Shown here: positions 1-43,049 of the stretch, in pieces
How positions within the stretch are numbered: the first letter of the stretch is position 1
Layout of the letters: each line of letters begins with the position of its first letter
Virus record (IMG/VR): IMGVR_UViG_3300002460_000032
Coordinates: 1-43,049 of that record
Source of the DNA: a virus
Reading direction: 5' to 3' (one strand)
DNA: 43,049 bases
Program-made: the position numbers and the translations under genes
Notes under the pieces: model-generated
What the model was told of the DNA's origin: nothing
The model's input: only the letters and a program-made list of their open reading frames with translations
The model's database searches: none

Positions 1-530
1 AAACATGCTCTACCTAATGAAGTATCTCGATATTTTCCTTTTGCTTTTAGATAATCACCATCAATATATGTTACTTCCACATCACCAGGAACAGCATCAC
101 CATTAAGATCAGGGTAATGACTAACAGAGAGATAAGGCATCCCTCCTTGCCAAAAATCACTTCTAAAATCCTCTGGAGCAATTTCATTTGCTTCAATCCT
201 TTGTAGGAAATCATTGAATAGTCCAATGGTCATATTATCCTTGTAACTATCTTCTTGAATATCAGAAGCAGATGCTAACCAACGCATCTCTTGAGTTGCT
301 TTATCAAAAGACGCCTTAGTAATAGTCATAGAGAATTCGGAGAGTTCTGCTTTCTTAGTCCACTTACCGGAAGCGTCTTTTGACCAGCCAGCATTTTTAA
401 CTGCTTTCCATGCAGAACCAGCAGCACAACCTTTAGGATCAGAATTATCCTTACATGATCCTTTCAAGGCCGTATCATAAACTTTTTCCCAAAGTTTCTT
501 CCCACTCGCCGGAAGTGATCCCGTAGGCAT
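1..530 (-). CDS. ChaB-domain head protein, probable prohead protease (partial, 3' end outside window)
   Basis: The start codon is at 528-530, behind a GGAGGCTGAGG ribosome site that lies in the end of the preceding gene; the frame stays open to the left edge, so about 176 residues are visible. Residues 5-55 look like a ChaB domain (LPASGKKLWEKVYDTA, later GSAWKAVKNAGW). The second half (SMTITKASFDKATQEMRWLA, then WQGGMPYLSVSHYPDLNGD) resembles the N-terminus of phage head-maturation protease or XkdF-like proteins, in which an N-terminal ChaB domain is known. Its place downstream of the portal fits a role in head assembly. The catalytic part would lie outside the window, so the protease assignment is inference; a ChaB-containing head protein is well supported. 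Confidence 0.75.
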   Translation of the reverse strand, partial: MPTGSLPASGKKLWEKVYDTALKGSCKDNSDPKGCAAGSAWKAVKNAGWSKDASGKWTKKAELSEFSMTITKASFDKATQEMRWLASASDIQEDSYKDNMTIGLFNDFLQRIEANEIAPEDFRSDFWQGGMPYLSVSHYPDLNGDAVPGDVEVTYIDGDYLKAKGKYRDTSLGRAC

Positions 531-532
531 CC

Positions 533-880
533 TCAGCCTCCAATTTCAAATGTACCGAATAAATCTTTCCATCCCACGCTAAACACATGAACAACAAAAC
601 TTGTGATTGCTCCAGTAATGATTGCTGAAATGAGAGGAGCATTTGGAATATCCAAAATATTCACATTTGCATTTGTATAATCTACATTTGCATATTGAAA
701 TAACAGGGCAAGGATCAGATAAACCCAAAACCCCAAACACAAGTCACAACCAAACAATTCCTCCAGAAATCTCTTACTTCTACCTTTAAAAAGGCCAATG
801 ATAAACTTCATGTAAGGCGATTTCTGGATAAGGAAAATGAATAACTTTCCTAAACCAGCATAAAAGATGTAAAAGATCAT
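533..880 (-). CDS. Small membrane protein with CxxCxGFW motif
   Basis: A 115-residue protein with hydrophobic segments at about residues 1-18, 49-63 and 82-102. A CDLCLGFWV motif at about residues 45-53 leads into the second segment; Cys-x-x-Cys-x-Gly-x-Trp at a membrane boundary is typical of DUF1360-type membrane proteins, but the assignment is tentative. The start overlaps the end of the upstream gene (ATGA). It lies between the portal and the head protein. A holin role cannot be excluded because no other holin is evident, but the nearby endolysin is not adjacent. Confidence 0.7.
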   Translation of the reverse strand: MIFYIFYAGLGKLFIFLIQKSPYMKFIIGLFKGRSKRFLEELFGCDLCLGFWVYLILALLFQYANVDYTNANVNILDIPNAPLISAIITGAITSFVVHVFSVGWKDLFGTFEIGG

Positions 881-1164
881 TCTTTGACAAAGATATAAAG
901 CAAATTAATCAAATCTGGTGTGTTGGCAATCATATATACATTCAGCAACTTATAACCAGCATTAGTATACTCAGTCAAAGTATTTTCAACTTCGGAAACC
1001 GGCAAGTCGCCTTCAACACCATACATACCTTTCTTGTTGATGCCTCTCATAACATGCCTAATTTTCATTTCATTTGTCATTACATTTTCTCCTTGTGTAT
1101 TTTGATTTTCAAGAGTTGGCAATTCCAACTGCTTCATCTTGCGGGGTCGTCCTCGCTGTGCCAT
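877..1164 (-). CDS. Small protein with AT-hook-like N-terminus
   Basis: A 95-residue protein starting MAQRGRPRKMKQ. RGRPRK matches the core of an AT-hook, a minor-groove DNA-binding motif. The rest (MKIRHVMRGINKKGMYG, VENTLTEYTNAGYKLLNVYM) looks like a small alpha/beta domain that I do not recognise. The start has a good GGAGTTAGAAT ribosome site. The gene overlaps the 3' end of the portal gene by 56 bases in another frame. Translational coupling to the portal is likely; a role in binding packaged or host DNA is only a guess. Confidence 0.75.
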   Translation of the reverse strand: MAQRGRPRKMKQLELPTLENQNTQGENVMTNEMKIRHVMRGINKKGMYGVEGDLPVSEVENTLTEYTNAGYKLLNVYMIANTPDLINLLYIFVKE

Positions 1165-2710
1165 ATTCTAACTCCTCATCTATAATACTCTGCTCTAAAT
1201 TATCATCCAATAAACCCATTTCGTCAAGTACAGATGGATTTATTGAATATTGATACAAATATCTTTGCAAACCTTTAGCAATTAATTCTTGAGTTTCCTC
1301 TGGCAATTTCTCAAACACATCTTCTACTCTTTCATAGACGGACTTGAATACAGGATCATATTCTAGTGCCCAATCAACTATTTCACTCCTTACTTCTCCG
1401 TATCCGCCCTGAGACGGAGCAACGGGTTTACCTAACATTGCAGGACGTTCAGAAGTTGGCGCACTTGGAAGTTGTCTATTCTTTAATTCAGCAGGTATCT
1501 TCTCCGGAATAGAAATATTGATTAGTCCATCTGCTATCATCTGTTGCCTTACTTCCTCTGGAGTAAGAACCATTTTATCTACCAGTAATGCCAATGCCGT
1601 TGAAGAAGCTAATCTTGCTCTGCCCATTGCTACACTGGTTTCATCATCAAGATCAATATAAACATACTTGAGATACTTAGGTAGCATCTTATTGAAAAAC
1701 GATTTCAATTTGCTTCTTGTTCTGCCTTTTCCACTCGCCCGACTTATTCTTTCATTACGAATAGTTCCAGCAAGGGTATCTCCACCAGAAGTAGATGTTG
1801 GATAGCCAATATCCGATAAAGTCATCCCATATCCAGCAGCTAAAATTGCTCCATAACGCAAAATTGCTTTATCAAACATCAACTCAGTTGGTGACCTGGT
1901 AAATGGTATCCAACTTACAGGTTTCTCATGTTCATATAATACTGGAATTTTGAATGGATCAATACCATTCAACATTAATCGCCAAGATTGTACCCATTCC
2001 TCAGCGGAAGATTTTTCCATGTCCCCCAAGTCTAATATTCCCGCTTCTGGAGTATCCAAAAGTAAATTCATGTAATAATAGTCGCCTCTATTCAAGGCTT
2101 CGAGTGACATATACACTTTTTGGACTGGCGTAAATCCCCAACCTTCCATCTGAATTTCGGTTCTAGGAGATATATAAATTCTATTTATGGCATGAGCAGG
2201 AAAATAAACAGTTTTCATTGCCGCTTCAAGTAATGTTTGAGCAACAGGCCAGTCACTATTTAAAGTAGGCCATAATGTAGCACCATCTAACGGCTTAATC
2301 CAAAGTAACTGTTCGTTTGGATCATCATTCGCATATCCTAATTCAGCCGCCCCGCCGAATGGAATATCAAGCATATCTTTGATGATCCATTCAACAATTT
2401 CGGAATAACAATACTCACCAGTGTAAGTGAAAAATTCAGAATAATATTCTATGTCGTCTTTATATTCATCTCGCTTTTCACTATCTTTTGGTTCAATCTT
2501 CCAATCCAAAGTCACCATTTGAGAAATCAACGCCTCACGGCAAGCAACAGCAATCGGTTGACTTTCTACTACTCTACGCCAAATGCCACCATTGAACCAT
2601 GCAGGTTGATTGAAAAGAGGAATTATACGCTGAAGATAAAGAGGAAGATCAATTGACCGCTGATTTTTCTCTCTATCTGGAATTGGAGCAGTTGTCTTTA
2701 CACGGGGCAT
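1109..2710 (-). CDS. Portal protein
   Basis: A 533-residue protein directly downstream of terminase and endolysin. The N-terminal wing (residues about 20-110: LYLQRIIPLFNQPAWF, VACREALISQMVTLDWKIEP), the central part with FIPHAINRIYISPRTE-like spacing, and the stem region LRYGAILAAGYGMTLSDIGYP followed by basic RASGKGRTRSKLKSFFNKML fit the phage portal family (HK97/SPP1 type). The protein forms the dodecameric DNA entry ring at one head vertex and docks the terminase. The C-terminal 100 residues are acidic and glutamine/glutamate-rich. The start is preceded by an AGAGG ribosome site. Family assignment is from overall pattern and gene order. Confidence 0.85.
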   Translation of the reverse strand: MPRVKTTAPIPDREKNQRSIDLPLYLQRIIPLFNQPAWFNGGIWRRVVESQPIAVACREALISQMVTLDWKIEPKDSEKRDEYKDDIEYYSEFFTYTGEYCYSEIVEWIIKDMLDIPFGGAAELGYANDDPNEQLLWIKPLDGATLWPTLNSDWPVAQTLLEAAMKTVYFPAHAINRIYISPRTEIQMEGWGFTPVQKVYMSLEALNRGDYYYMNLLLDTPEAGILDLGDMEKSSAEEWVQSWRLMLNGIDPFKIPVLYEHEKPVSWIPFTRSPTELMFDKAILRYGAILAAGYGMTLSDIGYPTSTSGGDTLAGTIRNERISRASGKGRTRSKLKSFFNKMLPKYLKYVYIDLDDETSVAMGRARLASSTALALLVDKMVLTPEEVRQQMIADGLINISIPEKIPAELKNRQLPSAPTSERPAMLGKPVAPSQGGYGEVRSEIVDWALEYDPVFKSVYERVEDVFEKLPEETQELIAKGLQRYLYQYSINPSVLDEMGLLDDNLEQSIIDEELEYGTARTTPQDEAVGIANS

Positions 2711-2769
2711 ATTGAACCTCTAAAATCCTTCGCCTTAGCAACAATTATTGCAACATAATTATACTATAA
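2711..2769 (-). other. Short gap between endolysin and portal genes
   Basis: Fifty-nine noncoding bases hold the portal ribosome site (AGAGGTTCAAT before the ATG). An AT-rich stretch is present but no convincing hairpin or promoter is seen. Confidence 0.4.
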
Positions 2770-3600
2770 CTATCTCTCCAAAACGTCTACTCTCTCTTCT
2801 AAAGAAGATACTCGCTCTTCTAAAGTCAATTGAGGTGGAGGAGTAGGAACTGCTAAGAACCTTTTTAAATCATCCAATGTTCCGAACCACCTATCTACAT
2901 CAACATTTTTTGTAGATAAAACGCCAGAAACAGGCAATGCCCAACTATGAATATCATATACTCCATATTGCCAGAATTTTGTTTGCGCTTCTGTCCATCC
3001 AATAGGTAGAATCGGAGAAGCAGTAGAAGTCCATGCTGCTACCCATGCCCAAATATTAGAAGGTAACACTGTGTTATCCATCAATGTTTGCCAATAATTT
3101 CGAGAACTATATATACCAGGAAGCATATAATCATCAAGAATATTCCAATAAATAGGAAGTTGAGTTTTCCGAACTGCATTATCTTTCCCATCAGCGGTTT
3201 CTAAATCTAAAGCACTTACCAATTTATAATTTATGGCAGAACGAAGTTTGCTAGTAACATTGACATGAAATTGTGCTTGATCTGTTCCAGTCATATTAGA
3301 ACGATAGAAATGGTATACTCCAATCAACATTCTAGCATCTAATGCTTTCTGCCAGTTAGTTGCAAACATTGTATCTTCATACAATCCCTCAGACGATTTC
3401 AGAATGACCATCTCATATCCTGCTGCCTTCGCCTTTGCAAAATCAACATTTCCTTGACCACGATACATATCGAAAACTTTAATGTAAATTTTAGGCAATG
3501 CTTGTGGGACAAGTTTTGACTTTAAAACCTCCCACCAAGCCTGTTTAGGTGCTGACTGTTCAAACATTACAACATTTCTTGATGCTTCTCCTATCATCAT
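2770..3600 (-). CDS. Endolysin, GH25 (Chalaropsis-type) lysozyme
   Basis: A 276-residue protein. After an N-terminal leader of about 37 residues comes a GH25 fold: KVFDMYRGQGNVDFAKAKAA (D at the first strand), AGYEMVILKSSEGLYED, MLIGVYHFYR, LVSALDLETADG (catalytic D and E pair), LPGIYSSRNYW, IWAWVAAW and TKFWQYG, ending KNVDVDRWFGTLDDLKRFL. GH25 enzymes cleave the MurNAc-GlcNAc bond of peptidoglycan. The C-terminus (LEERVSSLEERVDVLER) is a short coiled coil, perhaps for oligomerisation. There is no signal peptide. Position between the large terminase and portal genes is unusual for a lysis gene. One operator-like palindrome lies within the gene at 3064-3076. Confidence 0.9.
   Translation of the reverse strand: MMIGEASRNVVMFEQSAPKQAWWEVLKSKLVPQALPKIYIKVFDMYRGQGNVDFAKAKAAGYEMVILKSSEGLYEDTMFATNWQKALDARMLIGVYHFYRSNMTGTDQAQFHVNVTSKLRSAINYKLVSALDLETADGKDNAVRKTQLPIYWNILDDYMLPGIYSSRNYWQTLMDNTVLPSNIWAWVAAWTSTASPILPIGWTEAQTKFWQYGVYDIHSWALPVSGVLSTKNVDVDRWFGTLDDLKRFLAVPTPPPQLTLEERVSSLEERVDVLER
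3064..3076. promoter_or_regulatory. Palindrome TAACACNGTGTTA (site 1, in coding sequence)
   Basis: A perfect copy of the 13-bp odd palindrome that recurs in the window, here inside the endolysin gene where it encodes Asn-Thr-Val-Leu. It may be a binding site within a gene (like phage L5 stoperators) or a coincidence; other copies lie at promoters. Confidence 0.4.
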
Positions 3601-3607
3601 AATTCTC

Positions 3608-5098
3608 CTAAACCTTTAGAAAACTAATATTCTTCCAGGTTCTAAATGGAGCAATAATAATCCTTGCTCCACTTATACTATCAATATAATCATCATGGTC
3701 AACATTATCAGGGAAACCCGCCAATTGTTCTAAACATAACTCATTCCAATTCCCTTGCACCATATAGAATTGTCCATTGGCCGCTTCTGCAAACCAAGGA
3801 TTTGCTCTCATAACCTTATCCCCCCACTTCTTAGGATTATGCCCTACAACCTTATAAGCAACACCTAAATTCTCCTTGATGTAAAGTTTCAATTCCTCTA
3901 CCTGATTTATACCTCCACTTCCAGGTTCTTCCTCAACATAGATTGTAACGGTAGCACCATCCCTTTCTGCCCATTCAGCAAATATCTTTTTGAAGTCCCC
4001 CCAATCTGGTCGCTTTATAGCGTATTGATGTTCAATACAAAACTTTGGCAATGGTTCTTTCTCAAACATGGATAGTTTAGTTCTTACAAATTCATCGGGA
4101 TCACCAGCTTTCTTACCAGCGGACTTTTTCTCGCTGCCTGCCAAATCCCAATACACTACTCTTTTGAAAACACTTTCTGGAATATCGGGCAAAATCTTGC
4201 CATTGAACCAAGTTCTATCACCAAGAGAACCAGTTTCATCAACAAATTTACCGTAAACCTCTTGATCTCTAAGCCATCCCACGGGATAAGTAGCCAAGAT
4301 TGCGGCAACAAATCCTGGGTCAAGGTTGTCAATATTATCCTGAATAGTAGTGTAAAAGACTTCAATAAGTTCTCTATCCCCTCCCTCCTTCTCGAATAAA
4401 TCCAGAGCATCTTGCGGAATGTCTTGCTTGATAAAGAATTTATATATCCAGTGATTTTTACCTTTTGGGGTCGTAGTAATCCAGGCTTGAGGATTGTTAC
4501 CAACACGAACAGAGGCATTAGCAGTTTGCCATGCAAGACCGTCTTTATCTCTACCTGCCTCATCATACCAGAGCCAATTGATGTTTGGGCCTCTTGCACT
4601 ATCAGGGTCTTTCAATCCTTTACAAATTACCCGAACTCCATTCATAAATGCCATAGTAAATGGTTGATTTGGATTGAACTCTGGATTTTTACGATACCGA
4701 TGAGCAGGTACGACCATATCCCAAGGTATCCATTCCCTAAATTCAGGCCAAGTAGCGATACGGAAATTTTCAAAATCTGGATTTAGAACTGCTCCCGGCT
4801 GACCAAGCATAATTTTTTCTAGTGCCTTCTGTGATCCAACAGCAGTTTTTCCGCCCCCTCGCCCTGATACTAAAGCAACAAATCTTGCGTTAGATTTTAA
4901 AAAATCAATGTGATTTTGATTTGGATCATAGAATTTACCATCTAATTTGGAAAAATAGCCGTTCTTATCAATAGGCCATTTTAGGATAGTCTTATATGCG
5001 GTTTCTGGAACAGATAGACCTCTACTCTTCATTTCCTCCAACAGAAGATATAGACGTTCTTTTTCATCTGTTTTCAAATCTCCAGAATATTTAGACAC
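3608..5098 (-). CDS. terL: Terminase large subunit (packaging ATPase-nuclease)
   Basis: A 496-residue motor protein that pumps and cuts DNA at the portal. ATPase: Walker A SGRGGGKTAVG at residues 78-88 and Walker B INWLWYDEAGRD at about 173-184, followed by ITTTPKGKNHWIY (coupling motif III, about 207-219). RNase H-fold nuclease: first acidic residue in YWDLAGSE (D318), second in IYVEEEPGSGG (about 386-396), third in DDYIDSISGA (D473). All expected motifs are intact and the length is normal. The start is GTG, overlapping the stop of the upstream zinc protein (TAGTG), with GAGGAA as ribosome site. Confidence 0.95.
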   Translation of the reverse strand: MSKYSGDLKTDEKERLYLLLEEMKSRGLSVPETAYKTILKWPIDKNGYFSKLDGKFYDPNQNHIDFLKSNARFVALVSGRGGGKTAVGSQKALEKIMLGQPGAVLNPDFENFRIATWPEFREWIPWDMVVPAHRYRKNPEFNPNQPFTMAFMNGVRVICKGLKDPDSARGPNINWLWYDEAGRDKDGLAWQTANASVRVGNNPQAWITTTPKGKNHWIYKFFIKQDIPQDALDLFEKEGGDRELIEVFYTTIQDNIDNLDPGFVAAILATYPVGWLRDQEVYGKFVDETGSLGDRTWFNGKILPDIPESVFKRVVYWDLAGSEKKSAGKKAGDPDEFVRTKLSMFEKEPLPKFCIEHQYAIKRPDWGDFKKIFAEWAERDGATVTIYVEEEPGSGGINQVEELKLYIKENLGVAYKVVGHNPKKWGDKVMRANPWFAEAANGQFYMVQGNWNELCLEQLAGFPDNVDHDDYIDSISGARIIIAPFRTWKNISFLKV

Positions 5099-5310
5099 TA
5101 CTCAAATTCCTCAATATCTCGAACAGATAATTTTAATATATTTTTTGCACATTTTATACAAAGCCCGATTTCATCGGAAAAACTTAATCTTCCACATTTG
5201 AAACACTTTGTAATAATCCAATCTTCATGTTCCTCACAAACACCTATAGATTTTGAAATGCTATAATATTGCTCTTTACAAATCGGACAGTTCGCTATTT
5301 TCTTGTTCAT
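5098..5310 (-). CDS. Zinc-ribbon protein between terminase genes
   Basis: A 70-residue protein with three Cys pairs: CPIC at residues 8-11, CxxC (KCFKCGRL), and CIKC near the C-terminus, plus a single CEEHED, so it probably binds two zinc ions. It overlaps the small terminase gene upstream by 35 bases and touches terL downstream. An upstream TTG (at 5334) is in frame, but MNKKIANCPIC is the more natural start. The position suggests a packaging accessory role; nothing in it proves one. Confidence 0.65.
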   Translation of the reverse strand: MNKKIANCPICKEQYYSISKSIGVCEEHEDWIITKCFKCGRLSFSDEIGLCIKCAKNILKLSVRDIEEFE

Positions 5311-5839
5311 AATCTGTATTATCCAGTGGTTCAATCTCGGTAATTGGTGATCTAAGTAATAATTTCTCTGCTTCTCTCAGCAGATCATCATCAGACATTT
5401 GTGCCATCTTCTCAAGCATTTGTGGAACTCCACGACTTATTCTCTCAATACGTATTCCCTCTACCAGCAGACGAACAGCAGAAGATGAACCCAAGTCAAC
5501 ATCTTTCACATTACGCAAATAATCTAAAGCCTTTTCCTGCAATTCTACTGCCACCTTTGCATGACGATTAAGCATTTCAATCTTCTCTTTGACTAGAAGA
5601 TTGCTCATCTCGGCTTTTACTATGTCATCAAGAGGCTCAGCCCTAATTTGAAAATCCTGTATCCACCTTTTGAGAGCAGTTCTAGTTGGCTTTCTTCCGT
5701 CAATATCAACGGGAATTATGCCAAGTAAGGCATGTGCGCTTACTTTACCTGCTCTATACCAAACCATAAACACATCTTCTTGATATTCTCTAGTAAAATG
5801 TGATCTATCTAGTTCTGTAATTTCATCCGTTAGTGGCAT
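5276..5839 (-). CDS. terS: Terminase small subunit (putative)
   Basis: A 187-residue helical protein immediately upstream of the large terminase. The N-terminus (YQEDVFMVWYRAGKVSAHAL, then RKPTRTALKRWIQDFQIRA) reads like a helix-turn-helix DNA-recognition domain; the middle (SNLLVKEKIEMLNRHAKVAVELQEKALDYL) is a long amphipathic helix suited to ring assembly. The C-terminus is acidic. This domain order and position match small terminases, which recognise the packaging site on phage DNA. It overlaps both neighbours by a few bases. Sequence similarity alone is not decisive. Confidence 0.75.
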   Translation of the reverse strand: MPLTDEITELDRSHFTREYQEDVFMVWYRAGKVSAHALLGIIPVDIDGRKPTRTALKRWIQDFQIRAEPLDDIVKAEMSNLLVKEKIEMLNRHAKVAVELQEKALDYLRNVKDVDLGSSSAVRLLVEGIRIERISRGVPQMLEKMAQMSDDDLLREAEKLLLRSPITEIEPLDNTDYEQENSELSDL

Positions 5840-6110
5840 GTACTATCAACCTTAAATCCCTCTGTTTCACAAGTAGTTTGTAAGAATGTCTAGTTCCAAA
5901 CTTATGCGCCCATTCGTGGCAATTAAAGCATAATGGAATTCTATTTCCTTCACGTTTCCAATCTTTTAGTTTAGATTTTGGTATCAATTCATGTAAAACT
6001 ATGGCTTTATCATCACAGTTTATACAGCAAAACCTAAACTGTTTGAATATTTCAATTTCATCCTCAGACCATAACTCCGTTTGGAAATCGCTTGGAATAG
6101 ATATAGTCAT
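5823..6110 (-). CDS. HNH endonuclease
   Basis: A 95-residue protein with a complete HNH signature: CCINC zinc pair, LHELIPKSK (first His), NRIPLCFNCHEWAH (Asn, second zinc pair and final His). HNH proteins next to terminase genes are required in several phages for cutting at packaging sites together with the large terminase. The start chosen (MTISIPSDFQ) has an AAGGGA ribosome site; an in-frame upstream start at 6167 lacks one. The gene overlaps the upstream gene by 47 bases and terS by 17. Confidence 0.85.
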   Translation of the reverse strand: MTISIPSDFQTELWSEDEIEIFKQFRFCCINCDDKAIVLHELIPKSKLKDWKREGNRIPLCFNCHEWAHKFGTRHSYKLLVKQRDLRLIVHATNG

Positions 6111-6459
6111 ATTTTTGCATTCCCTTTCTCTCAATCCAGCCTTTAAGTTTTCCTGGACTAGTATCATATACCGACATAGCAGTTTTTACAAGATATTCTC
6201 CCCATTCTTTATCGGAGAGTTCTCTGCCGTACTCTATATCAAAAGTTGGTTTAGCTTCTTCAGGGAATTCAATAACATATCTATAGGCCGCTATTCTGAT
6301 AGTCATTTCAGAAAATGGCTGTTTAAGTTTAGGATTGATCTCTCCAGCGTTTCTTAAATAATTAGATACTTTTATTAAAGTACCTAATTCTTTCCAGAGT
6401 TCAAAATATTCTTTATCTGATCTTCGTAATAGTCTATTTTGACGATGTGAAATTGACAT
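6064..6459 (-). CDS. Unknown helical protein, first gene of the packaging operon
   Basis: A 131-residue basic protein that starts MSISHRQNRLLRRSDKEYF behind a GTGAGG ribosome site. It contains a helix-rich stretch (FELWKELGTLIKVSNYLRNA) followed by SEMTIRIAAYRYVIEFP, which could be a helix-turn-helix. It is the promoter-proximal gene of the leftward packaging unit. I do not recognise the family; DNA binding in packaging or late regulation is possible. Confidence 0.7.
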   Translation of the reverse strand: MSISHRQNRLLRRSDKEYFELWKELGTLIKVSNYLRNAGEINPKLKQPFSEMTIRIAAYRYVIEFPEEAKPTFDIEYGRELSDKEWGEYLVKTAMSVYDTSPGKLKGWIERKGMQKYDYIYSKRFPNGVMV

Positions 6460-6517
6460 ATTGCCTCACTTAAGTACTTAATATAATATATATAGGTTAT
6501 AGGATTAGAGTAGCGAT

Positions 6518-6526
6518 ATTTTATCA
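6518..6526 (-). promoter_or_regulatory. Possible extended -10 for the leftward packaging operon
   Basis: Read on the minus strand this is TGATAAAAT, close to the TGNTAAACT extended -10 motif that recurs on the plus strand. No clear -35 precedes it, so this is a weak call. Confidence 0.3.
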
Positions 6527-6575
6527 CAAAACAGGCAAGAAAGATTAAGATTAGATTAGAGAATTCTATTTTCTA

Positions 6576-6603
6576 TTGACTTTTTAGATTGCTCTGATAA
6601 ACT
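6576..6603 (+). promoter_or_regulatory. Early promoter
   Basis: TTGACT (-35) and TAAACT (-10) are separated by 16 bases, and TGA directly precedes the -10, giving an extended -10 element TGATAAACT. Transcription would begin near 6610 and produce a leader of about 150 nt before the first early gene. Confidence 0.65.
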
Positions 6604-6631
6604 ATACTCAGGATTAGAGAGAAAGACATAT

Positions 6632-6734
6632 TTGGCAGTTTATCGGTGGTGAAATCTGATAACTCAACGACAGAGTAGGTAGCAGTATGCAGGTTAAACC
6701 CCTAGCCAGTACCACTTGATAGTTACCCTGCCAA
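6632..6734 (+). ncRNA. Structured 5' leader element of the early operon
   Basis: The outer stem TTGGCAG (6632-6638) pairs with CTGCCAA (6728-6734) over 7 bp. A second stem, TATCGGTGGT (6641-6650) with ACCACTTGATA (6711-6721), gives 10 bp with one bulged base and one G-U pair. The enclosed 60 nt contain small hairpins (ACTC/GAGT around 6662-6676, GGTT/AACC near 6692-6700). The fold is compact, like a riboswitch or other cis-acting RNA. I cannot match it to a known class. Confidence 0.5.
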
Positions 6735-6761
6735 TTATGCTAGAGAGAAAGCGAGAAAAAT

Positions 6762-7286
6762 ATGTATGTTGCATTTGAATATCAACGAGTTCCAGATTTT
6801 GAATTTGTCAGACAAAATAAAAAAGGCAGACCTCATCCCGCTTTGCTTTATACTTACCGTAGGGGAGATGGATTTATAGAACTATTAACTGCTAAACCAT
6901 ATTCCAGGGGCGGATCAGTAATTTGTTGCTTAGTTGGAGATGGTTGGATGCTGGTAGGAACGTCAACTTGTAGTATGTCTGATACGTTTTCTTACCAAAC
7001 CGGTAAAGATTATGCTTTACTTCGAGCAACTAATTTGGGATTGGGGCATGAATTGGACAGTGGATTAATGTTTCGTCTGGAAAACTGGAGGAAGAAAAGT
7101 GAGGAGGATAAAATTTTTTACATAAATCAATATCTAATTATTTACCAAAATAGGTTAAATACATCAGCAAATACTCTATATTTTCATCCAGAAACAGCAG
7201 AAATAACACCTGAAATTGAAGGTTTTACTATTAAAACATCAAAAATAATCCTAAAAAATCACGTTTGGATAGGTTTTGAGGAATAA
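6762..7286 (+). CDS. Unknown early protein
   Basis: A 174-residue protein, the first early gene, starting MYVAFEYQRVPDFEFVRQNK. It looks like a soluble alpha/beta protein, with VICCLVGDGWMLVGTSTCSM in the middle and MFRLENWRKKSEEDK near residue 107. There is no signal peptide or membrane segment. The ribosome site is an indistinct purine run (GAGAGAAAGCGAGA), weaker than in other genes here, which fits control by the structured leader upstream. I do not recognise the family. Confidence 0.75.
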   Translation: MYVAFEYQRVPDFEFVRQNKKGRPHPALLYTYRRGDGFIELLTAKPYSRGGSVICCLVGDGWMLVGTSTCSMSDTFSYQTGKDYALLRATNLGLGHELDSGLMFRLENWRKKSEEDKIFYINQYLIIYQNRLNTSANTLYFHPETAEITPEIEGFTIKTSKIILKNHVWIGFEE

Positions 7287-7290
7287 TATC

Positions 7291-7491
7291 ATGAAAATTG
7301 TTACAAATGCCGAAACAGTATGTAAACATATGTATTTAGATATGGGATATGTGTATATTCATAAAGAAGATACATTTAGGATGTATTTTAACTTTTTGGA
7401 TATTCCAGTAGACGAGAGAAAAGATTTTTGGCTTTATACCTACCAATTATGTAATCATTGCACAGAAAAAATGTATACTTTACAGGAATAA
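7291..7491 (+). CDS. Unknown small protein with C-terminal CxxC
   Basis: A 66-residue protein; the ATG at 7291 has a GAGGAA ribosome site, preferred over an in-frame TTG 15 bases earlier. CKHMYLDMGY near the N-terminus and LCNHCTEKMY near the end provide Cys/His pairs that could bind one metal ion. It follows the previous gene by 4 bases and ends 22 bases before the tRNA. Confidence 0.65.
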   Translation: MKIVTNAETVCKHMYLDMGYVYIHKEDTFRMYFNFLDIPVDERKDFWLYTYQLCNHCTEKMYTLQE

Positions 7492-7513
7492 TAAATGCAG
7501 AATCTTATAATCT

Positions 7514-7587
7514 ACCCCTGTAACTCAGTCGGAAAGAGTATTCGCCCTCTAAGCGAAAGGTCGATGGTTCAATCCCATCCAGGGGTT
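7514..7587 (+). tRNA. tRNA-Arg (anticodon UCU)
   Basis: A complete cloverleaf: acceptor ACCCCTG/CAGGGGT (7 bp), D stem ACTC/GAGT with loop AGTCGGAAA, anticodon stem TTCGC/GCGAA with loop CCTCTAA, and T stem GATGG/CCATC with loop TTCAATC. The anticodon at 7548-7550 is TCT, which reads AGA, a codon used often in these AT-rich genes. No CCA is encoded. Position 33 is C where U is almost universal, so function or unusual decoding may be affected. Confidence 0.85.
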
Positions 7588-7588
7588 C

Positions 7589-7624
7589 TGCTAGGTGACA
7601 ATTCTCATTCGAGACGCACTAGCA
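7589..7624 (+). ncRNA. Hairpin directly after the tRNA
   Basis: TGCTAG (7589-7594) pairs with CTAGCA (7619-7624), and inside it TCTC (7603-7606) pairs with GAGA (7611-7614) around an ATTC loop. There is no U-run, so it is not a standard terminator; it may be a processing signal for the tRNA 3' end. Confidence 0.4.
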
Positions 7625-7641
7625 AGAGAAGAAGTGGTATT

Positions 7642-7712
7642 ATTGGCATCCTGGGAACCTTAAAATTAAATATTCTATCCTGTGAGAGAGATATGCAAGA
7701 CTGGATGCCAGT
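7642..7712 (+). ncRNA. Long-range stem upstream of the lipoprotein gene
   Basis: ATTGGCATCC (7642-7651) pairs with GGATGCCAGT (7703-7712): 10 bp with one G-U, enclosing 51 nt. It precedes an operator-like palindrome and the lipoprotein gene. Whether it acts as RNA or is incidental is unknown. Confidence 0.35.
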
Positions 7713-7726
7713 AACACCAAACTTAA

Positions 7727-7739
7727 TAACACAGTGTTA
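7727..7739. promoter_or_regulatory. Operator-like palindrome TAACACNGTGTTA (site 2)
   Basis: A perfect copy; symmetry extends to 17 bp (7725-7741). It ends 20 bases before the lipoprotein start codon, overlapping the 5' untranslated region. A run of T follows, so a weak hairpin terminator is an alternative reading, but the identical sequence at other promoters favours a protein-binding site. Confidence 0.6.
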
Positions 7740-7759
7740 TTTTTAAAGAGGAGATAAAG

Positions 7760-8293
7760 ATGCAAAGATCAACTTCTACCGTTTTATCAGTTCTAATCGT
7801 TCTAAGTTTACTTTCTGCTTGTGCTCCTGTAAGTTCACTGAACATTGTTGATGGTCAAGTAATGGCATTGCAACTAGGTTCTACAGTATGGGGTATCCAA
7901 AGAGCAGTTGCCGGTCGTCCTGATGCTTATGTGTTTGCTAATCAAGCGAAAGATGCTTTTGCCGTAGTTTGGAATATCAAAGATGCCTGGGGCTTCTTTT
8001 TAGTAAAAGATACTGGAAATCTTGTTGGGGATTTCAAAACTTTGTTTTCTGGCGGTAATGTTACTAACGTCAATACGATTTCTAACTTTACCAAATATCT
8101 ATGTGATGAGGGCTGGCAGATTTTAGGGAAAAATGAAATGCCTTCTCTTCTAGTTAGAATGGCAGCTACTCCAGCACAAGCATTAGTACAACTGGCACAA
8201 AGTTTTCCAACTTTCCTAGTTCTTCCTGTTGATGCTGTATATCAATTGGAAGAATATCAACAATTTACGGGAAATGATGGAGAATGGCATTAG
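7760..8293 (+). CDS. Phage-encoded lipoprotein
   Basis: A 177-residue protein with a typical lipoprotein signal peptide: short N-terminus, hydrophobic core VLSVLIVLSLL and lipobox LSAC, so Cys21 would be lipidated after cleavage. The mature part contains AFAVVWNIKDAWGFFLVKDT and ends in an acidic tail; its family is not recognised. The ribosome site is AGAGGAGATAAAG. An operator-like palindrome lies just upstream, and the neighbour downstream is also exported. Surface lipoproteins carried by phages often block infection by related phages or alter the host surface; that role is inferred. Confidence 0.8.
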   Translation: MQRSTSTVLSVLIVLSLLSACAPVSSLNIVDGQVMALQLGSTVWGIQRAVAGRPDAYVFANQAKDAFAVVWNIKDAWGFFLVKDTGNLVGDFKTLFSGGNVTNVNTISNFTKYLCDEGWQILGKNEMPSLLVRMAATPAQALVQLAQSFPTFLVLPVDAVYQLEEYQQFTGNDGEWH

Positions 8294-8309
8294 AAATTGA
8301 AATTGGATG

Positions 8310-8337
8310 TTGACAAATAAAAGAGTAGGTGTACAAT
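8310..8337 (+). promoter_or_regulatory. Sigma70-type promoter for the secreted protein gene
   Basis: TTGACA (8310-8315) and TACAAT (8332-8337) are 16 bases apart. Transcription would start near 8344, leaving a 90-nt leader. This is the best consensus promoter on the plus strand and supports independent expression of the next gene. Confidence 0.65.
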
Positions 8338-8375
8338 GATTAAGGTAGTAGTCCAGTTCCCCTCCTTTCTACGGT

Positions 8376-8412
8376 ATCCCTCAACGGTGGTCTCCCTCCA
8401 TTGTTGGGGGAT
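8376..8412 (+). ncRNA. Leader hairpin before the secreted protein gene
   Basis: ATCCCTCAAC (8376-8385) pairs with GTTGGGGGAT (8403-8412), 10 bp with one G-U; GGTGG and CCATT can extend it inward. No U-run follows. The hairpin ends 22 bases before the start codon, just upstream of the GGAGAAG ribosome site, so it could influence translation or RNA stability. Confidence 0.45.
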
Positions 8413-8434
8413 GCCCATTTATGGAGAAGTATAA

Positions 8435-8926
8435 ATGAGCAGAACACTTAAAGTTGCATTGATAATTTTGGTTGTTCTGGCTATTATTTCTTGTGTAATA
8501 ATAATTATAAGGGTTTCAGCAGCATATTATCCTAATGCTCCAAGTGATGCCGGAACATTTACAACAAATGGTGGAGATTGTTGGAGAAGAACTGCCACCT
8601 GGATACATGGCGGAGATTATGAATTGTGGTTGCCACCTATTACTGGATTTGTGTGTTCCTCCCAAATTGGGATATATCTTGAGCATCCTTACACATTAGA
8701 ATATATAGAATGGCTACCTGCTACACAGCAATGGCGGGAGACGATGGGAAATAATAATCGTTATAATATATATCGCTGTAATGAAATGCCTGGCGGAATA
8801 GGTTATGGTGGTAGAGCTATGATTATTCGACATTTAGCATCTGGTAATCTCTATAATTTTGCCCCAACTAATCCTGCTCCTGTAATACGATGTTTTAGTA
8901 ATTGGTATACTATTATACAGAAATAA
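8435..8926 (+). CDS. Secreted or membrane-anchored unknown protein
   Basis: A 163-residue protein with a strong N-terminal hydrophobic segment (residues 7-26, VALIILVVLAIISCVIIIIR) followed by VSAAYYPNAP, consistent with a signal peptide cut after VSA or with a signal anchor. The exported part has four Cys residues (GGDCWRRT, GFVCSS, YRCNEM, IRCFSN) that could form two disulphides. It has its own promoter and leader hairpin. I do not recognise the family; with the preceding lipoprotein it forms an exported pair. Confidence 0.75.
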   Translation: MSRTLKVALIILVVLAIISCVIIIIRVSAAYYPNAPSDAGTFTTNGGDCWRRTATWIHGGDYELWLPPITGFVCSSQIGIYLEHPYTLEYIEWLPATQQWRETMGNNNRYNIYRCNEMPGGIGYGGRAMIIRHLASGNLYNFAPTNPAPVIRCFSNWYTIIQK

Positions 8927-8933
8927 GGGATAT

Positions 8934-9185
8934 GTGGGAGCATTTTTATTATTACTGACTAAACCAACGAAATCACTCGCCCAACCACTATCAGAAGAAG
9001 AGAAAATATATAAACTATGGATGCCAATAGTTATAGCAAGACAGGAAGAAATGAACAAAACAAAAAGGGAAAGAGACGCTGAATTAGCGAAAGTAATACA
9101 AGAATTGAGGCGGGAAACGAAAAATGAAAGAAAGGGATGTTCTTGGATACTGTGGAGGATAATAGAATGGATGAAACGCAAGTAA
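8934..9185 (+). CDS. Small protein with hydrophobic N-terminus and charged coiled coil
   Basis: An 83-residue reading frame with a GTG start behind TAAGGGA. The N-terminus GAFLLLLTKPTKSLAQ resembles a short signal peptide; the rest (EEMNKTKRERDAELAKVIQELR) is a charged helix, ending KGCSWILWRIIEWMKRK. Size and layout recall small membrane-associated phage proteins such as spanin-like or toxin-like peptides, but no specific match is claimed. It overlaps the next gene by 19 bases. Confidence 0.5.
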   Translation: MGAFLLLLTKPTKSLAQPLSEEEKIYKLWMPIVIARQEEMNKTKRERDAELAKVIQELRRETKNERKGCSWILWRIIEWMKRK

Positions 9186-9388
9186 TAAAGTTTGAAATTG
9201 GAGCAAAGTATATTTTGATTGTCAGGCAATCAATGACCGAGGAGGATAAAACTAAACTTATCAAATCTCTTAATGAATTTATGAATGACGATCATCAGTC
9301 AGTATTAGTTCTTGTGGAACTAGATTGCACATTAGAGAAGATAACAGAAGAAAAGCCTATAATTTATGGGAATGTAGAGATGCCATGA
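9167..9388 (+). CDS. Unknown small acidic protein
   Basis: A 73-residue protein, MDETQVIKFEIGAKYILIVR, chosen because GGAGGATAATAG precedes this ATG; a longer in-frame start at 9137 has no such site. It ends with ATGA overlapping the next start. VIKFEIGAKYILIV and SVLVLVELDCTLEKI look like beta strands of a small alpha/beta fold. Function unknown. Confidence 0.65.
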   Translation: MDETQVIKFEIGAKYILIVRQSMTEEDKTKLIKSLNEFMNDDHQSVLVLVELDCTLEKITEEKPIIYGNVEMP

Positions 9389-9687
9389 GAATACAGAATA
9401 AGTTATCAGTATTTCGTAATCCAGCAAGCAGATATACAGAATTATATATCTATCAACTTTTGCCCGACAATAAAATATCACATGTAGAAAGTTTAAACTT
9501 GAATGAAGTTACAGATGGGGAGCAAGTTATTCCTACTTTATTGATGAATGATGAATCCGCAACAGAATTACTACAATCGTTGTGGGATCAAGGATACAGA
9601 CCGAAAAATTATCAAGATGAATCGGCGTTAAAGTATCATTTAGAGGATATGCGGAAGATAGCATTTAAATTTTTAGATTTACAATGA
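9385..9687 (+). CDS. Unknown small protein
   Basis: A 100-residue soluble protein starting MRIQNKLSVFRNPASRYTEL, coupled by an ATGA overlap to the gene before. The C-terminal half is helical (ATELLQSLWDQGYRPKNYQ, LKYHLEDMRKIAFKFLDL). There are no motifs I recognise. Confidence 0.65.
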   Translation: MRIQNKLSVFRNPASRYTELYIYQLLPDNKISHVESLNLNEVTDGEQVIPTLLMNDESATELLQSLWDQGYRPKNYQDESALKYHLEDMRKIAFKFLDLQ

Positions 9688-9699
9688 GGAGAAATAAGA

Positions 9700-10149
9700 A
9701 TGTATGATAGTACAGAAGATACCGAAAAACATATAGAGACAGTTCAATTATATTTGCGTCGTGTTAGAGTAGAAATTGATAGAGTATCTAAGAGACATGA
9801 TGCCAGCAAACTAAAACCTCCTGAAAAAGAATTATATGATGAATACACCCCAAAACTTTCTTCTGTTGTTTATGGAAGCGATGAATATAAACAATATCTG
9901 GCAGAAATGGGAGAAGTACTACAACATCATTATAAAGTAAATCGGCATCATCCAGAGCATTTCGAGAATGGGATAAATGGGATGACGTTGGTAGACTTGG
10001 TAGAGATGTTATGTGATTGGAAAGCGGCGACGTTGAGGATGAAAGATGGAGATTTTCAAAAGAGTTTAGAATATAACAAAGCAAGATTTCAGATAGGCGA
10101 CCAACTTCTTCAAATTCTAAAGAATACTGCTGAATATTTTGGCTGGTAA
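9700..10149 (+). CDS. DUF5662-like protein
   Basis: A 149-residue protein with conserved features of the DUF5662 family found in phages and bacteria: HIETVQLYLRRV near the start, RHDASKLKPPEKE, YGSDEYKQYLAEM, HHYKVNRHHPEHFENGI, VDLVEMLCDWKAA and YNKARFQIGDQLLQILKNT. The spaced His/Asp residues (H34-D35, HH..NRHHPEH, D-W) look like a metal site on a helical scaffold, reminiscent of HD-type hydrolases, though activity is unproven. The ribosome site is TGAGGAGAAATAAG. It is the last gene before the RNA unit. Confidence 0.75.
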   Translation: MYDSTEDTEKHIETVQLYLRRVRVEIDRVSKRHDASKLKPPEKELYDEYTPKLSSVVYGSDEYKQYLAEMGEVLQHHYKVNRHHPEHFENGINGMTLVDLVEMLCDWKAATLRMKDGDFQKSLEYNKARFQIGDQLLQILKNTAEYFGW

Positions 10150-10154
10150 GGTAG

Positions 10155-10160
10155 TATAAT
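10155..10160 (+). promoter_or_regulatory. -10 element upstream of the structured RNA
   Basis: A perfect TATAAT lies 7 bases before the first closing-stem base of the RNA at 10167. No good -35 is present at the usual spacing, so the promoter is only moderately supported. Confidence 0.45.
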
Positions 10161-10166
10161 TTATAA

Positions 10167-10292
10167 GAGAGTGCAGCGAGGGGCGCACGTCACTCAGGCG
10201 TTTGATCTCTGGACATATTAGAGCCAGAGCTAAGGCGAGGAAGGCCATTGGTCGTAATTTCATCGCACAGCGTAGCGATCCTGACCACTCTC
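10167..10292 (+). ncRNA. Structured noncoding RNA, unknown class
   Basis: About 126 nt closed by GAGAGTG (10167-10173) pairing with CACTCTC (10286-10292). Internal hairpins include CTCTGG/CCAGAG (10207-10212 with 10224-10229) and ATCGC/GCGAT (10262-10266 with 10275-10279). The region is clearly richer in G and C than its surroundings, has no credible open frame, follows a TATAAT and is followed at once by a rho-independent terminator. This is the layout of a free-standing small RNA. It does not look like tRNA, tmRNA or an intron. Confidence 0.6.
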
Positions 10293-10302
10293 AAAAGCAA
10301 GA

Positions 10303-10340
10303 CTACTCTAATCTCCAGTCCAGTTAGAGTAGTTTTGTTT
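10303..10340 (+). terminator. Rho-independent terminator of the structured RNA
   Basis: CTACTCTAA (10303-10311) pairs perfectly with TTAGAGTAG (10324-10332), 12-nt loop, followed by TTTTGTTT. It defines the 3' end of the preceding RNA unit. Confidence 0.8.
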
Positions 10341-10371
10341 ATATAGAGAAAGTAATAAAGAATAGCGACTG

Positions 10372-10399
10372 TAACTGTATAGAATAAACTATACAGTTA
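10372..10399. promoter_or_regulatory. Operator-like inverted repeat TAACTGTATA-N8-TATACAGTTA (copy 1)
   Basis: Ten-base arms are perfectly inverted around 8 bases (here the pairing extends to 11 bp each side). It lies 22 bases before the next start codon. A second copy with identical arms and spacing occurs at 12102-12129 before another early gene, so it is a repeated control element. Confidence 0.6.
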
Positions 10400-10421
10400 G
10401 AATAGACAAAGGAGAAAAACA

Positions 10422-10769
10422 ATGAAGATAACTAAAGCATACAAACTAATAGAGAAATCGGTAAAGTTCTATATACAGCAGAACTATGAATTCTCTGCAA
10501 ACACGTATGAAACAAAAACGTATCAAACCAAGGAAACAAAAAGGATATATGAGAAGAGGGAGGAACTAAAAGAAGCATTAGAGATAATGCAACAACTTTC
10601 AAAGTTGGTTGAGGAAGTCATAAATTCTCCGATAGAGATGCAAGAGATAATGAGAAAGAATAATCTGAAGATAGACAATTTAGATGATTCAATGCAAAAA
10701 CTAGCGTTTACATTTTATACAAGGATAGTTAGTTTGAGTAGTAAAGCGGAACATATATTAGAAGATTAG
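10422..10769 (+). CDS. Unknown helical protein
   Basis: A 115-residue basic, helix-rich protein with AAAGGAGAAAAAC as ribosome site. KRIYEKREELKEALEIMQQL and SPIEMQEIMRKNNLKIDNL suggest coiled coil or a small helical bundle. It stands between a terminator and a convergent minus-strand unit, and its leader carries the inverted repeat described above, so it is probably separately regulated. Function unknown. Confidence 0.7.
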   Translation: MKITKAYKLIEKSVKFYIQQNYEFSANTYETKTYQTKETKRIYEKREELKEALEIMQQLSKLVEEVINSPIEMQEIMRKNNLKIDNLDDSMQKLAFTFYTRIVSLSSKAEHILED

Positions 10770-11013
10770 ATAAATAATATATGTATATGATAATCTATAT
10801 CTAATTCAACTTTTAGCCAAAAATAAAATCCGACTTTTCTCCAAAAATAAAATTATAATTAAATACACTCGTGCGTACCTTTTCGATATCGGAATTCGTT
10901 CGCTAACCTCTAACGCCATCCCAGCTACCAGAGCTGGGGCGCACATAAATAAAAATCGCTCCCTTATCAGGGGAGCGATTAACCTTATTAGGTTATGCTA
11001 TGAGATTAGATGT
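10770..11013. other. Convergent intergenic region
   Basis: The gap contains an AT-rich stretch, then a more GC-rich fold: GTGCGTACC (10871-10879) can pair with GGGGCGCAC (10936-10944) with one mismatch, and alternatively CCCAGCT (10920-10926) pairs with AGCTGGG (10932-10938). GGGGCGCAC also occurs in the structured RNA at 10180-10188. A minus-strand terminator follows at 10943-10980. Confidence 0.45.
10943..10980 (-). terminator. Terminator of the minus-strand two-gene unit
   Basis: AATCGCTCCC (10954-10963) pairs with GGGAGCGATT (10971-10980), 10 bp with a 7-nt loop. On the minus strand the hairpin is followed by TTTTTATTTAT, as for a rho-independent terminator. Confidence 0.85.
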
Positions 11014-11475
11014 CTAGTACATGGTGGCACAGGTATAACATCTAGACACGGGATGACCATGCTCACAAGGGGTTATTGCCTCAATTAACACTCGATGAAT
11101 ACCCGCAATCCTACAAGCCTCCATCAGAGCGTTTGCGCTGATGATATAGCTGTAGTAATTAATATAATCACGTGTCTGGTAAGCACAGCACTGACGCTCT
11201 GATTGCTCCGCCTCCACTTTTAGCTCAAGATTTTTGTAGGCGAATACATATCTAACGTATAGATCGAGTACATCTTTCTGTGCTTTGGTGAGCGTGGATA
11301 GGCCGAACCACGTATAGATAGATGAACGTTGTGTGGTGTGTCCATCCGCTGCGCCGTAGAATGTCAGGTTAGACAATCGACGAATAGATGATAGAGTAGG
11401 GTTACGATACGGCTTGGTAACTCTGCCCCGTCGGATACTGATATGACCTTTGGTGAAACAAACAGTGGTACTCAT
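11014..11475 (-). CDS. Unknown protein with Cys/His-rich ends (minus-strand unit)
   Basis: A 153-residue basic protein starting MSTTVCFTKGHISIRRGR. The centre is helical (TKAQKDVLDLYVRYVFAYKN); the C-terminus CEHGHPVSRCYTCATMY could bind zinc. The leader and first codons (GGAGAGTGTATCTATGAGTA) are an exact copy of those of the gene upstream. Transcription is opposite to all neighbouring early genes, with its own promoter and terminator. Such an isolated unit may be an immunity or control module, but no repressor domain is recognisable. Confidence 0.7.
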   Translation of the reverse strand: MSTTVCFTKGHISIRRGRVTKPYRNPTLSSIRRLSNLTFYGAADGHTTQRSSIYTWFGLSTLTKAQKDVLDLYVRYVFAYKNLELKVEAEQSERQCCAYQTRDYINYYSYIISANALMEACRIAGIHRVLIEAITPCEHGHPVSRCYTCATMY

Positions 11476-11488
11476 AGATACACTCTCC

Positions 11489-11683
11489 TTATCTTGCTAC
11501 ATAGACGACCAAAATTTCATGGCAATTTGCACAGCTTATCCAAACCTGATTTGACCTCCGAGAATATACAGGATGAGTTAATAACTCATACCGGACATCA
11601 GTACTACAGATGCGACATTGTTTAGTCAGTTTGGGCAAAACAGTACGCCGAACATTGTGCGTTAATCGTTGCGTGGTACTCAT
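11489..11683 (-). CDS. Small zinc-ribbon-like protein (minus-strand unit)
   Basis: A 64-residue protein, MSTTQRLTHNVRRTVLPKLT then CRICSTDVRY and SCANCHEILVVY: two CxxC pairs, one zinc ribbon. It is the promoter-proximal gene of the minus-strand pair and shares its start region, including residues MSTT, with the gene after it. The ribosome site is GGAGAG, 8 bases before the ATG. DNA or RNA binding is plausible; no specific function is known. Confidence 0.65.
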   Translation of the reverse strand: MSTTQRLTHNVRRTVLPKLTKQCRICSTDVRYELLTHPVYSRRSNQVWISCANCHEILVVYVAR

Positions 11684-11730
11684 AGATACACTCTCCCTTA
11701 CATAGATGATAGGATAGACTGATATAGAGT

Positions 11731-11759
11731 AGGATAACAGATTAATACTCAGGTGTCAA
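11731..11759 (-). promoter_or_regulatory. Sigma70-type promoter for the minus-strand unit
   Basis: On the minus strand TTGACA (complement of 11754-11759) and TATCCT (complement of 11731-11736) are separated by exactly 17 bases. Transcription would start near 11724, about 40 bases before the first gene. Confidence 0.7.
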
Positions 11760-11808
11760 GGCATACAAACTATAATGTAAGTGTTACGCAAGATATGCTA
11801 TATTATAT

Positions 11809-11859
11809 AGGCGCTGCTCTGGTAGAGTGATAACTAAGGTTCAATTCCTTACCGGCGTA
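11809..11859 (+). pseudogene. tRNA-like remnant without anticodon arm
   Basis: A T arm is intact (TAAGG, loop TTCAATT, CCTTA at 11835-11851) and a short D-arm-like hairpin is present (GCTC, TGGTA, GAGT at 11816-11828), but only 6 nt separate them where an anticodon arm should be. The flanks (GGCGC and CGGCGTA) do not form a proper acceptor stem. Most likely a decayed or recombined tRNA gene; a functional armless tRNA is less likely. Confidence 0.4.
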
Positions 11860-11911
11860 CATGGTAACAAGTTTATCCGAGTAGATTAGAGAATGAAGGG
11901 AGAGTAAGAAA

Positions 11912-12112
11912 ATGAATACTAACTTTGAGGAAAAGAACTTGGATGGATATTATACGGATATAGATGATTTTACGGTCTACTATTTATCCGGTCGTTACCA
12001 AGCGATAAAAAATGTACTGAGTCTCCAAGTTGATCTCGGTAAGTTTGGCGTAAGACGACTGTATCCTGATTATACATTGTATAATTATTCCAACAACTGT
12101 ATAACTGTATAG
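11912..12112 (+). CDS. Unknown small protein
   Basis: A 66-residue, Tyr- and Asp-rich protein, MNTNFEEKNLDGYYTDIDDF, with GGGAGAGTAAGAAA before the ATG. It is the first gene of the cluster of small early genes. Its last codons overlap the second inverted-repeat operator. No family is recognised. Confidence 0.65.
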   Translation: MNTNFEEKNLDGYYTDIDDFTVYYLSGRYQAIKNVLSLQVDLGKFGVRRLYPDYTLYNYSNNCITV

Positions 12113-12129
12113 TTACAAGTATACAGTTA
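12102..12129. promoter_or_regulatory. Operator-like inverted repeat TAACTGTATA-N8-TATACAGTTA (copy 2)
   Basis: Arms and 8-base spacing are identical to copy 1 at 10372-10399. Another half-site, AACTGTATA, lies immediately upstream at 12095-12103. The element spans the stop codon of one gene and the leader of the next (start 12159). Confidence 0.6.
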
Positions 12130-12158
12130 TAAATAATCACTAAAGGAGAGTAAAAAAA

Positions 12159-12407
12159 ATGAAAATAGCGCATGTATCATCAGATGACATCGGCTTGCCT
12201 GAAATTGCCTTCCACCTTAACATCAGCACAAACGAACGAATCCCACGACCCGGCGCAAAAGTTTGGGCAAGTGCTGATAATGGTTATCATGGCGAAGTCT
12301 ACATGATAACCAAAATAACGGGCTGGTATTTATTTCATTTTGATAAATCAGCCCGCAATTTTACACCATTCGTAAGTGTAGACTATATCGGGGAGAGTAA
12401 AAAATGA
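12159..12407 (+). CDS. Unknown small protein
   Basis: An 82-residue protein starting MKIAHVSSDDIGLPEIAFHL, with AAAGGAGAGTAAAAAAA as ribosome site. A beta-rich C-terminal half (AKVWASADNGYHGEVYMITK) suggests a small barrel. It overlaps the next start by ATGA. It lies directly behind the inverted-repeat operator. Confidence 0.65.
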   Translation: MKIAHVSSDDIGLPEIAFHLNISTNERIPRPGAKVWASADNGYHGEVYMITKITGWYLFHFDKSARNFTPFVSVDYIGESKK

Positions 12408-12574
12408 ACATACTTTTTGGCGCACTACTTATATTGATTGGGTTATCTCTGATAACCATTTTCTGCCTTGTGGCGTTTTCTAGTAGCAGCCCTTCCACTA
12501 CTACTAGAAATTCGCAGAATTTGAATGTCTCTGGTAACATCAGGCATACTCATAAGGATATAAACTCATGGTAA
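12404..12574 (+). CDS. Small single-pass membrane protein
   Basis: A 56-residue protein: MNILFGALLILIGLSLITIF forms one membrane helix, followed by a Ser/Thr-rich linker (SSSSPSTTTRNS) and a polar tail. The start overlaps the stop of the gene before (ATGA), using its GGGGAGAGTAAAAA as ribosome site. Function unknown; small phage membrane proteins often act in lysis control or host takeover. Confidence 0.6.
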   Translation: MNILFGALLILIGLSLITIFCLVAFSSSSPSTTTRNSQNLNVSGNIRHTHKDINSW

Positions 12575-12747
12575 TCCGAATTACAACTATTAATGGCGAA
12601 ATATGGGATTTTTATCGTTTAGATGTTGGGGGTGATAATAATGTTATAGGTTATTATCATCAGGGCGAAAATTTCAAGACAATGAAAATTCCCTTTAATG
12701 CCTTTTTAGGATGGAAAATCGAAATAATTAAGGAAGACAACTACTAG
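12568..12747 (+). CDS. Unknown small protein
   Basis: A 59-residue protein, MVIRITTINGEIWDFYRLDV, beta-rich and acidic. It overlaps the previous gene by 7 bases and has no strong ribosome site of its own, so it is probably translated by coupling. No family is recognised. Confidence 0.55.
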   Translation: MVIRITTINGEIWDFYRLDVGGDNNVIGYYHQGENFKTMKIPFNAFLGWKIEIIKEDNY

Positions 12748-12755
12748 ATTTTATC

Positions 12756-12803
12756 TTTTATCCATAACCAGGAGACCGGATAAAAATAATCGCTCCTGGT
12801 TAT
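12756..12803 (+). ncRNA. Possible H-type pseudoknot or two-state RNA switch
   Basis: Stem 1 is TTTTATCC (12756-12763) with GGATAAAA (12778-12785), 8 bp. Its loop contains ATAACCAGGAG (12764-12774), which pairs perfectly over 11 bp with CTCCTGGTTAT (12793-12803). The two stems interleave, so they form either a pseudoknot or alternative hairpins. No open frame covers the site and no U-run follows. Confidence 0.5.
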
Positions 12804-12821
12804 CAATAAGGGATGAAATAA

Positions 12822-12834
12822 TAACACTGTGTCA
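12822..12834. promoter_or_regulatory. Operator-like palindrome, one mismatch (site 3)
   Basis: TAACACTGTGTCA differs at one position from the TAACACNGTGTTA consensus. It lies in the gap before the small gene at 12877. Confidence 0.4.
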
Positions 12835-12876
12835 CTTATCCTGATGACCTATTCAAAACGACCGGAGAATAAACAG

Positions 12877-12972
12877 ATGACAATCTATAAATCCAAACTC
12901 TGCAAATTCTATTTCTTACGTTCGCCAGCCAATCTGTATATCTCGATTGGCTATATCATTATCCGATTCTAA
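12877..12972 (+). CDS. Very small basic protein (31 residues)
   Basis: The frame MTIYKSKLCKFYFLRSPANL...IIIRF is preceded by CGGAGAATAAACAG, a good ribosome site. The middle contains an inverted repeat (CCAATC/GATTGG). It could be a real microprotein or a leader peptide for the gene at 12991, which begins 18 bases later. Confidence 0.4.
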   Translation: MTIYKSKLCKFYFLRSPANLYISIGYIIIRF

Positions 12973-12990
12973 CGAAGGGAGATAATCAAC

Positions 12991-13245
12991 ATGGAAGTAT
13001 GCACAATTGGTGAAAAGTGTTATTGGAATTCATGTTTATCAGGATTGCTAAAATGCAAAGTTATTGATATTCTGCCTGATAATCAATTAACAATTCAGAT
13101 TACATCTACATCTAATCGAGTGTGGAAACAGGGAGAAAAATATATCACGTCAATGTTATGGATAATTCCACGCCGTTTTTATCATAAGACAGGAATTTTT
13201 ACCTTTTCTGTCTATCCTGATTACATCTGGCAAAAGGGAGAGTAA
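12991..13245 (+). CDS. Unknown small protein
   Basis: An 84-residue protein starting MEVCTIGEKCYWNSCLSGLL, with GAAGGGAGATAATCAAC as ribosome site. Four Cys in the first 22 residues and beta-type pattern (LTIQITSTSNRVWKQGEK) suggest a small, possibly metal-binding barrel. Family unknown. Confidence 0.65.
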   Translation: MEVCTIGEKCYWNSCLSGLLKCKVIDILPDNQLTIQITSTSNRVWKQGEKYITSMLWIIPRRFYHKTGIFTFSVYPDYIWQKGE

Positions 13246-13249
13246 AAAA

Positions 13250-13828
13250 ATGATTACAAAAACTATGCAAGGTTATCCTTGGAATAGGATAGACGTTGCC
13301 AATCCGCTCCGATTAAGATTGTCTGAAGCTTTACTAGACGTCTTACCGCACGGTAGTGGTATAAATGGATCATGGTACATTAACCATCCGAAAACCGTTG
13401 AAAACCGATTTTATTGTCATAACACCTATGAAGCCATGAATGAAGACGGATACTATTGCCATAACTATTCTTTTAGTTTGACAATAGACTTCATCTCGGA
13501 AAATAAGCGTAAAATTGGATGTCGATATTGCTTAGGTAAGGGTTATCGTAAAGTGGAAGAAATTGCAATTTTGCGCCATGAATCAATGGCGCAAACTATA
13601 GCATTCTTACAAACTAACCATCTGATAGATTATCTCTCCGAAGAACCAATATTCACGTGTAATTTTTGCGCCGGTAATGGATATACCGTTAGACATCCAT
13701 TCGAGCTGGTACGATTAAATTTTCGTGGGCAAAGGGAGTACACTTGTTGTGGTTATGGCCTAAAAGATTATCTTTACCAGATGATTGATGAAAGTTTATC
13801 AATGGTGGAGGAAACAGAAAATGAATAA
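13250..13828 (+). CDS. Protein with DnaJ-type zinc repeats
   Basis: A 192-residue protein. CRYCLGKGYRKVEEI (about residues 91-105) and CNFCAGNGYTV (about 138-148) are two CxxCxGxGY repeats of the kind found in the zinc domain of DnaJ and related proteins; such a pair usually binds one zinc. There is no J domain. Upstream are His/Asn/Tyr-rich stretches (ENRFYCHNTYEAMNEDGYYC). The ribosome site is GGGAGAGTAAAAAA. It may bind unfolded protein or nucleic acid, but no function is established. Confidence 0.75.
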   Translation: MITKTMQGYPWNRIDVANPLRLRLSEALLDVLPHGSGINGSWYINHPKTVENRFYCHNTYEAMNEDGYYCHNYSFSLTIDFISENKRKIGCRYCLGKGYRKVEEIAILRHESMAQTIAFLQTNHLIDYLSEEPIFTCNFCAGNGYTVRHPFELVRLNFRGQREYTCCGYGLKDYLYQMIDESLSMVEETENE

Positions 13829-14003
13829 CCGAGATAAACTCATACCAGTATCAAGGCAAATCGTTAGAACTTCCATCATCCAGTTTGGTACATGGTCTGG
13901 TATTGTGAAATATCAAGCCGAAGATAGAATCTTATTGCGATATGCTACACTCTATAATGTAACGGCTCTTCACGATTTGCTAGAATTTTATAACTTGTCG
14001 TAA
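13821..14003 (+). CDS. Unknown small protein
   Basis: A 60-residue protein, MNNRDKLIPVSRQIVRTSII, starting at the ATG behind GTGGAGGAAACAGAAA; a longer in-frame start at 13785 lies within the previous gene. The stop overlaps the first terminator hairpin. No family is recognised. Confidence 0.6.
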   Translation: MNNRDKLIPVSRQIVRTSIIQFGTWSGIVKYQAEDRILLRYATLYNVTALHDLLEFYNLS

Positions 14004-14065
14004 CATCCTGCCTGCCCGGATGTTATAGGTAAAACCGCTGCTAGAGAGTTTAGCAGCGGTTTTTT
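14001..14065 (+). terminator. Tandem hairpins ending in a strong terminator
   Basis: TAACATCC (14001-14008) pairs with GGATGTTA (14018-14025). It is followed by AAAACCGCTGCTA (14031-14043) pairing with TAGCAGCGGTTTT (14051-14063) and a T-run. The second hairpin is a strong, potentially bidirectional rho-independent terminator closing the 11.9-14.0 kb gene set. Confidence 0.85.
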
Positions 14066-14146
14066 ATTGTCTAGTAGTTCTTTTGCCTGTAAAATGTTCC
14101 ACCATAACGATTCTAAGATGTTTTGACGATATAAAGGATGTTTGAT

Positions 14147-14317
14147 ATGGATAAGAAAATTATAGAATACTGGATAGCAGAATACGAAAAAACTGGACGT
14201 ATAGCGTTCTATCATCCACGAAAAAATGCTATATCCTTAAATGGTGGACGTTCTATTCCAGTAGCAGAAGCGATTAAACGAATCAAAGAATGTCTAGAGA
14301 GAGCGAAAGAAAAATAG
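14147..14317 (+). CDS. Unknown small protein
   Basis: A 56-residue protein, MDKKIIEYWIAEYEKTGRIA, ending in a basic helix (AIKRIKECLERAKEK). It has AAAGGATGTTTGAT before the ATG and stands alone between the terminator and the next control region. Function unknown. Confidence 0.6.
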   Translation: MDKKIIEYWIAEYEKTGRIAFYHPRKNAISLNGGRSIPVAEAIKRIKECLERAKEK

Positions 14318-14369
14318 AAAATGGAAAATTACAAAAATCAAAAAGTTGAGGCGCAAAAATATAGTCATG

Positions 14370-14426
14370 TGCAATCAGACATTTTTGCAATCTACAAATT
14401 CCGCATATATTTTTGAGTGCAATCAG
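14370..14426 (+). repeat. TGCAATCAG direct repeats, cluster 1
   Basis: Two exact copies and one near copy, all in the same orientation and spaced by multiples of 16 bases. They lie upstream of an operator and promoter. Iteron (replication initiator) or activator binding sites are both possible. Confidence 0.5.
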
Positions 14427-14452
14427 AAAATGAGCATTTTAGATTTCTCATG

Positions 14453-14465
14453 TAACACAGTGTTA
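14453..14465. promoter_or_regulatory. Operator-like palindrome TAACACNGTGTTA (site 4)
   Basis: A perfect copy that occupies the -35 and spacer region of the adjacent promoter at 14470-14478. A bound protein would directly block RNA polymerase, or replace the missing -35 contact as an activator. Confidence 0.65.
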
Positions 14466-14469
14466 TTTG

Positions 14470-14478
14470 TGCTAAACT
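14470..14478 (+). promoter_or_regulatory. Extended -10 promoter TGCTAAACT
   Basis: An extended -10 with no recognisable -35. It lies 5 bases after operator site 4, and transcription would begin near 14485, 23 bases before the next start codon. Confidence 0.55.
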
Positions 14479-14507
14479 ATATTTATAAAGAAAAGGAGAT
14501 AAAAGCA

Positions 14508-14726
14508 ATGAAAAAATATAAATGGTATACAGCGGCAAAGAAAATGGAAATAGGATTTTATCATTGTGATATTATCAAGATTGAATCTACCATCGAACCT
14601 ACAAAAGAATTATATCCACAATATTGCTTTATGTTTGGTGGATATTCAACCAAACGAAAAGCGGAACAAGTTGCGATGTATCAAAACTATGTTATTGATA
14701 CTCCAACACCTTTTGGAACATGCTAA
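14508..14726 (+). CDS. Unknown small protein, operator-controlled
   Basis: A 72-residue protein, MKKYKWYTAAKKMEIGFYHC, with AAAAGGAGATAAAAGCA as ribosome site. An upstream in-frame extension to 14346 crosses the promoter and operator and is rejected. The sequence CFMFGGYSTKRKAEQVAMYQ recalls small proteins with a loop that wraps DNA or tRNA, but this is only a pattern. The stop codon lies inside the next promoter. Confidence 0.65.
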   Translation: MKKYKWYTAAKKMEIGFYHCDIIKIESTIEPTKELYPQYCFMFGGYSTKRKAEQVAMYQNYVIDTPTPFGTC

Positions 14727-14729
14727 ACT
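14721..14729 (+). promoter_or_regulatory. Extended -10 promoter TGCTAAACT, overlapping a stop codon
   Basis: The same nine bases as at 14470-14478; its TAA is the stop codon of the preceding gene. Transcription would begin near 14736, 21 bases before the next start. Confidence 0.5.
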
Positions 14730-14756
14730 CTATCTATAGAAAAGGAGCATAATAAA

Positions 14757-14957
14757 ATGGAAAATAACATTGACGATCTACTTGCAACTAAAAGCATACT
14801 TTTTTCAATTTGGCGGGCAAAATATAAAGAATTTCAATTTGACCAGGCAGAATGGGAAGAAGTAAAAAGTGCTAAGATTGCTTATGATCTGGTAGAACAG
14901 AAATATCAACAAGCACGAAAAGCCGCTGGATTAGTTTACTTAGAAAAAGGAGAATAG
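14757..14957 (+). CDS. Unknown helical small protein
   Basis: A 66-residue mostly helical protein, MENNIDDLLATKSILFSIWR, with AAAAGGAGCATAATAAA before the ATG. AEWEEVKSAKIAYDLVEQKY suggests a two-helix coiled coil. Function unknown; first of a run of eight similar-sized genes with nearly identical ribosome sites. Confidence 0.65.
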   Translation: MENNIDDLLATKSILFSIWRAKYKEFQFDQAEWEEVKSAKIAYDLVEQKYQQARKAAGLVYLEKGE

Positions 14958-14962
14958 ATAAA

Positions 14963-15163
14963 ATGAAATTCTACGCATATATTCCAACAGATGAAGGAAG
15001 AGAACCAATGGGAACAGAACACAGAACGATATTTGAATTGAAAACTATTAAAGGTGCAATCAAGCACGCTAAACGACGTCTAGGAAGTACAAACTTTCGT
15101 TTGTATATTTATTGGAATTTCTACGATAATTCAACTTTCAAACTTGTGTATAAGGGAGAATAA
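14963..15163 (+). CDS. Unknown small basic protein
   Basis: A 66-residue protein, MKFYAYIPTDEGREPMGTEH, beta-alpha-beta in pattern (IFELKTIKGAIKHAKRRLG, then FRLYIYWNFYD). Ribosome site AAAGGAGAATAGATAAA. No recognised family. Confidence 0.65.
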   Translation: MKFYAYIPTDEGREPMGTEHRTIFELKTIKGAIKHAKRRLGSTNFRLYIYWNFYDNSTFKLVYKGE

Positions 15164-15167
15164 TAAA

Positions 15168-15389
15168 ATGCAACGCTATCCACCAACAAGTTTAAAAAAT
15201 CAATTTGAGCGTACTTTCAAAGTAAGATTTATGGATTACTTTGAGCCGTGGACTGGATTTGATATTGTTAAATTTGATGAAATTATCAAACCCGATGATG
15301 ATGAATCTACTGCCGATAAGATCGAAAAAGAATATGGTCAAGGAGCGGTTGATTTAATTTCAGAACTTCTCAACTATCCCAAATGGTAA
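15168..15389 (+). CDS. Unknown small acidic protein
   Basis: A 73-residue protein, MQRYPPTSLKNQFERTFKVR, with AAGGGAGAATAATAAA before the ATG. The C-terminal half is acidic (FDEIIKPDDDESTADKIEKE). An earlier in-frame start at 15144 overlaps the previous gene and is rejected. Function unknown. Confidence 0.65.
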   Translation: MQRYPPTSLKNQFERTFKVRFMDYFEPWTGFDIVKFDEIIKPDDDESTADKIEKEYGQGAVDLISELLNYPKW

Positions 15390-15404
15390 AGGAGAATAAA
15401 GAAA

Positions 15405-15716
15405 ATGTTTGACATTCCGTATATTGAGAAAGATTGTATCTTTACTCATCAGGGTAAAGAGTTTGAAAGTGGGGGAGCGATTATAACAGATGGTTTTATA
15501 GTCGGTTATTGCTCTTCTAATATGAAAACTCTTACTACATGGCATGGTGAATTTATCGGTCACTTAAGGATTAGTTCATCATGGAAAATCAAGTCATATA
15601 TCACGGATCGTTATTATCAAGTTTGGACTAAAGTCAATGGTCAATGGTACACCGGCAGAACTGCCGGGGCTGGAATGATTGCCAAACTTCGTAAAGCAAA
15701 AACAGAATTCGCATAA
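15405..15716 (+). CDS. Unknown small protein
   Basis: A 103-residue protein, MFDIPYIEKDCIFTHQGKEF, rich in beta strands and aromatic residues (ITDRYYQVWTKVNGQWYTGR). The ribosome site is AAAGGAGAATAAAGAAA. No domain is recognised. Confidence 0.65.
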   Translation: MFDIPYIEKDCIFTHQGKEFESGGAIITDGFIVGYCSSNMKTLTTWHGEFIGHLRISSSWKIKSYITDRYYQVWTKVNGQWYTGRTAGAGMIAKLRKAKTEFA

Positions 15717-15732
15717 ATAAGGAGTATATAAA

Positions 15733-15939
15733 ATGTCAAATGATATGTTTGTAGTTCTAACCGATCAAAATAGCGCAATCCTGAATCTAAACAATCAGAT
15801 TACAGGAAAACAAGAAACCTTACTTGTAATGAATGAACAGAAAAGCATTAATTATGCTATTCTCTGTTTTGCATATCGTGAAAATGTTCCAGTGTGGGCA
15901 GTCGGTTATAGTATAAGATTGCCCGAACAGATCATATAA
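15733..15939 (+). CDS. Unknown small protein
   Basis: A 68-residue protein, MSNDMFVVLTDQNSAILNLN, with AAGGAGTATATAAA before the ATG. Its pattern is beta strand, loop, then helix (EQKSINYAILCFAYRENVPV). Family unknown. Confidence 0.65.
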   Translation: MSNDMFVVLTDQNSAILNLNNQITGKQETLLVMNEQKSINYAILCFAYRENVPVWAVGYSIRLPEQII

Positions 15940-15968
15940 AGTTTGTATAAATAGGGAGAATAAAGAAA

Positions 15969-16232
15969 ATGTATTACGTAACTATGACGGACAAATTTAT
16001 GTCGGGATGGGGATATGCAAGAAATAAAATCAATAAACTAGTTATCTCTTGTGAAACAATGGAACAGGCGCAAACGGTGTATAACAATGCTTGCAATCGC
16101 CCCGAAATGAAATATATAAATATCCGCTCTTCTAAACCTTACTATAATAGTTACTCTTATGTTACTAACTATCATGGCAAGGAAAATGGAGATTATGAAT
16201 CGTGGTTCATTCCTAATTATTTTGGGAATTAA
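15969..16232 (+). CDS. Unknown small protein
   Basis: An 87-residue protein, MYYVTMTDKFMSGWGYARNK. The pattern VISCETMEQAQTVYNNACNR followed by MKYINIRSSKPYY is shared in outline by small phage proteins of the type that fold as beta-alpha-beta. Ribosome site GGGAGAATAAAGAAA. Function unknown. Confidence 0.65.
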   Translation: MYYVTMTDKFMSGWGYARNKINKLVISCETMEQAQTVYNNACNRPEMKYINIRSSKPYYNSYSYVTNYHGKENGDYESWFIPNYFGN

Positions 16233-16246
16233 GGGAGAAGTGTAAA

Positions 16247-16588
16247 ATGTCTACAAGAAAAGAATTTGCACTGGACTTAGTTAATTTTATTTTTACGATT
16301 AGAGATGAATATCCTTTAGCATTAATTGAGGATATTATTGAATTAAGCGAACGGGCAAATAAATGTCATTACTATGCAGAAATAGATTGTAATTACGGAT
16401 TAAGTGAAAAACAAGAAAAGGCAGATAATAAGAATGATCTTGCTGCTATCGCCATCGTCAACAAATGGAATATGACTCTATCAATTAATGGGGATCCAAG
16501 GGGAGCAGTTTATAAAGTGATGTTACCCTCAGGCAAATCCAATAGTTTTGGTGGTATTGGTTATTGTGTACCTTTTTGGCGGCGATAA
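16247..16588 (+). CDS. Unknown small protein
   Basis: A 113-residue protein, MSTRKEFALDLVNFIFTIRD, with an N-terminal helical half (YPLALIEDIIELSERANKCH) and a Gly-rich C-terminal half (SGKSNSFGGIGYCVPFWRR). Ribosome site AAGGGAGAAGTGTAAA. Function unknown. Confidence 0.65.
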   Translation: MSTRKEFALDLVNFIFTIRDEYPLALIEDIIELSERANKCHYYAEIDCNYGLSEKQEKADNKNDLAAIAIVNKWNMTLSINGDPRGAVYKVMLPSGKSNSFGGIGYCVPFWRR

Positions 16589-16590
16589 TT

Positions 16591-16737
16591 ATGAATGATA
16601 TTCTAGCAACTATATTAGGTGTAATCGGTTTCCTGTTACTAATATTTGCTCATGTCTGGTATATCAAGACAATCAAAAATCATCCGGCACAGGATGAAAA
16701 TATTCCACTTGTAGCATTTCAGAGGATGAAAAAATGA
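16591..16737 (+). CDS. Small single-pass membrane protein
   Basis: A 48-residue protein: ILATILGVIGFLLLIFAHVW forms one membrane helix and a short polar tail follows (KTIKNHPAQDENIPLVAFQR). It starts 2 bases after the previous stop, with GGCGGCGATAATT as a weak ribosome site, so it is probably coupled. The terminator at 16784 closes this gene set. Confidence 0.55.
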   Translation: MNDILATILGVIGFLLLIFAHVWYIKTIKNHPAQDENIPLVAFQRMKK

Positions 16738-16783
16738 TGTTATAGCAGAAAGATAACTAAACTTTATACTCTTATCTAATCAT

Positions 16784-16812
16784 AACGCCCCTTTCACGGG
16801 GCGTTTATTTTT
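16784..16812 (+). terminator. Rho-independent terminator
   Basis: AACGCCCC (16784-16791) pairs with GGGGCGTT (16798-16805) over 8 bp with a 6-nt loop, followed by TTATTTTT. It ends the 14.7-16.7 kb gene set. Confidence 0.85.
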
Positions 16813-16815
16813 GCC

Positions 16816-16824
16816 TGTTATACT
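16816..16824 (+). promoter_or_regulatory. Extended -10 promoter TGTTATACT
   Basis: An extended -10 of the TGNTAWACT type, immediately after the terminator and 25 bases before the next start codon. No -35 is evident. Confidence 0.5.
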
Positions 16825-16849
16825 GGTAGTATAGGAAAGGAATAAAATC

Positions 16850-16966
16850 ATGTTTGATAGTCCTAAGCGTGAAAGGTTTACCAGCTCAACTATCCTGTGG
16901 ATAATCGCATCAAATATCTGTTTTTGGTTGATTGTGATCGTTCTAGTAGTCATATTCTGTAGATAA
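16850..16966 (+). CDS. Small single-pass membrane protein
   Basis: A 38-residue protein: a basic N-terminus (MFDSPKRERFTSS) followed by one membrane helix, ILWIIASNICFWLIVIVLVV. The ribosome site AGGAAAGGAATAAAATC and dedicated promoter support it. Function unknown. Confidence 0.55.
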   Translation: MFDSPKRERFTSSTILWIIASNICFWLIVIVLVVIFCR

Positions 16967-16984
16967 AAGGAGATGATATACACA

Positions 16985-17164
16985 ATGGATCAACCTTTTG
17001 ATTACAACAAAAAAGCAGAAGTAAAAGCAATGCCCCTTGATAAATCATACCGTATAATTCTTGATGTGCTGCTATTCTATGGCGGGATAGAGCGGATACA
17101 ACTTGACTTTGGAGATAGAGACGACCTGTCGAAAGCCTTAGAAAGATTACAAGAGGAAATATAA
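16985..17164 (+). CDS. Unknown small protein
   Basis: A 59-residue protein, MDQPFDYNKKAEVKAMPLDK, with AAAAGGAG about 12 bases before the ATG (an in-frame ATG at 16973 is too close to the ribosome site). LDFGDRDDLSKALERLQEEI suggests a strand followed by a helix. Function unknown. Confidence 0.6.
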   Translation: MDQPFDYNKKAEVKAMPLDKSYRIILDVLLFYGGIERIQLDFGDRDDLSKALERLQEEI

Positions 17165-17244
17165 AATTGAAATTGTGCCTGTCTGCAATCAGCATTTGTG
17201 CAATCAGGAAAATTCAGAATTAGATTTGATAAAGGAGATATAAA
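17165..17244 (+). repeat. TGCAATCAG direct repeats, cluster 2
   Basis: Two exact copies at 17184-17192 and 17199-17207, start-to-start spacing 15 bases, fill the gap before the gene at 17245. No clear -10 promoter element follows, so their role here may differ from cluster 1. Confidence 0.45.
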
Positions 17245-17433
17245 ATGATCTATCAAATATCTGTAATATTTCTTTCAATCGGGATAATTTCTATGTTGTC
17301 TATATTTCCGCTGGTAGTTATTGATCCAACATGCGCCAGCGTAAAAATAGGTAAAATTGCTATTTTCTTATGGAACACTTGTGCAGTATCAACATTTGTT
17401 GGGGCTATTTTGTTTCTAATTTCAATGATTTGA
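17245..17433 (+). CDS. Small two-helix membrane protein
   Basis: A 62-residue protein with two membrane helices (ISVIFLSIGIISMLSIFPLV and FLWNTCAVSTFVGAILFLIS) and a short loop. Ribosome site AAAGGAGATATAAA. Flanked by iteron-like repeats on both sides. A holin or antiholin is conceivable from size and topology, though it lies far from the endolysin. Confidence 0.6.
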   Translation: MIYQISVIFLSIGIISMLSIFPLVVIDPTCASVKIGKIAIFLWNTCAVSTFVGAILFLISMI

Positions 17434-17497
17434 AATTTATTGTATTTCTGCAATCAGAGTTTCTAATCTAATAATAATATCGTGCAATCAATTTCTG

Positions 17498-17506
17498 TGA
17501 TAAACT
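17498..17506 (+). promoter_or_regulatory. Extended -10 promoter TGATAAACT
   Basis: Identical to the early promoter's extended -10 at 6595-6603. Transcription would begin near 17513, inside the operator. Confidence 0.55.
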
Positions 17507-17508
17507 GA

Positions 17509-17521
17509 TAACACAGTGTTA
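17509..17521. promoter_or_regulatory. Operator-like palindrome TAACACNGTGTTA (site 5)
   Basis: A perfect copy starting 2 bases after the -10, so it covers the predicted transcription start and ends 15 bases before the start codon at 17537. This is the expected place for a repressor operator. Confidence 0.7.
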
Positions 17522-17536
17522 GAGAAAGGAATTTTA

Positions 17537-17719
17537 ATGAAAAATAAATCGCTTGTATTTACTTTGAAAGTGAATAAAGATATTTTAAGTCCGAACATAA
17601 TTTCTAATCTTGCTTCTTTAGAAGTGCTAGAAGTAATGCAAAAAATGCTGGAAAATCTATTTGGAAATGGAAATGTATATGCGGAGCTAAACGAAGAAAA
17701 TGGCGCAAAAAACGGGTAA
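17537..17719 (+). CDS. Unknown small protein, operator-controlled
   Basis: A 60-residue protein, MKNKSLVFTLKVNKDILSPN, with GAAAGGAATTTTA before the ATG; an in-frame upstream start at 17516 lies inside the operator and is rejected. The middle is helical (SNLASLEVLEVMQKMLENLF). Function unknown. Confidence 0.65.
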   Translation: MKNKSLVFTLKVNKDILSPNIISNLASLEVLEVMQKMLENLFGNGNVYAELNEENGAKNG

Positions 17720-17942
17720 GCATTATATTAATGCCGCTAGAAATTGTCCCACAATCACTACCAAAAATGGCCGAGGGGATCATGTAAAGGCATATGGTTA
17801 TGATCTAAATGGGAACTGGACTGCAACAGTTATTCCCGAAAACTTAAAAGGTAACGGCACAGAATATAGTATACGCAAATGGTTGTTGCGCTTTGGAATT
17901 GTTGCTACACTCGTAGTTGGTACGATAATCTATTTTGGTTGA
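17700..17942 (+). CDS. Unknown small protein with C-terminal membrane helix
   Basis: An 80-residue protein: a polar N-terminal part, MAQKTGKHYINAARNCPTIT, with NGRGDHVKAYGYD, and a C-terminal membrane helix (WLLRFGIVATLVVGTIIYFG). It overlaps the previous gene by 20 bases. The N-terminal part faintly resembles a small double-stranded RNA-binding or toxin fold of the HicA kind (GDHVKAYG near a conserved His), but the match is weak. Confidence 0.55.
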   Translation: MAQKTGKHYINAARNCPTITTKNGRGDHVKAYGYDLNGNWTATVIPENLKGNGTEYSIRKWLLRFGIVATLVVGTIIYFG

Positions 17943-17956
17943 AGGAGAAAATGTAG

Positions 17957-18049
17957 ATGAATGATTTACCAACATTATATACAATTGCAATCCTGATAAT
18001 TTTCGTTGTTGGTTATGCAACTGGTTACTATCAGGCAAAGGAGAGATAA
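17957..18049 (+). CDS. Very small membrane protein (30 residues)
   Basis: MNDLPTLYTIAILIIFVVGY is followed by ATGYYQAKER: one membrane helix with a short basic tail. GAAGGAGAAAATGTAG precedes the ATG, and the downstream gene's ribosome site lies in its last codons. Size is small but the layout is convincing. Confidence 0.5.
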   Translation: MNDLPTLYTIAILIIFVVGYATGYYQAKER

Positions 18050-18053
18050 AAAA

Positions 18054-18278
18054 ATGAGATTTCTAAATCATGTATATGCTTGGTTATTTGAATACTTTTG
18101 GAAGCCTTGTCCCATTTGTGGTAGGTTATTTGGAGGACATGAAATAGGCAAAGTATTTCTTATAACGACATGGAATACAAGAAAATGTGTCTGCCGTAAT
18201 TGTGATGGATTAGCATGGGAGATGAATCAAATTTTAATTCGGAGAATGAGAAAGGGCAATTACAAATTAAGGAGATAA
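18054..18278 (+). CDS. Small zinc-ribbon protein
   Basis: A 74-residue protein with CPICGRLFGGHE at about residues 19-30 and CVCRNCDGLAWE at about 45-56, giving a two-CxxC zinc site. Basic C-terminus (RRMRKGNYKLRR). Ribosome site AAAGGAGAGATAAAAAA; a longer start at 18006 is rejected. Nucleic-acid binding is plausible. Confidence 0.65.
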   Translation: MRFLNHVYAWLFEYFWKPCPICGRLFGGHEIGKVFLITTWNTRKCVCRNCDGLAWEMNQILIRRMRKGNYKLRR

Positions 18279-18279
18279 A

Positions 18280-18519
18280 ATGAAAATAAACATTTTGAAC
18301 CAAAATTCAGAAGGGCAAGAGCCAGAAATGAATTTGTATCTTGAAGAAGATGGGGGAGAAATCCGTCTTCGAGGGACAGACGCCAGGGGATATAATTGGA
18401 TTATAGGAACATTCTATCCTGATGGACTATGCATGGCAGGATGTATTAATAAAGAACTTTCTGATTGGCCTGTAAATCATGCTGGAGAATTAATTGTTTA
18501 TGGAGGTAAGGATGAATAA
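18280..18519 (+). CDS. Unknown small acidic protein
   Basis: A 79-residue protein, MKINILNQNSEGQEPEMNLY, with AAGGAGATAAA before the ATG. Beta strands predominate (EIRLRGTDARGYNWIIGTFY). It overlaps the next gene by 8 bases. Function unknown. Confidence 0.65.
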   Translation: MKINILNQNSEGQEPEMNLYLEEDGGEIRLRGTDARGYNWIIGTFYPDGLCMAGCINKELSDWPVNHAGELIVYGGKDE

Positions 18520-18940
18520 GAAAGAAGAGTTCATTGTAAAAGAGCAGGCATATCTCACAGTTCAACCTGCTGGTATGTTATACACACAAGGGAGGGAATA
18601 TTTTTTGCTCCATCCATACCCAATTGATCCAGATTGGGAAAATGAGCATGAGCGGCGATTTGTAGTCGTGCCTCGCAAACAGATCGACCGAATTGAGGAG
18701 GATGGTTCAAATGTTTATCCAGTAGCTAGGCACATCATTGTAACTGCTCCATATCTGATTGACTACAATAACATGCCTTTTATTGTCATCGAGAAAATGG
18801 AGGTTGGATTTGACCTTGCCGATATTGAACTTCCAGTTCGAGATGTGAATGATTACGTTAGAGAACTGAAAGAAGCATCAAATGAATTCGCCAATGAAGA
18901 GCCGTTAAGAGATGACGAATTTCAAACATTTCCATATTAA
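18512..18940 (+). CDS. Unknown protein with acidic, aromatic C-terminal tip
   Basis: A 142-residue protein, MNKKEEFIVKEQAYLTVQPA, with TGGAGGTAAGG before the ATG. A beta-rich body (ERRFVVVPRKQIDRIEEDG, then PFIVIEKMEVGF) is followed by an acidic tail ending DDEFQTFPY. It is the first of three consecutive genes with acidic, aromatic tips, like the tail with which ssDNA-binding proteins contact partners. Confidence 0.65.
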   Translation: MNKKEEFIVKEQAYLTVQPAGMLYTQGREYFLLHPYPIDPDWENEHERRFVVVPRKQIDRIEEDGSNVYPVARHIIVTAPYLIDYNNMPFIVIEKMEVGFDLADIELPVRDVNDYVRELKEASNEFANEEPLRDDEFQTFPY

Positions 18941-18953
18941 GGAGATAATATAA

Positions 18954-19376
18954 ATGACTGATATACCAGTAAAATTCGTTGTTACAGTTGTGCGACCAGA
19001 CCAGCGACAATACCGTCAACAGGAAATTGAATTGGTATGCCAACAAGAATTACAAGTTCTTGTTCCACTCACCAATGAGATGATTGCAAACTCAGAAGAT
19101 ATAATCCAAGCAAAATTGGGGAGCGGCAATGTTTCTATTCCAAATCCAGTTCTAACAGTTGCAGGTCTGAAATATATTATAGATCAATTTGATAATGTAT
19201 TCCTGAAAGTGGAGGAAAAAGAAGCAGCAAAAACAGATGATGAAGATTGGGGAGACGAAGAAGAAACTCCAAAGAAAGAGAAGCCTGTTGCTAAGGTTGA
19301 GAATGAGGATTGGGATGAACCTGCTGATCCATCCGAAGAAGTGCCGTGGGATTCAGATAATGAGAAATGGTTATAA
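18954..19376 (+). CDS. Unknown protein with long acidic C-terminal tail
   Basis: A 140-residue protein. Residues 1-85 (MTDIPVKFVVTVVRPDQRQY, VLTVAGLKYIIDQFDNVFLK) look like a folded beta/alpha domain. The last 50 residues are strongly acidic with repeated Trp (DEDWGDEEE, NEDWDEPADP, VPWDSDNEKWL). Together with the next gene it precedes the primase-helicase block, suggesting a replication accessory role. Ribosome site AAGGAGATAATATAA. Confidence 0.65.
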   Translation: MTDIPVKFVVTVVRPDQRQYRQQEIELVCQQELQVLVPLTNEMIANSEDIIQAKLGSGNVSIPNPVLTVAGLKYIIDQFDNVFLKVEEKEAAKTDDEDWGDEEETPKKEKPVAKVENEDWDEPADPSEEVPWDSDNEKWL

Positions 19377-19387
19377 GGAGATATAAA

Positions 19388-20206
19388 ATGGTTTACCGAC
19401 CACCTGTAAAGAAATCAGAATATCAAGGAACAAAAGGTGCAGCGCATGTTGCACTTAATGGCAACAGGACTAAAGCAAAAGTCATTTTCTTCAATGATGT
19501 AGACGGAACACCAGATAAACAATATATTGTTATACTCAATACTTGCCCTAAAGAGGTTCAGGGATATATACATTCTGGCGACTTCATTGTTAACATGAAT
19601 AAAGATGGGGATAAAATTTATTCGATGTATCCTTATAACGGCATGTTTGAGGTAAAATGTGCCAAATTTTCCTCAAAGAAAGATCAACCCCCCGCTCCTC
19701 TCACTAAGTTTGGCAAGAATGAAGCCGGTCAATCTTATTCTTATTTGTTCTTTGTCACTCTCAATGAAATTTTATCGGGCGAAGATAAAGGAATGCAAAT
19801 CCCCTTATTTTTGCGGTATGATTTCTCTGAGGAAGAGCAAGAGATTGATGGAGTAAAAAAGAAGGTCACTGGATATAGTAAACAGTTTGATAAATCAAAG
19901 CATGTGCGTTTTCTTGATGAATATTTGGTGATTACAGGAGCATGGAAGTATGGGCCTATTCCCTATTCTGATAATATCCTGCCGAAATTGGAAGGGCGAA
20001 TCGGAAGAGCTGCGGCGCATTTCAAAGTTATCGTCAAGAAAGGATATATTGATACTCTTTATCAAGGTAGCTTTGTTCCCAACTCTGAAAAGCCAAAGGA
20101 AGAGCCTGAACCTGATAATGATTTTGCTGATGGAGCAAGTTTTGATGGTGAGGATTTGACAGATGATCCTACTACCGAAGAGACTACTGCCGATAAGTTC
20201 GAGTAA
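19388..20206 (+). CDS. Putative single-stranded DNA-binding protein
   Basis: A 272-residue protein, MVYRPPVKKSEYQGTKGAAH. The body is beta-rich (AKVIFFNDVDGTPDKQYIVI, VRFLDEYLVITGAWKYGPIP) and the last 40 residues are acidic (EPDNDFADGASFDGEDLTDD...TADKFE), as in phage ssDNA-binding proteins. Abundant expression is expected from AAGGAGATATAAA. The position upstream of primase and helicase supports it, but no OB-fold signature is provable by eye. Confidence 0.5.
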   Translation: MVYRPPVKKSEYQGTKGAAHVALNGNRTKAKVIFFNDVDGTPDKQYIVILNTCPKEVQGYIHSGDFIVNMNKDGDKIYSMYPYNGMFEVKCAKFSSKKDQPPAPLTKFGKNEAGQSYSYLFFVTLNEILSGEDKGMQIPLFLRYDFSEEEQEIDGVKKKVTGYSKQFDKSKHVRFLDEYLVITGAWKYGPIPYSDNILPKLEGRIGRAAAHFKVIVKKGYIDTLYQGSFVPNSEKPKEEPEPDNDFADGASFDGEDLTDDPTTEETTADKFE

Positions 20207-20226
20207 GATTACAATCTAACATATAA

Positions 20227-20258
20227 TGAGAGGCAGGATAGCTAAGTTCTGCCTCTCA
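20227..20258 (+). terminator. Hairpin after the ssDNA-binding-like gene
   Basis: TGAGAGGCAG (20227-20236) pairs perfectly with CTGCCTCTCA (20249-20258), 12-nt loop. Only AAATAAT follows, so termination may be partial; it could limit expression of the downstream replication genes or stabilise the upstream message. Confidence 0.55.
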
Positions 20259-20287
20259 AATAATCCCAATTTTTAGGAGAACTATCA

Positions 20288-20506
20288 ATGAGTAAACATC
20301 TACATAGCAGAATACAATATTGTTTTGTTTGTAGTAGCGTTGCTACTGAAGAATGTAGAAGTTGTGGAATGCCAATTTGTTTGGAATGTTCCCTCAAATA
20401 TGATAGAAAATGTGATATTTGTTCTGATGACATAAAAGAAGAAAACTTAGTGTTTGGGAGTGGTAATGAATATAAAGCCGCCAACAAAGATCAGGTTTAC
20501 GTGTAA
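20288..20506 (+). CDS. B-box-like zinc protein
   Basis: A 72-residue protein with six Cys in CxxC-type pairs: CFVCSSVATEECRSCGMPIC, then CLECSLKYDRKCDICSDD. The spacing recalls B-box or RING-like zinc domains that bind two zinc ions. It overlaps the next gene by 41 bases. Function unknown. Confidence 0.65.
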   Translation: MSKHLHSRIQYCFVCSSVATEECRSCGMPICLECSLKYDRKCDICSDDIKEENLVFGSGNEYKAANKDQVYV

Positions 20507-20822
20507 GGAGAATTTCACGACAGAAAGAAAATATGGCAGGAAAATCAATAAGTGGCTAGTAGTCGGATGGTCTGAGGACGGATATAAGATATTTAGAATG
20601 GATACCGGACTACCATTGATTGAGACAAAATTCATGGATATTGATCAATGTACAGAATTTGCTCTCTGGATTGCTAAGCAATATGAGAGTGTATGGGATA
20701 TATGGGAGGCATGGTCAGATTGTGAATTACTGAGGATTGCTCAATATACCATTCCAAATGGAACGGAAGTTTATAAGCAGATTGAAAAAGTAAGTAATCA
20801 AAAGGTAATATGTCAATCCTAG
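20466..20822 (+). CDS. Unknown protein upstream of primase
   Basis: A 118-residue protein, MNIKPPTKIRFTCKENFTTE, with GGGAGTGGTA before the ATG. Aromatic-rich (YESVWDIWEAWSDCELLRIA). It overlaps the primase gene by 13 bases. Function unknown; a replication accessory role is suggested only by position. Confidence 0.65.
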   Translation: MNIKPPTKIRFTCKENFTTERKYGRKINKWLVVGWSEDGYKIFRMDTGLPLIETKFMDIDQCTEFALWIAKQYESVWDIWEAWSDCELLRIAQYTIPNGTEVYKQIEKVSNQKVICQS

Positions 20823-21637
20823 ATGAAGTAATTGAGTATATTGAATATGGACATAGATATTCCACTTATATTGCGGCCAGATGTATTTTCCACGAAGATC
20901 GCAGGCCAAGCCTTATTATCCATGAAGATTATTATAATTGCTTGGCCTGTGATGCTAAAGGCAGAACAGAAAAGTTACTCGAAAAACTGAAAGGTCTGCC
21001 TTCAAAGCCTCTAAGCAAAGAAAGATTTTCCAATCCATTTACGAAGTGGATGAAAAGTCAAACATTGTCGGAGGCTTTGAAAACTGCCTGGATGACTATG
21101 AATGAACATCCTTCTGTTTATATGAGAGATAAACGAGGGATAACTAATCAGACTTGTAGAGAGTTAGGCATAGGACATAGAGATGGATGGTTTACTTTTT
21201 CAATTAGAGACAGATGTAAGAAAATTGTCGGGGGAGTTGCAAGAGCAGATGAAACAAATAACTCCTCCGCAAAGTATGTCTCCGTTGCGAATCAAAACTC
21301 GAATTTATTATATGTTCCATCTTGGGAATACATTGAAAATCAAGGAGTGGTCTATCTCGTATTTGGGATACTCGATGCCGTTACTCTCTATCAACTTGGA
21401 ATTGCCTCAATCTCTACTACAGGAGGTAAAAGACTTGATCCTTCAGCCCTGGATGGTATTAGAAAGCGAATACTTTTCATACCAGATTTCGGAGAAGAAA
21501 ATGCGGCATGGAATATAGTAAAACATCTTGATTGGAGAGGCAAAGTAGTGCAATGCCATTATCCAGAAGATAGCAAAGATGTAAACGATATGTGGGTAAA
21601 ACATCCCGAAATGCTAAAATCTTCTATTGGAGTATAA
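20810..21637 (+). CDS. DNA primase, DnaG type (short)
   Basis: A 275-residue protein. An N-terminal zinc domain of CHC2 type is seen in ARCIFHEDRRPSLIIHED and YNCLACDAKGR (Cys, His, Cys, Cys). The centre (WFTFSIRDRCKKIVGGVAR, then SAKYVSVANQNSNLLY) matches the catalytic core start of DnaG, and YLVFGILDAVTLYQLGIASI followed by STTGGKR is Toprim-like, with weaker acidic motifs than usual. It makes RNA primers for lagging-strand synthesis. It is shorter than bacterial DnaG (about 600 residues), lacking the C-terminal helicase-binding domain. Confidence 0.8.
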   Translation: MSILDEVIEYIEYGHRYSTYIAARCIFHEDRRPSLIIHEDYYNCLACDAKGRTEKLLEKLKGLPSKPLSKERFSNPFTKWMKSQTLSEALKTAWMTMNEHPSVYMRDKRGITNQTCRELGIGHRDGWFTFSIRDRCKKIVGGVARADETNNSSAKYVSVANQNSNLLYVPSWEYIENQGVVYLVFGILDAVTLYQLGIASISTTGGKRLDPSALDGIRKRILFIPDFGEENAAWNIVKHLDWRGKVVQCHYPEDSKDVNDMWVKHPEMLKSSIGV

Positions 21638-21638
21638 G

Positions 21639-22817
21639 ATGTCGGTACTTACTTGGGAAGGCTGTTCAGGTGTGGTTTGTGGATTGATCCTAGATAAAAA
21701 ATACAGTTTAAACGTTGTCAGACCAGAAATGTTCGCTCCTCCTTATAGTGACATCATTAAAGCACTCAAAGGAGGAATTACTGAACCAGAAGAATTAATA
21801 GAAATTTGTGGCTTTGCCGGAATTGTAGCTGCACATGACGCAGTAAAAGATATAAATGGTGTTGGAAAGGCTAATTGGATAAAGTTACTAGAAAATTCCT
21901 ATGCTAATTATGATGCTGGACAAAAACTAGAAAAATTTGGTCGTAGATTGCAACGTGGGGAGGAAGTAGATTGGTCTATGTTGAATCAATACCAACAGAG
22001 GGCTTTAGAAGGGGTGGGCGGAGATTTCACGCCTCTATCTAAGGTAGTTGCTAAAGAAATGCCTTTTATCCCTTCTGGTTGGGATGCAATAGATCAACAT
22101 TTACAGGGATTACCAGAAATTGGAGTAATCGTAATCGGCGGAGAGCCGGGAACGGGCAAAACCACCTTTATGGCAAAATTATGCCAAAAATTCGCTGAAC
22201 ATCACACAGATAAAAAAGTTGCCGTATTTACCATTGAAATGGTTTCCAGTGAATTGAAGATGAGGTTCAATGAAGTTGGGAAAATATCAGAGGATGTGGA
22301 GGACAGAATTTTACTGAATGATTTTCCTGTATCAGCAGATGAATTAGTCAACAAAGCGGCAACAATTGATAATCTTGGCCTGATATGTGTAGACTTTATA
22401 GATATGATGATAAGAGAGAATTCTGAGGCAGAATACTCCAAAGCCTATCTCACTCTTGCTAATGCTTCAAAGAGACTACGTTGCCCAATTATTGTAATTG
22501 CTCAACTTGTAAAATATTCTGGTGGATTGCCTAAAAAGAAACATCTCCGATATTCGAGAATGGCCGAAGCTTTTCCATCTATGATACTCATGCTTTATGA
22601 TCCATCGACGGCATGGAGTTCTGATGAGGATAAGGAAGATACTGTATTGCCCATTGTAAATGGCAGAGCCTACATTTTATGTTGGAAAGTCAGAGGAGGA
22701 TTTAGAAATCATTTAGACGAATCGCCTGGAGCAATTCAAATGACATTTCGAGGAGATAAAGGTTGGGGTGGAGATGAGAAGAATTCTCGTTGGTTTAGCC
22801 TAAGAAAAGAATCATAA
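21639..22817 (+). CDS. Replicative DNA helicase, DnaB type
   Basis: A 392-residue protein. A helical N-terminal part (to about residue 130) is followed by a RecA-fold domain: Walker A GGEPGTGKTTFMAK at 167-180, a glutamate-bearing strand AVFTIEMVSSELKMR, Walker B LGLICVDFIDMM at about 246-257, and PIIVIAQLVK. It unwinds the fork as a hexamer and works with the primase encoded just upstream. The start at 21639 has GGAGTATAAG; an upstream in-frame ATG at 21627 overlaps primase. Confidence 0.85.
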   Translation: MSVLTWEGCSGVVCGLILDKKYSLNVVRPEMFAPPYSDIIKALKGGITEPEELIEICGFAGIVAAHDAVKDINGVGKANWIKLLENSYANYDAGQKLEKFGRRLQRGEEVDWSMLNQYQQRALEGVGGDFTPLSKVVAKEMPFIPSGWDAIDQHLQGLPEIGVIVIGGEPGTGKTTFMAKLCQKFAEHHTDKKVAVFTIEMVSSELKMRFNEVGKISEDVEDRILLNDFPVSADELVNKAATIDNLGLICVDFIDMMIRENSEAEYSKAYLTLANASKRLRCPIIVIAQLVKYSGGLPKKKHLRYSRMAEAFPSMILMLYDPSTAWSSDEDKEDTVLPIVNGRAYILCWKVRGGFRNHLDESPGAIQMTFRGDKGWGGDEKNSRWFSLRKES

Positions 22818-22829
22818 AAAGAGGATAAA

Positions 22830-23090
22830 ATGCCAACAGGAACATATCATACTTGTCCAATATGTGAAAAAGAATTGGAATACTCTTCTTATCGTCTCGA
22901 TGGGTTTATTTTGATGGAAGAAGAATATAAATGCTCTGAAGGACACTACTTGTATAGTTATGAAACTGGATATACTACAATCAGAGTTGGAGATAAAGAA
23001 TGGGATTGGGGATATTCAATATCGGATAAAAGACGAGACAGAATTAGTTCTGCTATAAATGATGAATGTAAAAGATTGAGGGCTAGTTGA
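22830..23090 (+). CDS. Small zinc protein
   Basis: An 86-residue protein, MPTGTYHTCPICEKELEYSS, with CPIC near the start and YKCSEGHYLYS (Cys plus His) 30 residues later, probably one zinc site. A basic C-terminal helix follows (KRRDRISSAINDECKRLRAS). Ribosome site AGAGGATAAA. Function unknown. Confidence 0.65.
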   Translation: MPTGTYHTCPICEKELEYSSYRLDGFILMEEEYKCSEGHYLYSYETGYTTIRVGDKEWDWGYSISDKRRDRISSAINDECKRLRAS

Positions 23091-23132
23091 GATAACTCTC
23101 ATCAATTTCTAAGTATAGAATAGCAACATTGG

Positions 23133-23141
23133 TGTTATACT
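23133..23141 (+). promoter_or_regulatory. Extended -10 promoter TGTTATACT
   Basis: A TGNTAWACT motif in the 82-base gap before 23173; transcription would begin near 23148. It would drive the DNA polymerase operon. Confidence 0.5.
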
Positions 23142-23172
23142 AATTATATAGAAAAGGAGAATAAGGAAAATT

Positions 23173-23322
23173 ATGAACTATTATCAACGGATTGGATTAT
23201 TGCTTGCTATAACTGGAATAACATTTTTGCCCAACGCAACGGGATGGTCAAATGTCTTTTTAATGGGAATATGGATAATTGGAGTAAGTCTATTCTTATA
23301 TCAGAAAGAGGAGATTAAATAA
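23173..23322 (+). CDS. Small membrane protein upstream of the polymerase operon
   Basis: A 49-residue protein with two hydrophobic segments (IGLLLAITGITFLPNATGW and VFLMGIWIIGVSLFLYQ) and an acidic end. Ribosome site AAAGGAGAATAAGG. The stop abuts the next start. Function unknown. Confidence 0.55.
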   Translation: MNYYQRIGLLLAITGITFLPNATGWSNVFLMGIWIIGVSLFLYQKEEIK

Positions 23323-23703
23323 ATGACTGACCAAGAATACATCGAAAAGTACGCTGATTTAGTTGAGCGATTAGATATGCTCACCAAGAACCAAGCAGAG
23401 TTGAAAGATAAACTCATCCCCGCAGAAGTCAAACAAGCGATTGCTGATCTCAATGCCGAATATAATCCAATGATTGAAGCAGTTCAAAATGCCTTGATAG
23501 AAACGAAAGCGACAATAGAATTAACAGTTCTTGAACAGCATTCTACACTTAAGGGTACTCGCTACATGGCAGTATGGAATAAAGGTAGAAGTGGTGGATG
23601 GGATACTAGAAAACTGGAAGGTTATGCCTTAGTTCATCCTGAGATTATGCAAGCAAAGAAACCAGATGGTGAGCCTACTGTAAGTTTTCGACAGGTGAAA
23701 TGA
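23323..23703 (+). CDS. Gp157/Gam-like coiled-coil protein
   Basis: A 126-residue protein. Residues 1-60 form a coiled coil (YADLVERLDMLTKNQAELKD). The second half, RYMAVWNKGRSGGWDTRKLE then GYALVHPEIMQAKKPDGEPT and VSFRQVK, resembles small phage proteins of the Gp157 or Gam type that sit beside recombination or polymerase genes, some of which bind DNA ends and hinder host nucleases. The resemblance is by pattern only. It overlaps the DNA polymerase start (ATGA). Confidence 0.55.
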   Translation: MTDQEYIEKYADLVERLDMLTKNQAELKDKLIPAEVKQAIADLNAEYNPMIEAVQNALIETKATIELTVLEQHSTLKGTRYMAVWNKGRSGGWDTRKLEGYALVHPEIMQAKKPDGEPTVSFRQVK

Positions 23704-25391
23704 ATATCATTCGTGACTTGCCTCCCTATTTGCCTGAGAATACTTATATCAGTTTAGATACAGAGTGGCTTGGCATCAATAAAGCCACTCTGCATCGACC
23801 AACAACAGGGAAATTTGGATGTCTAACACTGTGTTATGAACCGAATACAGTTTATTTCATTGATGATAAAAAGAACGTACCAGAAGTCCTCAGGCGCATT
23901 GAAAACTGTGTGTGGGTTATCCAACATGCAAAGTTCGACATTACTCACCTGCGCCGTCTGGTGAACATCCCGCCCCGCAAGAAAATGATAGATACAATGG
24001 TGATGGAAAGAATATTGTGGAATGGATACTTTGATACGTTTGGTTTGAATGATTTAGCCCGTAGATACTTGAATGTTTATCTTGATAAATCTCTGCAAGA
24101 AAGTTTTAGCAAAACTTCTGAAATGTCAGAAGAACAAATACAGTATGCTTGCATGGATGCCAATATAACTTTGCAAGTCTGGAATAAGCAGAGCAAACAT
24201 ATCAAGCAGAATGATATGTATATCTGGAAGAATGTAGATCAACCTGCATTATGGTCATTGATGGAATTTGAAGGGTTTACGATTGATCCTGATAAATGGT
24301 TAGCATTAGCAGAGCGGAACAAGCAAAGAGTTATAGAGATTGATGCCTCCTTACCAATCAATCCTAGAAGTCCTAAACAAGTTCTTCCATTATTGATAAA
24401 GAATGGCTTCAAGAAATTAAAAAATACTCAAGAAGATACATTAGCAGAGGCAATTGATAAATATCCAAATACCAAAGCGGCAGAGTTAGCAAGACAAATT
24501 TTGGATAGTCGCAAATATTCAAAGAGAGCATCTACTTATGGTGAGGCTTTCTTAGGGAGACATGGCGAGAAAAGACCTGATGGAAGTACATTTATTCATT
24601 GCGATTATTGGGTAATTGGTGCAGAAACGGGCAGAACTTCAAGCGACAAGCCTAATATGCAAAACCAAATCGCTGAGTTTGAGTTTAGAAATTGTTATAT
24701 TGCCAGACCTGGAAATGTCTTGATAGATTGTGATTACTCTCAACAAGAATTCGGTAATTCCGCCTATATTAGTGGCGATAAAGCAATGATACAAATCTTC
24801 AATTCCGGTCAAGATGTTTATATTCAAACAGCAAAAATGATGTATGATAAAGATATAAATAAATCTGATCCCCTTAGAAAGAGAATGAAAGCGGTTGTAC
24901 TTGGAACAGATTATGGAATGTCTAAATATGGACTGGCAAAGAAAGAGCATATTTCAGTTGATGAAGCAGCAAGGACAATTGAGAAGTTTAGAAAAACCTT
25001 TCCTGAATATGCAAGATGGATGGATAAGCAAACGAATAAAACAAACTATACTATGACAGTATTAGGCAGAAGAGCATGGTTAAATGCTTATTCATCTCAA
25101 TGTCCTAGAAATGCTTTGAATAATCCTCCACAAGGTACAGGTGGAGATCAATTGAAGCAATCTATTGCCAGAATAACAGAAGAACTCCTACCAGAAATTG
25201 GACGATATGGAGAAGGAGGAATTGTAGCAATACCACATGATGAAATCGTTCTGGATGTTCCAAAAGAGATTGCATCAAAGATTGCAAAAGAAGTCAGCGT
25301 AATCATGGTAGATGTAGCTAATACTATGTGTCCTGGTATGTTGTTTCGTGCAGAGCCTACTGTCTGCGCTTCCTGGGCGCAAAAAGGCTAG
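23700..25391 (+). CDS. DNA polymerase, family A with 3'-5' exonuclease
   Basis: A 563-residue replicase. Exonuclease: YISLDTEWLGI (D20 and E22), WVIQHAKFDITHLRRL (Exo II) and YACMDANITLQVW (Exo III). Polymerase: motif A DCDYSQQEFGNSAYISGD, motif B RKRMKAVVLGTDYGMSKYGL, motif C IPHDEIVLDV. All catalytic residues are present. It lacks the 5' nuclease of bacterial Pol I, as is usual in T7-like and many siphophage enzymes. The gene overlaps the upstream start by ATGA, and an operator-like palindrome lies 125 bases into the coding sequence. Confidence 0.95.
   Translation: MNIIRDLPPYLPENTYISLDTEWLGINKATLHRPTTGKFGCLTLCYEPNTVYFIDDKKNVPEVLRRIENCVWVIQHAKFDITHLRRLVNIPPRKKMIDTMVMERILWNGYFDTFGLNDLARRYLNVYLDKSLQESFSKTSEMSEEQIQYACMDANITLQVWNKQSKHIKQNDMYIWKNVDQPALWSLMEFEGFTIDPDKWLALAERNKQRVIEIDASLPINPRSPKQVLPLLIKNGFKKLKNTQEDTLAEAIDKYPNTKAAELARQILDSRKYSKRASTYGEAFLGRHGEKRPDGSTFIHCDYWVIGAETGRTSSDKPNMQNQIAEFEFRNCYIARPGNVLIDCDYSQQEFGNSAYISGDKAMIQIFNSGQDVYIQTAKMMYDKDINKSDPLRKRMKAVVLGTDYGMSKYGLAKKEHISVDEAARTIEKFRKTFPEYARWMDKQTNKTNYTMTVLGRRAWLNAYSSQCPRNALNNPPQGTGGDQLKQSIARITEELLPEIGRYGEGGIVAIPHDEIVLDVPKEIASKIAKEVSVIMVDVANTMCPGMLFRAEPTVCASWAQKG
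23824..23836. promoter_or_regulatory. Palindrome TAACACNGTGTTA (site 6, in coding sequence)
   Basis: A perfect copy, near codons 42-46 of the DNA polymerase gene, encoding Leu-Thr-Leu-Cys-Tyr. It could act as an elongation block if the binding protein is abundant. Confidence 0.45.
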
Positions 25392-25458
25392 GGCACATTG
25401 GCGGAAAAAGAATGAATAGAAGATTTGCAATTCATGGGCAGAAAAAGGACAAATAAAA

Positions 25459-25887
25459 ATGGAAAAATTAATTCGATTTTCATCTGCATTTGATAGACGT
25501 GATCCTGATCCAGATAAAAACTATGGCATTCATGGAATGGAGCTAAGATTTGTGCTAAAAGGTTCTAAAGGAGCAGTTCAATTCCTTATTTATACTCATT
25601 GGTATCTACCTCATGTTTCTAAAGAATTGGTAAGGAAATGTTTTTCTCCTAGAGAGATTGAGTTATTTTTTATTCCTATGGGAGTAGATATTGGCTATCA
25701 TAGTCCAGAACCTATATATGATGGGCAAATGGTTATGAAAGATTGCGATTACACGGGCGGAGATTGTTATTATGATGGTTCTGGATTATGGGCGGAAGAG
25801 TTTATGCCCACCTTTCTTGCTAAAGGTGATGACGCCGTTTGGAAAATGCTTACTAAATATTATAATGAAACATTTGGCAAAGAATGA
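25459..25887 (+). CDS. Unknown protein downstream of polymerase
   Basis: A 142-residue protein, MEKLIRFSSAFDRRDPDPDK, with AAAAAGGACAAATAAAA before the ATG. Pattern: beta strands (GAVQFLIYTHWYLPHVSKEL), then VDIGYHSPEPIYDGQMVMKD and CDYTGGDCYYDGSGLWAEEF. I do not recognise the family. Confidence 0.7.
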   Translation: MEKLIRFSSAFDRRDPDPDKNYGIHGMELRFVLKGSKGAVQFLIYTHWYLPHVSKELVRKCFSPREIELFFIPMGVDIGYHSPEPIYDGQMVMKDCDYTGGDCYYDGSGLWAEEFMPTFLAKGDDAVWKMLTKYYNETFGKE

Positions 25888-25955
25888 ACGAAGATGGACA
25901 TAAATATTTCTTTGCATTTTCAAAAGAGATGCCTTGGAAACGAAAGGAGAATACG

Positions 25956-26144
25956 ATGAACTATTGGTACAACTTTAGAGCGGGAAAGTATGAGCCTTTA
26001 AATGAGCCCCCTAAAAGTTTTGAGGACTACATTCCAAAGGAGGGCTTGAATTTGTATAATCTCTATATACAACACTTAGGGATTGAGCCTATTGAGGCGG
26101 CTAAGAAAGTTCTTCTTATCATTGTTGGAGAAAGAAATGGATAA
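25956..26144 (+). CDS. Unknown small protein
   Basis: A 62-residue protein, MNYWYNFRAGKYEPLNEPPK, starting at the ATG behind AAAGGAGAATACG. An in-frame start at 25884 (ATGA overlap with the gene before) has a weak ribosome site and would add 24 residues. The C-terminus is hydrophobic (AAKKVLLIIVGERNG). Confidence 0.55.
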   Translation: MNYWYNFRAGKYEPLNEPPKSFEDYIPKEGLNLYNLYIQHLGIEPIEAAKKVLLIIVGERNG

Positions 26145-26295
26145 CGAATTCAAAAGGCTAGTCTTACGACTTTTAGTTGCTATACTAATGGTTAATCTGT
26201 CTCTTACTGAACATGATCCATTAAATAGAAAAGACAAAGAGAAGATTACAGATTTGATGAAGGATGTAGGAGAATATGGAAACAGGTTGGGATGA
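26137..26295 (+). CDS. Unknown small helical protein
   Basis: A 52-residue protein, MDNEFKRLVLRLLVAILMVN, with TTGGAGAAAGAA before the ATG. A hydrophobic helix occupies the N-terminal half. It overlaps neighbours on both sides by a few bases. A longer frame from 26083 lacks a ribosome site. Confidence 0.55.
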   Translation: MDNEFKRLVLRLLVAILMVNLSLTEHDPLNRKDKEKITDLMKDVGEYGNRLG

Positions 26296-26794
26296 GCTTT
26301 ATACTTGTCCAATCTGCCACTCAGAAGATTGTGTCCCTCCTTCTGGCAATCCAAGTTCGAAGATACTTATCATTGGTGCGTTCCCTGGTGTTGAAGAACT
26401 AAAAGAAGGTAGACCAATGGTAGGTAGGAATGGCACAATCTTAGGAGATGAGTTGCGGAGATGTAGCGTGGATTTGAAGCGACTACGCATTACTAATCTC
26501 TGGCAGCATCCACCAAATGATAATGCTGGTTGTCTTGTCCACGGGGCAAAAAAAGCGATAGCAGAAGCAAGAGGTAAACAAGCAATCTTATTGATTGGAG
26601 CGGAAACTGTAAAGTATTTCTGTAGTTGTTCTGTTGAGGCGTATAATGGATTACTTGTCAAATCGGATTACTTGTCTGCGCCAATTGTTATGGCATGTAT
26701 TCAGCCTGTTAATGTTTTTAAGGGAGGTCGAGGTTTAGGCGAATTTAGATTGACAATTCAGAAGTTTAGTTTGCAGATAGAGGAGTTATTATGA
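26276..26794 (+). CDS. Uracil-DNA glycosylase-like protein
   Basis: A 172-residue protein. CPICHSEDCVPPSGN at the start could ligate a metal or Fe-S cluster; then ILIIGAFPGVEELKEGRPMV and GRNGTIL match the UDG family 4-type motif (GEAPG..ED..GRPFVG..G). LRITNLWQHPPNDNAG and ILLIGAETVKYF fit the following strands. The usual C-terminal HPS motif is replaced by CIQPVN, so catalysis may be altered or lost. The start has TAGGAGAAT. Possible roles are base excision repair or another activity of the UDG fold. Confidence 0.75.
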   Translation: METGWDELYTCPICHSEDCVPPSGNPSSKILIIGAFPGVEELKEGRPMVGRNGTILGDELRRCSVDLKRLRITNLWQHPPNDNAGCLVHGAKKAIAEARGKQAILLIGAETVKYFCSCSVEAYNGLLVKSDYLSAPIVMACIQPVNVFKGGRGLGEFRLTIQKFSLQIEELL

Positions 26795-26985
26795 CAACCA
26801 TAAAAACTAAAAAATATCGTATTGATCACTGGTCATGCTTCTGGTCGTTCCGTGTGCAACTATGGCAGTTATGGTTCGGAGCTAATCTATCAAACCCCGC
26901 CTTTTTTGTAGTTTGGCATGGCAAGGCAAAATCATGGCAATATTTTACCTTCCAAAACCCCCATTTTATGATGTGGAGGAATTGA
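26791..26985 (+). CDS. Unknown Trp-rich small protein
   Basis: A 64-residue basic protein with nine Trp, MTTIKTKKYRIDHWSCFWSF, WQLWFGANLSNPAFFVVWHG. Overlaps the gene before by ATGA, with AGAGGAGTTATT as ribosome site. Aromatic strands may form a small barrel or associate with the membrane. Function unknown. Confidence 0.55.
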   Translation: MTTIKTKKYRIDHWSCFWSFRVQLWQLWFGANLSNPAFFVVWHGKAKSWQYFTFQNPHFMMWRN

Positions 26986-26989
26986 TTTG

Positions 26990-27160
26990 ATGGTAACTCT
27001 ATATGATATTGAAGTTTTTATTGATGACGAAAAGAAAATTTATGTGAAGGGGAATACAGTCGGTTTAGAGTTTGTACTTCCGTCTTTATCAGATTTTTCT
27101 GCTCTTTTAACTACAATGGAAATAGTACATAGAAGATTAGAGAAGGAGGATTTATTATGA
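26990..27160 (+). CDS. Unknown small acidic protein
   Basis: A 56-residue protein, MVTLYDIEVFIDDEKKIYVK, with GTGGAGGAATTGATTTG before the ATG. Beta hairpin followed by a helix (FSALLTTMEIVHRRLEKEDL). The stop overlaps the next ATG. Confidence 0.6.
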   Translation: MVTLYDIEVFIDDEKKIYVKGNTVGLEFVLPSLSDFSALLTTMEIVHRRLEKEDLL

Positions 27161-27435
27161 CTACTATTTGGACATTTGCAAATGGAACGGAAATGGAATT
27201 TCAAGGGAAGAAGGAAGAATTTTTTAGTATAGATAATCCTAGATTTCCAATGGAAAGGATAGATGAGATGACTACAATTTATGATATTGATGAATTACAG
27301 AGAGAGAATGATAAACTAAGAAAAATAATTGAAAGTCTTTTGGATGGACTTGATGCTAATAATGATTTTGATGCTGGATTAACTGATGAACAATGGGAAC
27401 AAAGAATAAAAGCAGCAAGAGAGGCGATAAAGTGA
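27157..27435 (+). CDS. Unknown small protein with C-terminal coiled coil
   Basis: A 92-residue protein, MTTIWTFANGTEMEFQGKKE. Residues 45-65 (DIDELQRENDKLRKIIESLL) form a coiled coil. Ribosome site AGAAGGAGGATTTATT. The stop overlaps the next GTG start. Function unknown. Confidence 0.65.
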   Translation: MTTIWTFANGTEMEFQGKKEEFFSIDNPRFPMERIDEMTTIYDIDELQRENDKLRKIIESLLDGLDANNDFDAGLTDEQWEQRIKAAREAIK

Positions 27436-28112
27436 CAAACAATGATGACATTATACTTATTGGTGACTTGACTTCTGATATTGAAATAGATGATGATTGG
27501 GTATTCAATAAGATAGATGAGGTTATTGCTGAGAGCATTGAAAAACATTCGGCTTTGATTGCCTTGAGAGTTGGCACACAACTTAGAGAAATTTCCAGAG
27601 TGAGTGGATTGGCATTGGCAAAACTTATCTATGGGATGCGGGAGAATTGGGAAACTTATGATGATGTGAATGATGATTTTGAGGATACAGTAATCTCATT
27701 TATTGACATCCATAAAGATAATATATCTCGATACGCAAATGTTTGGGCATTATTTGATAAGAAACTTGTACCAGAAGAATTAAGAGAAACTATACAAGAT
27801 AAGAATATCAAGGATTTGATCCCGGTCGGATTGGCAATCTCACAGGGCTATGAAATTGAGCAGGAAGAATGGGAGGCGATTGCCGAAGCACACGATCTTA
27901 CTGGAGTAGCAAAGGTTCTCCGAGAGGATGTAAAGAATAAGCCCCCAAGGAAGGGCAGTCTACAACTATATATGGATAGAGACGGAACTATTTGGGCTTT
28001 TCAAAATGAAGAACGTTTTTTTGTTGGCACTCTAGTAGTTGCAGATAAACAAGATGCAGTACAGAAAGCAATAAATAGAATAATCAATGGATCAGGAATT
28101 ATAAAACAATAA
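27432..28112 (+). CDS. Unknown protein, possible DNA-binding regulator
   Basis: A 226-residue protein read from GTG at 27432 (GTGA overlap, AGAGAGGCGATAAA as ribosome site); a longer ATG frame from 27393 would overlap the previous gene by 43 bases. The N-terminus is very acidic (DIILIGDLTSDIEIDDDWVF). LREISRVSGLALAKLIYGMR could be a helix-turn-helix, and NISRYANVWALFDKKLVPEE is helical. The last 45 residues (LYMDRDGTIWAFQNEERFFV) form beta strands. The overall outline is like ParB or plasmid regulators, but the match is weak. Confidence 0.6.
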   Translation: MTNNDDIILIGDLTSDIEIDDDWVFNKIDEVIAESIEKHSALIALRVGTQLREISRVSGLALAKLIYGMRENWETYDDVNDDFEDTVISFIDIHKDNISRYANVWALFDKKLVPEELRETIQDKNIKDLIPVGLAISQGYEIEQEEWEAIAEAHDLTGVAKVLREDVKNKPPRKGSLQLYMDRDGTIWAFQNEERFFVGTLVVADKQDAVQKAINRIINGSGIIKQ

Positions 28113-28123
28113 GGAGAATAAAA

Positions 28124-28342
28124 ATGAAACGTCCCAGGAATTTTTGTATTTGTGGACACGAAAACGACGGCGGAACATTGTGCCGATATTGTGGAGGATC
28201 AGTAGGACATTACGAGGATTCAAATAATGAGCCTCATCATTTAGAGCCAAAAGATAGAATGTCTTTGAGAGAGGGGATTTTATACCTTCTTATCATACTT
28301 CTATTTGTCTCTGCTGTGATTTGTGCAGTAAAGTTTTTATAG
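28124..28342 (+). CDS. Zinc-ribbon membrane protein
   Basis: A 72-residue protein with an N-terminal zinc ribbon (CICGHENDGGTLCRYCGG) and a C-terminal membrane helix (GILYLLIILLFVSAVICAVK). Ribosome site AAGGAGAATAAAA. The cytoplasmic zinc domain on a single membrane anchor suggests recruitment of a partner to the membrane; unproven. Confidence 0.65.
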   Translation: MKRPRNFCICGHENDGGTLCRYCGGSVGHYEDSNNEPHHLEPKDRMSLREGILYLLIILLFVSAVICAVKFL

Positions 28343-28403
28343 TTTATTACTATAAAACAGGATACTCAATGGCGCAGGTGTTATTGAACAATAGAGGAAA
28401 AAC
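28343..28403 (+). other. Short gap before recombinase gene
   Basis: Sixty-one bases include a weak inverted repeat (TATAG/CTATA near 28339-28355) that overlaps a TATAAA and the ribosome site AGAGGAAAAAC. No clear promoter is seen. Confidence 0.3.
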
Positions 28404-29426
28404 ATGACGGTAAAAATTGTAGGAAACGTACCTAAATTACAACGAGTTGTATTCGATATGTGGTCTTTCGATTTGGCATTTAGCAATCGAAACGGCGACT
28501 TAGGTTTCCCAATCGGTATAGCGGCGGAAGTTTCGGGTGGAACATCAGTTGGAAAATCTACTACTGTTTATGGTATGGCAGGCATTCTTGGCAGGGAATT
28601 GAAACAGAATATTGCATTGGCAGACTTTGAAGGTTTTGACCCTATATTCCTTACAACTGTCTTAGAGAATGTAGGTTTCGATGGAGAAGTACATTACATT
28701 CAAGAGGATGACGATGAAACTGCATTAGATGTTCTAATCTCCACCATTCGAGATGGAAGGTCTAAATATGGAATTGGTATTTTAGATAGTATTGGTGCAA
28801 TCTCCCCACTCTCTGAGGCTGAGGGGGAGTTAGGTGAGGCCAATATGGGTAGGAGAGCTAAGTTAGTTGCTCAGTTTATGCGAAAAACAATGAAATTCAG
28901 TCGGGATGAAAGAAACAATAAAAAACTAGGCAGATTTCCAACTACTACCTTTCTTATCAATCATCTGCATCCCATCATGGGAGCAAGAGGAATGAATACC
29001 CCTGGTGGAGAGACGATCAAATATCTCTGTGCCATTAGAGTTCGCATGAAACGCAAAGAAGAGTTCCCTGATAAGTCCTATGTTATCGAAGGCAAGGTAA
29101 TCAAGAATAGATTTGGTTATCGAGATACAGTATTCTATTTGGTTGTGCTTGCCGGTAAAGGCATCCATCAGGGATTGACTTGGATGTATGATGGTTTCCT
29201 GAATGGCACAATCGAGAGAGCAAGAGGCAGAGTAAAAATAAATAGTGAGAATGTTTGCACTCTCAAAGAAGCATTTATCCAAGCACATGCAGGAAACAAT
29301 GATTTCTTTCTGCCGTTCCATGATGCTGTATATAAAGTTTCTGCTGTCCCCGAAGAATTAGTTGAGCAAGAGGAGGAAGTTGATGGAGATACAGAGGAAG
29401 CAAATGAGAGTTCTGGTAGCCTGTGA
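28404..29426 (+). CDS. RecA/UvsX-like recombinase
   Basis: A 340-residue protein. Walker A GGTSVGKSTTVYG (residues 45-57) is followed by ALADFEGFDPIF, Walker B YGIGILDSIGAISP and the RecA-type loop region (LINHLHPIMGARGMNTPGGE). The order of motifs matches phage UvsX/RecA-like ATPases that promote strand exchange for recombination-dependent replication and repair. The acidic C-terminus (EQEEEVDGDTEEANESS) is typical of RecA regulation. Ribosome site AGAGGAAAAAC. Confidence 0.8.
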   Translation: MTVKIVGNVPKLQRVVFDMWSFDLAFSNRNGDLGFPIGIAAEVSGGTSVGKSTTVYGMAGILGRELKQNIALADFEGFDPIFLTTVLENVGFDGEVHYIQEDDDETALDVLISTIRDGRSKYGIGILDSIGAISPLSEAEGELGEANMGRRAKLVAQFMRKTMKFSRDERNNKKLGRFPTTTFLINHLHPIMGARGMNTPGGETIKYLCAIRVRMKRKEEFPDKSYVIEGKVIKNRFGYRDTVFYLVVLAGKGIHQGLTWMYDGFLNGTIERARGRVKINSENVCTLKEAFIQAHAGNNDFFLPFHDAVYKVSAVPEELVEQEEEVDGDTEEANESSGSL

Positions 29427-30009
29427 ATTTTCGGGAGTTGTAAGGGAAGCATTTATGAAACTTGGGCATGATGCTTGGAGTTGTGATCTTTTACCAACAG
29501 AAATACCAGGCAATCATATTCAAGAAGATGTTCTTTCCTATAATATAATGAATGATAGATGGGATTTGATGATTGCCCATCCACCTTGTACATATCTCGC
29601 TAATAGTGGAGTTCAACATTTGCATAAACAACTTGGAAGATGGGAATTGATGGAGGAGGCAAAACAATTTTTTATGCTTCTATTAAATGCTCCAATAAAT
29701 AAAATATGTGTAGAAAATCCTGTGCCACATGGATATGCCAAGTTGCCTAAATATACTCAGATAGTTCAACCATATATGTTTGGTCAAGAAGCGCAAAAGA
29801 AGACTTGCCTATGGCTAAAAAACCTCCCAAATTTAGAGGCGACAAATATAGTATATAAAGGAAAAGTTTACATAGGTAAAAATGGAAAGTCTAATGGAAG
29901 TGAATGGTATCAACTCTTAACTCCAAATGGAGAACGTTGGAAAAATAGAAGCCGAACATTTCAAGGAATTGCAGATGCTATGGCGGAACAATGGGGAGGA
30001 CAAGTCTGA
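29383..30009 (+). CDS. DNA methyltransferase (phage Dcm-like family)
   Basis: A 208-residue protein. LVACEFSGVVREAFMKLGHD and WSCDLLPTEIPGNHIQEDVL are the SAM-binding strands; LMIAHPPCTYLANSG holds the PPC catalytic motif typical of cytosine C5 methyltransferases. ENPVPHGYA, QKKTCLWLKNLP and RSRTFQGIADAMAEQWG complete the common phage family. It probably modifies phage DNA to avoid host restriction. It overlaps the recombinase gene by 44 bases. AGGAGG six bases before the chosen ATG and a repeated MEIQ start (see findings) favour it over the family-typical start 21 bases later. Confidence 0.8.
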   Translation: MEIQRKQMRVLVACEFSGVVREAFMKLGHDAWSCDLLPTEIPGNHIQEDVLSYNIMNDRWDLMIAHPPCTYLANSGVQHLHKQLGRWELMEEAKQFFMLLLNAPINKICVENPVPHGYAKLPKYTQIVQPYMFGQEAQKKTCLWLKNLPNLEATNIVYKGKVYIGKNGKSNGSEWYQLLTPNGERWKNRSRTFQGIADAMAEQWGGQV

Positions 30010-30494
30010 TGGAGATACAGAAAATCAAGATACTATTACCATTACCGATAACTAGATTTGTAATGTCCGTTGGCGTCGATCCTGGAAGCGTACACATGGG
30101 CATAGCAATCATTGAAGGATACCTAGATAATCCTTATGCTGTTCTCTATCAGATAAAAATGGAACGTAGCAGCGACCCAATAGAGAGAATGAAATTAGTT
30201 AGAGACATAATGAGCCGATGTATATTTTATTATCGTGAGCCAATAGTAGCAACTATAGAAGGTTCTGCTTTCTCTAAAGGATTTAGACAGACAGAGTTAG
30301 CAGAAATACGAGCGGCAATTGCTTTATGGCTGGTAGATAAAGGATTTCCAACTAAGATTGTTAATCCAATGACGATCAGGAAAAAAGTATTAGGTAATGC
30401 TAAATTGAAGCCACATGAAGTATGGACAGATTTGGCAAAAATTCCAGATGCGGCGCAAGCACTATGTTGCTCCTATTTTCCACTCATCTCCTAG
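30009..30494 (+). CDS. RuvC-like Holliday junction resolvase
   Basis: A 161-residue protein with the RNase H-fold catalytic set: SVGVDPGSVHMGIAIIEG (first Asp), VATIEGSAFSKGFRQTE (Glu), and PDAAQALCCS (Asp, matching DAADALA in RuvC). It resolves recombination junctions and branched replication intermediates, consistent with the recombinase two genes upstream. GGGGAGGACAAGTCTG precedes the ATG, which overlaps the methyltransferase stop (TGATG). Its 3' end overlaps the opposing tail spike gene by 11 bases. Confidence 0.85.
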   Translation: MEIQKIKILLPLPITRFVMSVGVDPGSVHMGIAIIEGYLDNPYAVLYQIKMERSSDPIERMKLVRDIMSRCIFYYREPIVATIEGSAFSKGFRQTELAEIRAAIALWLVDKGFPTKIVNPMTIRKKVLGNAKLKPHEVWTDLAKIPDAAQALCCSYFPLIS

Positions 30495-32043
30495 TTCTAA
30501 GAGATGCTATTCCTCCTAAACCATAAATAGCGTATGGATTTCCTTTGATGTTAATTTTTGGTTGCCTAGTTGGATAAGAAACAGCGGGGGATTTTTCTAA
30601 TATAAAAGAACCAAATGAAGGTTGTGGATTAATCATATAGGGAGCAGATACAATAGGAGTTCTCAATGTCCATTTTGTAGACGACATTGGAACTTTCCAC
30701 GGTGAAGTATTGAATTCATATCTATAAGATTGATATTCTTGTGGATAATTGAATGTATTATAGAGATTGTATAAAGCTCCCTGTTCAAGAGATAATTTCA
30801 ATGAATTGACATTAACTATATTAAGCTGCTTCCTATTGAAAACAGTAATGAAATAATAGTCACGAAATTTAGAGGATTGATAAGATATAGTATTTATAGA
30901 TGGATATGGTACTGGATTTTCAATTGAGAAATTGTTGATTAGAGTTATGTTCTCATATAAACCATCCCCACCAGAGAAACCTATATATCCATCTACTTCA
31001 CAATCTTCAACCGTAATATTTCTTAGGACGTTTGGAGCATTAACTAATCCACTAATAGAATAATAAAAACCTGCAACCAGATTTCCGGCAATCATAAAAT
31101 CATGGCAATTATCAAGCAATCTAATCCCTTGATTATAATCTAGCCAAGATTTTGAAGTAGATATTTTATTTCCAATAATAGAAACATCAGAACTTCCATT
31201 AGTAAATAAAAAGCCATTATTGATTTTTCCATCGAGAATGTTACCGATTACTTCAACATCATGGGCTGTCGGAGAACTAGAACCAATTCCTCTACATCCA
31301 TCATCATAATCGCAATAAATGTAATTCCCAAATATCTTGATTGTTTCAAATTCTTTTCCACTAGCTTGAAGTGCTATTGCTCTACCAGTTCCAACTCCAG
31401 AATAGGGATTAAGCCCAATGTTATAAAATGCGTTATTAGTAATTGTTATTCGATTGATGTAATCTACTATTACGCTGTTCGGTTCTATGTCTATTCCAAA
31501 GTCATCTAAATTTTGGATAGTATTTCCATCCACAAGTACATCTTTGGCAGATGTAATAGCCATTCCATGTCTACGACTGGTTTCCAATAAGTTTCCGAGT
31601 ATATTTACTCTCTCGCTTGGGCCAGAGGCTATTCCATCTACTATTTCTCCTCCAAGATAAATAGCATCTTTTCCACAATCCTCAATGTGCATATTTTTGA
31701 TTGTAATATCGCCTACTTTATATGCTGCAATTCCATGTTCTGGAGTTCCTAAATTATTAACTTGATTGGCTTTATTTCCTATTATGTGGAAGTCGTCAAA
31801 TATAATAGTTTGATTGCCGTTGGCCGGATCATTATTTCTAAATAAACTTGCATTTGTATTGTCCGCTAATTGAACAATACTATTCTCCCCTTCACCTGCA
31901 ATTGTCATTCCAGATTTGTAATATAAAGTTGGAGAAACATACAATCCCTCAGGAATAAAAACTGTTCCCCCTGTATTCTCTGCCAAATTTATCGAACTTT
32001 GTATTCCGCCATACTCATTTACATTGAATACTGGTGTGTTCAT
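30484..32043 (-). CDS. Tail spike or fibre, right-handed beta-helix
   Basis: A 519-residue protein. It begins NVNEYGGIQSSINLAENTGG and TVFIPEGLYV, the entry of pectate-lyase-like tail spikes, and continues with many Asn-rich repeating strands (ITIKNMHIEDCGKDAIYLGG, RVNILGNLLETSRRHGMAI). The C-terminal 120 residues are different, perhaps a trimerisation domain. It is the last tail gene and probably binds or degrades host surface sugars. ATG at 32043 is preferred over GTG at 32049. No catalytic residues are certain. Confidence 0.8.
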   Translation of the reverse strand: MNTPVFNVNEYGGIQSSINLAENTGGTVFIPEGLYVSPTLYYKSGMTIAGEGENSIVQLADNTNASLFRNNDPANGNQTIIFDDFHIIGNKANQVNNLGTPEHGIAAYKVGDITIKNMHIEDCGKDAIYLGGEIVDGIASGPSERVNILGNLLETSRRHGMAITSAKDVLVDGNTIQNLDDFGIDIEPNSVIVDYINRITITNNAFYNIGLNPYSGVGTGRAIALQASGKEFETIKIFGNYIYCDYDDGCRGIGSSSPTAHDVEVIGNILDGKINNGFLFTNGSSDVSIIGNKISTSKSWLDYNQGIRLLDNCHDFMIAGNLVAGFYYSISGLVNAPNVLRNITVEDCEVDGYIGFSGGDGLYENITLINNFSIENPVPYPSINTISYQSSKFRDYYFITVFNRKQLNIVNVNSLKLSLEQGALYNLYNTFNYPQEYQSYRYEFNTSPWKVPMSSTKWTLRTPIVSAPYMINPQPSFGSFILEKSPAVSYPTRQPKINIKGNPYAIYGLGGIASLRTRR

Positions 32044-32045
32044 TG

Positions 32046-32747
32046 TCACACCGTAGCGGCTTTAAGAACCTCTGCTGGTGTTGCTGCTCTATTAAGAACA
32101 ATACCACGGGCTAAATTTCCGGTGAAACAGTTGGTGCTTGCATATCCAAAATATGCTTCAACAATTGTCCCTGCCCATGTACCAAGCGTTGTTGCTGTTC
32201 CTATAAGTGACCCATTTAAATATGCTTTGAATTGATCTGCTGCTACACTCCAGGTAAGTGCGAGATGTGACCATACATTTGTAGCAGGAAATATAGTTAC
32301 AACATCTGTAACCGCTCCCGCTCTGTATCTGCAACTTATTTGATTGGTAGCTTCTACATAGGCATAAATTATATTATTAGCATCTACAGAGAATTGCATC
32401 AAACTTTTTACGCCTGCTGCCAATGATGGGTCTTTGAACCAAACCATTGCCGATCCTTCAAGAGGATTAAAAGCGGCTCTAAATGCAGCAGGTAAAGAGT
32501 TGTAATCTGCGTTTCCATCAAAATATGGACAGGTTTTCCCATCTCCAATACCAGGTTGACCAAGTATTACTCCGTTATATACTCCATGTCTATTATTGCC
32601 GCTAATATCTGTAGCAACTAAACCGCTTGCTTCCCACATAGGATAATATCCAACAAACGATCCAGCAAATAAAGACAACATTCGTTGACTATATGCAAGT
32701 TCTTTAATTGATTTTCCTAATAACATTCCACTAAGTAGATGAGACAT
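32046..32747 (-). CDS. Receptor-binding protein with LamG/concanavalin-like domain
   Basis: A 233-residue protein. MSHLLSGMLLGKSIKELAYS precedes the domain, which contains GYYPMWEASGLVATDISGNN, EGSAMVWFKDPSLAAGVKSL, NVWSHLALTWSVAADQFKAY and LNGSLIG: the standard LamG/Laminin-G-3 pattern (jellyroll, sugar binding). It ends with LNRAATPAEVLKAATV. It likely sits on the tail fibre as a host-sugar-binding module. Ribosome site AGGAGGTAGTT. Confidence 0.8.
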   Translation of the reverse strand: MSHLLSGMLLGKSIKELAYSQRMLSLFAGSFVGYYPMWEASGLVATDISGNNRHGVYNGVILGQPGIGDGKTCPYFDGNADYNSLPAAFRAAFNPLEGSAMVWFKDPSLAAGVKSLMQFSVDANNIIYAYVEATNQISCRYRAGAVTDVVTIFPATNVWSHLALTWSVAADQFKAYLNGSLIGTATTLGTWAGTIVEAYFGYASTNCFTGNLARGIVLNRAATPAEVLKAATV

Positions 32748-32771
32748 AACTACCTCCTGATAGTGAAATGG

Positions 32772-33083
32772 TTATTTCTGTAGCCAGACTGACACCTTAT
32801 CCATTGTACCGGATGGGTCTTTATACCAGTATGTATTTAGATTTTGATTACCAACTGCAAACCAACCAGTATCATCACCAGCAGACAATAACCAGGGAAG
32901 ATAGGCAGCAGAAGTTCCGGAGTTGCTACCAAATGAAAATACTCCGGAGTTGGCTGGATGTGCTTTAAATCTTCCTAATCCACATCCGATGTTAGGAAAC
33001 TGTGTAGCCCCAACTGTCCCTGTAACTACTTGGAACTCATCATAAGGAAAATTATCTGAGAATTGTGCTTTTATACCTGACAT
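32772..33083 (-). CDS. Small tail-associated protein
   Basis: A 103-residue Gly/Ser-rich protein, MSGIKAQFSDNFPYDEFQVV, with beta-strand pattern (AAYLPWLLSAGDDTGWFAVG, TYWYKDPSGTMDKVSVWLQK). Ribosome site GGAGGCATATCA. A similar unit (fibre tip or attachment piece) often appears beside receptor-binding proteins. Function unknown. Confidence 0.65.
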   Translation of the reverse strand: MSGIKAQFSDNFPYDEFQVVTGTVGATQFPNIGCGLGRFKAHPANSGVFSFGSNSGTSAAYLPWLLSAGDDTGWFAVGNQNLNTYWYKDPSGTMDKVSVWLQK

Positions 33084-33122
33084 TGATATGCCTCCAACAA
33101 TCTTTCTTGCAATTATAACATG

Positions 33123-33362
33123 CTATGCTACACAACTAAACACGACCATCCAGCCATGTTCAGTAGTAATTATACGTTTATTCATTTTACCTTCTTTCAC
33201 TAAACGATATAAAGTTCTCTTTGCTGTTCCAAAGGAAACCCCTGCCTCATCCATAAACTCATATATTGTTCTTTCATAAGGCAATTTTTCTCTCTTCTCT
33301 TTTATATTTTGAATGATCTCATTCATCATTCTTTCTTTTTGTTCATCATTTATTTGTATCAT
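33123..33362 (-). CDS. Winged-helix DNA-binding protein
   Basis: A 79-residue protein. An N-terminal helix (ERMMNEIIQNIKEKREKLPY) leads to a helix-turn-helix, IYEFMDEAGVSFGTAKRTLY and RLVKEGKMNK, followed by a wing (RIITTEHGWMVVF). This is a standard wHTH. The ATG overlaps the stop of the phosphoesterase gene (TAATG). As the clearest DNA-binding regulator in the window, it is a candidate for binding the repeated operators. Confidence 0.75.
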   Translation of the reverse strand: MIQINDEQKERMMNEIIQNIKEKREKLPYERTIYEFMDEAGVSFGTAKRTLYRLVKEGKMNKRIITTEHGWMVVFSCVA

Positions 33363-34225
33363 TAGATTATTTCACGAGTGCGAATGTCGATTGTGCGAAC
33401 AAACGGATGCGTCCTTACTAAATGTCCGTCAATTATTTCTAATGCAACCATGCCGATTGTTTGTTTGAAATCACTTCTAGTTGCTCTACGAGTATAATCA
33501 TCCTTGAAAGTAAACCCAGGCAATAGCATTGCCCAACTTTCGATAAACTTTCCATTTGTTCCAATTTCTAAAAACTCCCTGCGATAGGTATGGTAATGTC
33601 CCCTGATAATCAAATCAGGAGGCTTATGCCCTCCCATCATTTCACTCATCATAATTGATCGGAGATATAATCTAAGCTCATTTCCTTCAAGCCACTTGCG
33701 AGAACCAATATTCGGGCCGTGGTGTGCGTAGTCAATCATAAATCCTTTTACATCTAACAGGCCATGATAGACTACACTAATATCTTTCTCTGGATATTTA
33801 TTAGATAAAAGTTTAGTTATGATGATGCTACTTGAACCTTCTCCTAATTCATGTATTCCTGTACCAACTGCAAAGCGCACCAGTTTTACATTTTTGTATT
33901 TCAACCATCCGCTTAAATTTGCTTCTGCAATCAGAATTTGATCAGATACTCTTGTAGTCATCGTTTCAAGAAAAGATGCTTTACCATGTGTGGGGTCGCC
34001 ATCATGGATTAGAATTACATCATCTTTTCCTGCTAATTTTAATGTTTCTTCCTTACCCCATTCATGGACTTCCCACATAAACTTCTGAGTTTCAGATAGT
34101 TGTGGATAATATTCTATGATTTTGCCGTTCTCTAGTTGCTCCAATTTAGTTTTGGGATTGCACAAACCCAACTTGTGTCCTCCATGCTCATCGGAAACTA
34201 TTGCTACAATGTTACGGCTTTTCAA
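33362..34225 (-). CDS. Calcineurin-like metallophosphoesterase
   Basis: A 287-residue protein with the full metal-binding series: VSDEHGGHKLG, ILIHDGDPTHGKAS, VGTGIHELGEGSS (in place of GNHE), DYAHHGPNIGS and IRGHYHTYRR. Start is TTG, chosen because AGGAGGG lies 6 bases upstream and no ATG fits. Such enzymes cleave phosphate esters or nucleic acids. It lies among tail genes, which is unusual; it may act in host entry or as a nuclease of DNA metabolism transcribed late. Confidence 0.85.
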   Translation of the reverse strand: MKSRNIVAIVSDEHGGHKLGLCNPKTKLEQLENGKIIEYYPQLSETQKFMWEVHEWGKEETLKLAGKDDVILIHDGDPTHGKASFLETMTTRVSDQILIAEANLSGWLKYKNVKLVRFAVGTGIHELGEGSSSIIITKLLSNKYPEKDISVVYHGLLDVKGFMIDYAHHGPNIGSRKWLEGNELRLYLRSIMMSEMMGGHKPPDLIIRGHYHTYRREFLEIGTNGKFIESWAMLLPGFTFKDDYTRRATRSDFKQTIGMVALEIIDGHLVRTHPFVRTIDIRTREII

Positions 34226-34249
34226 AATGCCCTCCTGATTATATTTAAT

Positions 34250-35452
34250 TTACCAAGGTAATTTGAAACAAGTAAATATGGGGGAGTGTTCTACTCCAGT
34301 TAAAACATTAAGAGTGCCTCCAGTCTGTCTTGCACTAAATTCTATGATACTTCCTGCAACAAGATATACAACCGCCGTCAATTCCATCCCTGTTGTACTA
34401 ACATTAGCGGGAGACGCTGTATTGTATCCAAGAACTGTCCCACTACTACTTCTAAATGCTATTCCTCTTTCCCCAACTGCGCTAGCCGTAAATTTTAGGT
34501 TTCCGATCATGGAATACCAACCCGTGGTATTAATAAAGATTGCAGAGCCAGTAACAGATGACCACATATTATCTGTATCAAATACTTCTGTATCAAATTC
34601 AATTGCTTGAAAGGTCGTTCCACTAGAAATAGATTGATTTGTACTTCTCCACAATCTAACTCTAGGTGGATTAAGAACAGGGTCTATAGTTATAAATTGA
34701 CGCAAATCATATAGATTATTCCAATCTATTACAGATGTTCCGCTACTCAACTTGGCGGCAGCAATTGGTAAGGAACGGCTATTTGGAAGAGCCGGAAGAT
34801 AAGGAAAAATTGCGCTTATTGCTGTTCCAGTCGAAGGAAATTCTGCTCCAGTTGCCGTAATTTGGGGGTTGCCATCTTCATTTATAAAGAGTAAAGCCAA
34901 CTTAGAATTTGAACTGGTAGGTTTATACGAAAGAAAGCTGGGGCTTCCAGTATTTCCAAGATGCTTCCATATTCCATCAGAATAATAAGTATATGGTTTT
35001 ATAAATAGATTAGCTCCACCAGTAGTACCAGATGGATAGCCCATCAAAGGAACAATTTGCTGCGGATAAACCCAAACCACATCTCCACCTTCATCTGGCG
35101 GGTTGAAACTATGTTGAGAACCGTGCATAGGAAGATAAGCAGTTGAAGTTGCCCAATTCTCGTATCTTCCTAAATCCCTGCCTTGAATTCTATATCGTGA
35201 TCTATCTGTTTTATCTCGAATAACTAATACAGGGAGGTTGTAAACTAATGACACAGTGTCATTATATGCTTGACAAACTTCAGAAAGATTATCTCGAAAA
35301 CGAACATAAACATAGCCAGGACGATTTGCAACTCTAACAGTTGCAACCCCATTTATTAGAAATCCAAGTATCCCAGGAATTGGAGCAATATCATCCAACT
35401 TCTGAATATCTAGATTTCGGTATGCTTTCCGTAATTTACGTTTTCCGGCCAT
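34250..35452 (-). CDS. Tail fibre protein with C1q-like C-terminal domain
   Basis: A 400-residue protein. An N-terminal attachment part (MAGKRKLRKAYRNLDIQKLD) is followed by strand-rich segments, and the last 150 residues (AIFINTTGWYSMIGNLKFTA, FRSSSGTVLGYNTASPANVS, IIEFSARQTGGTLNVLTG) look like a C1q/TNF-type jellyroll as found at the tip of tail fibres. It follows the tail-tip gene and has no clear ribosome site, so translation may be coupled. A palindrome at 35249-35261 lies in it. Confidence 0.65.
   Translation of the reverse strand: MAGKRKLRKAYRNLDIQKLDDIAPIPGILGFLINGVATVRVANRPGYVYVRFRDNLSEVCQAYNDTVSLVYNLPVLVIRDKTDRSRYRIQGRDLGRYENWATSTAYLPMHGSQHSFNPPDEGGDVVWVYPQQIVPLMGYPSGTTGGANLFIKPYTYYSDGIWKHLGNTGSPSFLSYKPTSSNSKLALLFINEDGNPQITATGAEFPSTGTAISAIFPYLPALPNSRSLPIAAAKLSSGTSVIDWNNLYDLRQFITIDPVLNPPRVRLWRSTNQSISSGTTFQAIEFDTEVFDTDNMWSSVTGSAIFINTTGWYSMIGNLKFTASAVGERGIAFRSSSGTVLGYNTASPANVSTTGMELTAVVYLVAGSIIEFSARQTGGTLNVLTGVEHSPIFTCFKLPW
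35249..35261. promoter_or_regulatory. Palindrome TGACACNGTGTCA (site 7, variant, in coding sequence)
   Basis: Symmetric two-base variant of the operator-like consensus, inside a tail fibre gene. Could be coincidental; weakest of the set. Confidence 0.25.
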
Positions 35453-35454
35453 GA

Positions 35455-38400
35455 TTAATCAAAACAAACATTATAAACTTGAAGAGTAGTCACATCAATT
35501 CTATTTATTCTACTTATCATTAAAAGTTGCGCTGGTTGACCTGTTGGTTTCCAGAATATATTGGAAAATTGAAATGTAGTTGAATATGGATTTAATGGAG
35601 TTCCACCACGTGATGCAGCATGAAAGGCAATATAATTATCTCCGATTAAAGGTATATTTCCCGTAGAGTTGGCAGAATTTAAATATCCTATACCACCATA
35701 ACTTTCGGTTGTATCTCCAGATAATCCATAAGGTGGAGGAATGCCATATTGAGGATCAAAATCTCCTCCATTTACATCAATAGTTCTCATTATTTTCATT
35801 GTTCCCATATATGTTCCACTCATAAGGACACCACCCGCAGTTGGAATATAGTCAAATATTAATATTCCTCCACTAGATATGAAGGAAGGAATGGTTGTAA
35901 ATGTGAGTTTAGCGATAACCCCCACAAAAAAGTCTGGATCAGAACCTAAACTCCTCCATCGTAAATCGTCTATAAGTTCACCATCATTACTTGTATCAAC
36001 AAGAGAAAAACTAGAAAGCCCATTGAAATATAATGGCTTAGGCTCTAATTTTACAGAGTATCCACTTGTACTAACAGGAGAAGGTGGATAAAACATTCCA
36101 CCACGATATGAACATCCATCTATATCACTTGCTGGAACAGGTAAGTTAGTTGCAGTTGGTGCGGCAGGTTCGGCGGTAGTTAGACTATATCCCTTTATTA
36201 CCAATCCATCAGTATCAAACCAAGGCGACCATGAAGCCCCATTATTTGTGCTGTAATATTTGCATCCATTGACAATAACGGTAGTCTTGAAAGCAGATGA
36301 TCCACGTCGTATTATGCTAGGTAATAAGCCAAATGTAAATGGAACTGCTTCATCACTTCTAATTGTAGCTCCAATGTTGAATGTGAAGGGGCCGTTAGCG
36401 GGAGCAAGGTCAGTATTTGAGCATCCACCAATCGGAAAAGGAGGAATAACAATAGGAGGCAAACTAAAACCTCCTCCACCATCACCGGCAACCGGCGGAA
36501 CAGGAGGAATTATAATGGTATCTCCAATAAAGCCCTGAGTTACCTCAGAAACATTTACATTTGGAAGCAATAATTCATCTTTAGAATAATAGTTCCAAGA
36601 CATTGACCGTATTGCACATGGTTTTTCTGTGAAAACAATCCCTCTAGGAGTATCAGTTTGTGCAATATTTACTGACACTATTTCTTGTGGTGCAATATCT
36701 AAGTTTCTCCAATTTCCATTCATTTTGAATTCTGTACTTGGATAACGAGCATTGCGATAAGCATAAATATTACCTGCTAAGGTATTTAACTGATCTTGAG
36801 ATACTAATGCTAACCCTTGTCTTTGTTCCATTTTACCTTTCATTCCTGGTTCAGAGCCAGGAGCAGCAGAAAGATAAGCATGAGATGTTCCAGCACTGGG
36901 GCCGTCATAAGCTATCCCACCTAATTCAATAAATGAAACTTCTTGAACTTGCTTCTCATCTATGTTTGGGTCATCTATCCATTGCGGCTTATTAATATTC
37001 ATACTAGTTAGGAACGACCCACTGGCATTATTAATTGCACCATATTCTATTTCGGCAAATATTTTTCCTTGTCTATCAGACACAATTCTACCTAATAAAG
37101 CAGAATCAATTAAAGTATTTACAGCATCATAAAGAGAAGTTCTATCGGATGTGAAATGTTCTATTGCTACATCTGTTCCAAACCTGCTCACGTCAAAGTC
37201 AGTACAAAATAATATAGTAGAATGCCATCGTAGATAATGATAGATAGCTTTTCTAACATCCATATTATATAAAAGCACCCAACCGCTAGGATAATTTGGA
37301 TCACTTGCCGCTTGTGTAGCCGGATCAGTTGAAGAAGTAACATCAATTGCATATCCCTCCATTTCCTTCATCATTTCTGTTACAGATGCAGTTTCAAATT
37401 CAATATATCCATCCCTATAATTATATTGAATTGTTCCATTTAGAACATAGCCAACATAAAAGATATTCGACCTATTTAGAGAGTTTCCACCGATGCTTTG
37501 TTTAGTTTCTCCATACCAATCTTCGGCAAAGATAACAATTAAGGCATTATCTCTAATGATATTTTTATATGTCAAATCACGTATTTTTATAGTAGCGGTA
37601 TATCCACCATTTTCTCTGCTACCTGATAGATCACTAATTTCCCAATTCAAAATTGGTGTATTGCTTCCATTCTCAGGTCTATCATATACAGATATAAATC
37701 TATATGAGGTATCGGAAGCAGCATTTGATCCAGTTGTATAAACTCGTAGTCTGGTCATATATTGACCAGGAGTGCTATAAGAAATATACCCTGGAGTATT
37801 AGCGGTAGAACCTGTTACTGTTGCTCCTTGAAAGAACCATTCATAAAATAAGCCTTCGCTCCGTAAATTATAAGTTCCAGAAGCAGAATAATAAACGTTA
37901 CATTGACCACCATCGAGAAAACCAGCGTAATGACCTCCCATACAAACGAATGATCCAAGAACATTATTCTGATTGGTATATTCTATATCAGAGAATTTAT
38001 ACCAAAGAGTGTTCATTGAATCTTCGGGGTCTTGAATAATTCTTTGATAGACTGGATTGACTTCTACATAACGAAGGACAGTTAAATAATCTCCATTATC
38101 CCAATCAATATGAGAGTTAATGGGAACATGAACATAAGTTCCAGTCACGGAACGTACTCTAATTCTTCCCTTTTCATCTCCTCCTTGGCTAGTTCCAACC
38201 AGCATGGTAAAGACTTCGCCTTCTACCAATAATGGAGAACCAGATGAATTTATAAACGGAATAGATGTTGCACCTTTTGAAAGTGTTCCTGTTGCCATGC
38301 CAGTAAACACAGTGTTAGGTTGATAAGCAGATAAGAACAACTTAGTTCGTTGTGGCTGTGTCTTTAGGAGATTAAGTTCAGAAGCAGTTGGTACTGTCAT
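35455..38400 (-). CDS. Large tail-tip protein with PKD-like domain
   Basis: A 981-residue protein between tape measure and fibre genes. About residues 190-240 (GLFYEWFFQGATVTGSTANT, YSTPGQYMTRLRVYT) match a PKD-type beta-sandwich; the middle is large and strand-rich, and a Pro-Gly linker (IIPPVPPVAGDGGGGFSLPP) separates a C-terminal part that resembles a receptor-contact domain. Position after the tape measure and size are typical of central tail-tip or baseplate hub proteins. The ATG overlaps the end of the gene before (ATGA). Confidence 0.75.
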   Translation of the reverse strand: MTVPTASELNLLKTQPQRTKLFLSAYQPNTVFTGMATGTLSKGATSIPFINSSGSPLLVEGEVFTMLVGTSQGGDEKGRIRVRSVTGTYVHVPINSHIDWDNGDYLTVLRYVEVNPVYQRIIQDPEDSMNTLWYKFSDIEYTNQNNVLGSFVCMGGHYAGFLDGGQCNVYYSASGTYNLRSEGLFYEWFFQGATVTGSTANTPGYISYSTPGQYMTRLRVYTTGSNAASDTSYRFISVYDRPENGSNTPILNWEISDLSGSRENGGYTATIKIRDLTYKNIIRDNALIVIFAEDWYGETKQSIGGNSLNRSNIFYVGYVLNGTIQYNYRDGYIEFETASVTEMMKEMEGYAIDVTSSTDPATQAASDPNYPSGWVLLYNMDVRKAIYHYLRWHSTILFCTDFDVSRFGTDVAIEHFTSDRTSLYDAVNTLIDSALLGRIVSDRQGKIFAEIEYGAINNASGSFLTSMNINKPQWIDDPNIDEKQVQEVSFIELGGIAYDGPSAGTSHAYLSAAPGSEPGMKGKMEQRQGLALVSQDQLNTLAGNIYAYRNARYPSTEFKMNGNWRNLDIAPQEIVSVNIAQTDTPRGIVFTEKPCAIRSMSWNYYSKDELLLPNVNVSEVTQGFIGDTIIIPPVPPVAGDGGGGFSLPPIVIPPFPIGGCSNTDLAPANGPFTFNIGATIRSDEAVPFTFGLLPSIIRRGSSAFKTTVIVNGCKYYSTNNGASWSPWFDTDGLVIKGYSLTTAEPAAPTATNLPVPASDIDGCSYRGGMFYPPSPVSTSGYSVKLEPKPLYFNGLSSFSLVDTSNDGELIDDLRWRSLGSDPDFFVGVIAKLTFTTIPSFISSGGILIFDYIPTAGGVLMSGTYMGTMKIMRTIDVNGGDFDPQYGIPPPYGLSGDTTESYGGIGYLNSANSTGNIPLIGDNYIAFHAASRGGTPLNPYSTTFQFSNIFWKPTGQPAQLLMISRINRIDVTTLQVYNVCFD
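38305..38317. promoter_or_regulatory. Palindrome AAACACNGTGTTA (site 8, one mismatch, in coding sequence)
   Basis: One mismatch from the consensus, 84 bases into the large tail-tip gene (encoding Asn-Thr-Val-Phe). Weak evidence for function. Confidence 0.3.
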
Positions 38401-38750
38401 GTAGTTATTAGATTAGTTATTAATAATGTTACATTTTTAGTGTAACTATTAAAGAAAGTTCCGAATTCTGGTTCTCTAATTAAACATCCAGTGTAAGCAT
38501 AGAAAATATAATCTGGTGCAGCATATTTTGGAATTTCCGCTACTACTGTTCCAGTAATTAATACTGTGTTGAAGAAGTTTTGAAGTTGATTTGTTCCTGT
38601 AGCGTCTAACAAGCCCCATCTAATTTCAAATTCCCTGACACCAGGATACATAGCATGACCATCACCAGCTATCCCAAAGATTTGTTTATTTACCCAATGA
38701 AATGATGTAGGCTGAGTAGGAAAAGCGACACCATTAATTTTGAATGTCAT
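38397..38750 (-). CDS. Minor tail or distal-tail component
   Basis: A 117-residue protein, MTFKINGVAFPTQPTSFHWV, containing GVREFEIRWGLLDATGTNQL. It lies between the tape measure and tail-tip genes, the usual place of a distal tail or minor tail protein. Ribosome site GAGGAGAAGGTAAA. Family uncertain. Confidence 0.65.
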   Translation of the reverse strand: MTFKINGVAFPTQPTSFHWVNKQIFGIAGDGHAMYPGVREFEIRWGLLDATGTNQLQNFFNTVLITGTVVAEIPKYAAPDYIFYAYTGCLIREPEFGTFFNSYTKNVTLLITNLITT

Positions 38751-38751
38751 T

Positions 38752-41385
38752 TTACCTTCTCCTCTGGATGTCTAGCATGATATTAGCGACTTGATCTAAT
38801 GTGCTATCCATAACTCTCGCCTGTAAATCAGGTGATAACAAAAGTTCAATAGTTATTGTACCACTCTTATCACCTGTCTCGCCCATTGCGGAACCTATAC
38901 GATTGAGCGGAGTTATATTTACTAATTCTGGAACTTCCCCAACTTTGATAATTTTCGGAGAAGTGACCAGCATATCAGTTGCACCAGTGGCATAACCAGG
39001 ATAATGAATAGGTGGAGGAGTATATGGTTGTATTGGTTGTCCGCTTTGAAATGCTCCAAATCCGCCAGCAAATTGAGCATAGGCAGCAGACAAATAAATA
39101 AGCGCATAATCAATAGCTCGTTGTACTACTCCATTTTGCCCATACAGTTTTGTATATTCATTACCTATTTTATCTAATTGTTCCTTAGTAAGATTATATT
39201 CTGCTTGTAATTCAGTACCAATTTCTCTTATTCTTTCTTCAAATCGTTCCTTCAAATCTGCTTGTTGCTGATCATATCTAAGTTTACGATCATCTTGTTC
39301 CTGTTGAAGTCGTCTATCAATTTCGACAAGTTCGGCGGCATGTTTTATTTCAAGTTCTCGAAGTTCTATTACCTCTTGTCTCTTTATTTCCAACATTCGA
39401 GCTTGATGTTCTTCTTTGAGTTTTTGTAGACGTTCCGCTTTTTGCTTGTCTATATCCTCAAGTTCACGTCTATATTCACGTTGACGATCTTCTCTTTCAG
39501 AAGTACGTTCTCTTTCTAATCTCGCTTGATCTAAATTAAAGCGTCTAATTAGACGTAATACTTGTCTAGCATCACGTTCTCTAAGAGCGTCCTCAAGATC
39601 AAATAGAAATTCCTCCCGCAAACGGCGCATTTTCTCTTCAAAATCTTTTTGCGCCTTGTACTCTTTATCTCTATATTTTTGATTTGCATCTTCTTTTTTA
39701 CTGGCATCTTCTCGATTGATTTGTTCTAAATCTAACTGAAATTTAATTTCCTCCCCAATCATGTCATCATTCATTTTACGTGCTATTTCATACGCATCTG
39801 CATAATAATCTATCCAACTCTCTGCTCTACGTCTAGCAGCATCAGTTTCAAGTTGATCTAAATCACGTAAATAATCTGTCCATAAATCTTTACTATCAGA
39901 TATAAAGTCCTTCTGTGCATCAGTAATAGCAGTATATAAATCTGCTACAGCATTAGCAATTATTTCTGCTTCTTCCTCCATAGCAGTTCCAGCACCAATA
40001 GCCGAATCTGTCATATCAGTAAATATATCGGGCAAGTGAAGTTCCCTAGTTGTTCTTCTAATTTGTTCAACGCCTGTCACCCATACCTTAGTTAAATCCT
40101 TCATTGCTTCTTGAAGTCCGAGTTTTGTGGGTTTTTCAGATAAAACATCATATAAAATACGTATAGATGCCGTAATTTGAGCAACTCTAAGAAGTATCTC
40201 TGAACTTACAAGACCTAATAAACCAATTATTCCCTTTATTCCATCTGCTACTTTAATTGATTCTCTATATAGAGCCGCAAGCGTTGGAACTAATCTTATA
40301 CCTATGATGTCTTTTAATCCTTGCCAAGCTGCTCCAGCTTTAGTAGCAGCATAAGCATCTTCTTCTTGAACCTCTCTCGCTTTTTCTACTAATTTTATTG
40401 CATCTCTCATAATTACGTTATAACCGGCTTGTGCTCTAATAGCAGCAGAAGTTTCGTTATATCCTGTTTTGATGCCCATTGCTAAAAGTTCGTGCATCAC
40501 AGCAGATTTAGATGCTAAGATACCTGCTCTCTGTAATGCCTCACCATAACCAGATGAAAGGAATAATGCCAATTCTTTAGCGGCTTCATTTACATCTTTA
40601 CCTAAAACGACCGCCAGTCCTCCAGCGACTTCCGCCAAATTCTTCATTTGGTCGCTAGTTAAGGCCAAGTTTTGAGAAAGAAGTTGAATATAACCAACGC
40701 CCTCTACAACCTGCTTTCGTGTAAAGATTGGAAATTCTTGATTTAATTGTGTAACTAAATTCAAGGTTTCTCTAAGTGTTATGTTATATCCCTTCTCTTG
40801 AAGAATATTAGTAGATATTCGCAACTTTTGTAGTGCTTGAGCATATTCAAATCCAGCTTTGGTTGCCTCTTGAAAGTACCTAACAATATTTCTTAGGGCA
40901 GTAACAGCAGTTACACCTAATATAGAACCAAACACAAACTGTCCTACTGAACCTAAACTTTGTAAGAATCCTTTCACTCCAGCACCAGTAGTTACAGTAT
41001 TTTTTTGTTCTATATTCAACTTCTTGACTTCATTAGTAGCTTCAGATACAATTCCTTTATATCTTGCATAGGATTTAATCTGCTCTTGTATCTGAGCATT
41101 TATCCTTGCCATTTCCGTTGCTTGCTGTGTGGGATTAAGGTCTTTATCTATCTTGGCTAAATCATCCTTTAATTTTGCAATGTTTTCTATTTTTCTAGCG
41201 TCAAAAGCATCGGTCATGCCTTTAGCAAGAACACGTAAAGACTCTCCAGTTTCGGTAGCCATCCGCTTTAGGAGGTCTTTATTGGCATTTATAGACTTCC
41301 TAAGTTCCTCAGACTTAGCCAGAGCATCTTCTACTTTTACAAGATATACAACTTCAATGGTTTCACGATTACTTTCGTCAGCCAT
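38752..41385 (-). CDS. Tail tape measure protein
   Basis: An 877-residue protein, the largest helical tail gene. The N-terminus has long coiled coils (LRKSINANKDLLKRMATETG), then a hydrophobic stretch (GVKGFLQSLGSVGQFVFGSI, VTALRNIVRYF). Residues about 560-730 are a highly charged Arg/Glu/Gln helix (RRLREEFLFDLEDALRERDA, RQREYRRELEDIDKQKAERL). The C-terminal region has QPIQPYTPPPIHYPGYATGA. The protein sets tail length and passes to the host at injection. Its length predicts a long noncontractile tail. Confidence 0.9.
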   Translation of the reverse strand: MADESNRETIEVVYLVKVEDALAKSEELRKSINANKDLLKRMATETGESLRVLAKGMTDAFDARKIENIAKLKDDLAKIDKDLNPTQQATEMARINAQIQEQIKSYARYKGIVSEATNEVKKLNIEQKNTVTTGAGVKGFLQSLGSVGQFVFGSILGVTAVTALRNIVRYFQEATKAGFEYAQALQKLRISTNILQEKGYNITLRETLNLVTQLNQEFPIFTRKQVVEGVGYIQLLSQNLALTSDQMKNLAEVAGGLAVVLGKDVNEAAKELALFLSSGYGEALQRAGILASKSAVMHELLAMGIKTGYNETSAAIRAQAGYNVIMRDAIKLVEKAREVQEEDAYAATKAGAAWQGLKDIIGIRLVPTLAALYRESIKVADGIKGIIGLLGLVSSEILLRVAQITASIRILYDVLSEKPTKLGLQEAMKDLTKVWVTGVEQIRRTTRELHLPDIFTDMTDSAIGAGTAMEEEAEIIANAVADLYTAITDAQKDFISDSKDLWTDYLRDLDQLETDAARRRAESWIDYYADAYEIARKMNDDMIGEEIKFQLDLEQINREDASKKEDANQKYRDKEYKAQKDFEEKMRRLREEFLFDLEDALRERDARQVLRLIRRFNLDQARLERERTSEREDRQREYRRELEDIDKQKAERLQKLKEEHQARMLEIKRQEVIELRELEIKHAAELVEIDRRLQQEQDDRKLRYDQQQADLKERFEERIREIGTELQAEYNLTKEQLDKIGNEYTKLYGQNGVVQRAIDYALIYLSAAYAQFAGGFGAFQSGQPIQPYTPPPIHYPGYATGATDMLVTSPKIIKVGEVPELVNITPLNRIGSAMGETGDKSGTITIELLLSPDLQARVMDSTLDQVANIMLDIQRRR

Positions 41386-41671
41386 AGTTCAACCTATCAC
41401 AAAAGTCTTTCAAACTTTTCGCTTGATTAAGAAGTAAACCTTCATAAAACATCTCCACTGAAACGTGCGGATCAATCCCCGTTGTTATTTCCTCAGATGT
41501 ATAACCTGTCAGAATAGATAATGCCCTTACGTAATCTTGCGGTCTACTACCATTGCGTATGTTATGCACAATTGTACCAACAAAATCCAATTCATCCTTG
41601 GCATTATCAGGAATATACTCACCAATTATTCCATACAAAAGCATGGCATCATCAATGCACAGTTTCTTCAT
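41378..41671 (-). CDS. Tail assembly chaperone (second gene)
   Basis: A 97-residue protein, MKKLCIDDAMLLYGIIGEYI, acidic and helical, immediately upstream of the tape measure and overlapping it by 8 bases. Position and size match the second tail-assembly chaperone (the GT-type part). Overlaps the upstream gene by 20 bases. I see no slippery heptamer in the overlap, so frameshift fusion is not supported. Confidence 0.65.
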   Translation of the reverse strand: MKKLCIDDAMLLYGIIGEYIPDNAKDELDFVGTIVHNIRNGSRPQDYVRALSILTGYTSEEITTGIDPHVSVEMFYEGLLLNQAKSLKDFCDRLNYG

Positions 41672-42326
41672 TCTGCTTCCATCTTATCACATTGCCAACA
41701 GGTATCATACTAACAGGCATCTTTACTACTTCTGGTTCTTTTATCTTGTTCATTCCAATCATCCAAGAGGGTCTAGGCAGAGACTTGAACTCGCTCTTAT
41801 GTGTTGCTTTATTGTATGAATAGGCGATTTCAGATAAAGACCAATCCCATTCCTTCTGTAATTGCTCATCAATTAATATCTCTTGAATAAGAGCAATGGC
41901 ATCCTCAAAATATAAATTCTCGATAACATCTAATGTCCACCCATATTTTGAAGCAATAAGATGTGACCACAAATACCAAGTTCTACCTTCATAATCCCAT
42001 GAAATAGGGGAATCTGTTCCTACTTTTCCATGTAGTAATGGGAAATTTATCTTTGGAATACATGCCAAAAGGAGAGTGATATAGACATCGGCAATATCCA
42101 TCCAGTAAAAAGTTTTGAGTGTATCTATATCTAGTTTAGTATAAATCGAAAGGTAAGAGCAGATTGCCGCCGAAGCATCCAACATGCTCTTACCTTTCAT
42201 AAAGTCAATTATTTTCTTATTCTGTTCCTCTAACTCTAACCATAGCCGTAAGGTAATTCTTACGGGATATTCTACATCTCCAAGAGTAAAGGAAGTCTGT
42301 TCCACATTGTTTAGTATTCTAGTCAA
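41652..42326 (-). CDS. Tail assembly chaperone (first gene)
   Basis: A 224-residue protein. TLGDVEYPVRITLRLWLELE and SAAICSYLSIYTKLDIDTLK fit the folded N-terminal part of tail chaperones (gpG-like), with a helical C-terminal half. It lies between tail tube and tape measure genes. The start is TTG at 42326, five bases after the stop of the tube gene, without a clear ribosome site; coupling is likely. The function rests on position. Confidence 0.65.
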   Translation of the reverse strand: MTRILNNVEQTSFTLGDVEYPVRITLRLWLELEEQNKKIIDFMKGKSMLDASAAICSYLSIYTKLDIDTLKTFYWMDIADVYITLLLACIPKINFPLLHGKVGTDSPISWDYEGRTWYLWSHLIASKYGWTLDVIENLYFEDAIALIQEILIDEQLQKEWDWSLSEIAYSYNKATHKSEFKSLPRPSWMIGMNKIKEPEVVKMPVSMIPVGNVIRWKQNEETVH

Positions 42327-42330
42327 TTAA

Positions 42331-42963
42331 CTATATAACACTCTGATCAATTCTGCCAAACATTCCAAATCGCTGCGCATCAGGTTTAGTTAGATCGGCA
42401 ACTGCTCGAAGTTTAATTCCAGTCAATTCCCAAGGCGTACCAAATGCCATACCTAATGTCCAGGCATCAACGAACTGTGCCTTATGGAAATATAACCAGA
42501 TATAATCTGCCGCTGTCGCATCATATACTCTAGGAGTATAGACATGCCAGAACTGTGAGTTATCAATTGCGCCAAAACCAAACTTCTCTGTTCCAGCAGA
42601 AGCATCAACATCAATTGCTCCGCCTTTCATTAGTGTGGTCAAAACAGAGAGCGGAAAGAGAGAACGAATTGAGAATGTAAACTCAAGATATTGTCGTTGC
42701 TGGACGGTCGCTTGTAGACCTGTGGTATCGCAAAGCACGTCATTGATAACAATATTCTCACTGAAAGAGACATCATACGGACAACCAATCTCATAAACTC
42801 CATAAGTAGAAGTTCCAGAAAGTTGCCAATAAAATCCATCGCCATCAGGATTATACAAGGGGGTAGCAAGAGAGTTCTGAATGTAGATAGTAGGCGCACT
42901 ATCAACAAATAAACTTTCTTGTGTCGTAATTGATCCTAAAGGTGTCCCGGTTACGAGTGCCAT
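42331..42963 (-). CDS. Major tail (tube) protein
   Basis: A 210-residue, beta-rich protein, MALVTGTPLGSITTQESLFV, with GDGFYWQLSGTSTYGVYEIG and QYLEFTFSIRSLFPLSVLTT. Position before the chaperones and tape measure, size and strand pattern fit the tail tube protein. Ribosome site GAGGTAAAAATT. The exact family is not identified. Confidence 0.65.
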   Translation of the reverse strand: MALVTGTPLGSITTQESLFVDSAPTIYIQNSLATPLYNPDGDGFYWQLSGTSTYGVYEIGCPYDVSFSENIVINDVLCDTTGLQATVQQRQYLEFTFSIRSLFPLSVLTTLMKGGAIDVDASAGTEKFGFGAIDNSQFWHVYTPRVYDATAADYIWLYFHKAQFVDAWTLGMAFGTPWELTGIKLRAVADLTKPDAQRFGMFGRIDQSVI

Positions 42964-42968
42964 AATTT

Positions 42969-43049
42969 TTACCTCGCTATTTCAAAGAATGGTTGTTCTA
43001 CGAGTGTTCCAGAACAAGTCAAACATGATCTGGAATTCTTTTTCAATAA
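42969..43049 (-). CDS. 3' end of a gene upstream of tail tube (partial)
   Basis: The last 26 residues of a frame that enters from the right edge, ending VEQPFFEIAR with TAA at 42969-42971 beside the next ribosome site. Another frame (ending TTIL, stop at 42982) is equally open, so which frame is real is uncertain. It may be a head-tail connector or tail terminator gene by position. Confidence 0.3.
   Translation of the reverse strand, partial: LLKKNSRSCLTCSGTLVEQPFFEIAR

Follow-up and report, generated by a model that had tools for sequence, protein, structure and literature searches.

The window, a stretch of 43,049 nucleotides of IMG/VR virus record IMGVR_UViG_3300002460_000032, comes from a tailed phage whose record carries genes for a terminase, a portal, a tape measure, a family A polymerase and a UvsX-like recombinase. 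Its portal was compared with 50,697 phage records, the best match having 24% identity across one third of the protein, and the phage is, judged by its sequence, distant from all sequenced isolates. A noncoding segment with a promoter-like element, a folded body and a terminator lies between a DUF5662 gene and the gene for a 115-aa protein. The features of this locus, together with the sole tRNA gene found in the record, are the following.

7514-7588: tRNA-Arg (TCT), 2.6 kb from the RNA
9700-10149 (+): upstream gene, DUF5662 (PF18907, E 7.6e-34), ending in a stop codon 17 nt upstream of the RNA
10155-10160 (+): likely -10 element TATAAT, which would set +1 at G10167
10167-10292 (+): predicted RNA gene body of 126 nt, both strands of the closing stem included, supported by fold, G+C maximum and a counterpart in the related phage L180
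10167-10173 (+): closing stem P1, 5' strand GAGAGTG (GCGAATG in L180)
10187-10201 (+): predicted hairpin, pair probability about 0.6
10207-10229 (+): predicted hairpin CUCUGG/CCAGAG, pair probability 0.6-0.9
10235-10266 (+): predicted irregular hairpin GCGA..GGCC/GGUC..UCGC, its two helices at 0.85-0.89
10286-10292 (+): closing stem P1, 3' strand CACTCTC (CATTCGC in L180)
about 10297-10339 (+): Rho-independent terminator
10422-10769 (+): downstream gene, 115 aa, no known family, with a Shine-Dalgarno sequence

The sequence-only reading of this DNA had described a TATAAT followed by an RNA closed by a perfect 7-bp stem and then by a textbook terminator, with no open frame across it, and all of these elements were recovered. 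The two strands of P1 are complementary at 7/7 positions with predicted pair probabilities of 0.96-1.00, and six bases separate TATAAT from GAGAGTG. The terminator is strong (-19.3 kcal/mol, z -6.5, 0/200 shuffles); its 3' arm continues into TTTTGTTTATAT, and TTTATAT follows the hairpin. No credible gene lies over the RNA, the only overlapping frames being one of 41 aa with a TTG start (+) and one of 48 aa (-). The internal hairpins of that reading are predicted as well, at pair probabilities of 0.6-0.9, but the comparison with L180 gives no support to any of the three. Outside the RNA, we observed that a TATAAT also ends two bases upstream of the tRNA-Arg (region 7506-7588), which does not encode its CCA, that past the 115-aa gene a 24-nt A+T-rich unit occurs twice in tandem (10803-10850, 83% alike), and that two words of the RNA, CCAGAGCTNNGGCG and GGGGCGCAC, recur next to each other 700 bases downstream, in a noncoding stretch rich in G+C (10224-10237/10928-10941 and 10180-10188/10936-10944).

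Some of these features are readily obtained by chance. A 7-bp stem spanning at least 50 nt was present in 27% of the dinucleotide shuffles of 10161-10340, and the RNA without its terminator folds only slightly better than shuffled sequence (z -1.57, 13/200 shuffles), so that the z of -4.3 for the whole including the terminator is mostly the terminator's. The closing stem and the fold by themselves are thus weak evidence for an RNA gene. RNA genes are often conspicuous by high G+C in A+T-rich genomes, and here 10167-10292 has a G+C of 0.556 against 0.372, the top of the 59,595 126-nt windows of the 59.7-kb genome. This maximum is the strongest signal from this genome alone; the earlier reading had called the RNA GC-richer, which it is, without having the maximum.

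With regard to known classes, Rfam 15 provided no family at its gathering threshold and nothing above noise even at E <= 10, the best score at the RNA being 18.8 bits vs a threshold of 63, on the opposite strand. The covariance-model search that had been proposed for this RNA therefore matched no family, in keeping with its description as a free-standing structured RNA of unknown class. A type III toxin-antitoxin RNA was considered and rejected, as there are no tandem repeats in 10167-10292 and the downstream gene matches no family.

IMG/VR yielded two large relatives of the phage, G001 (terminase 53% identical) and L180 (terminase 54% identical), as well as three partial ones; no relatives were found via the downstream 115-aa protein, the DNA polymerase, or the terminase in bacterial genomes. 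A covariance model built from the window RNA alone was used, with no filters applied, to search L180 together with the partial relatives, 44.6 kb in all, and its best match was L180:5876-5755 (-), at 14.3 bits and an E of 0.069 over those 44.6 kb, which is weak by itself and as a score alone insufficient. The same model found no match in G001 and no RNA copy beside DUF5662 at 80 other viral loci. Matches of 14-mers in viral contigs were dismissed as chance, the similarity not extending beyond them. The refined match in L180 is

L180:5871-5760 (-): counterpart of the window RNA, 112 nt, hereafter V1

and it is the surroundings and the stem of V1, more than the score, that tie the two RNAs together. 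The position and orientation of V1 relative to the terminase match those of the window RNA (4.1 kb upstream vs 5.1 kb in the window). The eleven bases of the -10 region, TATAATTTATA, which occur once in the window on both strands taken together, are identical in L180 (L180:5883, -) at equal spacing, so that the predicted +1 coincides with the first base of P1 in each phage. The first 27 nt of the RNA are identical at 22/27 positions, and P1 of V1 is paired at 7/7 positions with two compensatory double changes, one from A-U to C-G and one from G-C to A-U. Among 3.84 million positions of the fetched loci, a start matching at 17/27 positions or more together with a perfect P1 partner is found at the window and L180 sites only. 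As a control, public bacterial genomes were scanned for the exact pattern TATAATTTATA-N8-C[AG]G[CT]G[AT]GG, and a P1 partner accompanied 0/7 of the sites there vs 2/2 in the phages. The only site from a viral scan, in L186, came from a variant pattern with a 7-N spacer, which is unable to match L180, and was put down to chance. The G+C of V1 is likewise near the maximum of its locus, being reached by 2/21,371 windows. The gene close upstream of V1 on the same strand differs from the DUF5662 gene of the window; as such, it is the RNA that is conserved rather than its neighbourhood.

The likeness has clear bounds. No terminator follows V1 in L180, and simultaneous folding and alignment detects no conservation between the interiors of the window RNA and V1 (z 0.2, 91/200 shuffles). 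The comparison with related phages that the sequence-only reading had called for thus yielded compensatory changes in P1 of L180, while the interiors could not be aligned and G001 gave no match. For a free-standing RNA gene, then, a terminator and a conserved -10 element are present and the neighbours differ in L180; the -35 box is absent, and the family numbers two members found, the window RNA and V1. Taken together, with the -10 element, its spacing and a compensated stem kept in L180, the window RNA is probably a real free-standing phage RNA gene, as predicted from its sequence.

The absence of a -35 box (a consensus promoter scan placed none on the + strand at the RNA) raises the possibility of a 3'-UTR element, the tail of a DUF5662 operon mRNA that ends at the terminator, which would protect that mRNA or yield a 3'-UTR-derived small RNA and would leave TATAAT as a chance occurrence. 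TATAAT is indeed common, with about 39 copies on the + strand of the window, the DUF5662 stop codon lies on the same strand just upstream, and V1 likewise sits close behind a same-strand gene in L180. However, it is the eleven-base TATAATTTATA, unique in the window on both strands, that is identical in the two phages and makes the stem begin at +1 in each, despite the different upstream genes, and V1 has no terminator behind it. We consider the 3'-UTR explanation doubtful, although it deserves to be kept in mind.

The order of folded domain, terminator and gene with a Shine-Dalgarno sequence could also be that of a riboswitch-like attenuator controlling the downstream gene (10422, 115 aa), in which a ligand-bound domain would control formation of the terminator, and the seven bases ATTAGAG (10218-10224) could pair with the 5' arm of the terminator. 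The two domains, however, fold independently, the fold of the body is unchanged with the 3' arm blocked, and no stem of comparable length competes with that of the terminator. Furthermore, a conserved attenuator is unlikely because L180 keeps the RNA with no terminator behind its copy, and overall we regard this arrangement as highly improbable.

The sequence-only reading had itself suggested a small regulatory RNA. Like Rho-independent bacterial small RNAs, the window RNA has a promoter-like -10 element, a compact body and a strong, U-rich terminator, which is the usual layout of base-pairing (antisense) regulators. It is unlike most base-pairing RNAs in that the ends of its body are paired with each other in the closing stem, and no target was found: within the phage's own genome, perfect complementarity extends over 10 nt at most, which is chance level. 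With no extended complementarity in that genome, and with a counterpart that points to a stable RNA of a tRNA cluster, the suggestion was not substantiated, and an antisense role is very unlikely.

V1 carries near its 3' end a T-arm, GUG-UUCGAAU-CAC, two bases before the 3' strand of P1, which was equalled by 3/60,000 shuffles of the interior, and it is part of a tRNA/ncRNA cluster, a tRNA (Rfam, 29.4 bits) lying about 145 nt beyond it. The T-arm is absent from the window RNA. Both RNAs have in common with tRNA (RF00005) a closing stem of 7 bp, to which V1 adds the T-arm with UUCGAAU; both are unlike tRNA in having no cloverleaf, no fitting anticodon arm and a length of 112-126 nt, and ARAGORN and Rfam detected no tRNA above noise at either. 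V1 resembles tmRNA (RF00023 and relatives) in its acceptor-like ends, its T-arm and an insert replacing the anticodon arm. It differs in that there is no G-U at the third pair, no recognised tag frame and no Rfam match, and ARAGORN -m, even with the threshold at 60%, reported no tmRNA in either V1 or the window RNA.

Given a tRNA-like 3' half in V1 and the irregular anticodon arm of the adjoining tRNA, one could suppose that the RNA is a decayed or remodelled tRNA gene, functionless now and carried along in a tRNA region; the missing T-arm of the window RNA and the freedom of the interiors to diverge would fit such decay. In contrast, P1 is paired at 7/7 positions in both phages through two compensatory double changes, and the window copy keeps its -10 element and has a terminator of its own, so we find a decayed tRNA unlikely. 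The tRNA in question lies at L180:5613-5538 (-), after V1 and a further folded segment.

Stable RNAs of phage T4 other than tRNAs have been known since the 1970s. One of them, species 1 RNA (RNA C, rnaC), lies at L191:909-1047 (-), or 70908-71046 of the T4 record, and matches no Rfam family. RNA C and species 2 RNA (RNA D) are stable, are encoded in the T4 tRNA cluster and have no known function (PMC3014915, PMC9697503). Both are like the window RNA in being phage-encoded, outside known genes and of similar size (119-139 nt). Covariation in RNA C is well supported over eight Tevenvirinae phages, the T-stem and the closing stem covarying, and its parts follow in the order of short acceptor-like closing stem, adjacent long hairpin, second hairpin and T-arm set against the 3' strand. 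V1 has the same order of parts, and simultaneous folding and alignment of V1 with RNA C gave a z of 3.3 (0/100 shuffles). A covariance model of RNA C (built from 8 Tevenvirinae sequences, with 45 pairs and more covariation than in any of 500 shuffles) found no match at 10167-10292 or L180:5760-5871.

V1 is thus like RNA C in architecture rather than by demonstrated descent, and the window RNA is tied to that kind via V1 only. Direct folding and alignment of the window RNA with RNA C gave a z of -0.5, and RNA D was rejected as a match to it (z 0.1). The window RNA is moreover unlike RNA C in having no T-arm, a perfect 7-bp stem, a -10 element and terminator of its own, and a place outside a tRNA cluster. 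We do not assign it to RNA C, because the T-arm is absent and the RNA C model finds no match. The window RNA belongs to no described family, and it fits best alongside the stable RNAs that phages encode in tRNA clusters, since V1 has a T-arm set against its stem and sits in a tRNA/ncRNA cluster.

As for how the RNA might work, transcription would start at G10167 from TATAAT and stop at the terminator near 10338, giving a transcript of about 172 nt that may be trimmed to the 126-nt body. Its 5' and 3' ends would pair in a stem with the length of a tRNA acceptor stem, presumably making a stable RNA. The family would then belong with T4 RNA C and RNA D and work in trans through its fold. We see about even chances that this reading as a whole, a separate RNA gene of the phage whose product acts in trans by way of its fold, is right. 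Binding of a protein through the ends or the overall fold is favoured over antisense pairing because perfect complementarity to the phage genome reaches 10 nt at most, an attenuator is unlikely and the interior is free to vary. By analogy, the tRNA-like end of V1 points to proteins that handle tRNA ends, and this is the weakest step. The likeliest mode, a guess from architecture only, would be to occupy a maturation enzyme, a modification enzyme or a tRNA-cutting defence; that the RNA occupies a protein handling tRNA-like ends strikes us as rather unlikely.

A bolder proposal is that the window RNA and V1 belong to a fast-evolving family of phage RNAs that mimic tRNAs, are of the same kind as T4 RNA C and occupy host proteins which act on the ends of tRNAs, such as tRNA-cutting defence nucleases. 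We rate it a long shot; if true, the T4 stable RNAs, which are still without an assigned role (PMC3014915, PMC9697503), would gain a testable one. Free-standing RNAs in another, unrelated group of phages, with the tRNA-like architecture of RNA C in one case, would suggest a recurring phage device and would offer a second system for finding what such RNAs bind.

Other folded elements were seen in the two large relatives. One of them, roughly 330 nt of noncoding sequence at L176:1672-2000 (+) in G001, folds strongly (z -3.4) and contains a 14-bp stem (GCATCCTGCTTGTA/TACAAGCAGGATGC), with no Rfam match. An element at L176:9361-9536 (+) of the same phage is closed by TTGGTAGG/CCTACCAA, with the T-arm-like hairpin TCGGGTGCAAACTCCCGA preceding the 3' strand, and also contains a 33-aa frame, MNTQRLEGARDKRIRTWLMDEHYQLIQDGLASD. 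A tmRNA at L176:9362-9533 was rejected, as ARAGORN called it only at the 60% threshold, 12/1,000 shuffles gave a non-permuted one, and the supposed tag is part of the 33-aa frame. In L180, a second folded noncoding segment, L180:5736-5616 (-), comes directly after V1 and is preceded by a similar start, AATTTATA. Its folding and alignment with the window RNA gave a z of 2.6 (1/200 shuffles), rank 5 of 3,294 windows, which is suggestive of a closer counterpart of the window RNA than V1, although we do not claim it as such. Near its 3' end, this segment has GCGATC(C)TGACC in common with the window RNA.
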